From Lentisphaerae bacterium GWF2_38_69 (GTDB lineage Bacteria > Verrucomicrobiota > Lentisphaeria > Victivallales > GWF2-38-69): a stretch of DNA of 48,193 bases. The notes under the pieces are model-generated. The model was not told where the DNA came from and did no database searches. It was given only the letters and a program-made list of their open reading frames with translations. Location of the stretch: assembly GCA_001803205.1 (NCBI GenBank), contig MHBE01000066.1, positions 1-48,193 on the forward strand, read 5' to 3'. The position numbers and the translations under genes are program-made. This document shows, piece after piece, positions 1 through 48,193 of this stretch (positions are counted from its first letter, which is position 1; each line of letters begins with the position of its first letter).

Positions 1-819
1 AGATATTATTCCCCGGAATTAATGAAATTTATTTCCATGGACACCTATGACCTGGCAAATAAATACGCATACGGTGACGGCGATCCGATTGCCAATACGG
101 ATCCGCAGGGGCATTCGGCTAAGCGCATCGTGGCGGGGGTAGTTTTCGGTTTGATGGCGTCAGCTCTGGCCTACGGTTCGTCATACTTCCTGCGACACCA
201 CAAGACTAAGGCAGGGATAGGATTTGCTGTGGCCGCTGTTGTTATGGGTGTGATCTCCGCCGGATGCTTCGGTGAGGAAATGAACGAGAGAACCAGGAGA
301 AGGTGGGCAGATGCAAGTGCCGCGGACGGTCGCCACGTGATTGAAGAGTATGTCAGGCCCAGATCTTTCTGGGAACCTTATGGTCCTGAAATTAAGTATA
401 GAGTGAAAGGCTATGATCAATATAAAGCTATCGGACAAGTGGAAATAACAAAGAAACAAATACTCCTTGAAATGAAAACTAAAAACTCCGATGCGGAGCT
501 AATCTACGAAAAGATGAAATTTTTAAAGTATCAAGAAGATACCAAGTTAATCCCAGACCCTTCAATGCGCGAGCAGAGGTTCAACGATTTTGGAGATTTT
601 GATCATAGCCATAATGTTATTTACGGGCAAGACCATTACAGTATTAAATCAGCCGTTGAATTCAAAGGAAGGTGGTACGCAAGACGCATTTATGTTGGGC
701 TAGAGGTTTTATGGAGTGACGAGGCGGCGAAGTATAGCATTTTTGAAGGCACAAGGAGTTATTTATTGGGAGTCACCAAAAAGCAGATGGATGACTTTTT
801 TGCTTCCTTTTTCTTTTAA
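1..819 (+). CDS. RHS-repeat protein, C-terminal end (5' truncated by window edge)
   Basis: The reading frame is open from the first base, so this is the 3' end (272 residues) of a longer gene; the ATG at 22 is internal. Residues 1-38 match the RHS-associated core that ends Rhs/YD-repeat shells (RYYSPEL, then KYAYGDGDPI and NTDPQGH). After that border the sequence changes to a variable tip, as in polymorphic toxins. It has two hydrophobic segments (about 43-63 and 70-88), then about 180 charged residues that I do not recognise and in which I see no known nuclease or protease motif. The first 300 bases look more GC-rich than the tail and the rest of the window, consistent with tip exchange. The TAA stop touches the end of an insertion sequence, and no immunity gene follows. 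That this is a toxin tip is inferred from architecture only. Confidence 0.8.
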   Translation, partial: RYYSPELMKFISMDTYDLANKYAYGDGDPIANTDPQGHSAKRIVAGVVFGLMASALAYGSSYFLRHHKTKAGIGFAVAAVVMGVISAGCFGEEMNERTRRRWADASAADGRHVIEEYVRPRSFWEPYGPEIKYRVKGYDQYKAIGQVEITKKQILLEMKTKNSDAELIYEKMKFLKYQEDTKLIPDPSMREQRFNDFGDFDHSHNVIYGQDHYSIKSAVEFKGRWYARRIYVGLEVLWSDEAAKYSIFEGTRSYLLGVTKKQMDDFFASFFF

Positions 820-2172
820 GTGGGTAGCTGTTTAAGTTAGTGGTTGATAATGGGAGTTGACTTTAGTAAAGTCTAAGTTTCCTGAGTCAACGTAAATTAC
901 TACCATAAAGTTCTTGAATGTCTTGAAGCCTCTTGCCTTACTCTTTGCGCTTTGAACCAATGAATTAAGTCCTTCAAGAATGCCATTATTTATCCTTGAA
1001 TCATACCATCTAATGACTCCATTCCAATGTTCCTTTATTGTTTTAGCTGCTTCTTTTATTGGTTTCAGACGGCAATGAGAGGCCCAGGAATACCACTTCT
1101 CCAACCTACTGATGAATTCATTTTTTGTTTCTAACTGATAAATTTCCTGGAAGGATTCCCTGAGATGAAAAGCTCTTACAGTTTTTAATCTTAATCCTTT
1201 AATTTCAAGTTTTTCATTGAGATATTTCAGCTGTGCTATAGTCATGTTTTTACGGTTTTTATTGAAGATATTTCTTGTTCCCTTCAAAAGTTCATTTTCC
1301 TTAGATTCAGCTTTTCTTACATCTGCAACGGCGCTATTGATAATCTTAACCAGATGAAACTTATCAAATGTGACTTTTGCATTTTTGAGATTCTTTCCTA
1401 TGCCTTTGATAAAAGCCGGAGGCATATCGCAACTGGCATCAGTTATATTCTCCTTTTTACCTCTATGTTCTTCCAAGACCTCAGTAAAACGTTCTATCGT
1501 CGTATGATCTTTACCTTCTGTTACATAAACTGTTTTACGCTGTTCAAGATCGACAAATAGTGTAACATAATCATGGTGTTTCTTTTTGCTCGTTTCATCC
1601 AGTCCGATTTTTGTAACCTTGGAGAAATCCTCATGTTCCCTTGCTTCTTCGACATAACATTGCAGCATTCGCCAGATTTTATTATCATCAGCATTGGTCA
1701 ATCTGGAAACTGCATTAACAGGCATTTCACAACATAATTGCATTAATAAAGCTTCAAATAAGAGCGTAAAACCATTGCTCTTTCCTGCCCAAGGAAGATC
1801 GATCTGCCGAACCTTGTCGTCTTCCGGCTTTACCCTCGGAACACGGCAATTCAAATAACATTCATGCTGAAAGAAATTCAAATGCCGCCAAGTCTTTTCT
1901 ACAGTATCGTAAACACCGAATTTTCCTGAAATATTTTCTTCTTCTGAAATGTATTCAAATTTAGATCCAACTTCAAAATCTATGTGGATGTCAAGACGAC
2001 GATTCTCAGCATCGAATTTTAAACTGTCAATAAACCACGGTTTGCTTAACCCAAGCGCCTTTTCAAACAACTCTTTCATCATTTCATTCCACCCCTCATT
2101 TATAATTATTGATTTTCTTAAATGATGAAATAAACTGTAAATCATTATGTGGGAATATTCACTAGTACCCAC
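820..2172 (-). mobile_element. ISL3-family insertion sequence, apparently complete
   Basis: A transposase gene is bounded by short inverted ends. AGTGGGTA at 819-826 matches TACCCACT at 2166-2173 when reversed, and similarity beyond these 8 bases is weak. The flanks are TCTTTTAA (812-819) and TCATTTTA (2173-2180), an imperfect 6/8 match to the 8-bp target duplication expected for ISL3; both flanks also contain TTTTAAG. The element lies directly after the RHS stop codon, and a decayed IS630 fragment starts just past its other end. The exact ends are uncertain by a few bases. Confidence 0.75.
832..2082 (-). CDS. ISL3-family transposase
   Basis: This DDE transposase moves the surrounding element. 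The full family pattern is readable: the N-terminal LGLSKPWF, then TWRHLNFF, RVPRV, the helix region EMPVNAVSRL, and catalytic-core segments IGLDETS (first Asp), DMPPAF (second Asp), TFDKFHLVK and GILEGLNSLVQ (Glu), ending in KSKARGF. A longer frame opens at 2172, but GAGGGG lies 9 bases before the ATG at 2082 and the family normally starts with MKELF, so I chose 2082 (2079 is also possible). The length, about 416 residues, is normal. One oddity is that the Cys pairs of the usual N-terminal zinc ribbon (CPxCG, later KCPEHG) are replaced here by EYISEEEN and KPEDDK, although the core looks intact and the frame is unbroken. Confidence 0.9.
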   Translation of the reverse strand: MMKELFEKALGLSKPWFIDSLKFDAENRRLDIHIDFEVGSKFEYISEEENISGKFGVYDTVEKTWRHLNFFQHECYLNCRVPRVKPEDDKVRQIDLPWAGKSNGFTLLFEALLMQLCCEMPVNAVSRLTNADDNKIWRMLQCYVEEAREHEDFSKVTKIGLDETSKKKHHDYVTLFVDLEQRKTVYVTEGKDHTTIERFTEVLEEHRGKKENITDASCDMPPAFIKGIGKNLKNAKVTFDKFHLVKIINSAVADVRKAESKENELLKGTRNIFNKNRKNMTIAQLKYLNEKLEIKGLRLKTVRAFHLRESFQEIYQLETKNEFISRLEKWYSWASHCRLKPIKEAAKTIKEHWNGVIRWYDSRINNGILEGLNSLVQSAKSKARGFKTFKNFMVVIYVDSGNLDFTKVNSHYQPLT

Positions 2173-2181
2173 TCATTTTAA

Positions 2182-2420
2182 GAAAGAACCGAAAATCCGC
2201 CGTATTCTCCGAATTTGAATCCAATTGAACGATTATGGAAGTTCTTTCATAAACAAATCCATTACAACAAGTATCATGCGACCTTTGCAGCGTTCTCAGG
2301 TTGGAATGCCTTATGTTTTTTGAAAGACTTGATGAATACTCAGAAAAATTAGCTTCTCTGATTACATTGAACTTCAATGTTCTGGATGGGATAAATTCTA
2401 AGATGAAGGCAGTATGCTAA
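2182..2420 (+). pseudogene. IS630-family transposase remnant, frameshifted
   Basis: The C-terminal part of an IS630/Tc1-like DDE transposase is readable but broken. The first frame, from about 2197, gives PPYSPNLNPIERLW, the family signature holding the last catalytic Glu, followed by KFFHKQIHYNKYHATF. Near the T-run at 2311-2318 the homologous frame switches, and FFERLDEYSEKLASLITLNF continues in another frame to a TAA at about 2418. In the first frame a TAG follows NTQKN. Everything upstream of PPYSP is absent and the remnant begins within a few bases of the ISL3 end, so the 5' part was lost before or during that insertion. It cannot encode a working transposase. Confidence 0.85.
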
Positions 2421-2579
2421 AATTCGAAAACCATTTCGTTATTGGTATAACTAATATTCCAGAGTCTTTAACCGAGCCGGATCAAGCTTCTCAACAAATA
2501 TATAATAATAGTGACACTTCAGGACAAGTTTCTGAAGCCTTCCCTATATTCTCTGGTAAGCAGCAAGAACTTGTTGAAT

Positions 2580-2680
2580 CTAACCAGAATATATCAAATA
2601 AAGTTCAGCATTTATCGCCTTCCAAGTAGTAAAACCTAGGCTGATTTATGCACTTTACTTATCATTCGGTAGAAGAAGCC
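2580..2680 (+). repeat. decayed terminus of an ISL3-like element (copy A)
   Basis: Bases 2621-2680 align without gaps to the reverse complement of 48072-48131 with about 48 of 60 identities by hand count, including the 15-base exact match ACTTTACTTATCATT. The other copy ends a transposase-like frame, and the same frame here reads LPSSKT-stop-ADLC, so this copy is decayed. The outer end, read inwards, starts GGCTTCTTCTACCG. It lies right after the IS630 remnant, which makes 1-2680 a pile-up of mobile elements. No intact gene is needed to explain 2421-2804, where a short open frame at 2414-2629 overlaps this decayed end. Confidence 0.7.
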
Positions 2681-2804
2681 TAATTTTTGCTATTTTGAGA
2701 GATTTTAAGAATAATCTCAATTATACTATCATCAGACATTATAAGTTTTCAAAGACTTTGGAACTTAGAAAAACAGTAAGAAATAGAGAAATGGAGAAAA
2801 GAAA

Positions 2805-3485
2805 ATGCTTAATGTGAATCTACCGCCCGAAAAACATGTAAAAGTTTTAGGCGATCAGGGTTGGATTGGCTTAATAGATATGATGGGAACTGAAGCAACC
2901 ATAGTCAACGCCGCAAGAGTTTCATTTGGGAAAATAAAACAAACTATGGATGATAAAGATATAGAATTATTGAAATATCTTATAGAGAACAAACACACAA
3001 GCCCGCTAGAACACATAGTATTTACATTTAGCGTTCACTGCCCGCTTTTCGTGCGAGGACAATGGCATAGACACAGAACATGGTCCTATAATGAAATATC
3101 CAGAAGATATACTGACTTTGACCTTACATTCTATGTTCCTTCTCAATTAAGAGAACAATCCAAAAGTAATAGACAGGCATCGGTGGAAGGTTCGTCTATT
3201 AAAGATTCAGAGTTAAAAGCCCAGATAGATAAACATAATAAAGGTTCGTTAGACTTTTATAACTATCTTATATCCAAAGGAGTCTGCAGAGAACAGGCTC
3301 GAGGGGTACTTCCTCAGAACATGATGGTAACTTTCTGGGCGACTGTAGATTTAAGCAATCTTCTTCATTTCCTTGAACTCAGAGATCACTCTCATGCGCA
3401 ATGGGAAATCAGAGAATACGGTAAAGCCATAAAAGAGCTTATTGCTCCTTATTTGCCAAATCTGGCAAAATATCTAAAATGGTAA
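2805..3485 (+). CDS. thyX: flavin-dependent thymidylate synthase ThyX
   Basis: ThyX makes dTMP from dUMP with methylene-tetrahydrofolate, FAD and NADPH, replacing ThyA. The ThyX signature RHRxxSxNExSxRY is intact at residues 89-102 (RHRTWSYNEISRRY), and the C-terminal AQWEIREYGKAI segment, which carries substrate-binding residues, is present. The length of 226 residues is normal. GGAGAAAAG lies just before the ATG and supports this start. It is transcribed alone, facing rmlD, with only 31 bases between the two stop codons. The upstream 120 bases contain an imperfect inverted repeat (GAGATT...AATCTC near 2698-2718) of unknown role. No thyA is in the window. Assignment is secure. Confidence 0.96.
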   Translation: MLNVNLPPEKHVKVLGDQGWIGLIDMMGTEATIVNAARVSFGKIKQTMDDKDIELLKYLIENKHTSPLEHIVFTFSVHCPLFVRGQWHRHRTWSYNEISRRYTDFDLTFYVPSQLREQSKSNRQASVEGSSIKDSELKAQIDKHNKGSLDFYNYLISKGVCREQARGVLPQNMMVTFWATVDLSNLLHFLELRDHSHAQWEIREYGKAIKELIAPYLPNLAKYLKW

Positions 3486-3516
3486 TTGGGAGTTTGAAGA
3501 AAGACAATAAAGCTAT

Positions 3517-4353
3517 TTAAAAAAGTTTTAGAAACTCTTTTACTTCATCCTGCCAAAAGCCTCTCTTATAATCTAATAATGTGTCTATTTTAGAACAGTT
3601 GAATCTTGAATTTAAAGGCCTTTTAGCTGGAGTTATAAATTCGCTTGATTCACAAGGAATCAAATCTCTGATAATGCCTTTTTCCCTTAAAACAAATTCA
3701 GCCACTTCAAATCTGGAGGCATATCCTTCTGATGAGTAGTGAAATATTCCGGTTGCTCGTTTTCGTATCATGGACAGAATAGCTTTTGAAACAGAGGTAG
3801 TTGGAGTTGGCGATCCAATCTGATCTGTTACTATTTTTAAAGTTTTATTATTTTCCGCAGCTTTAAGAATTTTCTTTATAAAATTATCTCCATTAATGCC
3901 GTAAGTCCATTGAACTCTAATTATTGAACAGTTATTACAAGCTCTTTGAAGTTTCTTTTCTCCTTCGAGTTTACTTGCTCCGTATACGCCTAACGGAGCT
4001 GGGATATCTTCTTCTTTCAAAGCAGCAGTAGAATTGTCTCCAAACACAAAATCCGTACTTATATGAACCATATATTTTTTTGAAGTATTTGCTGCTAAGC
4101 CAATTTTTTCTACGCACTCAGCATTTATTCTATAAGTCCTTTCTATTTCAGATTCAGCTTTATCTACAGCAGTATATGCAGCGCAATTAACAATAATATC
4201 ACATGAATTAATAATGTATTTAATAGTTTCATCGTTGGCCAGATCATAATCGGGAAGATCATATCCAATAACATCAAAGCCATTCTTTATAGCTAAACTT
4301 TTCAGGTCGCTGCCCAACATGCCTTTTATGCCTGTGATGCCCAGACGAATCAT
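3517..4353 (-). CDS. rmlD: dTDP-4-dehydrorhamnose reductase (RmlD-like)
   Basis: This is an extended short-chain dehydrogenase/reductase of the RmlD family, which reduces dTDP-4-dehydro-L-rhamnose with NAD(P)H in the last step of dTDP-rhamnose synthesis. Visible features are the N-terminal nucleotide loop GITGIKGMLGSD, the NCAAYTAVDKAE segment typical of RmlD, STDFVFG, and the catalytic YxxxK in YGASKLEGEK. The length of 278 residues is usual. AGGA lies about 8 bases before the ATG. It starts 5 bases after the stop of the secreted-protein gene upstream, so the two are probably co-transcribed. No rmlA, rmlB or rmlC is present here, so the precise sugar substrate is inferred from family only. 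Confidence 0.85.
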   Translation of the reverse strand: MIRLGITGIKGMLGSDLKSLAIKNGFDVIGYDLPDYDLANDETIKYIINSCDIIVNCAAYTAVDKAESEIERTYRINAECVEKIGLAANTSKKYMVHISTDFVFGDNSTAALKEEDIPAPLGVYGASKLEGEKKLQRACNNCSIIRVQWTYGINGDNFIKKILKAAENNKTLKIVTDQIGSPTPTTSVSKAILSMIRKRATGIFHYSSEGYASRFEVAEFVLREKGIIRDLIPCESSEFITPAKRPLNSRFNCSKIDTLLDYKRGFWQDEVKEFLKLF

Positions 4354-4358
4354 AATAG

Positions 4359-5387
4359 TTATCCTTTATGGAGAATATTGGGCAAAAGCACCCAGTTGCA
4401 GTACGGTTTCAGACTATATTTCATAACTTCTGGATTAGGAGTAGGAGAAATCCAGTCAACAAGAAGACTCCAGGCATATCCGCTTTTCATTTTTATAGAT
4501 GGTGATTCCATCAAAGTAGGATTATATAAATATATTTCATTAATAATCCTAATTTGCTCTTTTCTATCGATATCCTTGAATTTTGGATAATAAGCAAGGC
4601 AAATATAGTAGAGATTTTCGCCATGATCGTATCCAACAAAACTGCCTAATTCATTCTCATCATTATGATTGTTGAGTTTAGACTGAGCTTTAGTTTCGCT
4701 GAATTTTCCTTCCTGATATAATTCTCCAGACTGTGCTTCTATGTGGTACAAGACAGCGGATGAAGGGATCTTAGAAATTTTATCCAATGCATGCTGGCTT
4801 GAACTTATTTCATTGCTGTAAATACATTCTGCGGCATATAACTTAGCGAGGGAATATTTGATTTCAGAGGATATGTTCAATTTTCTTATTTCATTGTCTA
4901 TGGCTAAATAGTTATTATATCTTTCTATCATTTCTGAATAAAAATCACTGTCAACACATCCATTATAGGAATAAGCATATTCAGCCAGAGATCTGGCAAA
5001 ATATTTAAGTGCCCAGACATGATTCCTGAATTTATTTAAATAAATGCTATTTAGCCAACCTGTCAGAAGTAAGTCATATTGATCAACTGATAAATTTTCT
5101 TTGAAATTCAGGTCATTATCAATTGGATGGATTTCAAAATGAACAAAGTCCTGAGTAGAATAATCTAGTTTTTCTGTTTTTCCTATCCCTACAATTGTTA
5201 TATAATCTCTTTTGGGAACATAAGGTTTTGAAGATCTAGCCGTTACTTTTTGAACAGATGCCTGCACTGAAGTAGCAACGCCACTTGGATCCACTGAAGG
5301 AGTCATAAGTGAAGATAGCTCTTGAGCCTCAGCGCAAATATTCAATATAAGAAAAATTGCAAAAACTATTAAATGCGATGATTTCAT
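4359..5387 (-). CDS. secreted protein of unknown function
   Basis: I do not recognise the family. Residues 1-21 form a clear signal peptide (basic start, hydrophobic core LIVFAIFLILNI, small residues CAEA), so the product is exported. Residues 30-60 are Ser/Thr/Val-rich. The rest is mixed and largely helical, with many Tyr and Asn and segments such as YFARSLAEYAYSY and SLAKLYAAECIY that look like TPR-type helices. That suggests, but does not prove, a helical-repeat scaffold. The stop codon is 5 bases from rmlD, so the pair likely forms an operon. The 111 bases upstream hold no obvious promoter. Confidence 0.75.
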   Translation of the reverse strand: MKSSHLIVFAIFLILNICAEAQELSSLMTPSVDPSGVATSVQASVQKVTARSSKPYVPKRDYITIVGIGKTEKLDYSTQDFVHFEIHPIDNDLNFKENLSVDQYDLLLTGWLNSIYLNKFRNHVWALKYFARSLAEYAYSYNGCVDSDFYSEMIERYNNYLAIDNEIRKLNISSEIKYSLAKLYAAECIYSNEISSSQHALDKISKIPSSAVLYHIEAQSGELYQEGKFSETKAQSKLNNHNDENELGSFVGYDHGENLYYICLAYYPKFKDIDRKEQIRIINEIYLYNPTLMESPSIKMKSGYAWSLLVDWISPTPNPEVMKYSLKPYCNWVLLPNILHKG

Positions 5388-5498
5388 TATAAACCTAATT
5401 AATTATCACTAAGAAGTTATTATAGAGAATAAACATGCCACACTCTATTATTGAGCTGAAATATTTTTAATAAAAAAGAGTACATTTTTTGATTTATG

Positions 5499-6314
5499 CT
5501 ATTTGGTTTTAGCATAGAGCTCACTTCTCTTGTGAACAAGAAGAGGGAGCCTGTTTCTTACATCCAAGAGCCTTTCAGAACTACATTGAGCATAAATAAT
5601 ATCTTCTTTTTCATTTGCTTCATTTAAAATGTCTCCCCACGGATCAATAATTAAGGAATGCCCGTAAGCTTTGAACTTGCATTCATCATCCCTGGCAGGG
5701 GAGGCAGCCGCCATATATACCTGGCTTTCAACTGCTCTTGTTCTGAAGAAAAGATGCCAATGAGCATTGCCTGAAATTGTATTGAACGCTGCGGGCACAA
5801 GAATTATTTCAGCACCATTATTAACAAGAACCCTGGACATTTCCGGGAATCTTATATCATAACAGATAATAATACCAACTTTTCCAAATTCAGTATCAGC
5901 TACTTTAATGTCATTTCCTGGTGAAAAATATTCTGATTCTTTAATCTTCAGTTCTTTAAATTCGACATCATACAAATGACATTTTGAGTATTCAAGAATT
6001 ATATCTCCCTGAGGTGAAATCAAATAAGATTTATTAAACCTCTTATGCTCAACTTTCTCTACTGTTGATCCGGTGCAAAGATAAATCCTATTGGCTTTAG
6101 CTGTTTCCTGAAGGATAGAAACTGTTTCTCTCTTTGATTCTTCCTGTTGAATTAGTTCCTTTATAATATACGGATAATAAAACATTTCAGGAAGCATAAC
6201 AATATTTGCACCCTCACCTGCTGCTTCATTTATCATTTCTATTGCTCTTGCAACTGATTTTTTCTTATCATTGAGAGGCTTATTCTGACAAACAGCCATC
6301 TTAAAGTCTTTCAT
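5499..6314 (-). CDS. carbon-nitrogen hydrolase (nitrilase/omega-amidase type)
   Basis: This nitrilase-superfamily enzyme hydrolyses amide or nitrile C-N bonds through a Glu-Lys-Cys triad. All three residues are visible: Glu43 in LPEMFYYPY, Lys111 in EYSKCHLYD and Cys151 in IIICYDIRFPE. The overall pattern (GSTVE, FNKSYLISPQG, YFSPGND, FRTRAVESQ) is closest to the omega-amidase/Nit2-like branch that deamidates alpha-ketoglutaramate and related compounds; the substrate is inferred. At 271 residues it is full length. Its ATG overlaps the stop of the LD-carboxypeptidase gene by 4 bases (ATGA), so translation is probably coupled. Confidence 0.85.
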   Translation of the reverse strand: MKDFKMAVCQNKPLNDKKKSVARAIEMINEAAGEGANIVMLPEMFYYPYIIKELIQQEESKRETVSILQETAKANRIYLCTGSTVEKVEHKRFNKSYLISPQGDIILEYSKCHLYDVEFKELKIKESEYFSPGNDIKVADTEFGKVGIIICYDIRFPEMSRVLVNNGAEIILVPAAFNTISGNAHWHLFFRTRAVESQVYMAAASPARDDECKFKAYGHSLIIDPWGDILNEANEKEDIIYAQCSSERLLDVRNRLPLLVHKRSELYAKTK

Positions 6315-7228
6315 AGTCGTTCCCTTCCATTATCAAGTTCCAATACTATTTTATTGCCTGTTACATCCATGCTGCAGATAGATTCATATTTTACACTTAT
6401 TCTTGGATAAGCATGGCCAAAAGGAATATTCATTACAATTGGAAATTTATGTCTCTTAGAAATATTTATAAACAGTTTATTTCGCTCTCTGGCATTTCCA
6501 CACCTGGTAAAACTCCCCAATATGAGACCTGAGATATTTGAAAGAATATCAGATTGCTCCAACTGAGTAAAATACCTGTCCAATTTATAAACGGGTTCAT
6601 TTATGTCTTCAAGCATAAGAATGCTTCCTCTCAAGTCAGGCAGATAAGGAGTTCCTATAAGTGTAACTAGAACAGAAAGTGTAACAGGATATATTTTTCC
6701 TATTGCTCGTCCTGAATTTAGTGCTTCAAATCTTTTTCTTCCTGATTCGGGTTCAATAACTTGCTTGTCCATAAATGCGTTTTTTAAAGACAATAAACTG
6801 AAAGAATCATCTCTAATAGAGTGAAAATTATGAATCATTGGCCCTGAAATGGGTATCCCAACTTTATTTGCACACATTGCAAGATGAAAAGCTGTCATAT
6901 CACTATATCCTATAAAAGGAATTTGCCTTTTTGACAACGCTTTCCAATCAATATAGCTAAGAATTTGAACTGAACCATATCCACCTCTTGCGGCAATTAT
7001 CAAATCAATGCGAGGATCGTTCCAGTAATTCTCTATGTCAGAAACTCTTGTTTCAATATCTGAGGAAAGATATGATAATTCATTTTTTCCATTCAGGCTT
7101 TTTGCTGATACGACTTCATATCCTGAGGTTTTTAGAAAATCAGAACCACTTACAATCCTTTCTTTATCAGGCTTTCCTGCCAAAGCAACAATTGCGATTT
7201 TTTTTATATTCTCGGGAAAGAGTTTCAT
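6311..7228 (-). CDS. ldcA: muramoyltetrapeptide LD-carboxypeptidase (peptidase S66)
   Basis: A cytoplasmic serine peptidase that removes the terminal D-Ala from murein tetrapeptides during peptidoglycan recycling. The S66 pattern is clear: ARGGYGSVQIL, then the nucleophile Ser109 in IGYSDMTAFH, Glu207 in MLEDINEPVYKLDR, and His272 in FGHAYPR. The length of 305 residues is typical. It lies between pncB (14 bases upstream) and the nitrilase (4-base overlap), so the three form one operon. Some S66 proteins are instead self-immunity peptidases (MccF type), but the sequence context gives no sign of that. Confidence 0.88.
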   Translation of the reverse strand: MKLFPENIKKIAIVALAGKPDKERIVSGSDFLKTSGYEVVSAKSLNGKNELSYLSSDIETRVSDIENYWNDPRIDLIIAARGGYGSVQILSYIDWKALSKRQIPFIGYSDMTAFHLAMCANKVGIPISGPMIHNFHSIRDDSFSLLSLKNAFMDKQVIEPESGRKRFEALNSGRAIGKIYPVTLSVLVTLIGTPYLPDLRGSILMLEDINEPVYKLDRYFTQLEQSDILSNISGLILGSFTRCGNARERNKLFINISKRHKFPIVMNIPFGHAYPRISVKYESICSMDVTGNKIVLELDNGRERL

Positions 7229-7242
7229 TGTTTATCCAAGTT

Positions 7243-8418
7243 TTAATCTGTAAAATGTTTTCCCTTAAAATACTCAATAGCTTTTCTTTTGAATTCCTCG
7301 TCATTGCATAAGACTTTGCCTTCGTCATCAGAAATTTTAATGAGAGGCTTGCCGTTGCATTCGACCATTTTTATAACAATTTGTAAGGGAAATAGCCCCA
7401 CATCATTAGTAAGGTTAGTTCCTATTCCGTAAAGCAGGCTGGTCTTATCTTTAAATTCGTAATTGATTTTTGAGATCAGATCGAAATTAAGGCTGTCGCT
7501 GTAAATTAGTTTCTTCTTATGAGTATCTATACCGAACTTTTCATAATGCTGCAATACTTTTTCTCCCCACTCTTTCCAATCTCCGGAGTCATGTCTTAAA
7601 CCTTCATATTTTGCGGACAGGTCTTTATCGAAGTCAGAAAGGAACGAATCTGTAGTATATGTATCGGTCAAGGCTATGCCCAAACTTCCATGATAAAAGT
7701 CCAGCCAGCGTCTCAGGGCAAGTTTATTGCTTTCTCTAAAATCAGTTACTCCTGCATGAGCCATTATCCACTCGTGCGCCATCGTTCCAACCGGCATAAT
7801 ATTATACTTTTTAGCAAGATAAACATTGCTTGAGCCGACAAAGCATTTGCTGATAGGTGAATTTTTTATTCTTCCAATTACATGATCCTGCCATTCCAGA
7901 GAGTATCTTCTTCTTGTTCCGAAATCTATAAATGCTATATTATTGAGTGAATTTTTAATAAAATCTATTTTAGATTCCAGTCTTTTATTACCTTCTTTCA
8001 CGGCTATATCAGAGTCAATTTTCCGTGTTGAGTAAAGTTGGCTTATTATGGATAATATTGGAACTTCGAACAGTGAAACTTTAACAATCGGGCCTGTAAG
8101 AGATATGATTAATTCTCTGTTGGCGCCAATTGATGTTGAAACAAGCGAAGAGTCAAGCTTGAATTCCCTCAGGAAATTGATGAACGGCTGTTTTATAAAT
8201 GATAGAGAAGAAAGATACTTTAGTTCTTCTTCAGTAAATTTTAATTGACACAGCTTTCCAATTTCGATATTTAAATCATTAAAAATATTCGAAAGATCAA
8301 TATTTCTTGTTCTGCATCTATATTCGTATCTTGCTACACTTTTTTCCTCATAGTGAAGAAAAGCCTGCAGCATGGTAAATTTATACAAATCATTATCCAA
8401 TAAACTTTTGATAATCAT
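7243..8418 (-). CDS. pncB: nicotinate phosphoribosyltransferase
   Basis: PncB joins nicotinate and PRPP to nicotinate mononucleotide, the entry step of the Preiss-Handler NAD salvage route. The N-terminus LLDNDLYKFTMLQAFLH is the standard PncB start, and GTMAHEWIMAH carries the His normally phosphorylated by ATP in this family. LTDTYTTDSFL, LRHDSGDW and LYGIGTNLTND are further family blocks. The length of 391 residues is normal. No strong Shine-Dalgarno is visible before the ATG. It is the first gene of the pncB-ldcA-nitrilase operon and diverges from the bat operon. Confidence 0.94.
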   Translation of the reverse strand: MIIKSLLDNDLYKFTMLQAFLHYEEKSVARYEYRCRTRNIDLSNIFNDLNIEIGKLCQLKFTEEELKYLSSLSFIKQPFINFLREFKLDSSLVSTSIGANRELIISLTGPIVKVSLFEVPILSIISQLYSTRKIDSDIAVKEGNKRLESKIDFIKNSLNNIAFIDFGTRRRYSLEWQDHVIGRIKNSPISKCFVGSSNVYLAKKYNIMPVGTMAHEWIMAHAGVTDFRESNKLALRRWLDFYHGSLGIALTDTYTTDSFLSDFDKDLSAKYEGLRHDSGDWKEWGEKVLQHYEKFGIDTHKKKLIYSDSLNFDLISKINYEFKDKTSLLYGIGTNLTNDVGLFPLQIVIKMVECNGKPLIKISDDEGKVLCNDEEFKRKAIEYFKGKHFTD

Positions 8419-8446
8419 GTTAAGCCGTTGGTTGTATTAAGAATTT

Positions 8447-8474
8447 ATTATAATAGAATACGATTATGTGTCTT
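8447..8474 (-). promoter_or_regulatory. candidate promoter of the pncB operon
   Basis: On the minus strand a perfect TATAAT (-10, plus-strand bases 8447-8452) is preceded by AAGACA (8469-8474) with a 16-base spacer. It lies about 30 bases upstream of the pncB ATG. The -35 is weak, so this is a pattern match only. Confidence 0.4.
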
Positions 8475-8621
8475 TTTTTTAAAAAAGCTAATGAAAGAAT
8501 AACTATAGTATCCTATAAAATTTTTTAAAAATTGTATTTGCTTTTAGCTCTTTTTGCATTAATTAATTTATAGTCTGCCTATAGATTCATAAAACATTTA
8601 AAGTTCAATTGTACAATAATT

Positions 8622-9626
8622 ATGGATTTTATCAGCCCAAACATACTTTGGAATCTGATCTGGATTATTCCGTTGCTTGCTCTTTGCGCTATTATTGCAC
8701 AGAATAAAAGGAAAAAATCTATTCGGTCAATTATAGGACAAAGAGATCCTGAAGAATTTATCAATTTGTCTAAAAATAAGCGCAATTTAAAGTACCTTTT
8801 GTTATCAATTTCAATTATTTTTGCTTTAATCGCAGCAGCCAGACCTTTTTGGGGATATGAAATACTTCCTTTTTTCAGTTCCGGAAGAGATGTTCTTATT
8901 GTTCTTGATACATCAAAAAGCATGCTTTCAAAAGATATTTCTCCTTCCAGGCTTGAGCATGCAAAAATGCTTATAAAAGAACTCGTTTCTGAATCCAAAG
9001 GAGACAGGTTCGGCATAATAGCCTTTTCAGGTTCTGCCTTCCTCGAATGCCCTTTGACAGAAGACAAAAGCAGCCTTTTCAGTGTGCTTGGAGAGTTGAA
9101 CACTTCTTCCATTCCTATTGGCGGGACGAATATAGAAAAAGCCTTAAAAACTGCTATAAAAGCATTTAAAGCAGCAAAAGGAGGTTATAAGGCCGTAGTG
9201 CTTATAACTGATGGGGATGAACTTCAGGGAAACAGCGTATCAATAATAGATCAGCTCAAAGAGCTGAAAATACCTTTACTGGTTGTAGGCATCGGAGACC
9301 CAAATATTCCTGCCCTGATTCAATATAAAGATACTCAGGGGAATGATACTTTCCTTAAGGACTCTAAAGGAGAAATTGTTAAGACTAAGCTCAATGAAAA
9401 CTCATTGAAAGATCTTGCAGCAGCTACCGAAGGGCTTTATGTAAGATCGACAGCTGTCAATAATGGTCTGAAAGATGTCGAAACAAGAATACAGGCATTA
9501 ATTCCTGAAAAATATTCATCAAATAATACTATGAGGCCAATGGAAAGGTTTCAGATTCCATTGCTTTTGGCTGTAATACTGTTGTTTTTTTCATTGTCTT
9601 TAGGTGAAAGGAGAAGAAAAGAATGA
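8622..9626 (+). CDS. BatA/BatB-like von Willebrand factor A membrane protein
   Basis: An inner-membrane protein with a cytoplasmic or periplasmic VWA domain held between membrane segments. Hydrophobic helices are at about residues 9-26, 57-73 and near 313-327, the layout of BatA/BatB proteins. The metal-ion site (MIDAS) is intact: DTSKS at 96-100, Thr169 in GGTN, and Asp197 in ITDGDE. DRFGIIAFSGSAF is also typical. At 334 residues it is full length. It is the first gene of a three-gene set and overlaps the next by 4 bases. Bat clusters usually have moxR, a DUF58 gene and two VWA genes; only one VWA gene is present here and neither moxR nor DUF58 is in the window. The cellular role of Bat proteins is not well settled. 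Confidence 0.88.
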   Translation: MDFISPNILWNLIWIIPLLALCAIIAQNKRKKSIRSIIGQRDPEEFINLSKNKRNLKYLLLSISIIFALIAAARPFWGYEILPFFSSGRDVLIVLDTSKSMLSKDISPSRLEHAKMLIKELVSESKGDRFGIIAFSGSAFLECPLTEDKSSLFSVLGELNTSSIPIGGTNIEKALKTAIKAFKAAKGGYKAVVLITDGDELQGNSVSIIDQLKELKIPLLVVGIGDPNIPALIQYKDTQGNDTFLKDSKGEIVKTKLNENSLKDLAAATEGLYVRSTAVNNGLKDVETRIQALIPEKYSSNNTMRPMERFQIPLLLAVILLFFSLSLGERRRKE

Positions 9627-11023
9627 TGAGGTTTGTGTTTCTTGTATTATCTTTTTTAGGCGGAATTTCATTTTCTTATGCCGAAAATCCAGTAGTTTCT
9701 CCTGACTCACCGAAATCTCAGGATACATCGTTTGCTAAAGTTGAAGAAGAATACAATTTTGCACTGGAAGCTCAGAATTCCGGAAAAAGCGAGATAGCTG
9801 CTAAATATTATGCCAGCGTGATCAATTCTTCTGTCAATAATCCGGAACTTCGCAGTAAAGCTTTTCAAAACCTTGGAGTGATAGATCATACTGCAGGCAG
9901 AGAAATTATGATGCAGAATCCCGAAAAATCCCTTAAGTTTTTTGATAAGGCGGAAAAAGCCTATAAAGAATCTCTTAAACTCTTTTTCCGTAAGGACACT
10001 GCTAATAATCAGCAGATCTTACTTAATGACAAAAAGAAAGCCCAGGAAATTATCAAAAATAGAAAAGATATGCAGGATAAATTGAAGCAAGCTCAGGAAA
10101 AAACAAAAGATGCTTTAGATAAACAGCGGCAAACAACTCAGACTCAAGACAATAATGAAAAAGAACAAAAACAAAAAGAGGCCAATAACAAGACAAAAGA
10201 AGCGCAAAAAGCTGTTCAGGATTATAAGGATTCAGCTGAAAAAAACCAAAGTCAGCAGGATATGCAGTCGGCTCAGAATGCACAGGAAGATCTTCAGAAA
10301 GCAATGGAAAATCAGAATGGCTCAAAACAATCTGAAGCTGAACAAAATATTAAAGAAGCTTTGAAAGATCTTGGCCTTGATGAACAAAACCAGAATCAGC
10401 AACAGCAGCAAAATCAGGATCAAAATCAGGATAATAGTCAGCAGAATCAGCAGCAGCAATCAAAGGATAGTAAGGAACAACAGTCTGAACAGCAAAAACA
10501 GCAACAGGAACAGAAACGGCAGCAGGCACAACAAGACACTCAATCAGCTCTGAATAAGCAGCAAGAAGCCAACAACTCCCGTAATGAGCAGGAAAAGGAG
10601 AAGAAACAGCAGGAAGCGCAAGAGCAAACTCAAAAAGCGCAGGCTTCAGCCAAAAAATTCAATGATTCCCTTCCAAAGGAAAGTCCGCAGAAAGAGAATG
10701 CTCAGGAAGCTCAGCAGCAGTTAGAGCAAGCGCAGGAAGAACAGAAAAAAGATGAGGGAAAAGGAGCTGAAGAAAAACTTCAGGAAGCTTTGAAAAAACT
10801 TCAGGAAAGCAAAGAAGAAAATAAACAACAGATCCCCGACAAGATGCCTGAAATGAAAGAAGATCAGCCTTCTCAATCTCCACAATACAGCGATAAGGAA
10901 CTTAACAAACAAGGGGCTGAAGCTGTTCTGCAAGCTATAGCTGAAGATCAAGAAACTTTAGGAGAAGCTCTTAAGGAAAAACAAAAAGATGCTTATACCG
11001 GAACTGTAGAAAAGGACTGGTAA
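9623..11023 (+). CDS. BatC-like TPR protein with long Gln-rich coiled-coil tail
   Basis: A secreted or periplasmic protein. Residues 1-21 form a signal peptide (MMRFVFLVLSFLGGISFSYA; the ATG at 9623 or 9626 may start it). Residues about 33-120 resemble TPR repeats (NFALEAQNSGKSEIAAKYYASVI, then ALGVID-like and KAEKAYKESLKLF blocks), as in BatC. From about 130 to 420 it is highly charged and Gln-rich, with runs such as QNQNQQQQQNQDQNQ, predicted to be coiled coil or disordered. The tail ends in a conserved-looking segment, AEAVLQAIAEDQETLGEALKEKQ, like that of BatC/VWA-associated proteins. It sits between the VWA protein (4-base overlap) and the BatD-BatE fusion (4 bases away). Several frames inside the CAG/CAA-rich part are shadows. 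Confidence 0.82.
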   Translation: MMRFVFLVLSFLGGISFSYAENPVVSPDSPKSQDTSFAKVEEEYNFALEAQNSGKSEIAAKYYASVINSSVNNPELRSKAFQNLGVIDHTAGREIMMQNPEKSLKFFDKAEKAYKESLKLFFRKDTANNQQILLNDKKKAQEIIKNRKDMQDKLKQAQEKTKDALDKQRQTTQTQDNNEKEQKQKEANNKTKEAQKAVQDYKDSAEKNQSQQDMQSAQNAQEDLQKAMENQNGSKQSEAEQNIKEALKDLGLDEQNQNQQQQQNQDQNQDNSQQNQQQQSKDSKEQQSEQQKQQQEQKRQQAQQDTQSALNKQQEANNSRNEQEKEKKQQEAQEQTQKAQASAKKFNDSLPKESPQKENAQEAQQQLEQAQEEQKKDEGKGAEEKLQEALKKLQESKEENKQQIPDKMPEMKEDQPSQSPQYSDKELNKQGAEAVLQAIAEDQETLGEALKEKQKDAYTGTVEKDW

Positions 11024-11027
11024 TATT

Positions 11028-13529
11028 ATGTTTAGAATGACAATCAAGTTCCTGCTTTTTTCAGCATTTATTTTCACCTCATTCTTTCTGAATGCTGAGA
11101 TTGATATTTCTCTAACTCCTTCGCCGATTATAGCAGGAGAACCTTCTTATCTGTCTATAAAATCTTCCGAAGGACCGGCTGAAATAGTTGATATTCCTGA
11201 TGTTAAAGGTGTTCAGTGGCTTAACAAGGCTAGAAATGGTTCTAATGTGATGATCATTAATGGTGAAAGATTCGATATTACCCAATATGGTTTTGTTGTA
11301 GATAAGCCCGGAAAATTCTCTTTCCCGACATTTAAAATAAAGTACGGCGGCGAAGAAATAGAAACTCAGCCAAGAGAATTCACAGCCCGTTCTGGCGCTT
11401 TGTCAGATATAGATACATTAATTTTTATTGAACCTAAGTTTAATGTGAAAGGCAAGGTTTATGTTGGACAGAGTGTTCAGTTGGATATTTATCTTTTAAG
11501 CGCCCAGGACATTGAAGCTAAGCCGACATCCTACCCGCAAATTATGCTCGACAATGTCATGTATGACAATTACAGTTCCAAGAACAGTGAAAATGAAAGA
11601 TTTGCCGCATATCCTTATTATCCTCCTGAAAGAATTGAAAGGGAAGGCGCAGTTTTTTTAAAAACTTGCTTTATGACATCTTTCCGCCCAATGGTTCCAG
11701 GAAAACTAAAAGGTTCTGTTTCTCTGCCCTTGGACATTGTTGTTCCAAATAATTCTTCAGCAAGGCGCAATATGATTGACAGCAGACTTTTTAATAGTTC
11801 GATTTTCGATGATCCTTTCTTCAGCAGAGATAAACATGTTGCTAAAAATATATCAGCCTCTATTCCTAATCTTGATGTTCTTCCGCTTCCAAAGCAGCCA
11901 GATAATGTCAATTTTCTGGGGCTTTTTGGGAAATGGGATGTTGGTATAACTGTAACACCTGAGAAATTATCTGAAGGAGAGACTCTTACAATTAAAATAG
12001 AGATATCAGGATATGGCTCACTAGAAACACTTAAAGCACCGGATCTGACAATCCCTGATTTTACATCTTATAAGCCTGAAATTTCTAAAGACCAGGCAAT
12101 TGACCTTTCTGGCAGTAAGTCCAAAGCTGTAATTACATATATATTGGTTCCTAAAGAAGCAGGAAAAACCAAAATATCTCTTTTGTTTGCTACTTTTAAT
12201 ACTCAGGAAGACAAATACGAAATTTATAAATCAGAAAAAGATATTGAAGTAACAAAAAATAATCATATACAATCCCAGTCAATTAACTCAGCGCGAATGA
12301 ATCAAATTGCAAATAGCTCACAAAGTGTAAAAAAGAAAGAAAATGACTCAATATTGTATATCAAGAAAAATGTTTCATGTGAATTAAAAGTTCCTCTCTG
12401 GAAAAACTATATGCCGTTCTATATAGCTTTTATTGTTCTGGGTCCATTGTTGCTGGTAATATCAGAGCTGCTCAGAAAAAAGAAGAACTCAATTACTGAA
12501 AACTCACTAAGGAAACAAAAAGCTTTAAAAAGAAAAGGCAGAATCCTAAGAGAACTCAAAACAAAAAACGGTTTAGATTTTTCTAATTTTATAGATTCGG
12601 ATGTAGTCCCTTTTATCAATGATGTTTCAGGGTTTCCTCCCGGAACGACCAGTTATGAACTTACATCAAAACTTTCAGACAAAACTTTCTCTGAGTGTCT
12701 GCATGAAGCAAATAAAACAAAATATATGTCAGGGATGGATTCTTCTTCAGAGAAAGATTTAAAAATCAGACTTTCCAGATGTCTCAGGAAAATATGTTTT
12801 ATAATGTTTGGTTTTTTTATATTTTCATATTCTGCACAGGCTTTGCCTATAGACGATTTTACCTTGGAATATAACAGAGGCAATTTTAAACAGGCTGAAG
12901 AGATATGTCATGCAAATCTCAATAGTGAAACCCCGAGTCCTGACTGGCTTTATAATCTAGGCAATACCTGTGTGCAGGAAGGGAAATTGGCTGACGCGCT
13001 TGTCTACTATAAGAGAGCTTTACTGTTGGATCCCAGAGATCAGGATATATTACAAAATTTAAACTATGTAAGAAGACTCCTTTATTTACCTGAATTATAC
13101 CAGACAAAAACTCCGTTGGAATTACTTACTTATCTGAGAGATATGTTAAGACCTGACGAATGGCTGCTCATGGCTTCTATAATGTTTTTTGCTCTCTTTA
13201 TAGTAATTGCTTTTAGAAGAAAAATTTCATATTATTCATTTATTTCCGCCTCATTGATTCTTTTGAGTCTAATTATAATTGGGATTGGAGTTTCTATAAA
13301 CCAGACAAGCGCTTTGTATTCATCAAAGAACGCGATAATCACTATAAGAAATCCAATTATTCATTCACTTCCTACAGATGATTCTGCGGAAGTAAAAATG
13401 CTCCTTTCGATAGGGGATGAGGTAAAAGTTCAGGATAAAATGGATGGTTGGTCGCTTATTTCTTCAAAAAATAATAAAACTATCGGCTGGGTTACAAACA
13501 ATACAGCTGCTCAGATTTGGCCTTATTGA
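11028..13529 (+). CDS. BatD-BatE fusion: oxygen-tolerance domain, TPR and SH3-like domain
   Basis: One open frame of 833 residues joins two proteins usually encoded apart. The N-terminal half has a signal peptide (1-22), Ig-like BatD repeats (PSPIIAGEPSYLSI, KGKVYVGQSVQLDIYLLS, PEKLSEGETLTIKIEISGYG) and a membrane helix (NYMPFYIAFIVLGPLLLVIS, about 460-480). After a cytoplasmic-type linker a second signal-like segment (ICFIMFGFFIFSYSAQA) opens the BatE half: a TPR pair (LEYNRGNFKQAEEIC, LYNLGNTCVQEGKLADALVYYKRAL), two further membrane helices, and a C-terminal SH3-like domain (GDEVKVQDKMDGWSLI, IGWVTN). I see no frame break and no convincing ribosome site at the internal ATG near 12804. Topology and interaction with the VWA protein are inferred from the family. 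Confidence 0.82.
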   Translation: MFRMTIKFLLFSAFIFTSFFLNAEIDISLTPSPIIAGEPSYLSIKSSEGPAEIVDIPDVKGVQWLNKARNGSNVMIINGERFDITQYGFVVDKPGKFSFPTFKIKYGGEEIETQPREFTARSGALSDIDTLIFIEPKFNVKGKVYVGQSVQLDIYLLSAQDIEAKPTSYPQIMLDNVMYDNYSSKNSENERFAAYPYYPPERIEREGAVFLKTCFMTSFRPMVPGKLKGSVSLPLDIVVPNNSSARRNMIDSRLFNSSIFDDPFFSRDKHVAKNISASIPNLDVLPLPKQPDNVNFLGLFGKWDVGITVTPEKLSEGETLTIKIEISGYGSLETLKAPDLTIPDFTSYKPEISKDQAIDLSGSKSKAVITYILVPKEAGKTKISLLFATFNTQEDKYEIYKSEKDIEVTKNNHIQSQSINSARMNQIANSSQSVKKKENDSILYIKKNVSCELKVPLWKNYMPFYIAFIVLGPLLLVISELLRKKKNSITENSLRKQKALKRKGRILRELKTKNGLDFSNFIDSDVVPFINDVSGFPPGTTSYELTSKLSDKTFSECLHEANKTKYMSGMDSSSEKDLKIRLSRCLRKICFIMFGFFIFSYSAQALPIDDFTLEYNRGNFKQAEEICHANLNSETPSPDWLYNLGNTCVQEGKLADALVYYKRALLLDPRDQDILQNLNYVRRLLYLPELYQTKTPLELLTYLRDMLRPDEWLLMASIMFFALFIVIAFRRKISYYSFISASLILLSLIIIGIGVSINQTSALYSSKNAIITIRNPIIHSLPTDDSAEVKMLLSIGDEVKVQDKMDGWSLISSKNNKTIGWVTNNTAAQIWPY

Positions 13530-13688
13530 TATTATAGAAAGGCTTTTAAAAAAAGTTTCCTTCGATTTTCAATAGAGTTTCTAAGATATACTCACGAAAA
13601 GAATATGGCATAAAATTGATTTTTCCTTTATCATTAAGGATTATTAATCTTCTGCAATTCAAAAATTCATAAACATAAAGGAGACCAT

Positions 13689-15710
13689 ATGTCAACCCAG
13701 CAGAGAGTTCGCTTGGCTAAACTCATGGATGATCATATCATCAAAGAGAATTTTGCAGATTGCATCAAGGCTCGTCAGCAGAGAGCAAAAGATACGGAAC
13801 ACAGGTTAACCGGCGGGAGTATGCCTCTGGATCAGTTTGCCTGTGCGCATGAATATTTTGGAATGCATAGAACGCAGGATGGATGGGTGTTCAGAGAGTG
13901 GGCTCCTCACGCTTCAGAAATTATCCTTATTGGAGAATTCAGCGGCTGGAAAATTCTTCCGGCATACGCAATGACAAAAATAGATGTTCAGGCCGGCAAC
14001 TGGGAGATAAAATTGCCCTATGACAAGCTTCAACACGGGCATCTGTATAAAATGTTTGTTAAATGGGAAGGAGGCTGCGGAGAAAGACTTCCATCCTATG
14101 TCAGAAGAGTAGTACAGGATACGCATACAAAAATATTTAATGCCCAGGTTTGGGATCCTCCTCAAAAATATGTCTGGAAAATAGACAATTTTATTCCAGA
14201 ATTCAAAGCTCCGCTTGTTTATGAGTCACATATAGGAATGGGGCAAGAAAACGAAGGAGTAGGCACTTATGAAGAGTTCAGACTGAACACGCTGCCCAGA
14301 ATTAAGAAAGCCGGATACAATACTGTTCAGATTATGGCGCTTATGGAACATCCTTATTATGGAAGTTTTGGTTACCATGTTTCAAACTTCTTTGCTGCTT
14401 CTTCAAGATTTGGCACACCTGAAGAACTTAAGAAACTTGTAGACACAGCTCATTCAATGGGAATGGCAGTAATTATGGATCTTGTTCATTCTCATGCTGT
14501 TAAAAATGAGCTCGAAGGCCTTTCCAAGCTCGATGGATCGGGATACCAATATTTTCATGACGGAGCAAGAGGAGATCATAACGCCTGGGATTCAAAATGT
14601 TTCAATTACGGAAAAACAGAAGTTCTTCATTTTCTGCTGTCTAACTGCCGCTTTTGGCTTGATGAATATAAAATCGATGGGTACAGATTTGATGGTATTA
14701 CCAGCATGATGTACTATGACCACGGGCTGGGAACTGCTTTTGGTTATTATGACCATTATTTTGATGCTTCAGTTGATGAGGATGCTGTTGTTTATCTAAC
14801 TCTTGCCAACAAAGTTATCCATATCGTGAAACCAACTGTTATGACTATTGCTGAAGATGTGAGTGGAATGCCTGGTCTTTGCGCACCGATATCTGATGGA
14901 GGAATAGGTTTTGACTACAGACTGGCTCTCGGCAATCCTGATTTCTGGTTTAATTATTTCAAGAAAGTATCTGATGACTACTGGAATGTAGAATCAATGT
15001 TCTATGAACTGACAAATCATAGAGCAGATGAAAGAACTATAAGTTATGTTGAATGCCATGACCAGGCAATTGTAGGCAGCAAAACTATGGCTTTCTGGCT
15101 TATGGACGCGAATATGTACGAACATATGAATAAATCTGATGATAATATGGGAGTAGACAGAGGAATGGCTCTCCATAAGATGATCAGACTTATGACTATG
15201 AGTACAGCTACAGGTGGTTATCTCAATTTTATGGGAAATGAATTCGGACATCCTGAATGGATAGATTTTCCGAGAGAAGGAAATGGATGGGATTATAAGT
15301 ATGCAAGAAGACAGTGGAGCCTGGTTGACAATGGTTTTCTTAAATACCAGCAGCTCGGTGATTTTGACAGAGATGCGCTAAAAATTATTACAGATTACAA
15401 CACTATCAATACATATCCTGAGAAGACCTTCGCTCACAATGATGATAAGGTTGTTTGCATAAAGAGAGGAGACATATTTTTTATTTTCAATTTCCATCCA
15501 AATAAATCCGTAACAGATTATCTCATTGATGTTCCTGCAGGAAAATACAAAATGGTACTAAATTCAGATTTGCCGCTCTATGGCGGACATAATAGAATCA
15601 AAGAAGGTCAGGAATTTTTTACTGTTATAGAAAAGAATGAAGAGGGTACAAGAACCGGGATAAAAGTTTATCTCCCCTCAAGAACATGTATTATTCTTAA
15701 ACAAATCTGA
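13689..15710 (+). CDS. glgB: 1,4-alpha-glucan branching enzyme, GH13_8 (eukaryote-type)
   Basis: This enzyme forms alpha-1,6 branches in glycogen. It has an N-terminal CBM48-like domain (about 55-150; WVFREWAPHASEIILIGEFSGW) and a GH13 barrel. The catalytic residues are visible: nucleophile Asp335 in GYRFDGITSM, acid/base Glu389 in IAEDVSGMPG and Asp458 in ECHDQ. Blocks such as GYFGSFGYHV-like YGSFGYHVSNFFA and LMTMSTATGGYLNFMGNEFGHPEW match the eukaryote-like branch also found in Bacteroidota and PVC bacteria, rather than the E. coli type. The length of 673 residues fits. AAGGAGA lies before the ATG. No other glycogen gene is adjacent; xseA follows after 12 bases. Confidence 0.93.
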   Translation: MSTQQRVRLAKLMDDHIIKENFADCIKARQQRAKDTEHRLTGGSMPLDQFACAHEYFGMHRTQDGWVFREWAPHASEIILIGEFSGWKILPAYAMTKIDVQAGNWEIKLPYDKLQHGHLYKMFVKWEGGCGERLPSYVRRVVQDTHTKIFNAQVWDPPQKYVWKIDNFIPEFKAPLVYESHIGMGQENEGVGTYEEFRLNTLPRIKKAGYNTVQIMALMEHPYYGSFGYHVSNFFAASSRFGTPEELKKLVDTAHSMGMAVIMDLVHSHAVKNELEGLSKLDGSGYQYFHDGARGDHNAWDSKCFNYGKTEVLHFLLSNCRFWLDEYKIDGYRFDGITSMMYYDHGLGTAFGYYDHYFDASVDEDAVVYLTLANKVIHIVKPTVMTIAEDVSGMPGLCAPISDGGIGFDYRLALGNPDFWFNYFKKVSDDYWNVESMFYELTNHRADERTISYVECHDQAIVGSKTMAFWLMDANMYEHMNKSDDNMGVDRGMALHKMIRLMTMSTATGGYLNFMGNEFGHPEWIDFPREGNGWDYKYARRQWSLVDNGFLKYQQLGDFDRDALKIITDYNTINTYPEKTFAHNDDKVVCIKRGDIFFIFNFHPNKSVTDYLIDVPAGKYKMVLNSDLPLYGGHNRIKEGQEFFTVIEKNEEGTRTGIKVYLPSRTCIILKQI

Positions 15711-15722
15711 TAAATCTGGAGA

Positions 15723-16940
15723 ATGCAGGACAGAATCTGGAAAATATCAGAAGTAAATTCAGTAATAAAAGAAGTTCTTGAAGGGGCGTTGTCCTCTTTT
15801 TGGATTGAAGCTGAAATTGGAACAATGACAGTTCACTCTTCAGGGCATGTGTATCTTGTCCTGAAGGATGAATCTTCACAGATGAAGGCGGTTGTTTGGA
15901 AAGGAGCTCGCTTAATACAGAATCTTAAGCTTGCAACAGGTTCTAAAATTGAAGCTTTCGGAGCAATAACTGTTTATGAGCCGCGCGGTGAATATCAGTT
16001 CACAATTCGTGATATAAGGCCTCTGGGGCTTGGTGATCTTCAGAGAAAATTCGAAGAAATAAAAAAGAGACTTCTGGAAGAAGGATTATTTGATTCTTCA
16101 AGAAAAAAGAAAATTCCGCTTTTGCCAAAACGAATTGGAGTTATTACTTCCCCGACAGGCGCTGCAATTCAGGATTTCCTGAATATCATTAACAGGCGAT
16201 TCCCCAATATTCATATTCAGATATATCCAGCTTCTGTCCAGGGCGCGGGAGCTGAGAAAGATCTGATAAAAGGAATTCAGTTTTTTAACCGTTTGAGTCC
16301 GCCTCCGGATGTACTTGTTCTTACAAGAGGCGGCGGTTCTATGGAAGACTTGTGGCCATTTAATAATGAGGCTCTTGCAAGAGAGATTTTCGCAAGCCTT
16401 ATTCCTACAATCAGCGCAGTTGGTCATGAAATAGACTTCACAATTTGTGATTTCGTAGCTGATCTCAGAGTTCCTACCCCATCATCAGCAGCAGAACTTG
16501 TTGTAGCAAAACAGGATGAACTTACTGAAAAGATTAACAACTTGATGGCAAAACTTAACTCTTCAATAAATATTTTTATTGAAAAGACGAAAAGGCATTT
16601 TGAACGACTTTCTGGCAGTTATGTTTTTAAGGATCCTCTGAGAATGATATTTGAGAGAGTGCAGACAGTTGATGAATTCAAGACAAGAATTTCTCATGCA
16701 GTCGAGCTTAGAATAGAAAAAGAATCTTCCGGTCTTGAAAGATTGAAAGCTAAGCTGCAAACTCTTAATCCTTTAAATGTATTAAACAGAGGGTATGCCA
16801 TACTTCAGGACGAAAATTCAGGAAAGATTATAGATTCGCCTGATACTCCGCCTGGCACAGCAGTTAAAGCGATGCTTGCAGGAGGTTATCTAAATATGAA
16901 AGTCCTATCAGGGAAGTATTGTAAACTTGATGAAAAATAA
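15723..16940 (+). CDS. xseA: exodeoxyribonuclease VII large subunit
   Basis: XseA is the catalytic subunit of exonuclease VII, which degrades single-stranded DNA from both ends. The N-terminal OB fold (about 1-95; WIEAEIGTMTVHSSGHVYLVLKD) is followed by the catalytic core with VITSPTGAAIQDFLNI, RGGGSMEDLWPFNNE and GHEIDFTICDFVADLRVPTPSSAAE. A coiled-coil region follows, then LNRGYAIL near the end. The length of 405 residues is normal. Its GGAG lies only one base before the ATG, so initiation may depend on termination of glgB 12 bases upstream. The small subunit gene xseB, which often follows, is not here; the next gene overlaps by 11 bases. Confidence 0.94.
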   Translation: MQDRIWKISEVNSVIKEVLEGALSSFWIEAEIGTMTVHSSGHVYLVLKDESSQMKAVVWKGARLIQNLKLATGSKIEAFGAITVYEPRGEYQFTIRDIRPLGLGDLQRKFEEIKKRLLEEGLFDSSRKKKIPLLPKRIGVITSPTGAAIQDFLNIINRRFPNIHIQIYPASVQGAGAEKDLIKGIQFFNRLSPPPDVLVLTRGGGSMEDLWPFNNEALAREIFASLIPTISAVGHEIDFTICDFVADLRVPTPSSAAELVVAKQDELTEKINNLMAKLNSSINIFIEKTKRHFERLSGSYVFKDPLRMIFERVQTVDEFKTRISHAVELRIEKESSGLERLKAKLQTLNPLNVLNRGYAILQDENSGKIIDSPDTPPGTAVKAMLAGGYLNMKVLSGKYCKLDEK

Positions 16941-17766
16941 ATTTAAAATAGCATATCTCGGACCTGAAGGAACCTATTCATATCTTGTAGCAAAAAGAAG
17001 ATTTGCAGTATATGAGTTAATTAATTATACTGCGATTTTAGATATCTTTTATTTTATAGCTGAATCTCCTCTTCACAAAGGTGTTATCCCAATAGAAAAC
17101 TCTTCAGGTGGACCCATTGCCGAATCTTTGGATATACTCATTAACAACAATTTCGATGTTAACATAGAAGAATCGATAAGATTAAATGTAAAGCTTGCTC
17201 TTCTGGGAAAGAGAGGGAGTCAAATAAAGAATATCTATTCCCACTCCATTCCGATGTATCACTGCGATTCATGGATAAGAAAGAATTTTAAACATGCTTC
17301 AAAAACTGCTGTCTCAAGCACCTCAAAAGCGGCAGAAATAGCTTCAAAGGAAGAAGGAGCCGCCGCCATAGCATCAATTGCTTCTGCTGATATATATAAA
17401 CTGGATATCCTTGAATACCCAATTGAACAGAACATCCCGAATACAACTCAATTTTTTGTTATATCAAAAACAGAGAAAGTTCCTCCAAGAGGAAATAAAA
17501 TTAAAACGAGCATATCTTCATTTTTTCCAAGCAATCCCGGAAGCCTTTATGATTTTCTTGAACCATTCAAAAAAAACGCAGTAAATTTAAGCAGGATTAT
17601 TTCAAGACCGATTCACGGAAGCCCTAACGAGTATGCTTTTTTTGTCGACCTCGACGGAAGCGTCTTTGATAATCCTATCATTCAGTCGATAGAGACAATA
17701 AAAGAAAGAGGCTGTAATCTTAAGCTTATTTGCTCTTATAAGGATGACGAAGTTTATAATTTGTAG
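16930..17766 (+). CDS. pheA: prephenate dehydratase with altered TRF motif
   Basis: Converts prephenate to phenylpyruvate in phenylalanine synthesis. The PDT domain (about 1-180) shows AYLGPEGTYS, GVIPIENSSGG and AESLDILI. The C-terminal ACT domain (about 190-275), which binds phenylalanine, has PGSLYDFLEPF, LSRIISRP (usually IESRP) and YAFFVDLDG. The key oddity is the catalytic TRF motif, which reads Thr173-Gln174-Phe175: the essential Thr is kept but the invariant Arg is Gln. The ATG at 16930 is preferred to the in-frame TTG at 16927. The length of 278 residues is usual for a monofunctional enzyme, with no chorismate mutase domain. It overlaps xseA by 11 bases. Altered activity is possible. 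Confidence 0.88.
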   Translation: MKNKFKIAYLGPEGTYSYLVAKRRFAVYELINYTAILDIFYFIAESPLHKGVIPIENSSGGPIAESLDILINNNFDVNIEESIRLNVKLALLGKRGSQIKNIYSHSIPMYHCDSWIRKNFKHASKTAVSSTSKAAEIASKEEGAAAIASIASADIYKLDILEYPIEQNIPNTTQFFVISKTEKVPPRGNKIKTSISSFFPSNPGSLYDFLEPFKKNAVNLSRIISRPIHGSPNEYAFFVDLDGSVFDNPIIQSIETIKERGCNLKLICSYKDDEVYNL

Positions 17767-17828
17767 CGAAGAAGTTTCCGTTCCTATATTTCTTTTTACA
17801 GCTCTACTACATACTTCCTGAAAGAAAT

Positions 17829-17845
17829 TGCAAAACGACTTTGCA
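17829..17845. terminator. weak hairpin between convergent pheA and uvrB
   Basis: TGCAAA and TTTGCA form a 6-bp stem with a 5-base loop in the 111-base gap between two converging genes. The T-run is poor, so a terminator role is suggested only by position. Confidence 0.3.
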
Positions 17846-17877
17846 TTTCAGCTTATTGAGATCAGCATTTGAAGTTT

Positions 17878-19845
17878 TTAAGTTTTTGGAAGTTTTATAC
17901 CAAAAGATTTTATTTTATCTCTAAGCTGAGCGGCTCTTTCAAATTCAAGAGCTTCGGCAGCCTGAATCATTTCGTCCCTAAGTAGTTCAATCATATCTTC
18001 AGGAGAGAATTCTTGTAATTTATTATTAATGCTATGTAAATTTTTACTTTTGCTGCTTTCTGAATATTTAATATCTTCGCGAAGTTCCTTAACAATGGTT
18101 TTCGGAGTTATTCCATAAGCTTTGTTGTATTCAAGCTGTTTTTTTCTTCTCTTTTCAGTAGTCTTTATCAGGGAATCGATTGCCGGAGTAATTTTATCTG
18201 CATAAACAATAACCTGCCCCCCGACATTTCTTGCCGCTCTGCCTGCAACCTGTATCAATGACTTCTCAGATCTTAAAAATCCTTCCTTATCTGCGTCAAG
18301 TATGGCTACGAGTGAAACTTCAGGCAGATCAAGGCCTTCTCTAAGGAGATTAACTCCAATAAGACAATCAAATTCAGATTTTCTCAGAGAATTCAATATC
18401 TCTACGCGTTTTATAGCGTCAAGTTCAGAATGCAGATATTTTGCCCTGACTCCAAGTTCAACCAGATAATCGGCAAGCTTTTCGGAACTTGCTTTAGTAA
18501 GTGTCGTAACGAGTGTTCTTTCATTCTTTTCGGCTCTTGCCCTGACTTCAGCAATTATATCGTCTATTTGTCCTTCGAGTGGGCGGACTATTACTTCCGG
18601 ATCAAGCAGACCGGTTGGCCTGACGACCTGTTCAGCAACTGTCAGAGAGCGCTCTACTTCGTAATCTCCAGGTGTTGCTGATACATATATGACATTGTTT
18701 ATAAGGCCATTAAACTCCTCGAAATTAAGAGGCCTGTTGTCTAGAGCAGAAGGCAATCTGAACCCGAAATCAACTAAGGTCTGCTTCCTGCTTCTGTCAG
18801 CATTGTACATCGCTCTTAATTGTGGAATAGTAGCGTGTGATTCGTCAATTATAAGAAGAAAATCTCCTTCAAGATAGTCAAGAAGGCAGTAAGGCCTTGA
18901 TCCAGGCGGTCGTCCGGCCAGGTGTCGAGAATAATTTTCAATTCCGCTGCAGTACCCTATTTCCTTCATCATTTCCAGATCATACCTTGTACGCTCAAAT
19001 ATTCTTTGAGCCTCGATAAACTTATTCTGCTTCTCAAAAAACTTCACTTGTTCATTTATTTCCGAAAGGATAGATTCTTCGGCTGAAAGAATCCGCTCTC
19101 TTGGCAAAACAAAGTGTTTGACTGGTGGAATTATAAACGAATCTAGCGATCTGATCTTCTTTGCTGTTAAGGTATTTAAAATAGAAAGCTTATCTGTCTC
19201 ATCGCCAAAATATTCTACTCTGATTATCTCGTCTTTCACAGGGCTGTAAATATCGACGGTTTCACCTTTTACTCTGAACTGCCCTTTGGTAGGGGCTATG
19301 TCGTTTCTCTCGTATTGAATATTGACAAGCCTGTCAAGCAGTTCTTTTCGAGGCATAAAATTCTTTCTGTTGAGCTCTATGCTCATAACCTTGAAATCTT
19401 CAGGGGAACCCAGACCATAAATGCACGAAACGCTGGCAATGATTATTACATCCTTTCTTGTCATAAGAGAAGCTGTCGCGGAAAGCCTTAATCTCTCAAT
19501 TTCTTCATTTACGCTGGAGTCTTTGGCTATATAAGTATCAGTCTGAGGAATATATGATTCCGGCAAGTAATAGTCATAATAGCTTATAAAATATTCAACG
19601 GCATTTCCAGGAAAAAATGCTTTGAATTCACTGAATAACTGAGCCGCAAGCGTTTTATTATGAGATATGACCAAGGCGGGCTTCTGTATCTTATCGATGA
19701 CATTTGCCATAGTAAAGGTCTTGCCAGAGCCTGTCACTCCAAGCAGAGTCTGTTCTTTTTGATTCTTTTTTAAACCGGATACAAGTTTATTTATTGCCTC
19801 CTGCTGATCTCCGGCAGGGTCAAATTTGGAAACTAGTTTAAACAT
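17878..19845 (-). CDS. uvrB: excinuclease ABC subunit B
   Basis: UvrB is the damage-verifying helicase of nucleotide excision repair, loaded by UvrA and cut-partnered with UvrC. Visible motifs are Walker A GVTGSGKT (36-43), the beta-hairpin region SYYDYYLPESYIPQTDTYI, the DEAD-like IIDESHATIPQLR, the helicase block GVNLLREGLDLPEVSLVAILDADKEG given here as GVNLLREGLD, AGRAARN, and a C-terminal UVR domain (AAEALEFERAAQLRDKI) that contacts UvrC. At 655 residues it is full length. GGA lies only 2 bases before the ATG, shorter than usual. I see no SOS-type operator in the 300 bases upstream. Confidence 0.97.
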   Translation of the reverse strand: MFKLVSKFDPAGDQQEAINKLVSGLKKNQKEQTLLGVTGSGKTFTMANVIDKIQKPALVISHNKTLAAQLFSEFKAFFPGNAVEYFISYYDYYLPESYIPQTDTYIAKDSSVNEEIERLRLSATASLMTRKDVIIIASVSCIYGLGSPEDFKVMSIELNRKNFMPRKELLDRLVNIQYERNDIAPTKGQFRVKGETVDIYSPVKDEIIRVEYFGDETDKLSILNTLTAKKIRSLDSFIIPPVKHFVLPRERILSAEESILSEINEQVKFFEKQNKFIEAQRIFERTRYDLEMMKEIGYCSGIENYSRHLAGRPPGSRPYCLLDYLEGDFLLIIDESHATIPQLRAMYNADRSRKQTLVDFGFRLPSALDNRPLNFEEFNGLINNVIYVSATPGDYEVERSLTVAEQVVRPTGLLDPEVIVRPLEGQIDDIIAEVRARAEKNERTLVTTLTKASSEKLADYLVELGVRAKYLHSELDAIKRVEILNSLRKSEFDCLIGVNLLREGLDLPEVSLVAILDADKEGFLRSEKSLIQVAGRAARNVGGQVIVYADKITPAIDSLIKTTEKRRKKQLEYNKAYGITPKTIVKELREDIKYSESSKSKNLHSINNKLQEFSPEDMIELLRDEMIQAAEALEFERAAQLRDKIKSFGIKLPKT

Positions 19846-20097
19846 TTCCTTTTTTACACCAATGCTATAAAAAGTTGTATAAATCTGAATTATGTACTAA
19901 AATGTAATTCCGCAATTAATTTTTAAAACATAAAAATCTTGAATCAATAATTCTTATAGTATCTGAAAGCTGGATTCCGGTACGAAAGATATATTTTGAC
20001 AACGGTTTTCGTGAAATTGCTTCATTTGATTGTTTTCTCTTTAGGAAGCAATTCATCTGAAGTTTCCCAAAAAAGCATAGTAATGCGAAAAGAGATT
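19846..20097. other. intergenic region between divergent uvrB and a secreted-protein gene
   Basis: About 250 AT-rich bases without a convincing gene. ATTGCTTC (20016-20023) and GAAGCAAT (20045-20052) form an 8-bp inverted repeat with a 21-base loop, function unknown. A TTGACA at about 19996 has no matching -10. A 76-residue open frame on the minus strand (19916-20146) has no ribosome site and biased composition, so it is not called. Confidence 0.5.
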
Positions 20098-20125
20098 TTG
20101 CAAAAATAATGTAATATTTTATAAT
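20098..20125 (+). promoter_or_regulatory. sigma-70-type promoter of the small secreted-protein gene
   Basis: TTGCAA at 20098-20103 and a perfect TATAAT at 20120-20125 are separated by 16 bases. The predicted start site is near 20132, about 38 bases before the ATG at 20170. This is the best promoter match I found in the window. Confidence 0.6.
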
Positions 20126-20169
20126 TATCCTTATTAAGTAACACAAACTTTAAACAAATGAGGCAAAAA

Positions 20170-20655
20170 ATGAAAATAATTATAGTTATTCTATCAGTAT
20201 TGATTTCCTCTTCAGCCCTTATCGCAGATGTACAAAATGTTGATAATGCTACTCAAAGCATGCCTTCTGATCCGACACAGACTACTCAGCAGCTTCAACC
20301 GGTTGAAAATCTTCAAAATATTGTTCCAGATGAAGTCAATACACATAATCAGGCTCTTATGGAAGCGCTCAATGATGATCCTATGATTAAAACATCTCCT
20401 GTAGCCAGGAGCCCAAATGTAAATACTCTCAGCGGTCAGGTCGAATCGAATATTGTTTACGCTGACGGTGCAAATTTTGACAATATGAGCAACCAGGTTG
20501 ACAAAGATATTTCTTCCGCAAACAATGTCATATATTCACAAAATGATAAAAATATGACTGAAGCTGCGAAAATTTCTACCGATATGGGAATCAGTGATGT
20601 AAATAACCTTTCTATCCCTCAGGTAAATACTTCCACGGGTGAAGCTTCAAAATAA
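20170..20655 (+). CDS. small secreted protein, low complexity, unknown function
   Basis: I do not recognise this protein. An upstream in-frame ATG exists at 20158, but GAGG at 20160-20163 sits 6 bases before the ATG at 20170, so the start is probably there (161 residues). Residues 1-18 are a signal peptide (MKIIIVILSVLISSSALIA). The mature part is rich in Asn, Asp, Gln, Ser and Thr, with repeated NxV-like and polar patterns, no Cys and no membrane segment. That fits an extended or disordered exported protein. A good promoter lies upstream. It diverges from uvrB and is followed after 56 bases by a small membrane-protein gene. Confidence 0.7.
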   Translation: MKIIIVILSVLISSSALIADVQNVDNATQSMPSDPTQTTQQLQPVENLQNIVPDEVNTHNQALMEALNDDPMIKTSPVARSPNVNTLSGQVESNIVYADGANFDNMSNQVDKDISSANNVIYSQNDKNMTEAAKISTDMGISDVNNLSIPQVNTSTGEASK

Positions 20656-20711
20656 TTACATTTAAAATAAAAAAGTGTTATTAGTAGTCTTATAGGTAAT
20701 ACTAAACTTGT

Positions 20712-20903
20712 ATGGAAATCTTGATATCATTTCTACCCTGGATAATCTTCTGGGTTCTCAAATCTCATACAGAAGAATCCATTGCATTTTCAGCGACAAT
20801 TTGGCATTATCATTCAGATACGATCTCAATAGCGCTTATTGTGCTGGCAATTGTATTTACAAAGATATATCCTAAGTATTACAATAAGAAAGCTATAATA
20901 TAA
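20712..20903 (+). CDS. small membrane protein, unknown
   Basis: A 63-residue frame with two hydrophobic segments (about 3-15, LISFLPWIIFWVL, and 38-50, ISIALIVLAIVF) and a basic tail (KYYNKKA). No clear ribosome site precedes the ATG. It ends 15 bases before the flavoprotein gene and runs in the same direction, which supports it as a real gene in a short operon. The family is not recognised and the call rests on membrane pattern and context. Confidence 0.5.
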   Translation: MEILISFLPWIIFWVLKSHTEESIAFSATIWHYHSDTISIALIVLAIVFTKIYPKYYNKKAII

Positions 20904-20918
20904 CGGAGAACATAACTT

Positions 20919-21671
20919 ATGAAAATAACAGTCGTTAACGGAAGTCCCAAGGGTTCAAAAGGTAATACCTATAAATTGCTTGAGCCGCTTTTCGAAGTTA
21001 TCAAAAAGAAAAAGTATGAGCTTAACTATATAGAACTTTCATCAAAAAATATTCACCACTGTATAGGGTGCTTCAGTTGTTGGTTTAAAACTCCAGGCAA
21101 ATGTGTAATAAAGGATGATATGGGAGGATTGCTCGAAAGTATTAAAGACAGTGATTACATATTTTATGCCTGCCCTCTTTATGTAGATAATCTCACTGGA
21201 CTAATGAAGAATTATTTGGATCGTGGAATACCTCTGGCTCACCCTAAATTCAAAAGAGATGAAAATGGAGAAGCTGTTCACTATAAGAGGTTCGAAAATG
21301 ATAAAAAACTTAAGATCGTAGCTATATCAAACTCAGGATTTCCAGAGTTAAGCCATTTTGAACCACTTAGAGTTATTTATAGGCGTATGGCAAGAAATAT
21401 GCAGGCAGATCTTGTAGGAGAAATATATAGAACGCAGGGCCCGCTTTTTGAAGCTTCTCAAATTTATGTCAAAATGTTGACATGGCCATATCTTGCCAGC
21501 CTTAAAAAAGCCTATACAGAAATTTTTGAAGATGGCAAAATCAGTTCAGAGACTCAGGAAAAATTAGACAAACTTCTACTGCCTATAGACAAATACTACG
21601 AAAACGGCAATTCAAAAGTTGAAGAGCTGCTTGAAGAACTTGAAGAAGCACCTGAAGAACCCTACTTATAA
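20919..21671 (+). CDS. NADPH-dependent FMN reductase / iron-sulfur flavoprotein-like
   Basis: A flavodoxin-fold protein that binds FMN and probably transfers electrons. The N-terminus VNGSPKGSKGNTYKLLEPL is the FMN phosphate loop. A Cys cluster at 48, 51, 54 and 62 (HCIGCFSCW, then GKCVIKDDM) matches iron-sulfur flavoprotein relatives, and YACPLYVDNLTGLMKNYLDR is the second flavin-binding region. The C-terminal 100 residues are extra compared with the smallest members and end in an acidic Glu-rich tail. CGGAGAAC lies about 10 bases before the ATG. Electron donor and acceptor cannot be inferred. It converges on the exonuclease gene, 18 bases apart. Confidence 0.82.
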   Translation: MKITVVNGSPKGSKGNTYKLLEPLFEVIKKKKYELNYIELSSKNIHHCIGCFSCWFKTPGKCVIKDDMGGLLESIKDSDYIFYACPLYVDNLTGLMKNYLDRGIPLAHPKFKRDENGEAVHYKRFENDKKLKIVAISNSGFPELSHFEPLRVIYRRMARNMQADLVGEIYRTQGPLFEASQIYVKMLTWPYLASLKKAYTEIFEDGKISSETQEKLDKLLLPIDKYYENGNSKVEELLEELEEAPEEPYL

Positions 21672-21689
21672 ATATTTCCAATTATGAAT

Positions 21690-22478
21690 TTATCTAGAAG
21701 GAAATTTGCCAGAGAGAGCATCTTTGGCAATTTTTTTGGCATCGTCGGTAAAATCCATTTTTAGCATCCAACTTAGAAAGTTTGGATTCTTTGTGGCAAT
21801 GTCTTTTAATAGAATTCCCTTGTTTTTACCAAAGGCAACAACAGCTTCATTGTGCTCATTCCACTTGAATTTGCCTGTTTTATCTATTGAATTGGGGTCA
21901 GATGGGTTACAAAATTCATGAAGTTCGTCTAGGTCTCTTGTAAGTTTAGGATATTTTGTAAATTCTCCATCGAGGACGGCTACGGTTGCAAGGACATCGG
22001 CTTCGGCGCTGTGAGCGTTATCCAAATCTTTGCCGCAGAAAAATGAGTAAGCCGCACTAAGTGTTCTTGGTTCCATTTTGTGGAAGATATTTTGCGCGTC
22101 AATTACTCTTCTTCCGTCAGAGGTAAAATTAAAGCCGGCTCTCTTGAATTCGGCTACAAGAAGAGGTACATCATACCTGATTATGTTGTAACCAGCAATG
22201 TCGCATCCTTCGAAATACATATAAAGTGAGGCTGCGATGGCGCTGAAAGCCGGTTCATTTGCCACATCTTCGTTTCTGATGCCGTGGATTTCAGTTGCTT
22301 CAAGCGGAATAGGGACGCCAGGATTGATTCTTCTGGTTTTAACTTCGCTTTCTCCGCCGGGATGAAGTTTTGCCACGCATATTTCCACGATTCTGTCCAC
22401 CTGTGGGTTTGTTCCTGTAGCTTCCAGATCAAAAAATATAATAGGTTTAGTAAGTTTGACATTTGTAAGCTTAGTCAT
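21690..22478 (-). CDS. DEDDh 3'-5' exonuclease (DnaQ/ExoX-like)
   Basis: An exonuclease of the DnaQ superfamily that removes nucleotides from 3' ends. All catalytic residues are visible: Asp17 and Glu19 in FFDLEATGTN, Asp103 in YNIIRYDVPLL, His156 and Asp161 in HSAEADV. Residues about 200-260 add a second small domain (VVAFGKNKGILLKDI, then FLSWMLKMDF) like the C-terminal domain of exodeoxyribonuclease X and DUF3820 proteins. That argues for a stand-alone repair or turnover nuclease rather than the polymerase III epsilon subunit. The length is 262 residues. The upstream 168 bases hold a cluster of palindromes. Confidence 0.87.
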   Translation of the reverse strand: MTKLTNVKLTKPIIFFDLEATGTNPQVDRIVEICVAKLHPGGESEVKTRRINPGVPIPLEATEIHGIRNEDVANEPAFSAIAASLYMYFEGCDIAGYNIIRYDVPLLVAEFKRAGFNFTSDGRRVIDAQNIFHKMEPRTLSAAYSFFCGKDLDNAHSAEADVLATVAVLDGEFTKYPKLTRDLDELHEFCNPSDPNSIDKTGKFKWNEHNEAVVAFGKNKGILLKDIATKNPNFLSWMLKMDFTDDAKKIAKDALSGKFPSR

Positions 22479-22556
22479 ATTCAGCCTCTATTTTTAAGAT
22501 AACTTTTTTGTCGCACATCCCTTACGGGTGAGCTTTATTATTTATTAATCACAATA

Positions 22557-22666
22557 CCATGCGCTTACGCACATGGCAATGTCTTTAACTTTTTAGCCAC
22601 GGGAGTGAACCCGTGGAATATGCCGTTATTGGAATATTAAGCTCTCTCAATGGGAGCGGCGGCATA
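22557..22666. repeat. cluster of three palindromes (REP/IS605-end-like)
   Basis: Three hairpin-forming repeats occur within 110 bases. CCATG..CATGG (22557-22576) has an inner GC pair. CCACGGG-agtgaa-CCCGTGG (22597-22616) is a perfect 7-bp stem. TATGCCG (22619-22625) pairs with CGGCATA (22660-22666) around an inner GCTCTC/GGGAGC hairpin (22641-22657), and the last one overlaps the 3' end of the radical-SAM gene. Such GC-rich hairpins in AT-rich DNA resemble REP elements or the ends of IS200/IS605 elements. No transposase is present. They could also act as RNA processing or termination sites. Confidence 0.55.
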
Positions 22667-24422
22667 TTTTTGATTTACTACTATACGGCATCTTTCTCTT
22701 CAAAACCAATAATTGTTCTCTTCTATACTTTAATCCTTTATTAACAGTAATTGGTTTTCTATCAGTATCGGTCTCACAATAGTACATAGCTGAGGCAATT
22801 GTCATTGGCAAAGGGGTAAAATCCTGAACTTGTTGCGGCGCCCAATGACTTTTGATAAGAAAAGCATCTAGCTTTTTCATATGCTCCTGATTGCAGCCTG
22901 GAAAGTTAGAAATGAAATAGGGAACTAAGTATTGTTCTTTTCCTGCAGATTGTGTTTCTTTTCTAAATTTGTCAATAAACTCATAAAAATAATCTGATTT
23001 ACTTTTTCTCATAAGTTTAAGAACTTCATCATCAAGGTGCTCCGGCGCTATTTTGAAGTGGCCAGAAGTGTGATTGTGTATAATTTTCCTCATAGTTTCT
23101 GGTTGTTTCTCTGCCAAATCCAATCTTATTCCTGAGCTTATAAAAAGGTGTTTGACTTTTTCAATATTTGCAGCTTGCTTAAGAATATCACTCAGAGCAT
23201 GATCATCAACAATATAGTTAAGGCAGATATCCGGCCATAAACATGAAGGGCGTCTGCATTTTTTACATTTATCCATACTTCTAACAGAATTACCGTAAAC
23301 ATTGGCTGTAGGTCCGCCAATGTCGCTGACAGTTCCTCGAAAAGTGCTAAGCTCTGTAAGTTTTCTTATAGATTTTAGAATTGAATTTTTACTTCTCTGA
23401 GCAACAAATTTTCCCTGATGAAGTCCAAGTCCGCAAAAAGAACATCCTCCTGGACATCCTCTAACTGCTGTTATGGAATTTTTTATCATCTCAAAAGCAG
23501 GAATTTTCTCTTTGTAGAAAGGATGAGGTTTATTAGCAAAAGGCAATTCATAAACTGCATCCATTTCTTCGGTAGAGAGAGGAAGTTCTGGTTTTTCAAT
23601 AACGACGATTCGCTTATCATATTTTTGAAATAATCCTTTTCCGCAATAAGGATTGGATTCTTTTTCTGCAATGAGATGTGAATCCATGAAATCTTGCTTA
23701 TTCAAAGCTATATTTTCAAATGAAGGAAGCTCTGTATAATCAGTTAATTTTGAAGCAAGAAATTCCTTTGATTGTTTTTCTCCAAGAAGAATCGCGCTCC
23801 CTTGAATGTTTTTTAATTCCTTTTTCGCTTTTACAGCTTCAACAGTTTTCAGAACAGCTCGCTCTCCCATGCCGTATATTAAAATATCAGCTTTAGAGGT
23901 TAAGAGAATACTTGGTAAAATTTTATCTTTCCAGTAATCGTAATGAGCTATACGCCTCATGCTTGCTTCTATCCCGCCCAATATTACAGGTAGCCCGGGA
24001 AATGCAGCCTTTGCCAAATTGGAATAAACCTGGAGCGCCATTGGAGGTCTCAATCCAGGTTTTCCGCCTGGAGAATAATCATCATCTTTTCTCAATCGTC
24101 TTGCAGGAGTATAAATATTAAGCATTGAATCAAGATTTCCTGATGTAATGGCGCAGGCCAGACGAGGCCTTCCCATAATAGTTAGTGCCTCTTTGTCTCT
24201 CCAATTAGGCTGTGATATCAGGCCAACTCTATAACCTGCAACAATGAGAACTCTTCCTATAATAGCTGCTCCAAAAGACGGATGATCTACATATGCGTCT
24301 CCTGTGACAAGTAAAATATCAATTTCTTTCCAACCTAAAGAATCTATATCCTTTCTTGTCATTGGAATAAATTCCGGCTGAGATAATGATTGTAGTGGTA
24401 AGAAGTTCAATGCTTCAGTCAT
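22647..24422 (-). CDS. radical-SAM protein, UPF0313 (YgiQ family)
   Basis: A radical-SAM enzyme of unknown reaction. The iron-sulfur motif CxxxCxxC is at Cys323, Cys327 and Cys330 (RGCPGGCSFC), followed by GLGLHQGK. The N-terminal cobalamin-binding-like region has VTGDAYVDHPSFG and ILGGIEASMRR, the hallmark of this family. DIGGPTANVYG and the Cys-rich CKKCRRPSCLWP also match. The C-terminal domain (LVPYFISNFPG, WAPQQVQDFTPLPMT) is the usual DUF3362 region. At 591 residues it is slightly short of many members, which often reach 600-700. Its stop codon lies inside the palindrome cluster. Confidence 0.92.
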   Translation of the reverse strand: MTEALNFLPLQSLSQPEFIPMTRKDIDSLGWKEIDILLVTGDAYVDHPSFGAAIIGRVLIVAGYRVGLISQPNWRDKEALTIMGRPRLACAITSGNLDSMLNIYTPARRLRKDDDYSPGGKPGLRPPMALQVYSNLAKAAFPGLPVILGGIEASMRRIAHYDYWKDKILPSILLTSKADILIYGMGERAVLKTVEAVKAKKELKNIQGSAILLGEKQSKEFLASKLTDYTELPSFENIALNKQDFMDSHLIAEKESNPYCGKGLFQKYDKRIVVIEKPELPLSTEEMDAVYELPFANKPHPFYKEKIPAFEMIKNSITAVRGCPGGCSFCGLGLHQGKFVAQRSKNSILKSIRKLTELSTFRGTVSDIGGPTANVYGNSVRSMDKCKKCRRPSCLWPDICLNYIVDDHALSDILKQAANIEKVKHLFISSGIRLDLAEKQPETMRKIIHNHTSGHFKIAPEHLDDEVLKLMRKSKSDYFYEFIDKFRKETQSAGKEQYLVPYFISNFPGCNQEHMKKLDAFLIKSHWAPQQVQDFTPLPMTIASAMYYCETDTDRKPITVNKGLKYRREQLLVLKRKMPYSSKSKICRRSH

Positions 24423-24569
24423 CTTTGCGATCCCGGCAATTGTTTTTAAACAAAAAAGTGTTCATCCTGACAAAATTAAATCATGCGAGTGCTTATTGGC
24501 GCTGAAATATACTAAATTAAAAGACCTTATTCATCTAGAATCAGGATAGACACTTACAATAAACTTTGG

Positions 24570-25262
24570 TTATTCGGCAATAAGTTCTACCGTATTATTA
24601 TGGATACTAAGATTATCAATTTTTTTAAGAATACGATTAATCCTTGAACTATTTTTAAATGGCTTGAAATCATCTACAAAAAAATCTCCCAGGAATTTAG
24701 GCAAAGGAAGGTTTCCTAATTCAATGCTGTGGAGTTTAAAAGAAAGGATATTCTCGCCTTTATCATTTATTATTGGCTCGATAAGGACTGTTTTACTGAT
24801 TTCTATTTTAACATAATAATTAAAAACTATTTCTGAATAAGAAAATTTTATATATTTATCTTTGACTATCCCTGCAGAAATCTCTTTGTTTTTCTGAGTA
24901 AGATATCTCTTGGCGAGAAAATCAAGCTGGGCTGAGGTCAAAGAATATGTCCCTTTTGCCCCAGAATCAATTTTACTCATTATTGATATGGTTTGAGCTC
25001 CTTCCTCTTTTGAAATTGGCAATGGTGCCATAGCCGAGCGGAATGGATCAAAAATCAGGTAAGCCAAATATAAAACGCATACTAAAAAAATCAGTAATAT
25101 AAGGCGAAATATGATTCGATAATTTTTTTTAGCTCCATTGTTCTTTAAATTCTTCTTTATTTCGGCATCTATTTCTTTAAAAGTAAGTTTAGCTCCACAA
25201 AGACGACAGAAAATACTTCCTATTGGATTTTCACCTGAACAGTTTTTACATTTTACATTCAT
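24570..25262 (-). CDS. zinc-ribbon membrane protein, unknown
   Basis: The N-terminal zinc ribbon has Cys5, Cys8, Cys19 and Cys22 (CKNCSGENPIGSIFCRLCG). A single membrane helix follows at about 46-67 (RIIFRLILLIFLVCVLYLAYLI), then about 155 residues that should lie outside the cytoplasm. The outer part has alternating hydrophobic strands (YIKFSYSEIVFNYYVKIEIS) and no motif I know. The ATG overlaps the FmdB-type gene by 4 bases, so the two zinc-ribbon proteins are translated together. The function is unknown, and the topology is inferred from hydrophobicity. Confidence 0.75.
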   Translation of the reverse strand: MNVKCKNCSGENPIGSIFCRLCGAKLTFKEIDAEIKKNLKNNGAKKNYRIIFRLILLIFLVCVLYLAYLIFDPFRSAMAPLPISKEEGAQTISIMSKIDSGAKGTYSLTSAQLDFLAKRYLTQKNKEISAGIVKDKYIKFSYSEIVFNYYVKIEISKTVLIEPIINDKGENILSFKLHSIELGNLPLPKFLGDFFVDDFKPFKNSSRINRILKKIDNLSIHNNTVELIAE

Positions 25263-25537
25263 GTATGTTCCTTCTTAGGCTTATTTTCAGCAGCAGAAGG
25301 ATTTGATGGATAAGATTTTATATCGCCTTTAACCGTATTTGATACAGAAGATGACTTATAATCAGTTTGATAGAATCCAGTTCCTTTAAAGATAATTCCG
25401 CTTCCTCTGCCAATAAGTCTCTTAAGAGTGGAAGCTCTATTGCAGTGAGGGCAGTCGGAGATTGGAGCAGCTGTCATATTCTGAAACATTTCGAAGCGAT
25501 AACCACATTCGATACATTTGTACTCATAAGTAGGCAT
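25259..25537 (-). CDS. FmdB-family zinc-ribbon protein
   Basis: A 92-residue protein of the FmdB/CxxC_CxxC_SSSS family. MPTYEYKCIECGYRFE is the standard opening, with zinc ligands Cys8, Cys11, Cys29 and Cys32 (CIECG and CPHC). LKRLIGRGSGIIFKGTGFYQTDY is also typical. The tail is Ser/Pro/Lys-rich and disordered. GAGGA lies about 8 bases before the ATG. Members are proposed regulators, but their role is not established. It is the first gene of a two-gene unit and diverges from pgi. Confidence 0.9.
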   Translation of the reverse strand: MPTYEYKCIECGYRFEMFQNMTAAPISDCPHCNRASTLKRLIGRGSGIIFKGTGFYQTDYKSSSVSNTVKGDIKSYPSNPSAAENKPKKEHT

Positions 25538-25660
25538 AATTAAATCCTCAAATATTTAACTTTAATTATTAAAAATCTTAATCTCTGTCAGAGTAATTGC
25601 AATCTTTTTATAAATCAATTAGAATTTGTTCTACCATTTTTAATAAATTTTGGAGGAAAT

Positions 25661-27322
25661 ATGCTTAGAGATCTAGATCCGACTAAAACTAAAGCATGGG
25701 CGAACCTGGTTAATAATTACGAAGCTGGCAAAAATATGAATATTACGATCAAACAGCTTTTTGACGAAGACAAGGATCGTTTCACGAAATTCTCCCGTGC
25801 ATTTGGGAAAAATATTCTACTGGATTTTTCAAAAAATCTAATGTGTGAGAAAGTTTTTAATTCGCTTTTATCCTTAGTTGATGAAATTGATTTAAAATCG
25901 GCAATAAATGCTATGTTCAACGGAGAATTGATTAATAGGACAGAAAAACGAGCTGTACTTCATGTCGCTTTACGAAATCGTTCGAATAAGCCTATTATTG
26001 TTGATGGCAAAGATGTAATGCCTGAAGTGACTGCCGTTCTACTCCAAATGAAAGATTTTTGTTCCAAAATCCACAGCGGAGAATGGAAAGGCTATACAGG
26101 AAAAAATATTACTGATGTGGTTAATATAGGAATAGGAGGTTCTGACCTTGGCCCTGTAATGGTGACAGAAGCTCTCAAAAAATATAAAATTAAAGGAATC
26201 TCTTCTCATTTTGTTTCTAATGTAGATGGGACTCACATTGTTGAAACTCTAGCTAGTCTTTCCCCTGAGACAACTCTTTTCCTCGTTGCATCCAAGACTT
26301 TTACAACTCAGGAAACAATGACAAATGCTCATACTGCAAGAGATTGGTTTTTGGCAGCGGCAAAGGATAAAGGTGCTGTGGCTAAACATTTTGCCGCGCT
26401 TTCGACAAATATCAAAGCTGTCGCAGATTTCGGTATTGATGTAAAAAACATGTTTGAATTCTGGGATTGGGTCGGAGGCAGATATTCTCTCTGGAGCGCG
26501 ATTGGTCTATCCATTGCTTTAAGTATCGGTTTTGATAATTTCGAAGAACTTCTTGAAGGCGCACATGAAATGGATAAGCACTTTGCCTCTACTGCTTATA
26601 AAGACAATCTTCCCGTAATTTTAGCACTTATAGGCATATGGTATAACAATTTCTTTGGAGCTCAATCCGAAGCGATACTTCCTTATGATCAATATATGCA
26701 TCGTTTTGCAGCATATTTCCAGCAGGGCAACATGGAGTCAAACGGAAAATACATTGCCCGTAATGGTAAAAAAGTAGATTATCAAACCGGCCCTATTATT
26801 TGGGGTGAACCAGGTACAAACGGACAGCACGCTTTCTATCAGCTGATTCATCAGGGAACAAAACTTATTCCGTGTGATTTCATAGCTCCCGCAATTTCGC
26901 ATAACCCCACTGGCGATCATCATCAAAAACTTCTCTCTAACTTTTTTGCCCAAACCGAAGCTCTTGCTTTTGGAAAAACAAAAAAACAGGTAGAAGATGA
27001 ATTTATCGCAGGAGGCAAGAAGCTAGAGGATGTAGCGGACATAGTACCTTTTAAAGTTTTTGAAGGGAACAGACCGACAAATTCTATCCTGGTAAAAATT
27101 ATAACGCCCAAAACACTCGGCTCACTCATTGCCATGTATGAACACAAAATATTTACTCAGGGTGTTATTTGGAATATTTACAGTTTCGACCAATGGGGAG
27201 TTGAGCTTGGAAAGCAGCTTGCTGGGAAAATTCTGCCTGAACTAAAAGATAATAAGCTAATTTCATCTCATGACAGTTCTACAAACGGTTTGATAAATAC
27301 TTACAAACTATGGAGAAGCTAG
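25661..27322 (+). CDS. pgi: glucose-6-phosphate isomerase
   Basis: Interconverts glucose-6-phosphate and fructose-6-phosphate in glycolysis and gluconeogenesis. The family blocks are clear: [43 protein letters not shown], the signature [22 protein letters not shown], and the second signature [16 protein letters not shown] with the catalytic His. At 553 residues it is the long E. coli type. TTGGAGGAAAT gives an excellent ribosome site. It is a single gene ending in a strong hairpin shared with ileS. With glgB it links to glycogen metabolism, though the two are not adjacent. Confidence 0.97.
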
Positions 27323-27335
27323 TTTGTTGAAATAA

Positions 27336-27372
27336 GCAAAAAGTGAAAAATTTTAGATTTTTCACTTTTTGC
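27336..27372. terminator. strong bidirectional terminator between pgi and ileS
   Basis: A perfect 16-bp stem (GCAAAAAGTGAAAAAT pairing with ATTTTTCACTTTTTGC) encloses a 5-base loop. It sits between the convergent stop codons of pgi and ileS. A-rich and T-rich stem arms on each side give a T-run in both directions. Confidence 0.9.
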
Positions 27373-27383
27373 GAATTGTTAAA

Positions 27384-30300
27384 TTATGACTTCCTTGCTT
27401 TTAAAATGCAGTTTACATCGTTTACTTCAGTCAATTCTGCACAGTCAAGAGATGTAACTTTTTCCAGAGTCGACGCAAGCGTCTCATTTTTAATATAATC
27501 AGCAAATTTCAATATAGCATTTTCCCATTCTGCAGGAACCCCATATGAGATCACTATCCTGTCTGAAACATCAAGATTCATTTCTTTGCGTTTATTCTGA
27601 ATTTTACTTACTATTTCGCGGGCAAAACCTTCTTCTTTCAGTTCTTTTGTCAAATTAATATCAAGAGCGACAGTTATATTTTTTTCGGTAGCAGCAGTAA
27701 GGCCTTCTTTCTCTTTTCTCACGATAATTACATCGTCTCTGCCAATCTCTATTTTACTGCCTGAAGAGAGAACAAGAGCAACTACTTTATCGTTAATAAT
27801 ATTAACTATCTGATGATTTGTAAGTTTTGTTATCCTCTCGGCAACTTCTTTCATATTCTTTCCAACTTTTGGTCCAAGAAGTTTGAAGTTAGCCTTTGCT
27901 GAACGATCTACAAGTTCTTCCTCGTTTCTCATAAACTCTACGCTCTTTACATTGAGCTCATCTTTGATAATATCGACAGTTCCTTCCATTAGCTTGAGAA
28001 TACTTTCTTCATGACAAATGAATATTGCCTTGGAAAGCGGCTGCCTTACCTTGATTTCCCTCTTGGTTCTCAGATATCTTCCAAGTGAAACAGCTGTTAT
28101 TGCGTGCCCCATCTGAATTTCCAGGCTTTCATCTCTCATTGAAGAATCGAGTTCTGGATAATTACAAAGATGAACAGATTCCGGCATCTTATCTGTTTTA
28201 AGATTCTGATATATTTCTTCTGTCATAAAAGGGATAAACGGACATGCTGTTTTTACAAAGGTTAAAAGAACAAAATGCAGAGTCTGATATGCCTCTTCTT
28301 TGTCTGAATCATTCTGACTCTTCCAAAAACGCCTTCTGCTTCTCCTGATATACCAATTTGTCAAATCTTCAACAAATAAAGAGAACCTGTTTGCTGCCTT
28401 CTGAAGCTGATAAACATCCATGCTTTCTTTTATCTCGCTAACCATCTGACATAGAGATGAAAGTATCCATCTATCAAGAGGATTAGATGGATTCTCTGGA
28501 GGAAGCACTTCTCCAGCTTTTGGTTCATAATTGTCAACTCTGGCATATGTTGTGAAGAAACTGTATGAATTCCATATAGGGAGCATGACGGTTCTAAGAG
28601 TTTCTCTGACTCCTTCTTCGGAGAATCTTAAATCATCTGCTTTGACGACGGGAGAACCAAGCATGAATAACCTGAGAGCATCAGCTCCATACTGATTTAT
28701 TACATACATTGGATCAGGGTAATTTTTCTTGCGTTTCGACATTTTCTGCCCGTCTTCAGCAAGAATCAATCCGTTTACAATTACATTTTTAAAGGCAGGT
28801 TTATCAAAAAGAGCAGCTCCGAGAACAACAAGTGTATAAAACCAGCCTCTGGTTTGATCCAAACCTTCAGCAATAAAATCAGCCGGATAATTTTTCTCGA
28901 ATAGCTCTTTATTTTCAAACGGATAATGATTTTGAGCATAAGGCATAGAACCGCTTTCGAACCAGCAATCAAGTACTTCAGGAACTCTTTTTAAAATACC
29001 TTTGCCTGTGGGAGAAGGAATCTCTATTGGATCTACGAAATGTTTATGAATATCATCAACTTTCTTTCCGCAAAGTTTCTCAAGTTCAGCTACAGAACCT
29101 ACGCAGATTATTTCATCAGTATCTTCATTACGCCAGATAGGCAAAGGACATCCCCAATATCTGTTTCTGCTGATAGTCCAGTCCCTGGCATTTTCGAGCC
29201 ATTTCCCAAAGCGGCCGTCTTTTATGTGAGAAGGAACCCATGTAATTTTACTGTTTGCATTCAACATCTTTTCCTTGATTTTATCGATTTCGACAAACCA
29301 TGAAGGTATTGCTCTGTAAATCAGTGGCGAATCATCTCTCCAGCAGTGAGGGTAATTATGTTTAATTGTCCCTCTATGGACTAACTTCCCTTCCTCTTTG
29401 AGCCTTTTAATGATAAGTTTGTCTGTATCTTTGACATACATTCCTTCGTAGTCGCTTATTGAAGCAGTAAATTTGCATTCCGGATCTATGGGACAGACTT
29501 CAGGGATACCGTGTTTTTTACCTGCCGCTGCATCGTCTTCTCCGAAACCGGTAGCAGTATGGACTATACCAGTTCCGTCTTCAGTACTTACATAATCTGC
29601 TGTAATGATTCTGAATGCGCCTTCTTCTCTGAGTTCGGAAAAGTAAGGGAAGAGCGGCACATAAGCGCGGTTAAGCAGAGCGGCTCCTTTGAATTTCGAA
29701 ATGATGGTATATTCAGATTTTTCCTTATAGTAGAAAGGCAGTCTGGCTTCAGCTAAAATATAAAAAATATTTCCGTCAGCGATTTTCACATAATCTACTT
29801 CTGGGCCTACAGCAAGTGCCATATTTGAAGGCAGTGTCCACGGCGTTGTAGTCCAAGCTAGATAGAAAAGATTATGCTCTTTTTCATCCTGAAAGCGAAT
29901 TGTTATTGCAGGATCTTCCACTTCAACATACCCTTGATTAGCTTCAAAGTTTGAAAGCGGAGTAGCACATCTAGGGCAGTATGGAAGAATTCTGTGCCCT
30001 TCGTAAATATACCCTTTATCCCATAGTTGTTTGAAAACCCACCATATAGACTCCATATAATCCTTATCCATAGTCCTATAACCGCGCTGAAAGTCAACCC
30101 ATCTTCCCATCCTGCGGACTATAGTTTCCCATTCACCTGTGTAGCGCAGAACAATAGAGCGACAAGCTTCATTGAATTTATCTATTCCAAAATTCTCTAT
30201 GTCTTTTTTGCCTGATAAATTGAGTGTTTTTTCCATTTCGTATTCTACAGGCAAGCCATGGCAGTCCCATCCAAAAACCCTGTCTACGAATTTACCACGC

Positions 30301-30521
30301 ATAGTCTGATAGCGAGGAACAACATCTTTTATCGTCCCGGCAAGAAGATGTCCATAATGTGGAAGGCCTGTGGCAAACGGTGGTCCGTCGTAAAAGACAA
30401 ACTCGTCCGAACCTTTTCTGTTCTCAAGCGATTTCTGGAATATCTTATTTTCTTCCCAGAATTTCTGTATGTTCTCTTCTATTTCAGGGAAACTGCTTTT
30501 TGTGCTAACTGCTTTAAACAT
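27384..30521 (-). CDS. ileS: isoleucyl-tRNA synthetase, eukaryote-like (IleRS2) type
   Basis: Charges tRNA-Ile. The class I motifs are DGPPFATGLPHYGH (HIGH-type) and KMSKRKKNYPDP (KMSKS-type). These forms, and the length of 1045 residues, are those of the IleRS2 branch shared with eukaryotes and some bacteria, rather than the common bacterial type 1 with KMSKSLGN and a C-terminal zinc site. Other blocks are the editing domain TTTPWTLPSNMALAVGP, GWFYTLVVL and the anticodon-binding NWYIRRSRRRFW. Members of this branch are often naturally tolerant of mupirocin, which is inference here. I see no T-box leader upstream. Confidence 0.96.
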   Translation of the reverse strand: MFKAVSTKSSFPEIEENIQKFWEENKIFQKSLENRKGSDEFVFYDGPPFATGLPHYGHLLAGTIKDVVPRYQTMRGKFVDRVFGWDCHGLPVEYEMEKTLNLSGKKDIENFGIDKFNEACRSIVLRYTGEWETIVRRMGRWVDFQRGYRTMDKDYMESIWWVFKQLWDKGYIYEGHRILPYCPRCATPLSNFEANQGYVEVEDPAITIRFQDEKEHNLFYLAWTTTPWTLPSNMALAVGPEVDYVKIADGNIFYILAEARLPFYYKEKSEYTIISKFKGAALLNRAYVPLFPYFSELREEGAFRIITADYVSTEDGTGIVHTATGFGEDDAAAGKKHGIPEVCPIDPECKFTASISDYEGMYVKDTDKLIIKRLKEEGKLVHRGTIKHNYPHCWRDDSPLIYRAIPSWFVEIDKIKEKMLNANSKITWVPSHIKDGRFGKWLENARDWTISRNRYWGCPLPIWRNEDTDEIICVGSVAELEKLCGKKVDDIHKHFVDPIEIPSPTGKGILKRVPEVLDCWFESGSMPYAQNHYPFENKELFEKNYPADFIAEGLDQTRGWFYTLVVLGAALFDKPAFKNVIVNGLILAEDGQKMSKRKKNYPDPMYVINQYGADALRLFMLGSPVVKADDLRFSEEGVRETLRTVMLPIWNSYSFFTTYARVDNYEPKAGEVLPPENPSNPLDRWILSSLCQMVSEIKESMDVYQLQKAANRFSLFVEDLTNWYIRRSRRRFWKSQNDSDKEEAYQTLHFVLLTFVKTACPFIPFMTEEIYQNLKTDKMPESVHLCNYPELDSSMRDESLEIQMGHAITAVSLGRYLRTKREIKVRQPLSKAIFICHEESILKLMEGTVDIIKDELNVKSVEFMRNEEELVDRSAKANFKLLGPKVGKNMKEVAERITKLTNHQIVNIINDKVVALVLSSGSKIEIGRDDVIIVRKEKEGLTAATEKNITVALDINLTKELKEEGFAREIVSKIQNKRKEMNLDVSDRIVISYGVPAEWENAILKFADYIKNETLASTLEKVTSLDCAELTEVNDVNCILKARKS

Positions 30522-30566
30522 AATGAAAAATACTCTCTTTAGTTCAACTTTAATAAATAAACATAA

Positions 30567-30595
30567 AATTTAAGTTGCAGGCACTTATCTTTCAA
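30567..30595 (-). promoter_or_regulatory. candidate ileS promoter
   Basis: On the minus strand TTGAAA (30590-30595) and TAAATT (30567-30572) are 17 bases apart, about 45 bases before the ileS start codon. A perfect 12-base palindrome, TTTCTATAGAAA (30597-30608), lies just upstream of the -35. This is a pattern match only. Confidence 0.4.
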
Positions 30596-30661
30596 ATTTC
30601 TATAGAAAACTATGCCCTTTTCTCTTGCTGTTCCTTATGTTTTCTTTTTCACATAAGCTTT

Positions 30662-32383
30662 TTATTTTGTTATGATAGCCTTTCTGAATTTGCATACAGA
30701 ATTTATCAAAAAAACCTCATCTGCGCTTTTGAGCTCTTCTACCGTAATGATTTTTTCTTTGAGTTCACCTTTGTCAATAAGAGACTGACGAAAAGTTCCA
30801 GCCAGCAATCCTGACGAAATTGGCGGAGTAAACAGACGATTGCCTGTTCTTATAATAATATTGGATGAAAGCCCTTCAGTGATTTCTCCATTCTGATTCC
30901 AGAGGATTACTTCATCATAGTCAGGGTATTTAGACTTTATCGAGTCATAAATCATGCGGTTTGTAGTTTTGTGATATAAGAAAGGATTATTCTTGTTTAT
31001 AGGTTTTGAAGCTATTGCGACTCTGATTTCATTTTTTATCTTCCCAAGCAGAACTGATTCAAACGATACATTTCCGTCTGCATTCAATAAAATCCTTATT
31101 TTTATTGATGGAGAGTTTTGCTCTGTCAAAACCGATCTTATCTTATCTTCATCAAACGGATAATCAAAATACTCAGCTGATTTTTTCATTCTTTCAATGT
31201 GGTAGTCCTGCAAAAAATATCCTTCTTCATAAGTCCATAAGAGAGATTCAAGTATCGAAAAACAAGGAATTGGATTTGATAGAAATTTTGTTTTAATAAG
31301 ACACTCTTCATATTCGTCTATTGCGGTCGACTCCCATACAATTCCACCTCCGACTCCATATTCGGCTTTTGATGTCTTCTTATCTATTACAACTGTTCGG
31401 ATAGCTACATTAAACTGAGCTGATTTATCGGGAGCAATTAACCCTATGCAGCCAGTGTATATACCTCTTGGAGTCGATTCGAGCTCTGAAATAATTTCCA
31501 TTGTTCTTACTTTCGGGGCGCCTGTAATTGATGCGCATGGAAAGAGTGCTTTCATTATTTCAACAAAGCTAGATTTGGTTTTCGCTTGTACAGTTGAGGT
31601 CATCTGCCAAACAGTCGGATATTTTTCCACTTCAAAAACTTTTGGAATTTTAACAGTTCCTGTTTCAGCAATCCTGCCGATGTCGTTTCTTATCATATCA
31701 ACTATCATAATGTTTTCCGACCTGTTCTTATGTGAATGATGAAGCCATTCGGATTGCTTCTTATCTTCTTCAAGAGTCAAACCTCTAGGGGCAGTCCCTT
31801 TCATAGGCATAGAGGTAATAATTCCATCTTTTAAAGTAAAGAAAAGTTCAGGTGAAGCAGAACATATCGTAAAATCATCCGTTTCGATATACGCGCAATT
31901 CGGCGACCTTTGTGAGCTGGCAAGCTCGCAGAAAAGTTCCCAGGAGTCGCCTTTAAATTCGGAATGCTGCCGCATGGTATAGTTAACCTGATAAGTATCG
32001 CCGCTTTGTATATAATTTTTAACCTTATCAATTGCCGAATTATATTCTTTCCTGGCAACTGTCGGTTCCCATTTTGAAAAATAGTCGTTCTTCTTCAAAT
32101 ATTCTGGAAGTTCTATAATTTTGTACGAGTCAAACAAAGCAAACCATAGAAGAGGCAATTTAGATGTTCCACTTCGCAGTTCCATTGCCGCATCAAATGC
32201 AGGTGCGGCATCATAAGATACAAATCCTACTGCAAACTGTTTTTTCTCTAAAACTGTACTCTCAATATAATTCAAGTAATTGACAACTTCGTCAATTTTA
32301 TATGTCTGCAATACTTCTGATGGATTTTCAAACTCCATCCAGTTTAAAGTAAAGCGATCGCAAAGGACTGTTCTAGCTGACAT
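30662..32383 (-). CDS. pabB: aminodeoxychorismate synthase I / aminodeoxychorismate lyase fusion (PabB-PabC)
   Basis: A two-domain enzyme making p-aminobenzoate for folate. The PabB part (about 1-345) has YQVNYTMR, ICSASPELFF, the active-site MKGTAPRG (PIKGT type, with the reactive Lys), DMIRNDIGR, FPCASITGAPK and GGGIVWES. The PabC part (about 370-573) is a class IV PLP enzyme: YHKTTNR carries the PLP Lys region, then NGEITEGLSSNIII and GLLAGTFR. The length of 573 residues fits known fusions. It starts 1 base after yicC, so translation is coupled. The glutamine amidotransferase PabA is not in the window. Confidence 0.94.
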   Translation of the reverse strand: MSARTVLCDRFTLNWMEFENPSEVLQTYKIDEVVNYLNYIESTVLEKKQFAVGFVSYDAAPAFDAAMELRSGTSKLPLLWFALFDSYKIIELPEYLKKNDYFSKWEPTVARKEYNSAIDKVKNYIQSGDTYQVNYTMRQHSEFKGDSWELFCELASSQRSPNCAYIETDDFTICSASPELFFTLKDGIITSMPMKGTAPRGLTLEEDKKQSEWLHHSHKNRSENIMIVDMIRNDIGRIAETGTVKIPKVFEVEKYPTVWQMTSTVQAKTKSSFVEIMKALFPCASITGAPKVRTMEIISELESTPRGIYTGCIGLIAPDKSAQFNVAIRTVVIDKKTSKAEYGVGGGIVWESTAIDEYEECLIKTKFLSNPIPCFSILESLLWTYEEGYFLQDYHIERMKKSAEYFDYPFDEDKIRSVLTEQNSPSIKIRILLNADGNVSFESVLLGKIKNEIRVAIASKPINKNNPFLYHKTTNRMIYDSIKSKYPDYDEVILWNQNGEITEGLSSNIIIRTGNRLFTPPISSGLLAGTFRQSLIDKGELKEKIITVEELKSADEVFLINSVCKFRKAIITK

Positions 32384-32384
32384 C

Positions 32385-33266
32385 TTACTCTATATTCTGA
32401 ATTTGTTCACGGATTTTTTCGACTTCCGTTTTGAACGTTACTATTAAAGGAGAAATTTCAGAGCAAGCGGCTTTTACGCCAAGAGTATTTATTTCCCTCT
32501 GGATTTCCTGAAGAAGGAATTCAAGGTTTCGACCCGGAGTTTCCTGGCAAGTGAGCTTTTCGAACTGTATAAAATGGCTTTTGAGACGGGTTATCTCTTC
32601 CGTAGCATCACATCTGTCAGAAATCATGACAATTTCTTTAATGAACAACTCTTCATTCTGGATAGGAATTTCCTGATTTTTTCTTATGCGGTCGAGCAAT
32701 TTTGCATGATATATTTTGGGAAGTTCAAAAGCAAGTTTCTCTATCTGTTCAAGGAGATTTGAAAGGATGGAAAGCTTTTCAAGAAAATGTTTTTTAAGAT
32801 ATTCTCCTTCAAAATCTCTTGCTTTATTGAACTGTTCTAAAGCTGTATCCAGGCTTTTAAAGAGATCGACCACACATTTCTCATCAGATGAAATTTCAGG
32901 ATTAATGATTTCCACAGACTTGGGGAGTTTGTAGAGCTCAGCTATTGAAAGGTTTTGAATCACTCCATTTTCAGATGAAAACTTTTGGGCGCTTTCTATG
33001 TATGCTTTCAGTATTTCGTGATTAATTTTAATACTTTTTTTAAGGCTATCTGAGGTAAAAATTAAGTTGACCGAAGCAAAAACGCTTCCTCTAGAAATTG
33101 ATTCATAAATGATTTTTCTTATCTGAGATTCAAATTCATTCAATTCCTGCGGTATGGAAAGTTTAAGATCAAACTGTTTCCTATTAACTGATTTAATTTC
33201 AACTCTGAATGTTATTCCGTTATTGGATGAAACCTCTCCAAAGCCATATCCCGTCATGCTTTTCAT
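32385..33266 (-). CDS. yicC: YicC-family endoribonuclease
   Basis: A YicC/YloC family protein; members are cytoplasmic endoribonucleases in RNA turnover. MKSMTGYGFGE at the start and VEIKSVNRKQFDLKL are the N-terminal signature. EEITRLKSHFIQF, GRNLEFLLQEIQREINTLGVKA and the C-terminal VEKIREQIQNIE are the conserved DUF1732 part. The length of 293 residues is normal. AAGGAA precedes the ATG by about 7 bases. It leads a two-gene operon with pabBC, 1 base apart. In many bacteria yicC lies next to gmk, which is absent here. Confidence 0.95.
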   Translation of the reverse strand: MKSMTGYGFGEVSSNNGITFRVEIKSVNRKQFDLKLSIPQELNEFESQIRKIIYESISRGSVFASVNLIFTSDSLKKSIKINHEILKAYIESAQKFSSENGVIQNLSIAELYKLPKSVEIINPEISSDEKCVVDLFKSLDTALEQFNKARDFEGEYLKKHFLEKLSILSNLLEQIEKLAFELPKIYHAKLLDRIRKNQEIPIQNEELFIKEIVMISDRCDATEEITRLKSHFIQFEKLTCQETPGRNLEFLLQEIQREINTLGVKAACSEISPLIVTFKTEVEKIREQIQNIE

Positions 33267-33337
33267 AAAAAATTCCTTTGATAATTTTCTCTAAATTAAC
33301 CTTTTATCAGATAATATCAAAGGAGAAAGACATAAAG

Positions 33338-33370
33338 AAAAAAGCGCACCTCCATGAGATGCGCTTTTTT
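33338..33370 (-). terminator. Rho-independent terminator of the 534-residue secreted protein gene
   Basis: AAAAAAGCGCA and TGCGCTTTTTT form a perfect 11-bp stem with an 11-base loop. It lies 12 bases past the stop codon at 33383 on the minus strand, and the T-run follows in that direction. It may also serve read-through from the other side. Confidence 0.88.
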
Positions 33371-33382
33371 ACAGGTTAATTA

Positions 33383-34987
33383 TTAGTTTTGGAGCGCAAT
33401 CAATTGTTCTTCGAGTTGAGCTAGGATTGGATGCTGAACGAATATCTGAAGTCCATCTATTATTCCGACAATGGCCTCTGCATTTTTGAAAGACCAGCCT
33501 CCATTATTATTGACTATAGCTAGTATTCCATTTCTAAAGTTTATAATAGTGTCGATCGACACTTCCTCATTGCTGATTGATGCTGCAAGCACCGTAAACC
33601 CGTTAATAAGAGTAGTGAGATTTTCAGAATTCCAACCATTCTGACCGTTAGCTATAATCACAAATACACTTTCTTCAATTTTTCTAAAAGCGTCAAAATG
33701 AGTCATAGCGATTGAGTTTTCGCCATATTCAGCTTTAATTGCAGCTCCAATTTTGTCAAAGAGAGGATCAAGTTTAGCTTTGACTGTCGCTGGAGTCTGA
33801 TTTCCTTGAGAGAGATCTATTGTTGATGTAATTGCATCAAAAACTATATCCATGTGCCTGTAAACAGGTTCCTGTGGAAGAGCATTGATAGCACTTAATA
33901 CAGCAATAATCTTGTCAAATGTGGCTCTCTGCTGTGTTGTGAGATTATCATTAACAAGAACTTTTATATTAGTTACTATTGTTTCAATATGTATCATCGA
34001 AGTAGGAACAAATGCACTTTGATCCTGGAGCAGAGCTTCAAGTGATTCCATAATCTGTTTTGTTGCTTCAACACTCTGAGCCTTGTCATTCACAACAGTC
34101 TGGATAGCATATGCAAGGTTAACAAGAGCCATATGATTCTTTGGCTGCAACCCGATTATACCTTCAGCTTCCATTGCATCAATAGCGTCAACAATATTTC
34201 TGGCAGCTTCAGCCTGAGCAGAAGTTATGATTTTTTGTGTTCCCGCCCAATCTATAACATTGTTAGTGAAATTGGTAAAATCGGAGAATGTAAGAGTTTT
34301 ATTATTAGCCTTGTTGACCAGATCAACAATATTTGCTCCATTGGCTATTGCAAAACTTAGAGCGTATTTGAGAAATTCGCCTAATCCCCTGAGTGCTCTA
34401 TTAGAAGGTGTATGACATTGAACGATTTCAATAGTAGGATTGAAATTCATAACCGAAGAAGGAATTGTAGCATGCCATCCACATTTTCTTATAGTAGGAT
34501 TTGTGTAGAATTTCCAGTTTTTGAACTTAAGTTTGGCAGGGTTTGTACCCCATCCGTGAATTTCAGCGCTTTCATTGCTTGCGGTAGCGGCGTCAACTAT
34601 AAAGTTTGTCTTTGCTCCTACTATACAGATAGGAGTACCTGTAACATCTTTCGCAATAAGAAAAGTACCAGCAGTGAAACCATAAATTAGATTATTATTA
34701 GTTAATGTGGTAGTGCCTTCAATTTCAAGAGTTCCATTATTCTTATAGTATTTAGTAACTTCAGTATTCATCTGCCATTTCTTGCCGTTTCCCACAATAT
34801 CTCTTTTCCATGATTCCGGATAATTACAGCCAAGAGGATTTTTTATATAAGAATAAATATTATTCTTGCTTACCGTATAAGATTCAAAAATAACTTCTGA
34901 TGCCATCAAGGTAAATGAATCCAAAATCAAAAAGATAAAAGCCAGAAGAAGAATTGCAGTTTTTTGGGTTAGATTGTTACTGTTCAT
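33383..34987 (-). CDS. secreted helical protein, unknown, with strong ribosome site
   Basis: I do not recognise the family. Residues 1-29 form a signal peptide (hydrophobic AILLLAFIFLILDSFTL, then MASE). Residues about 30-185 look beta-rich with paired Cys (residues near 54, 120, 168 and 190), and the remaining 350 residues are helical with loose repeats of about 40-50 residues, for example NGQNGWNSENLTTLINGF and NNGGWSFKNAEAIVGIIDG. A full AAGGAGGT lies 5 bases before the ATG (34993-35000) and a strong terminator follows the stop, both consistent with high expression. It is downstream of lptD in the same direction but separated by 279 bases, so it likely has its own promoter. Confidence 0.78.
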   Translation of the reverse strand: MNSNNLTQKTAILLLAFIFLILDSFTLMASEVIFESYTVSKNNIYSYIKNPLGCNYPESWKRDIVGNGKKWQMNTEVTKYYKNNGTLEIEGTTTLTNNNLIYGFTAGTFLIAKDVTGTPICIVGAKTNFIVDAATASNESAEIHGWGTNPAKLKFKNWKFYTNPTIRKCGWHATIPSSVMNFNPTIEIVQCHTPSNRALRGLGEFLKYALSFAIANGANIVDLVNKANNKTLTFSDFTNFTNNVIDWAGTQKIITSAQAEAARNIVDAIDAMEAEGIIGLQPKNHMALVNLAYAIQTVVNDKAQSVEATKQIMESLEALLQDQSAFVPTSMIHIETIVTNIKVLVNDNLTTQQRATFDKIIAVLSAINALPQEPVYRHMDIVFDAITSTIDLSQGNQTPATVKAKLDPLFDKIGAAIKAEYGENSIAMTHFDAFRKIEESVFVIIANGQNGWNSENLTTLINGFTVLAASISNEEVSIDTIINFRNGILAIVNNNGGWSFKNAEAIVGIIDGLQIFVQHPILAQLEEQLIALQN

Positions 34988-35266
34988 GTGGAACCTCCTT
35001 ATTTTGTTTTTTCAGTTGAGTTAGAGAATTAGCTCTCTTGAAAAAGATTCTACATATAAGGAGAGATGAACATAAAATTAATTTGATAATAAACTTACAA
35101 TGTTTACCTATTTGTTGAATTAGATCATCATATGTGTCAAATAAAGGTATTGTTTGTGCGGAAATTCAGGATCGCTTTTTGAATTTTTGAAAAATTCTGA
35201 TTAAAGACGGTTTTTGTGGAAGTAAATATTTTTATTTATCCAAAACCTTCTAAAAAGCAAGAGTAC

Positions 35267-37894
35267 CTAGTAGATGAATGGTTCATCAAGAGCATCTTCA
35301 GGCAATAGACTTTCGCGTGGGGAAATTTCATAAACTGGCGCTGGTGTAAACTGAACAGCCACGCTTACGCTTGCATTTGTATATGTACCTACTCCGTTTG
35401 TATTGACATTCTGGCTCAAAGAAGTATTAACAGTTAATTGAATATTGCATGGTAACTGCCTTATGAGAGTCAAGCCTACATTAGGCCAGTAGCCGTTATA
35501 AAAATCTCGAGAAACAGTAATCACTCCGCTTGTTCGATCATTAATTTTAAAATTCAAATTTGTATTCAAATATGAAGAATCCGCAAATGACCTTTGAAAA
35601 TATGTTCCGCTTTCCACCTGTTCCATCATACTCCCCATTGAAAAAGTCGGATTGGTAGAGTTGTTTCTGGTATATACCCAATTTGGATTAATGCTCCACC
35701 CATCTGCAAATTCCCAGGTTCCTCCAACATTTACTGTGCTTAAGCAATTAGCAATATCGGTTCCGCTAAAGAGTCTGCTCCCGTCTATAATTGTTGTTAA
35801 ATTGAAATTTAATTTTTCATTTGGCGTGATATTGATAATATTTCCAAAATCGCCAATGTTATTAAATGTACCAGGCGGTTCACCGATACGGCTATCAGTG
35901 TTAAAAAGGACATCAAGATAGTTTGTCATGCTAGCCCAATTATAAGATTGACTTGATTTCCAACCTCCTCTTCTAGTTTGAAGTCTGTTATCTAGACCAA
36001 ATCTCATGAAATTTTGAGTATCGATACGGTCAATGTCGTCAAAATAATAAAGATATTTACGATCTGTTCCAAAAGGCTGCAAATAAGTATAATCGACATA
36101 CGGCTGGAACACATGTCTTATTCCATTCATATTCCAAAAAGCATTCTTGGCATTGTCCCATGACCGGGAAAATTTTGTATTGAGGGTTAAACCGAATTCT
36201 GGAATTATTCTGCCGGCGGCTCCTCCGCTATTATTGTAATTTACAACTGTGGCTCCAGAATTAGCTTCAGGCGCTTGTGTAGATAAATTATCCATAAGCT
36301 GATCATCGCTTATAGGAATTGAAGAGCTGTTTGTATAGCCCGTTAACCTCAAACCAGCTCTAGGTATTAAGTTAAAACCTTCAAGATTCAATGGATAGTA
36401 AGCAAAGTGAACTGTATCTAGTCTTCCGGAACTATAACCTGTTACATCGACTCCATTTCCAAGAGGTGGAACATAACTAGCTCTTGATCTATTAAAACTT
36501 GCCCATTGCATGTCATAATAGCCGATACTTGTTTGACCCTGGTAGTAAATATTTTTCCATATTTCCTGTCTTGGGGTAGTTAACTTTAAAGTAGGAAATT
36601 CTTGAACAGTTGGAGCAAACGAATTAATTTTTGGACGGAATGTCAAATCTGCTGATAATCTGTCAAATTGATAACTCAAATTAGCATATGTTGGGGGTTC
36701 AGGATCAGTAAAAAACCAATTCTGGTAGTAGTCATTCAAGAAATACAGATCGCTTAAAGCGTTGAACCTGCCTCTGAAATCAAGGCGATCTGTAATATGT
36801 GTCATATTTTTTATATCAAAGTCATATCTGAATGAATTTAAAGGATAATATCTACTGTCGATTGGAGGAGAATAATTCGGATCCATATCGTTTATCATGT
36901 AAATAAATGATTCCGTTTTTGATGCAGCAGTCGAAATATCTGTATAATTTCCAAATCCAAACCCTCTTTTGGTGTAGTACCCAAGCATATTGGTAGTATT
37001 AACTTTTAGGTCAGGACTGTCGTATAGTGCCCAGGAATTGGTATTTTGGATAAAAAATCCGTAGTTTGAGCTTACACCTGCATTAAAATTCCAGAATCCC
37101 AAATCTCTTTTTGGCGGCTTATACATCACAGGAAGCCAAAAAACAGGAACATCACCAACATATATTATATTGTTATAAGCCCAAAAATGATAAGTATCTA
37201 CATTTGGAGCATATTGGGTATGAGTTAAATTGGAAGGAGTGTCTCCAGATGGATATGCATCTACCAAACTCGATTTAAAACTATAAACTGAATGGCCTTC
37301 TACAAAATCAGGACAAGGGCTTATCTCAGCATCAGGGATTACCAATGATCCGTCAGCTTTTCGTGTCGCTCCGTCAGCTACTACTGTCCATCCTCCAAAA
37401 TTTCCCTCAAAACTACCTGTTTGAAAAACACCAGTTCCCATATCCCCGATTGCCTTATCTCCTCTCCACGAAACAACTTCAGCTATAACATCTACTACCA
37501 GCTTTTGCCTTCCCGTAGGATCCATTACAGTGCCAACTACTTTTAACTTTACATTTGGATCTTTTTCCAATCTTCTAAGATCCCAATATTCAATTTCTTG
37601 TCGACTTTTAACAATTCTTGTAAATCTGACATTTCCGGATAAATCGGCAATTTTATTTGTGTTGTTATATACTGCTTTATCCGCGTAAATGATCATATCT
37701 CCTTTTCTGATGAACACATTGCCGTAAGCTACCATATTGTCTCCAATAACATCAAAAGAATCAGCCTTGGCCGTGACGCCCTGAATAGCATTAAGCGAAT
37801 CAATCAAAAAAGCGTTGGAATAGAATGAAAATAGAAAAAAAGTTAGCCAGACAAGCAGGCAAAAAGAAGTGTAAACTTTCTTATAAAAAAACAT
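35267..37894 (-). CDS. lptD: LPS-assembly outer-membrane protein LptD (OstA-like)
   Basis: LptD inserts lipopolysaccharide into the outer leaflet of the outer membrane. A signal peptide (about 1-28, with CLLVWLTFFLFSFYSNA) is followed by an OstA/LptA-like jelly-roll segment: GVTAKADSFDVIGDNMVAYGNVFIRKGDMI-type repeats (here AYGNVFIRKGDMIIYAD) and NKIADLSGNVRF. From about 190 on the sequence is Tyr/Asn-rich with alternating strands ending in aromatic residues, as in a large beta-barrel (PVFWLPVMYKPPKRDLGFW is the LptD-type junction). At 875 residues it is full length. It is direct evidence of a two-membrane envelope. The Cys pairs used by E. coli LptD are not evident. Confidence 0.88.
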   Translation of the reverse strand: MFFYKKVYTSFCLLVWLTFFLFSFYSNAFLIDSLNAIQGVTAKADSFDVIGDNMVAYGNVFIRKGDMIIYADKAVYNNTNKIADLSGNVRFTRIVKSRQEIEYWDLRRLEKDPNVKLKVVGTVMDPTGRQKLVVDVIAEVVSWRGDKAIGDMGTGVFQTGSFEGNFGGWTVVADGATRKADGSLVIPDAEISPCPDFVEGHSVYSFKSSLVDAYPSGDTPSNLTHTQYAPNVDTYHFWAYNNIIYVGDVPVFWLPVMYKPPKRDLGFWNFNAGVSSNYGFFIQNTNSWALYDSPDLKVNTTNMLGYYTKRGFGFGNYTDISTAASKTESFIYMINDMDPNYSPPIDSRYYPLNSFRYDFDIKNMTHITDRLDFRGRFNALSDLYFLNDYYQNWFFTDPEPPTYANLSYQFDRLSADLTFRPKINSFAPTVQEFPTLKLTTPRQEIWKNIYYQGQTSIGYYDMQWASFNRSRASYVPPLGNGVDVTGYSSGRLDTVHFAYYPLNLEGFNLIPRAGLRLTGYTNSSSIPISDDQLMDNLSTQAPEANSGATVVNYNNSGGAAGRIIPEFGLTLNTKFSRSWDNAKNAFWNMNGIRHVFQPYVDYTYLQPFGTDRKYLYYFDDIDRIDTQNFMRFGLDNRLQTRRGGWKSSQSYNWASMTNYLDVLFNTDSRIGEPPGTFNNIGDFGNIINITPNEKLNFNLTTIIDGSRLFSGTDIANCLSTVNVGGTWEFADGWSINPNWVYTRNNSTNPTFSMGSMMEQVESGTYFQRSFADSSYLNTNLNFKINDRTSGVITVSRDFYNGYWPNVGLTLIRQLPCNIQLTVNTSLSQNVNTNGVGTYTNASVSVAVQFTPAPVYEISPRESLLPEDALDEPFIY

Positions 37895-38094
37895 GTACCT
37901 ATTCAGAAAAGAAGTGTAAAATATTAATTAGAATTTTATTAACCAAAGACGATTCTATCCAAATAGGAAAAGTATTACAATAAGCTTTATTGAATTTATC
38001 AAGGAAAACAATGCTATTTTAATGCCAAAACTCTATAAAGTCTGAGTTGTAATAGCAAAACAAAGCATATCATTAACATTTTTGAGGGGAATTT

Positions 38095-38916
38095 ATGACA
38101 AGAGTTGTAGTAATTGGGGCTGCCGGAAGAATGGGAAGGCTTCTTGTAAAAAATATATTGATTTCATCTGATTTAAGACTCGTAGGAGCTATTGAAGCAC
38201 AAGGAAATCCGACTATTGGCTCGGATGCAGGAGCATTAGCAGGTCTTCCTAATTGCGGACTCCAGCTAACTGATAACCTTAAAGGAAGTTTAGCAAATGC
38301 AGATGTGATAATTGATTTTAGCACTGGAAGAATTGTTGAAAACGCAAAACAGGCTTTTTTTAATAATGTAGGAATTGTCATTGGCACGACAGGCCTTGGT
38401 CAGGAAGAAAAAAATGAACTTAAAAAACTAGCAGAGGAAGGCGCAAGAATTGTATGCGCTCCGAATATGAGCGTAGGAGTAAATCTGCTTTTTTATCTTG
38501 CGGGCTATGTTGCTAAAATATTAGGTGATAGCTATGACATTGAGCTTGTAGAGCTTCACCATAACCAAAAGAAAGACGCTCCAAGCGGAACAGCTGTCAG
38601 ACTTGTAGAAATTATGGCAGAAGCCCGTAATATGAGCATGGATAGCGATATATGCTACGGAAGAAAAGGAATTACAGGCACTAGAGCTCAAAATGAAATC
38701 GGAGTACATGCAGTAAGATGCGGAGATGTAGTCGGAGAACACACAATATATTTTTCAACTTGTGGAGAAAGAGTAGAACTCACGCATAAAGCCTCAACCA
38801 GAGAAACATTTGCCCTTGGAGCTCTCAGAGGTGCGAGATTCATTTCAAAATCAGCCCCAGGCTTATATGACATGCAGGATGTCTTAGGAATCAGCAAATC
38901 ATGTTTGGATACTTAA
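38095..38916 (+). CDS. dapB: 4-hydroxy-tetrahydrodipicolinate reductase
   Basis: DapB makes tetrahydrodipicolinate for lysine and diaminopimelate. The N-terminal nucleotide-binding loop is VIGAAGRMGRLL (6-17), followed by VIIDFSTG and VIGTTGL. APNMSVGVNLLFYL and the catalytic region ELHHNQKKDAPSGTA (His155/His156, Lys159/Lys160) are intact, as is GVHAVRCGDVVGEHT. At 273 residues it is normal. GAGGGG lies 7 bases before the ATG. It diverges from lptD. Murein precursor genes glmM and ldcA are elsewhere in the window. Confidence 0.96.
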   Translation: MTRVVVIGAAGRMGRLLVKNILISSDLRLVGAIEAQGNPTIGSDAGALAGLPNCGLQLTDNLKGSLANADVIIDFSTGRIVENAKQAFFNNVGIVIGTTGLGQEEKNELKKLAEEGARIVCAPNMSVGVNLLFYLAGYVAKILGDSYDIELVELHHNQKKDAPSGTAVRLVEIMAEARNMSMDSDICYGRKGITGTRAQNEIGVHAVRCGDVVGEHTIYFSTCGERVELTHKASTRETFALGALRGARFISKSAPGLYDMQDVLGISKSCLDT

Positions 38917-39010
38917 TGAACTTCCTGATATACAACAAAATATTTTAGCATAATCCAAAATTTATTTTTGAAGAAAATATTTCATTACTAAAAGAAATTA
39001 ATAATTAAGC

Positions 39011-39016
39011 TATAAT
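39011..39016 (+). promoter_or_regulatory. candidate -10 box for the HPt/oppF genes
   Basis: A perfect TATAAT lies 32 bases before the ATG at 39048, giving a short leader. No good -35 is visible at 16-18 bases upstream. Confidence 0.35.
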
Positions 39017-39047
39017 ACTTCGTGGGTTTAAATCACTAATACCTATA

Positions 39048-39617
39048 ATGGATATGCAAGTTTTCGATAAAGAAATGGCTTTACATAATGTAATGGGTTC
39101 AGAAGAAATGCTTCATGAACTTATTAATACTTTCATAACTCATAATATCGATGAACAAAGCATGCAAATATTTTGTAATTCGGTAAGAGATAATGACATT
39201 GCATCAATATTCAGAAAAACACACAATCTTAAAAGCACCAGCTTATATGTCGGAGCATCCCTGCTAAGCAAGGCCATAATTAACTTAATTGAATTTACAA
39301 GAAGTATGATTGCAACTGTAATACAAAGCTCATATAAAAATATTGACGACAAGTGCGATGAAAACATAACTCAGAAAGAAGTCGATAATGCTGTAGCAAT
39401 AATTGAACTTAAAAAAACCACTGAACCCGTTTGCTCAATTGTCGAGAAAAACAATCAGGAACTTTATGAAAAATTTACATTTCGTATTGCTTCAGAATTA
39501 TTCAAATTAACTAAAGCCCATGCCTTTGATCCTATTACTCAAATGACAGAAAAAATACTTTTTGAAGTCCAATCGTATAAATCTACTGTTCAGCCTTTTT
39601 TAGATAAAATAATTTAA
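39048..39617 (+). CDS. HPt (histidine phosphotransfer) domain protein
   Basis: A single HPt domain carries the pattern FRKTHNLKSTSLYVGASLLSK, in which His59 is the likely phospho-acceptor (family consensus AHxLKGxxxxxGA). It lies in an N-terminal helical bundle (about 5-110). Residues 110-189 are helical but unrecognised. The 189 residues lack any kinase, receiver or membrane segment, so it would relay phosphate between partners encoded elsewhere. The stop codon is 4 bases from oppF, so the two are co-transcribed. The link to a transporter ATPase is unusual. The consensus Gly after Lys is Ser here, so activity is likely but unproven. Confidence 0.68.
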   Translation: MDMQVFDKEMALHNVMGSEEMLHELINTFITHNIDEQSMQIFCNSVRDNDIASIFRKTHNLKSTSLYVGASLLSKAIINLIEFTRSMIATVIQSSYKNIDDKCDENITQKEVDNAVAIIELKKTTEPVCSIVEKNNQELYEKFTFRIASELFKLTKAHAFDPITQMTEKILFEVQSYKSTVQPFLDKII

Positions 39618-39621
39618 CTTT

Positions 39622-40446
39622 ATGGCTGATCAAAATGCTCTCCCAATCCTTAGAGCTGAAGATGTAAAAATACACTTCCCTGCCTATTCATGCTCTCTAG
39701 CTCAAAAGAAAATATCCTATACAAAAGCTGTAGACGGAGTAAACCTTGAAATCAACGCAGGTGAAACTCTAGGGCTTGTAGGAGAATCAGGCTGCGGAAA
39801 ATCAACTCTTGCAAGGGCGCTTCTTCATCTTGTGCCGCTAACTTCTGGATCAATTTTCTACAATGGAATTGATATTTCCAAGATGAGACATAGAAAACTT
39901 AGAGCTCTTAGAAAAGAATTTCAAATAGTTTTTCAGGATCCTTATGCATCTCTAAATCCCAGAATGACGGTAAGAGCAATTCTCGCCGAACCTCTGCTTG
40001 AACATAATATAGTGCAGAAAAGCAACCTCCAGCACGAACTTGAAAGACTGATGTCGATAGTCGGACTTTCTGCTAAGATGTTCAATAAATTCCCTCATGA
40101 ATTCTCAGGTGGGCAAAGACAGAGAATAGCTTTAGCCAGAGCTTTATCTCTTAAACCAAAAATTCTTGTAGCTGACGAACCTGTTTCAGCCCTTGACATT
40201 TCAGTTCAGGCGCAAATATTAAATTTGATATCAACCCTACAGAAACAAATGGAGTTGTCACTTATTTTTATATCTCATAACATGTCAGTAGTAAGGCATA
40301 TTTGCTCAAAAGTTGCAGTGATGTATTCAGGCAAAATAGTTGAAATGGCAACAACCAAAGATATCTTTGATAACCCTCGGCATCCATATACAAAAACACT
40401 TTTAAAATCAATACCAATTCCCGATCCTATATTAAGGAAACAGTAA
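39622..40446 (+). CDS. oligopeptide/dipeptide ABC transporter ATP-binding protein (OppF type)
   Basis: A cytoplasmic ATPase of the Opp/Dpp class. Walker A is GESGCGKST (54-62), the signature is FSGGQRQR, and Walker B is [12 protein letters not shown]. The C-terminal [13 protein letters not shown] tail, implicated in peptide importers, is present. The N-terminal insert [17 protein letters not shown] is typical of OppF. The length of 274 residues is slightly short (OppF is often about 320). No permease, OppD or binding-protein gene is adjacent, so its partners must lie elsewhere. It follows the HPt gene by 4 bases and precedes an unknown gene by 22. Confidence 0.9.
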
Positions 40447-40468
40447 TTGAATATTTCTAAAAAAAACT

Positions 40469-41893
40469 ATGAATAATTTTGAAGACTCTCTAATTAAATT
40501 CTGTTCACAAAAACCTCATTTTATCCTTAAAGAAGCTGAAACTGTTTTAGGAAAAATAAAACCACATAACCAAAGTATCGCAGACTTATTAGAATATTGT
40601 TCTTTGACTTTCAGAGATTTGTCAAAAAAGCAGAATGATAGATTTTTCTCAAGACATCATTTCTTTAAGGGATTTAAATTCAAAATTGAATTAAGTGATT
40701 TTGAAATTGAAAATTCGCTCCTTATTCCCGGACATAAATTTATCCCTTTTTATTTTTCTGATCTATTTTCATCTTCGCTCTCATTAATCGATAATAAAAC
40801 AAAAAAGCCTATCCCTTCAAAAAGAATATCTTTCAAACTTCGGGATTTATATGAATATTATTTTGCTTTCCCCTCTGAAACGATTAAAGAATCTATTATT
40901 GCTGATGACAAAACTAATTCAAAAGTTATAGGAAAAAATCCTGATGGGATTGTAACCATCAGAGTTTTTGATCTTAAGCAATTTTTTAAATCTTTAAATT
41001 GTAACAATTTCAATTTTCTTATTCTAGAAGTATCAGACTGGACAAAAGGCGAATTCATAATAGATATCTGCAAAAATGAGTTAACTTTGGATCAGGAACA
41101 GGCCTACATGTTCGCTGAAGAACTTGAAAGCTCTCTTTACAAAGTATTTGAATATTTTGGCCCTTATATTGATGTACCTGAACAACTTGCATGGGCTTTC
41201 TTCCTTTCAGAAAAGAAAATTTTAAATATCCCTATTATCACACTAGAAGAGGCTTTACATATTTCAGAGAATATTGATTACAAATATTTTGAAGATAATA
41301 GTATTTTGTGGTTTAAAAATGATGATGTTACACTATGGGAGAAAAATTGTGAAACAACCAATAACAACCCTTTTTCCATATCCTCAGGTAAAATATCTTC
41401 AATTGATTCAATTTTTGATGAACTAGGAATCCCTCTTACTTCTAAAGAACTTAATTTATTTATAAATACTTTCGGAGAAAAAGATCTTACTCTCTCGAGC
41501 TTTATCAGCAATTGCCTTCCCGTTCATATTCCATTTAAGGACAAAGCTCAGGAAGTAGCTTTATTAAACAAAATAGAAGAGTTATATGAAAATCCCAGGC
41601 AGATAATATTATTTCCAGATAACAGTAGTGATTTAAAATTTATTCATAGTAGTGTTATCAGACTTAGAAAAATTTTCATTTTTTATTCATTTGAAAAATT
41701 AACTGTAAACCGTTCTAAAGAAGAAGCATCTCTGGCTTATCGAGAAATAAGAGATCAGATTAACTCTTTATCTTCTATTCTATCATTCTATATGAATAAC
41801 CCTGACAATCTAAATCATATAAGTAAAATCTCAGCCTTAACTGATTACATCGAAAACCATTTCTCAATAATAGAAAGTTTTTTAAACAACTGA
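40469..41893 (+). CDS. unknown cytoplasmic protein, 474 residues
   Basis: No family was recognised. There is no signal peptide or membrane helix. The composition is Phe/Ser/Ile/Lys-rich, with an N-terminal helical part and a mixed middle that includes a short beta-rich portion (KVIGKNPDGIVTIRVFDLKQF, FNFLILEVSDWTKGEFIIDI). The C-terminal 150 residues are helical (LRKIFIFYSFEKL, REIRDQINSLSSILSFY). DELGIPLTSKELNLFINTFGEKDLTL could hold a helix-turn-helix-like turn, but this is weak. It follows oppF in the same direction by 22 bases, so it may be co-expressed. No ribosome site stands out before the ATG. Confidence 0.72.
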   Translation: MNNFEDSLIKFCSQKPHFILKEAETVLGKIKPHNQSIADLLEYCSLTFRDLSKKQNDRFFSRHHFFKGFKFKIELSDFEIENSLLIPGHKFIPFYFSDLFSSSLSLIDNKTKKPIPSKRISFKLRDLYEYYFAFPSETIKESIIADDKTNSKVIGKNPDGIVTIRVFDLKQFFKSLNCNNFNFLILEVSDWTKGEFIIDICKNELTLDQEQAYMFAEELESSLYKVFEYFGPYIDVPEQLAWAFFLSEKKILNIPIITLEEALHISENIDYKYFEDNSILWFKNDDVTLWEKNCETTNNNPFSISSGKISSIDSIFDELGIPLTSKELNLFINTFGEKDLTLSSFISNCLPVHIPFKDKAQEVALLNKIEELYENPRQIILFPDNSSDLKFIHSSVIRLRKIFIFYSFEKLTVNRSKEEASLAYREIRDQINSLSSILSFYMNNPDNLNHISKISALTDYIENHFSIIESFLNN

Positions 41894-42123
41894 AAGATCT
41901 TTAAAATTACTAATTTCATTTTTGTAAGACCTTAATATTTACACTTACAATATTGATATCAAAAACTTTTATACCCTTTACGCTTAACTTTTTTTGTATT
42001 TTCATATCAATCTGTATTACAACATTTTATAATATTATATTTTCTTCTTAATATTTTGGCATGTTTGTTGCTTACTTATATCTTGTTTCCTAAGCACTAA
42101 AACCAAATTTATAAGGAAGAAGT

Positions 42124-42615
42124 ATGAAAAAAAGACTCTTAATAACAGGAATATTGACAATGCTGACCATCAGCTCTTACGCTGAACTTGTAACATCCAG
42201 CGTATACACAGGAACTATTACGGAACTTCCCAATCCAGGCACAGTCATAAAAAAAGGTTCCATTTTAGTTAAATTTGACGACACCCCGATAAATGCTCAG
42301 ATCGAAGCATTAAAAGCCGATATAGAAGCAACTAAACTTCTCATTGCAAATAAAAAAGACGATTGCGATAGAGTTACAAAACTTATTGATAAATCTGCTG
42401 TGAGTAAAAATGATTATCAGGACGCTTGTTATGATTATGAAACAGCAAAAGTTACACTCAAAATGAAGGAAGCTGAATTGGCAAAATTAGAAAGCGATAA
42501 GACATGTTTTACAATAGTTGCGCCTTATGATTGCAAAATATGCAAAGTATTCATCATGCAAAATTCAGGAACGGATATTGGACAGGAAATTCTTGAAGTT
42601 GAACGCTTAAATTAG
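42124..42615 (+). CDS. minimal HlyD-like periplasmic adaptor, unusually short
   Basis: A 163-residue exported protein. The signal peptide is about 1-20 (LLITGILTMLTISSYA). The rest resembles the barrel-sandwich/lipoyl half and coiled-coil hairpin of HlyD/RND adaptor proteins: PGTVIKKGSILVKFDDTPINAQIEALKADIE, then an alpha hairpin (VTKLIDKSAVSKNDYQDACYDYETAKVTLKMKEAELAKLES, in part) and ending FTIVAPYDCKI...GQEILEVE. The beta-barrel and membrane-proximal domains of full adaptors (usually about 350-400 residues) are missing. AAGGAAGA precedes the ATG. No ABC, RND or TolC partner is adjacent, so function is uncertain. Confidence 0.78.
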   Translation: MKKRLLITGILTMLTISSYAELVTSSVYTGTITELPNPGTVIKKGSILVKFDDTPINAQIEALKADIEATKLLIANKKDDCDRVTKLIDKSAVSKNDYQDACYDYETAKVTLKMKEAELAKLESDKTCFTIVAPYDCKICKVFIMQNSGTDIGQEILEVERLN

Positions 42616-42640
42616 TTTAAACGATTGCCTTTTTTTACAG

Positions 42641-42661
42641 GAGAGCCAAAGGCTGGCTCTC
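42641..42661 (+). terminator. terminator after the HlyD-like gene
   Basis: GAGAGCCA and TGGCTCTC form an 8-bp stem with a 5-base loop, followed by a broken T-rich stretch. It lies 26 bases past the stop at 42615 and just before the stop codon of the opposing gene at 42666. Confidence 0.7.
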
Positions 42662-42665
42662 ACTT

Positions 42666-43538
42666 TTATCTTTTATCATTTTTTACAATTTCCCCGGGAA
42701 GAGTTGAGGCATAAGAATAAATTTTGCGACCTGGATAAATTGTAGTATTAATGCCTGTGTGAACTTCCTCTCCCACAATTACTCCGAGTTTTCTTCTGCC
42801 AGTATCTATAAAATCAGATTCAACTAAACATTTGTGATTTTTCCCATCATGCCTTAGATTGGCAGTAATTGTGCCGGCTCCAAAATTGGTTTTTGTACCA
42901 ATAATAGAATCACCAATATAACTTAAATGGCCTATGCTCACTTTATTCATTATTAATGAATTTTTAAGTTCAACTGCTTGCCCTATATGACATTCGTCTC
43001 CAATATAGGTATTTCCTCTTATATAACAGTTCGGTCCTATTTTTGAATTCTTTCCTATTACGGCATTTCCTTCTATATAAACTCCTGGTAAAATCACACT
43101 TCCTTCTCCCAATATTATTTTACCGTCAATAGTTGCTCCAGTTCTAACAGTGCCATAGATATAGGTTTCTGATAATTCAGCTATGCTTTCTTCATTTATT
43201 TTTATAAAATCCCATGGATATGTGATAATTAAGGAATCTTTGTCTATTTTGAGTTTTGCTTCACTTCCCTTAACTTCGAAAAGAACAGATGAATTTTCTT
43301 CAACAATTATTCCTCCTAAGTTTTTCGCTATTTCATTTAGAATATTTCTTGACGGCCAGAAATCAGATCGGATTTTGATTTCTGCATTTCCAAACTTTGA
43401 TAAAATTTCTTTCAGTCTCTTTTCCTGTAAAAGAGAAAGCGTTGTGCCGGCTAAAGGAAAATCTCCAAGTCTTTCTGAATAGTTTTCAAACGGCGCAAGA
43501 GTCTTTTTTAGAGTATTTTTTAAGTAAACTATCTGCAT
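42666..43538 (-). CDS. GlmU-like left-handed beta-helix acetyltransferase, uridylyltransferase half decayed
   Basis: The C-terminal part (about 115-285) is a hexapeptide-repeat acetyltransferase like that of GlmU: GSVILPGVYIEGNAVIGKNS, GNTYIGDECHIG, then GHLSYIGDSIIG and NFGAGTITANLRHDG, a close variant of the GlmU block. The N-terminal 110 residues keep only traces of the nucleotidyltransferase fold (DFPLAGTTL, YPWDFIKIN); the GxGTRL-type nucleotide loop is absent. At 290 residues it is much shorter than GlmU (about 450). It lies 13 bases after glmM, so it may act on glucosamine-1-phosphate or a related sugar nucleotide; another protein would have to supply the uridylyl transfer. The acceptor is inferred. 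Confidence 0.75.
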   Translation of the reverse strand: MQIVYLKNTLKKTLAPFENYSERLGDFPLAGTTLSLLQEKRLKEILSKFGNAEIKIRSDFWPSRNILNEIAKNLGGIIVEENSSVLFEVKGSEAKLKIDKDSLIITYPWDFIKINEESIAELSETYIYGTVRTGATIDGKIILGEGSVILPGVYIEGNAVIGKNSKIGPNCYIRGNTYIGDECHIGQAVELKNSLIMNKVSIGHLSYIGDSIIGTKTNFGAGTITANLRHDGKNHKCLVESDFIDTGRRKLGVIVGEEVHTGINTTIYPGRKIYSYASTLPGEIVKNDKR

Positions 43539-43551
43539 AATTTTTTGCTAA

Positions 43552-44904
43552 CTAATTAAGTTTATTTTCAGCTATTGCTGCTATTTTTTTTGTCCATGAA
43601 TCAGCTATTTTGTAAGTTTTTGCTTCAATCATTATCCTTATGAGATTTTCAGTACCGGAATATCTTACAAGAACTCTGCCGTTTTCCTTTAGCTCCGTTT
43701 CACATTTTTTGATTTCTTCAGCAAGTTCAGGCACTTTATCGATAGGGATCTTCTCCTTAACCTTGATATTGACAAGTTTCTGGGGAAATTCTTCCATGCA
43801 GTTTGCCAATTCGGCTAAAGGTTTCTGCTGTTCTATCATCATTTTCAGCACATGAAGAGCTGTAATTATTCCATCTCCAGTTGTTACATAATCCATAAAG
43901 ATGATGTGCCCGGATTGTTCGCCTCCAAGATTAAAATTACCCTCCCGCATTTTTTCAATTACATATCTGTCGCCAACTTGGGTAGTTATTAACTCTATTC
44001 CATGTCTGACCATAGCATGCCTGAGACCTATATTGCTCATCACAGTAGAAACTAAAGTATCATTTGAAAGCCGTCCTAATTCTTTGTAATAGATTGCGCA
44101 CATTGCTAGGATTTTATCACCGTTAACGACAGCTCCGTTGCTATCAAGCAAAATTACTCTGTCTGCATCTCCGTCAAAACAAATTCCAACATCTGCCTGA
44201 TGTTCCCTGATAAGATTGGATATGTTTCCAGGATACATAGCTCCGCAATTTTTATTTATATTAAAACCGTCAGGATCAACTCCGACTTTTATAACTTCGG
44301 CTCCCAATTCTCTAAATATCCACGGGGCAATGCTATACGCTGCGCCATTAGCGCAATCAAGAATAACTTTTAAGCCTTTTAAACTTGAATCTTTAATAGT
44401 ACTTTTAGCAAACTCGACATATCTTCCCTTTGCGTCTTCTATTCTATGCGCTTTCCCAAGCAAATTTGTTCCAACATGTTCGCTATTTATATCTCCGCTG
44501 AACATTATGTCTTCTATTTTTAACTCTTCGGAATCAGGCATTTTAAATCCATCAGCTCCAAAAATTTTCAATCCGTTATCTTCATAAGGATTATGAGAAG
44601 CTGTTATCATTATTCCGCAATTAGCATTAAAGGATTTAATAAGTCTGGCAATCGCTGGAGTAGGCAGAGGGCCAACGCTGTAAACATCCATTCCCATACT
44701 GACAAGTCCGCTCTCAAGAGCACTTTCAAGCATATATCCTGAGAGTCTTGTATCTTTTCCGATGACGGCTCTGAAAACGCCCTCTCTATCTGCTTTGAAA
44801 TACTTTCCCAGTGATTTGCCTAGCATCAGCGCTATTTCTGGAGTAATCGGGTATGTATTGGCTTTACCTCTTATTCCATCTGTTCCGAATAGTTTCTTTT
44901 CCAT
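43552..44904 (-). CDS. glmM: phosphoglucosamine mutase
   Basis: GlmM converts glucosamine-6-phosphate to glucosamine-1-phosphate, feeding UDP-GlcNAc for murein and LPS. The start MEKKLFGTDGIRG is standard. The active-site phosphoserine is Ser103 in TASHNPYEDNG, the metal site is FDGDADR, the sugar loop is GGEQSGH and the phosphate loop is RYSGTENLIR. At 450 residues it is full length. GAGAGGACC lies about 7 bases before the ATG, partly inside the end of yraN, from whose stop it is 1 base away. The downstream gene is the GlmU-like acetyltransferase, in keeping with this pathway. Confidence 0.97.
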   Translation of the reverse strand: MEKKLFGTDGIRGKANTYPITPEIALMLGKSLGKYFKADREGVFRAVIGKDTRLSGYMLESALESGLVSMGMDVYSVGPLPTPAIARLIKSFNANCGIMITASHNPYEDNGLKIFGADGFKMPDSEELKIEDIMFSGDINSEHVGTNLLGKAHRIEDAKGRYVEFAKSTIKDSSLKGLKVILDCANGAAYSIAPWIFRELGAEVIKVGVDPDGFNINKNCGAMYPGNISNLIREHQADVGICFDGDADRVILLDSNGAVVNGDKILAMCAIYYKELGRLSNDTLVSTVMSNIGLRHAMVRHGIELITTQVGDRYVIEKMREGNFNLGGEQSGHIIFMDYVTTGDGIITALHVLKMMIEQQKPLAELANCMEEFPQKLVNIKVKEKIPIDKVPELAEEIKKCETELKENGRVLVRYSGTENLIRIMIEAKTYKIADSWTKKIAAIAENKLN

Positions 44905-44905
44905 T

Positions 44906-45292
44906 TTAAGGTCCTCTCATTCCAAATCTTTTTTCCCAGTGATGAACCTTTTTCAGTCCCCACTTACCATATTCAATTTCAATCAAATCAAACCTGTATT
45001 TTATTGCAGGATTGCCTATTTTACACAAATAATCGACTGCTGCACTTTCAATCCTTTCTGCTTGATGTTTTCTGAGCCAAGTTTCATCTGCTGAATTGTC
45101 ACCTTTATCTAAGGTATGACGAGTTTTAACTTCTACAAAACATAGGATTTCTCCATCTCTGGCAATAATATCTATTTCTCCTGTTCTATTATCAGAAATA
45201 AAATTCCTTTTCAATATATCAAAGCTCTTAGCCCTAAGAAGTTTTGTAGCCAGGTTTTCCCCTTTTTGGCCTAATTTTAAATGAGAAACCAT
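44906..45292 (-). CDS. yraN: YraN-family (UPF0102) endonuclease-like protein
   Basis: A 128-residue protein of the UPF0102 family with the restriction-endonuclease-like fold. GQKGENLATKLL is the N-terminal helix. GEIDIIARDGEILCFVEVKTR carries the Asp and E-x-K residues of the PD-(D/E)xK active site. The C-terminal KYRFDLIEI is typical. Its cellular role is not settled, although the fold suggests a DNA-processing role. No ribosome site is obvious before the ATG. It lies between the YeeE/YedE-like gene (17 bases) and glmM (1 base), in a long minus-strand run. Confidence 0.93.
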   Translation of the reverse strand: MVSHLKLGQKGENLATKLLRAKSFDILKRNFISDNRTGEIDIIARDGEILCFVEVKTRHTLDKGDNSADETWLRKHQAERIESAAVDYLCKIGNPAIKYRFDLIEIEYGKWGLKKVHHWEKRFGMRGP

Positions 45293-45309
45293 GTCAACTA
45301 TTTTATTAT

Positions 45310-45921
45310 TTATTTCTTTTTCTGAGTCTTAGTATCTCCATATGATGACGAATTGCCTGAAGCTCTTTGAATAAGTCTTAAGAAAAGAGCTAAGATCAAA
45401 CAAACAAAAGGAATAAAATATAACATAATAGTATGACCATTAAAGAACAATGAATTTTCAGCCAGCAAATTTATATTAGCTGGATCAGGTCGCCCTGTGA
45501 TATAGTTTCCTATAAACGAATCTATTGATTTTATTGCAGGAAACGCAAGAAGCATCCCAACCAAAGCAAGAAAAGAGTAAATCCTTCCTGTTCCAAAAGA
45601 AACAATCGCTGTTAATGGAATATGTCCGCATAAAGCAACTCCTAACCCTGATATTATTGCGCCAATTACAATGGGCCAAAATTTATAGTTTGAAGGATTT
45701 AAATTGATTAGCCCAAATTTATGAAGGAAATAAAATAGCGGAACTCCAACTGTAATTGATACAAGATAAGTTATAGCTAAACTGTTATCTTTGAAATGAA
45801 TTTGATTTATAAAAGTTTTTCTCTCGGACAGAGATGCTTTTACTATAATAAAACCAAATAAAATGCCGATAATTAAAGCAGCAATAATTTTTGAATTTCC
45901 AGAGAGCTCAAGATGATTCAT
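45310..45921 (-). CDS. YeeE/YedE-like membrane protein, half 1
   Basis: A 203-residue inner-membrane protein with about five or six helices, first AALIIGILFGFIIVKASL, then YLVSITVGVPLFYFL. The block IISGLGVALCGHIPLTAIVSFGTGRIYSFLALVGMLLAF is the YeeE/YedE (DUF395) core, whose consensus is GFGxxLxGxCPGT followed by GxGR. Here the usual CxxCP is CGHIP, and this is the only Cys in the protein. The family imports thiosulfate or related sulfur compounds. AGGA is 7 bases before the ATG, and the C-terminus is basic (SSSYGDTKTQKKK). It is 16 bases after the partner gene upstream; the two probably form one complex. Transport substrate is unknown. Confidence 0.72.
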   Translation of the reverse strand: MNHLELSGNSKIIAALIIGILFGFIIVKASLSERKTFINQIHFKDNSLAITYLVSITVGVPLFYFLHKFGLINLNPSNYKFWPIVIGAIISGLGVALCGHIPLTAIVSFGTGRIYSFLALVGMLLAFPAIKSIDSFIGNYITGRPDPANINLLAENSLFFNGHTIMLYFIPFVCLILALFLRLIQRASGNSSSYGDTKTQKKK

Positions 45922-45937
45922 ATTAAATCCTGATTAT

Positions 45938-46438
45938 TTATTTTTCATCAATGCTAATTTTAAGAGACATTAGAGTTCCAAGAATAACTGATTCAATGAA
46001 GACTATTATTATATAAACGGCAACAACAATAAAAAGACCTAATGCATCGCTCCACATTTTTAAAAATGTATCTCCAGCTATTATCATCCCTGCCATTGAA
46101 AGGAATCCACCTATAAAATTTATCAAAACCCCAATAGATAGGTAATAAGCCGGTCCCTTAGAAAGATGATCCTCAGGAAATAATTGAAATTTAAATTGTT
46201 TTCCTGCTAAAGCTGCTATTATAGAACCAATCAAAACTCCTAAAATAAAAATCTCTTCCCAGCTAATTTCAAAACTTTCTCCATTAACCGCATCAAGTGT
46301 TTTTGTCATAATTTTCGAATATGCCTCTAATGTCCCTACATAGCCATTAAGAACAAAAAGACTGATAGCAAAAAGTATTGCTATTAGAACTCCTGCTAAC
46401 CAAGGTGATATTTTAGACGCGAATATGCTTTTAAACAT
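45938..46438 (-). CDS. YeeE/YedE-like membrane protein, half 2
   Basis: A 166-residue inner-membrane protein with about four helices. SPWLAGVLIAILFAISLFVLNG and EEIFILGVLIGSIIAALAGKQFK resemble the first half of YeeE/YedE proteins, and YLSIGVLINFIGGFLSMAGMIIAGD the second pseudo-repeat with its GxxLxGG-like turn. There is no Cys at all, although the family normally uses conserved Cys to pass thiosulfate. GAGGA lies 5 bases before the ATG. It is adjacent to half 1 in the same operon, fitting the split two-gene form of the family. The call rests on pattern and pairing, so it is moderate. Confidence 0.6.
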   Translation of the reverse strand: MFKSIFASKISPWLAGVLIAILFAISLFVLNGYVGTLEAYSKIMTKTLDAVNGESFEISWEEIFILGVLIGSIIAALAGKQFKFQLFPEDHLSKGPAYYLSIGVLINFIGGFLSMAGMIIAGDTFLKMWSDALGLFIVVAVYIIIVFIESVILGTLMSLKISIDEK

Positions 46439-46464
46439 ATTTTCCTCTTTTAATTATTCATTAT

Positions 46465-46971
46465 TTAAATTGGGGAATTTAAAGTATATAAAGAATCCTG
46501 CCGCATAGCCCTATTTGCATGACATAAAGCAAGCCCCAGAGCATCTGTAGCATCAAATTCTAATTGAGAAATATCAATTCCCAAAAATGAAGACATAATT
46601 GTCGCAACCTGTTCTTTTGAGGCAGTTCCTATCCCACCAGCTGCCATTTTAACTTCTTTTGGAGAATATGCATAGATTGGAATATCCAAAGAGGACAAGG
46701 CAGTCATTACAGCTCCTCTTGCATAGCCTAATATCATGGTGGTTCTTACATTTTTACCGAAAAAGGCTCCTTCAATTGCTGCCACATCCACTTTGAAAGT
46801 TTTTACCAGTTCTTGAATTCCATAATATAGCCTGGTCAAACATTTACTTTGAGGTAATTCTTTTCTGTTCTTTATCAGACCGCAATCAATTGTTTTAAAT
46901 AAATCTCCATTGGCATTTATTATCCCGTATCCTGTGCATCTCAAGGCAGTATCTACTCCAAGTATTACCAT
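46465..46971 (-). CDS. ruvC: Holliday junction resolvase RuvC
   Basis: RuvC cuts Holliday junctions in concert with RuvAB at the end of recombination. The catalytic acids are visible: Asp7 in GVDTALRCTGYG, Glu67 in AIEGAFFGKN, Asp140 and Asp143 in FDATDALGLALCH, matching Asp7, Glu66, Asp138 and Asp141 of the E. coli enzyme. RTTMILGYARGAV and YSPKEVKMA are typical. At 168 residues it is normal. AAAGG lies about 6 bases before the ATG, right after the yebC stop 12 bases upstream. ruvA and ruvB, which often follow, are not here. Confidence 0.96.
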   Translation of the reverse strand: MVILGVDTALRCTGYGIINANGDLFKTIDCGLIKNRKELPQSKCLTRLYYGIQELVKTFKVDVAAIEGAFFGKNVRTTMILGYARGAVMTALSSLDIPIYAYSPKEVKMAAGGIGTASKEQVATIMSSFLGIDISQLEFDATDALGLALCHANRAMRQDSLYTLNSPI

Positions 46972-46983
46972 TGAAAACCTTTA

Positions 46984-47742
46984 TCAATCGATCTGAATTG
47001 TTTCAAGAATTTCTTCCGGAATATCAAAATTAGCATGAACGCTCTGGACATCGTCGAGTTCTTCGAACTTTTCAACAAGTTTAATAATTCTTGTAGCTTT
47101 GTCTTTATCTTTAATCTGAACATAATTCTCGGGTTTTCTGGTAAGTTCGGATTCATCAGGAGTAATTTTTGCAGACTGGAGGGCTTTTGATATGCTATCG
47201 AAAGCTTCAACAGGCGCCCATATTTCAGCACTACCGTCAATGACTTCTATATCTTCTGCTCCAGCATCGATAACGATGTCCATTAATTTTTCTTCTGAAG
47301 CGTTCTCTCCTGTCACAACAAAACGGGATTTGCGCGGAAACATCCATGAAACAGCTCCGCTGCTTCCCATATTTCCACCATTCTTATCAAAAACAGCTCT
47401 CACTTCACTGCTGGTGCGGTTTCTATTGTCTGAAAGGCATTCCACAAGAATTGCTACTCCATCAGTTCCATAGCCTTCATAAACTATCTCTTCAAAACTG
47501 CTTGCATCCGCGTCTTCTCCTGAACCTTTTTTTATAGCTCTCTCTACATTGGCTACTGGCATGTTAGCAGATTTAGCAGCAAGGATAGCAGCTCTAAGTC
47601 TGGCATTTGTGTTAGGATCAGATCCTCCTGTCTTTGCTGATACTATTATTTCTTTTGACAGTCTTGAAAATATTTTACCTTTTTTCTTATCGGCTGCGCC
47701 TTTCTTATGCTTTATATTTGCCCACTTGCTATGACCAGACAT
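46984..47742 (-). CDS. yebC: YebC/PmpR-family protein
   Basis: A 252-residue member of the YebC/TACO1 family, described as a transcriptional regulator and, in recent work, as a factor that relieves ribosome stalling. MSGHSKWANIKHKKGAADKKKGK is the family opening (shown here as MSGHSKWANIKHKKG). NARLRAAILAAKSANMP, YEGYGTDGVAILVE, NRNRTSSEVRAVFDKNGGNMG and the C-terminal LDDVQSVHANFDIPEE are all conserved. AAGGGGA precedes the ATG by about 5 bases. yebC directly followed by ruvC is a common pairing in bacteria. It is the first gene of the minus-strand run to 42666. Confidence 0.97.
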   Translation of the reverse strand: MSGHSKWANIKHKKGAADKKKGKIFSRLSKEIIVSAKTGGSDPNTNARLRAAILAAKSANMPVANVERAIKKGSGEDADASSFEEIVYEGYGTDGVAILVECLSDNRNRTSSEVRAVFDKNGGNMGSSGAVSWMFPRKSRFVVTGENASEEKLMDIVIDAGAEDIEVIDGSAEIWAPVEAFDSISKALQSAKITPDESELTRKPENYVQIKDKDKATRIIKLVEKFEELDDVQSVHANFDIPEEILETIQID

Positions 47743-47926
47743 AAGTTCCCCTTAAAGTTTGATAATTAACAAAATGATATTGAGTTTAAAAATAGCAAAA
47801 TCCATAAAAAAAACAATAGTCATTTAACTTATACTTTTCTCTTACTTCTCATCCTTAAGCTTAATAAAACCCTTCTAAAATAGTTAAAATCTATCTCAAT
47901 ACAACAAAAATTGATATATCTTTCAT
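47743..47926. other. upstream region of yebC, AT-rich
   Basis: About 180 AT-rich bases between the yebC start and the stop of a broken gene. Nothing beyond the yebC ribosome site and ordinary AT-rich sequence is seen. Confidence 0.5.
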
Positions 47927-48071
47927 TTACTCTGCAGCTTCGGTTCCTAGAATATTGCCTTTTGTCAAAGTTAAATCAATATTGTTCTTTCTAAGGGAAG
48001 CTCCTCCTATTTGCCCTGAATAAATTTTTCCATCAGGCATAATTGTGTTGGAAAATACAGTGTCAGAAAAG
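47927..48071 (-). pseudogene. C-terminal remnant of an unrecognised gene, interrupted by an IS end
   Basis: On the minus strand a frame ending in TAA at 47927-47929 reads HFSDTVFSNTIMPDGK, IYSGQIGGASLRKNN and LTKGNILGTEAAE. It is open back to the IS terminus at about 48072, where the homology to the 2.6 kb repeat begins, so it looks like the last 45-48 codons of a gene cut by the element. I do not recognise the protein. The only internal ATG would give a peptide of about 36 residues without a clear ribosome site. It may also be an unremarkable open frame. Confidence 0.4.
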
Positions 48072-48193
48072 TGCCTCTTCGCCCAAATGATAAGTAAAGT
48101 TTATAAATCAGCCTCAGTTTTAGTATTTGGGAGATTATAGATTTTGAGGATGAAATATTCCTTATCCCTGAAGCCGTAAGCTTGGCGGATGAG
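48072..48193 (-). mobile_element. ISL3-like insertion-sequence end with transposase C-terminus (copy B, partial)
   Basis: At the right edge the minus strand starts mid-gene with LIRQAYGFRDKEYFILKIYN and LPNTKTEADL, ending in TAA at 48101-48103. The AYGxRDxEYxxLK pattern is typical of the C-terminus of ISL3-type transposases. Beyond the stop lies a presumed inverted end whose outer bases read GCCTCTTCGCCCAAATGA. Bases 48072-48131 match the reverse complement of 2621-2680 at about 80 percent. The rest of the element is outside the window, so its family is provisional. Confidence 0.6.

Follow-up and report, generated by a model that had tools for sequence, protein, structure and literature searches.

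The window analysed here, a 48,193-nt stretch of DNA from Lentisphaerae bacterium GWF2_38_69, carries a gene for a prephenate dehydratase (PDT) whose catalytic motif departs from the expected TRF, raising the question of what kind of enzyme it encodes. The gene (16930..17766, plus strand, ATG start at 16930) specifies a 278-aa protein, P0001, and its ATG is overlapped by the stop codon of an upstream gene (15723..16940, plus strand), which from our own reading of its sequence we take to be xseA (exonuclease VII large subunit); the same overlap is present in the related genome G001 (L071). P0001 matched the Pfam PDT model over 180 of 181 profile positions (1.4e-44), and no chorismate mutase domain was matched within it. 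The ACT-like region at its C-terminus could be aligned with solved PDTs and scored below threshold against the Pfam ACT model (15.5 bits, cut-off 27); GSLY stands there where GALV is expected and ISRP where ESRP is expected, with the GALV-type glycine retained. P0001 is the sole PDT in the window. Structure prediction of the PDT from two sequences gave a mean pLDDT of 39 and was not usable.

As stated in a preliminary description of this DNA, whose residue numbering proved right, the codons at 17446..17454 (act-caa-ttt, plus strand) read T173-Q174-F175 in place of TRF. The att codon at 17599..17601 likewise places Ile224 at the Glu position of ESRP in the ACT region, residues 223-227 being I-I-S-R-P. 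The rest of the enzyme had been called intact, and this held for the PDT domain as a whole and for the sites corresponding to Asn160, Ser208, Thr278 and Phe280 of E. coli PheA (numbering mapped via E. coli PheA DNA), the first two being Asn57 (17098..17100) and Ser104 (17239..17241). It did not hold for the Gln215 site, which is occupied by His111 (17260..17262). Zhang, in 2000, is said to have identified Asn160, Ser208, Gln215 and Thr278 as catalytic residues of the E. coli PDT, with Q215A reportedly lowering activity about 500-fold, whereas the R184L variant of the C. glutamicum enzyme, described by Hsu in 2004, reportedly retains about half its activity. Given His111 and Gln174 at the two sites, P0001 was classed as a PDT variant and not as an ordinary member. 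Its score against the NCBIfam PDT equivalog PRK11898 was 197.4 bits, under the 219-bit threshold.

Checked in relatives, TQF was not peculiar to this gene. A match to P0001 was present in 56 of 60 related genomes, and TQF together with IISRP occurred in all three genomes of the window's own family (f1), including G001 (63% identical) and G002 (51%). All four genomes of family f7 read TEF with IISRP, and G030 reads TRF with IISRP. When 76 different PDT domains from the class were read, the Arg was absent only from the seven f1/f7 proteins and from G115 (TQF, HSRP). A profile (A1) built from those seven proteins matched 369 of 387 genomes searched across the phylum; 43 scored above 240 bits, the next score being 227. 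These 43 genomes, chosen by profile score and not by the residue at the Gln215 site, define what we call the H-type subfamily; 42 of their proteins were read (G232 was left out), and G030 stands as a 44th genome that is not H-type. For comparison, the 42 H-type domains were aligned with 80 other PDTs, drawn from the phylum plus eight records of a plasmid collection, 122 domains in all; the 80 are a sample of a larger match list, among which low-scoring H-type proteins may have been missed.

In this alignment the two sets were separated by the Gln215 site. The H-type domains have His (39) or Tyr (3) there and 78 of the other 80 have Gln, so that the split is complete once L051 (Arg) and L033 (Glu) are set aside. 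Asn160, Ser208, Thr278 and Phe280 are each kept in 42 of 42. The Arg next to the catalytic Thr, which had been called invariant, is nearly so in ordinary PDTs (Arg in 79 of 80, Lys in one), but not in the H-type subfamily, where it is kept in two of 42 and otherwise replaced by Q (17), E (6), V (6), H (4), T (3), N (2), M (1) or A (1). The Glu of ESRP, present in 75 of the 80 other PDTs, is I (17), V (10), L (9) or H (1) in 37 of the 42 H-type domains and E in five, and Gln211, found in 71 of the 80, is found in none of the 42. A strict pairing of TRF Arg with ESRP Glu was tried and rejected, as family f41 combines TQF with ESRP, and TRF occurs without ESRP in G030 and in two genomes resembling Xiphinematobacter. 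Outside the phylum, the comparison covered eight of 64 plasmid records, whose PDTs all have Gln215, and none of five solved relatives with alignments shown has His at this site. In a quick tree search whose root was not tested, a single branch (SH-aLRT 97) divided the 42 H-type domains from the rest; with this one origin, the changes at Gln215 and Arg279 are together a single event. Members are nevertheless spread across 20 family codes of the phylum, and their genes gave dN/dS values of 0.05-0.13 (NG86, five pairs), indicative of purifying selection; several of the dN/dS estimates here and below have dS above 1. TQF is a variation common to the subfamily, and the replacement of Gln215 by His, missed in the preliminary description, is the more telling change and the sharper mark of the altered enzyme proposed there.

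Also observed was L051, the stand-alone PDT of G030 (81% complete), which combines TRF and IISRP with Arg at the Gln215 site; chorismate mutase was not found in that genome.

Could the H-type enzyme nonetheless supply the dehydratase step? P0001 is the single PDT match in its own genome (3.12 Mb, 95% complete), where a second pheA had been thought worth seeking. Likewise, a second full-length PDT is absent from 37 of the 43 H-type genomes, among which nine have a partial second match, 27 have none, and one, G377, has an unrelated-looking match (positions 36-178, 43.6 bits) in a protein of 386 aa that lacks a TRF-like motif; by our reading it lies beside a methyltransferase-like fragment and further genes of non-aromatic function, and it was set aside. 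The remaining six have a second full-length PDT, but no such second copy has all four catalytic residues. The second copy carries S208C, Q215E and F280Y in G002 and N160H, S208G and T278A in four f41 genomes, while that of G385 (L245) is a DAHP synthase-PDT fusion with N160H and Q215H and with TRF retained. An H-type gene is also the only full PDT in G297, a genome matching Methylacidiphilum kamchatkense Kam1, and in G220, a genome matching Xiphinematobacter, the naming of both being strong but indirect. M. kamchatkense Kam1 is a diazotroph that grows without an added nitrogen source. Xiphinematobacter is a nutritional symbiont described in PMC4607532 and PMC7857533 as having kept aromatic amino acid genes, those of the Phe pathway included.

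The surroundings of the pathway are less regular in the window's family. No match to TyrA (PF02153) was obtained in the window's genome or in G001, G008, G015, G026 and G411, and a weak match in G002 was read as a proline-pathway reductase; phenylalanine hydroxylase (PF00351) was absent from ten genomes tested, which included five of the six without TyrA. With neither TyrA nor the hydroxylase, the family's aromatic pathway looks odd and incomplete on paper, and prototrophy cannot be assumed for the window's organism.

We also compared the enzyme with known systems. In domain content, approximate length and the presence of N160, S208, T278 and F280, P0001 resembles stand-alone bacterial PDTs with an ACT domain (4lub, 2qmx, 2qmw); unlike these, H-type enzymes have His or Tyr at Gln215, have lost the TRF Arg and have mostly lost the ESRP Glu. 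The PDT and ACT regions of E. coli PheA, a chorismate mutase-PDT fusion (P-protein), can be aligned to P0001; in the order to which the window belongs the P-protein is the common form, whereas P0001 lacks the mutase domain. Taken together, the gene most likely encodes the cell's working PDT, a stand-alone enzyme of the phylum's distinct H-type subfamily, with loosened Phe control. Chorismate mutase would supply prephenate, which the H-type enzyme would decarboxylate and dehydrate to phenylpyruvate using the conserved Thr as acid. The His would take over the job of Gln215, the TRF Arg would be dispensable, and loss of the ESRP Glu would weaken or change feedback by Phe. Altered Phe control, also suggested in the preliminary description, is plausible. 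The ESRP Glu is changed, as in P0001, in the fungal EqPdt and reportedly in Buchnera PheA, and according to PMC11980547 the former, with NSRP and an intact TRF, is active and uninhibited by Phe, Tyr and Trp. Since this NSRP enzyme escapes Phe inhibition, ISRP by analogy probably means weak Phe control.

Because Gln215 is reportedly catalytic in E. coli, its replacement could also mean another substrate or other chemistry. With regard to the former, H-type enzymes might be mainly arogenate dehydratases, an aminotransferase first making arogenate; loss of the Arg and gain of the His, with Glu or Gln beside the Thr, would fit an amino group, the remodelling does reach the catalytic surroundings (Q211, Q215, R279), and the remnant mutase genes of G008 and G026 (see below) adjoin an aminotransferase-like gene. 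We nevertheless regard a mainly arogenate-using enzyme as unlikely, although arogenate may be used too. Plant arogenate dehydratases belong to the same family and catalyse the same overall reaction, yet, according to PMC10845154, mostly keep both TRF and ESRP, and the residue linked to their use of prephenate lies where the ACT domain begins. Moreover, replacement of the TRF Arg by residues as different as V, T, M, A, Q, E, H and N is unlike a new binding contact.

Different chemistry on prephenate or a related acid, such as non-aromatizing decarboxylation, with Phe obtained otherwise, appears improbable, even though Gln215, Gln211 and Arg279 are all replaced. Non-aromatizing prephenate decarboxylases of the BacA type are not known to have the catalytic Thr or the ACT domain. 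P0001 has both Thr173 and an ACT-like region, and in the genomes matching a diazotroph and a symbiont that keeps its Phe genes there is no full PDT besides the H-type enzyme. That a PDT-like protein may have further activities is illustrated by GqqA (PMC8192741). Finally, a decaying paralogue or a sequencing error, both raised in the preliminary description, can be practically dismissed: Arg-to-Gln takes one base change, but the altered motif is common to relatives 51-63% identical (TQF throughout the window's family, TEF in another) and the subfamily to 20 families, purifying selection was found where measured, and there is no normal enzyme beside this copy, its own genome having no other PDT and the usual enzyme of related genomes being amputated, altered or gone.

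We return to the H-type enzyme as the working PDT, for which the fate of the usual fusion is instructive: in H-type genomes the P-protein occurs only as remnants or altered copies. The nine partial PDT matches, covering about the first 78 of 181 profile positions (some beginning at 12-16), are parts of chorismate mutase genes. Ten genomes (G220, G234, G441, G404, G279, G352, G001, G008, G021 and G026) have such a remnant fusion, encoding in order the mutase and the first PDT half, joined directly to the strand around or after TRF, and then an ACT-like tail. All ten lack the second PDT subdomain, the one that holds Ser208 and Gln215, and the gap has the same two ends in each. Pfam ACT was matched in four of seven remnant proteins scanned, three of them above cut-off. 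In the window's genome and in G417 the remnant mutase protein is shorter still; the only chorismate mutase found in the window's organism (L060, 168-175 aa; 30709-30936 of contig C9, minus strand, apart from P0001) has a short PDT leftover behind the mutase domain. By contrast, among 80 control genomes without a high-scoring H-type match, hand-picked from non-H genomes, the frame holding the mutase reaches 335 aa or more in 77, frame length being a crude measure (exceptions: G241, G263 and G294). In G008 and G026 (L063 and L055 between them), an aminotransferase-like gene directly follows the remnant mutase gene.

A tree of the mutase part required five changes between intact and non-intact states, of which well supported branches force at least three; many of its branches are long and weak, the window's genome sits on a long branch whose placement we do not trust, and the G002 protein (duplicate L033) was counted as intact. 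For the G220/G234 mutase gene, conservation was similar in the remnant part (dN/dS 0.20) and the mutase part (0.15), with higher values by YN00 (0.38 for the remnant gene and 0.19 for the H-type gene of this pair); in Methylacidiphilum pairs the remnant part is looser, at 0.31 versus 0.02-0.07 in the mutase part. Such a history could be accounted for if, with the H-type enzyme present, the PDT half of the fusion became unneeded and was lost or changed, while the mutase stayed, often with a remnant and ACT. A structural precedent for loss of a PDT half is GqqA, whose middle subdomain was lost by proteolysis while the remainder kept its fold, as reported in PMC8192741.

The fusions of the four f41 genomes (L214, L217, L218 and L219 in G323, G240, G321 and G329), which read ENRP where ESRP is expected, took another course. 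We ruled out that they are dead or decaying, as dN/dS was 0.03-0.05 (two pairs), and because they are so strongly conserved despite altered catalytic residues they may have a useful function, conceivably even as the dehydratase. Extended to the whole phylum, a tentative and somewhat doubtful scenario would be that Phe synthesis came to rely for its dehydratase step on an enzyme in which His or Tyr replaces Gln. The displaced fusions would have lost the same half at a common hinge in different lineages and so become chorismate mutases under ACT regulation that still serve the pathway, as in the Xiphinematobacter-matching genome, while the f41 fusion would have become a strongly conserved protein in which three of the four catalytic residues are gone.

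The TRF Arg and Gln215 serve to recognise PDTs, and a phylum-wide branch lacks them. The curated PRK11898 model misses the H-type members tested, P0001 and seven others scoring 189-215 bits against the cut-off of 219 and an ordinary relative 265. If the H-type enzyme is the sole PDT in Phe-making organisms, it would show which residues the chemistry truly needs and correct pathway annotation. Repeated half-loss of the fusion's catalytic domain, in several lineages without loss of the regulatory domain, amounts to a natural experiment on how bifunctional enzymes split. No description of the subfamily or of the mutase remnants was found by title or abstract in the open-access literature searched. 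As a further observation on the mutases, family f7 has a second chorismate mutase that is fused to a DAHP synthase-like domain (L053, L058 and L062).
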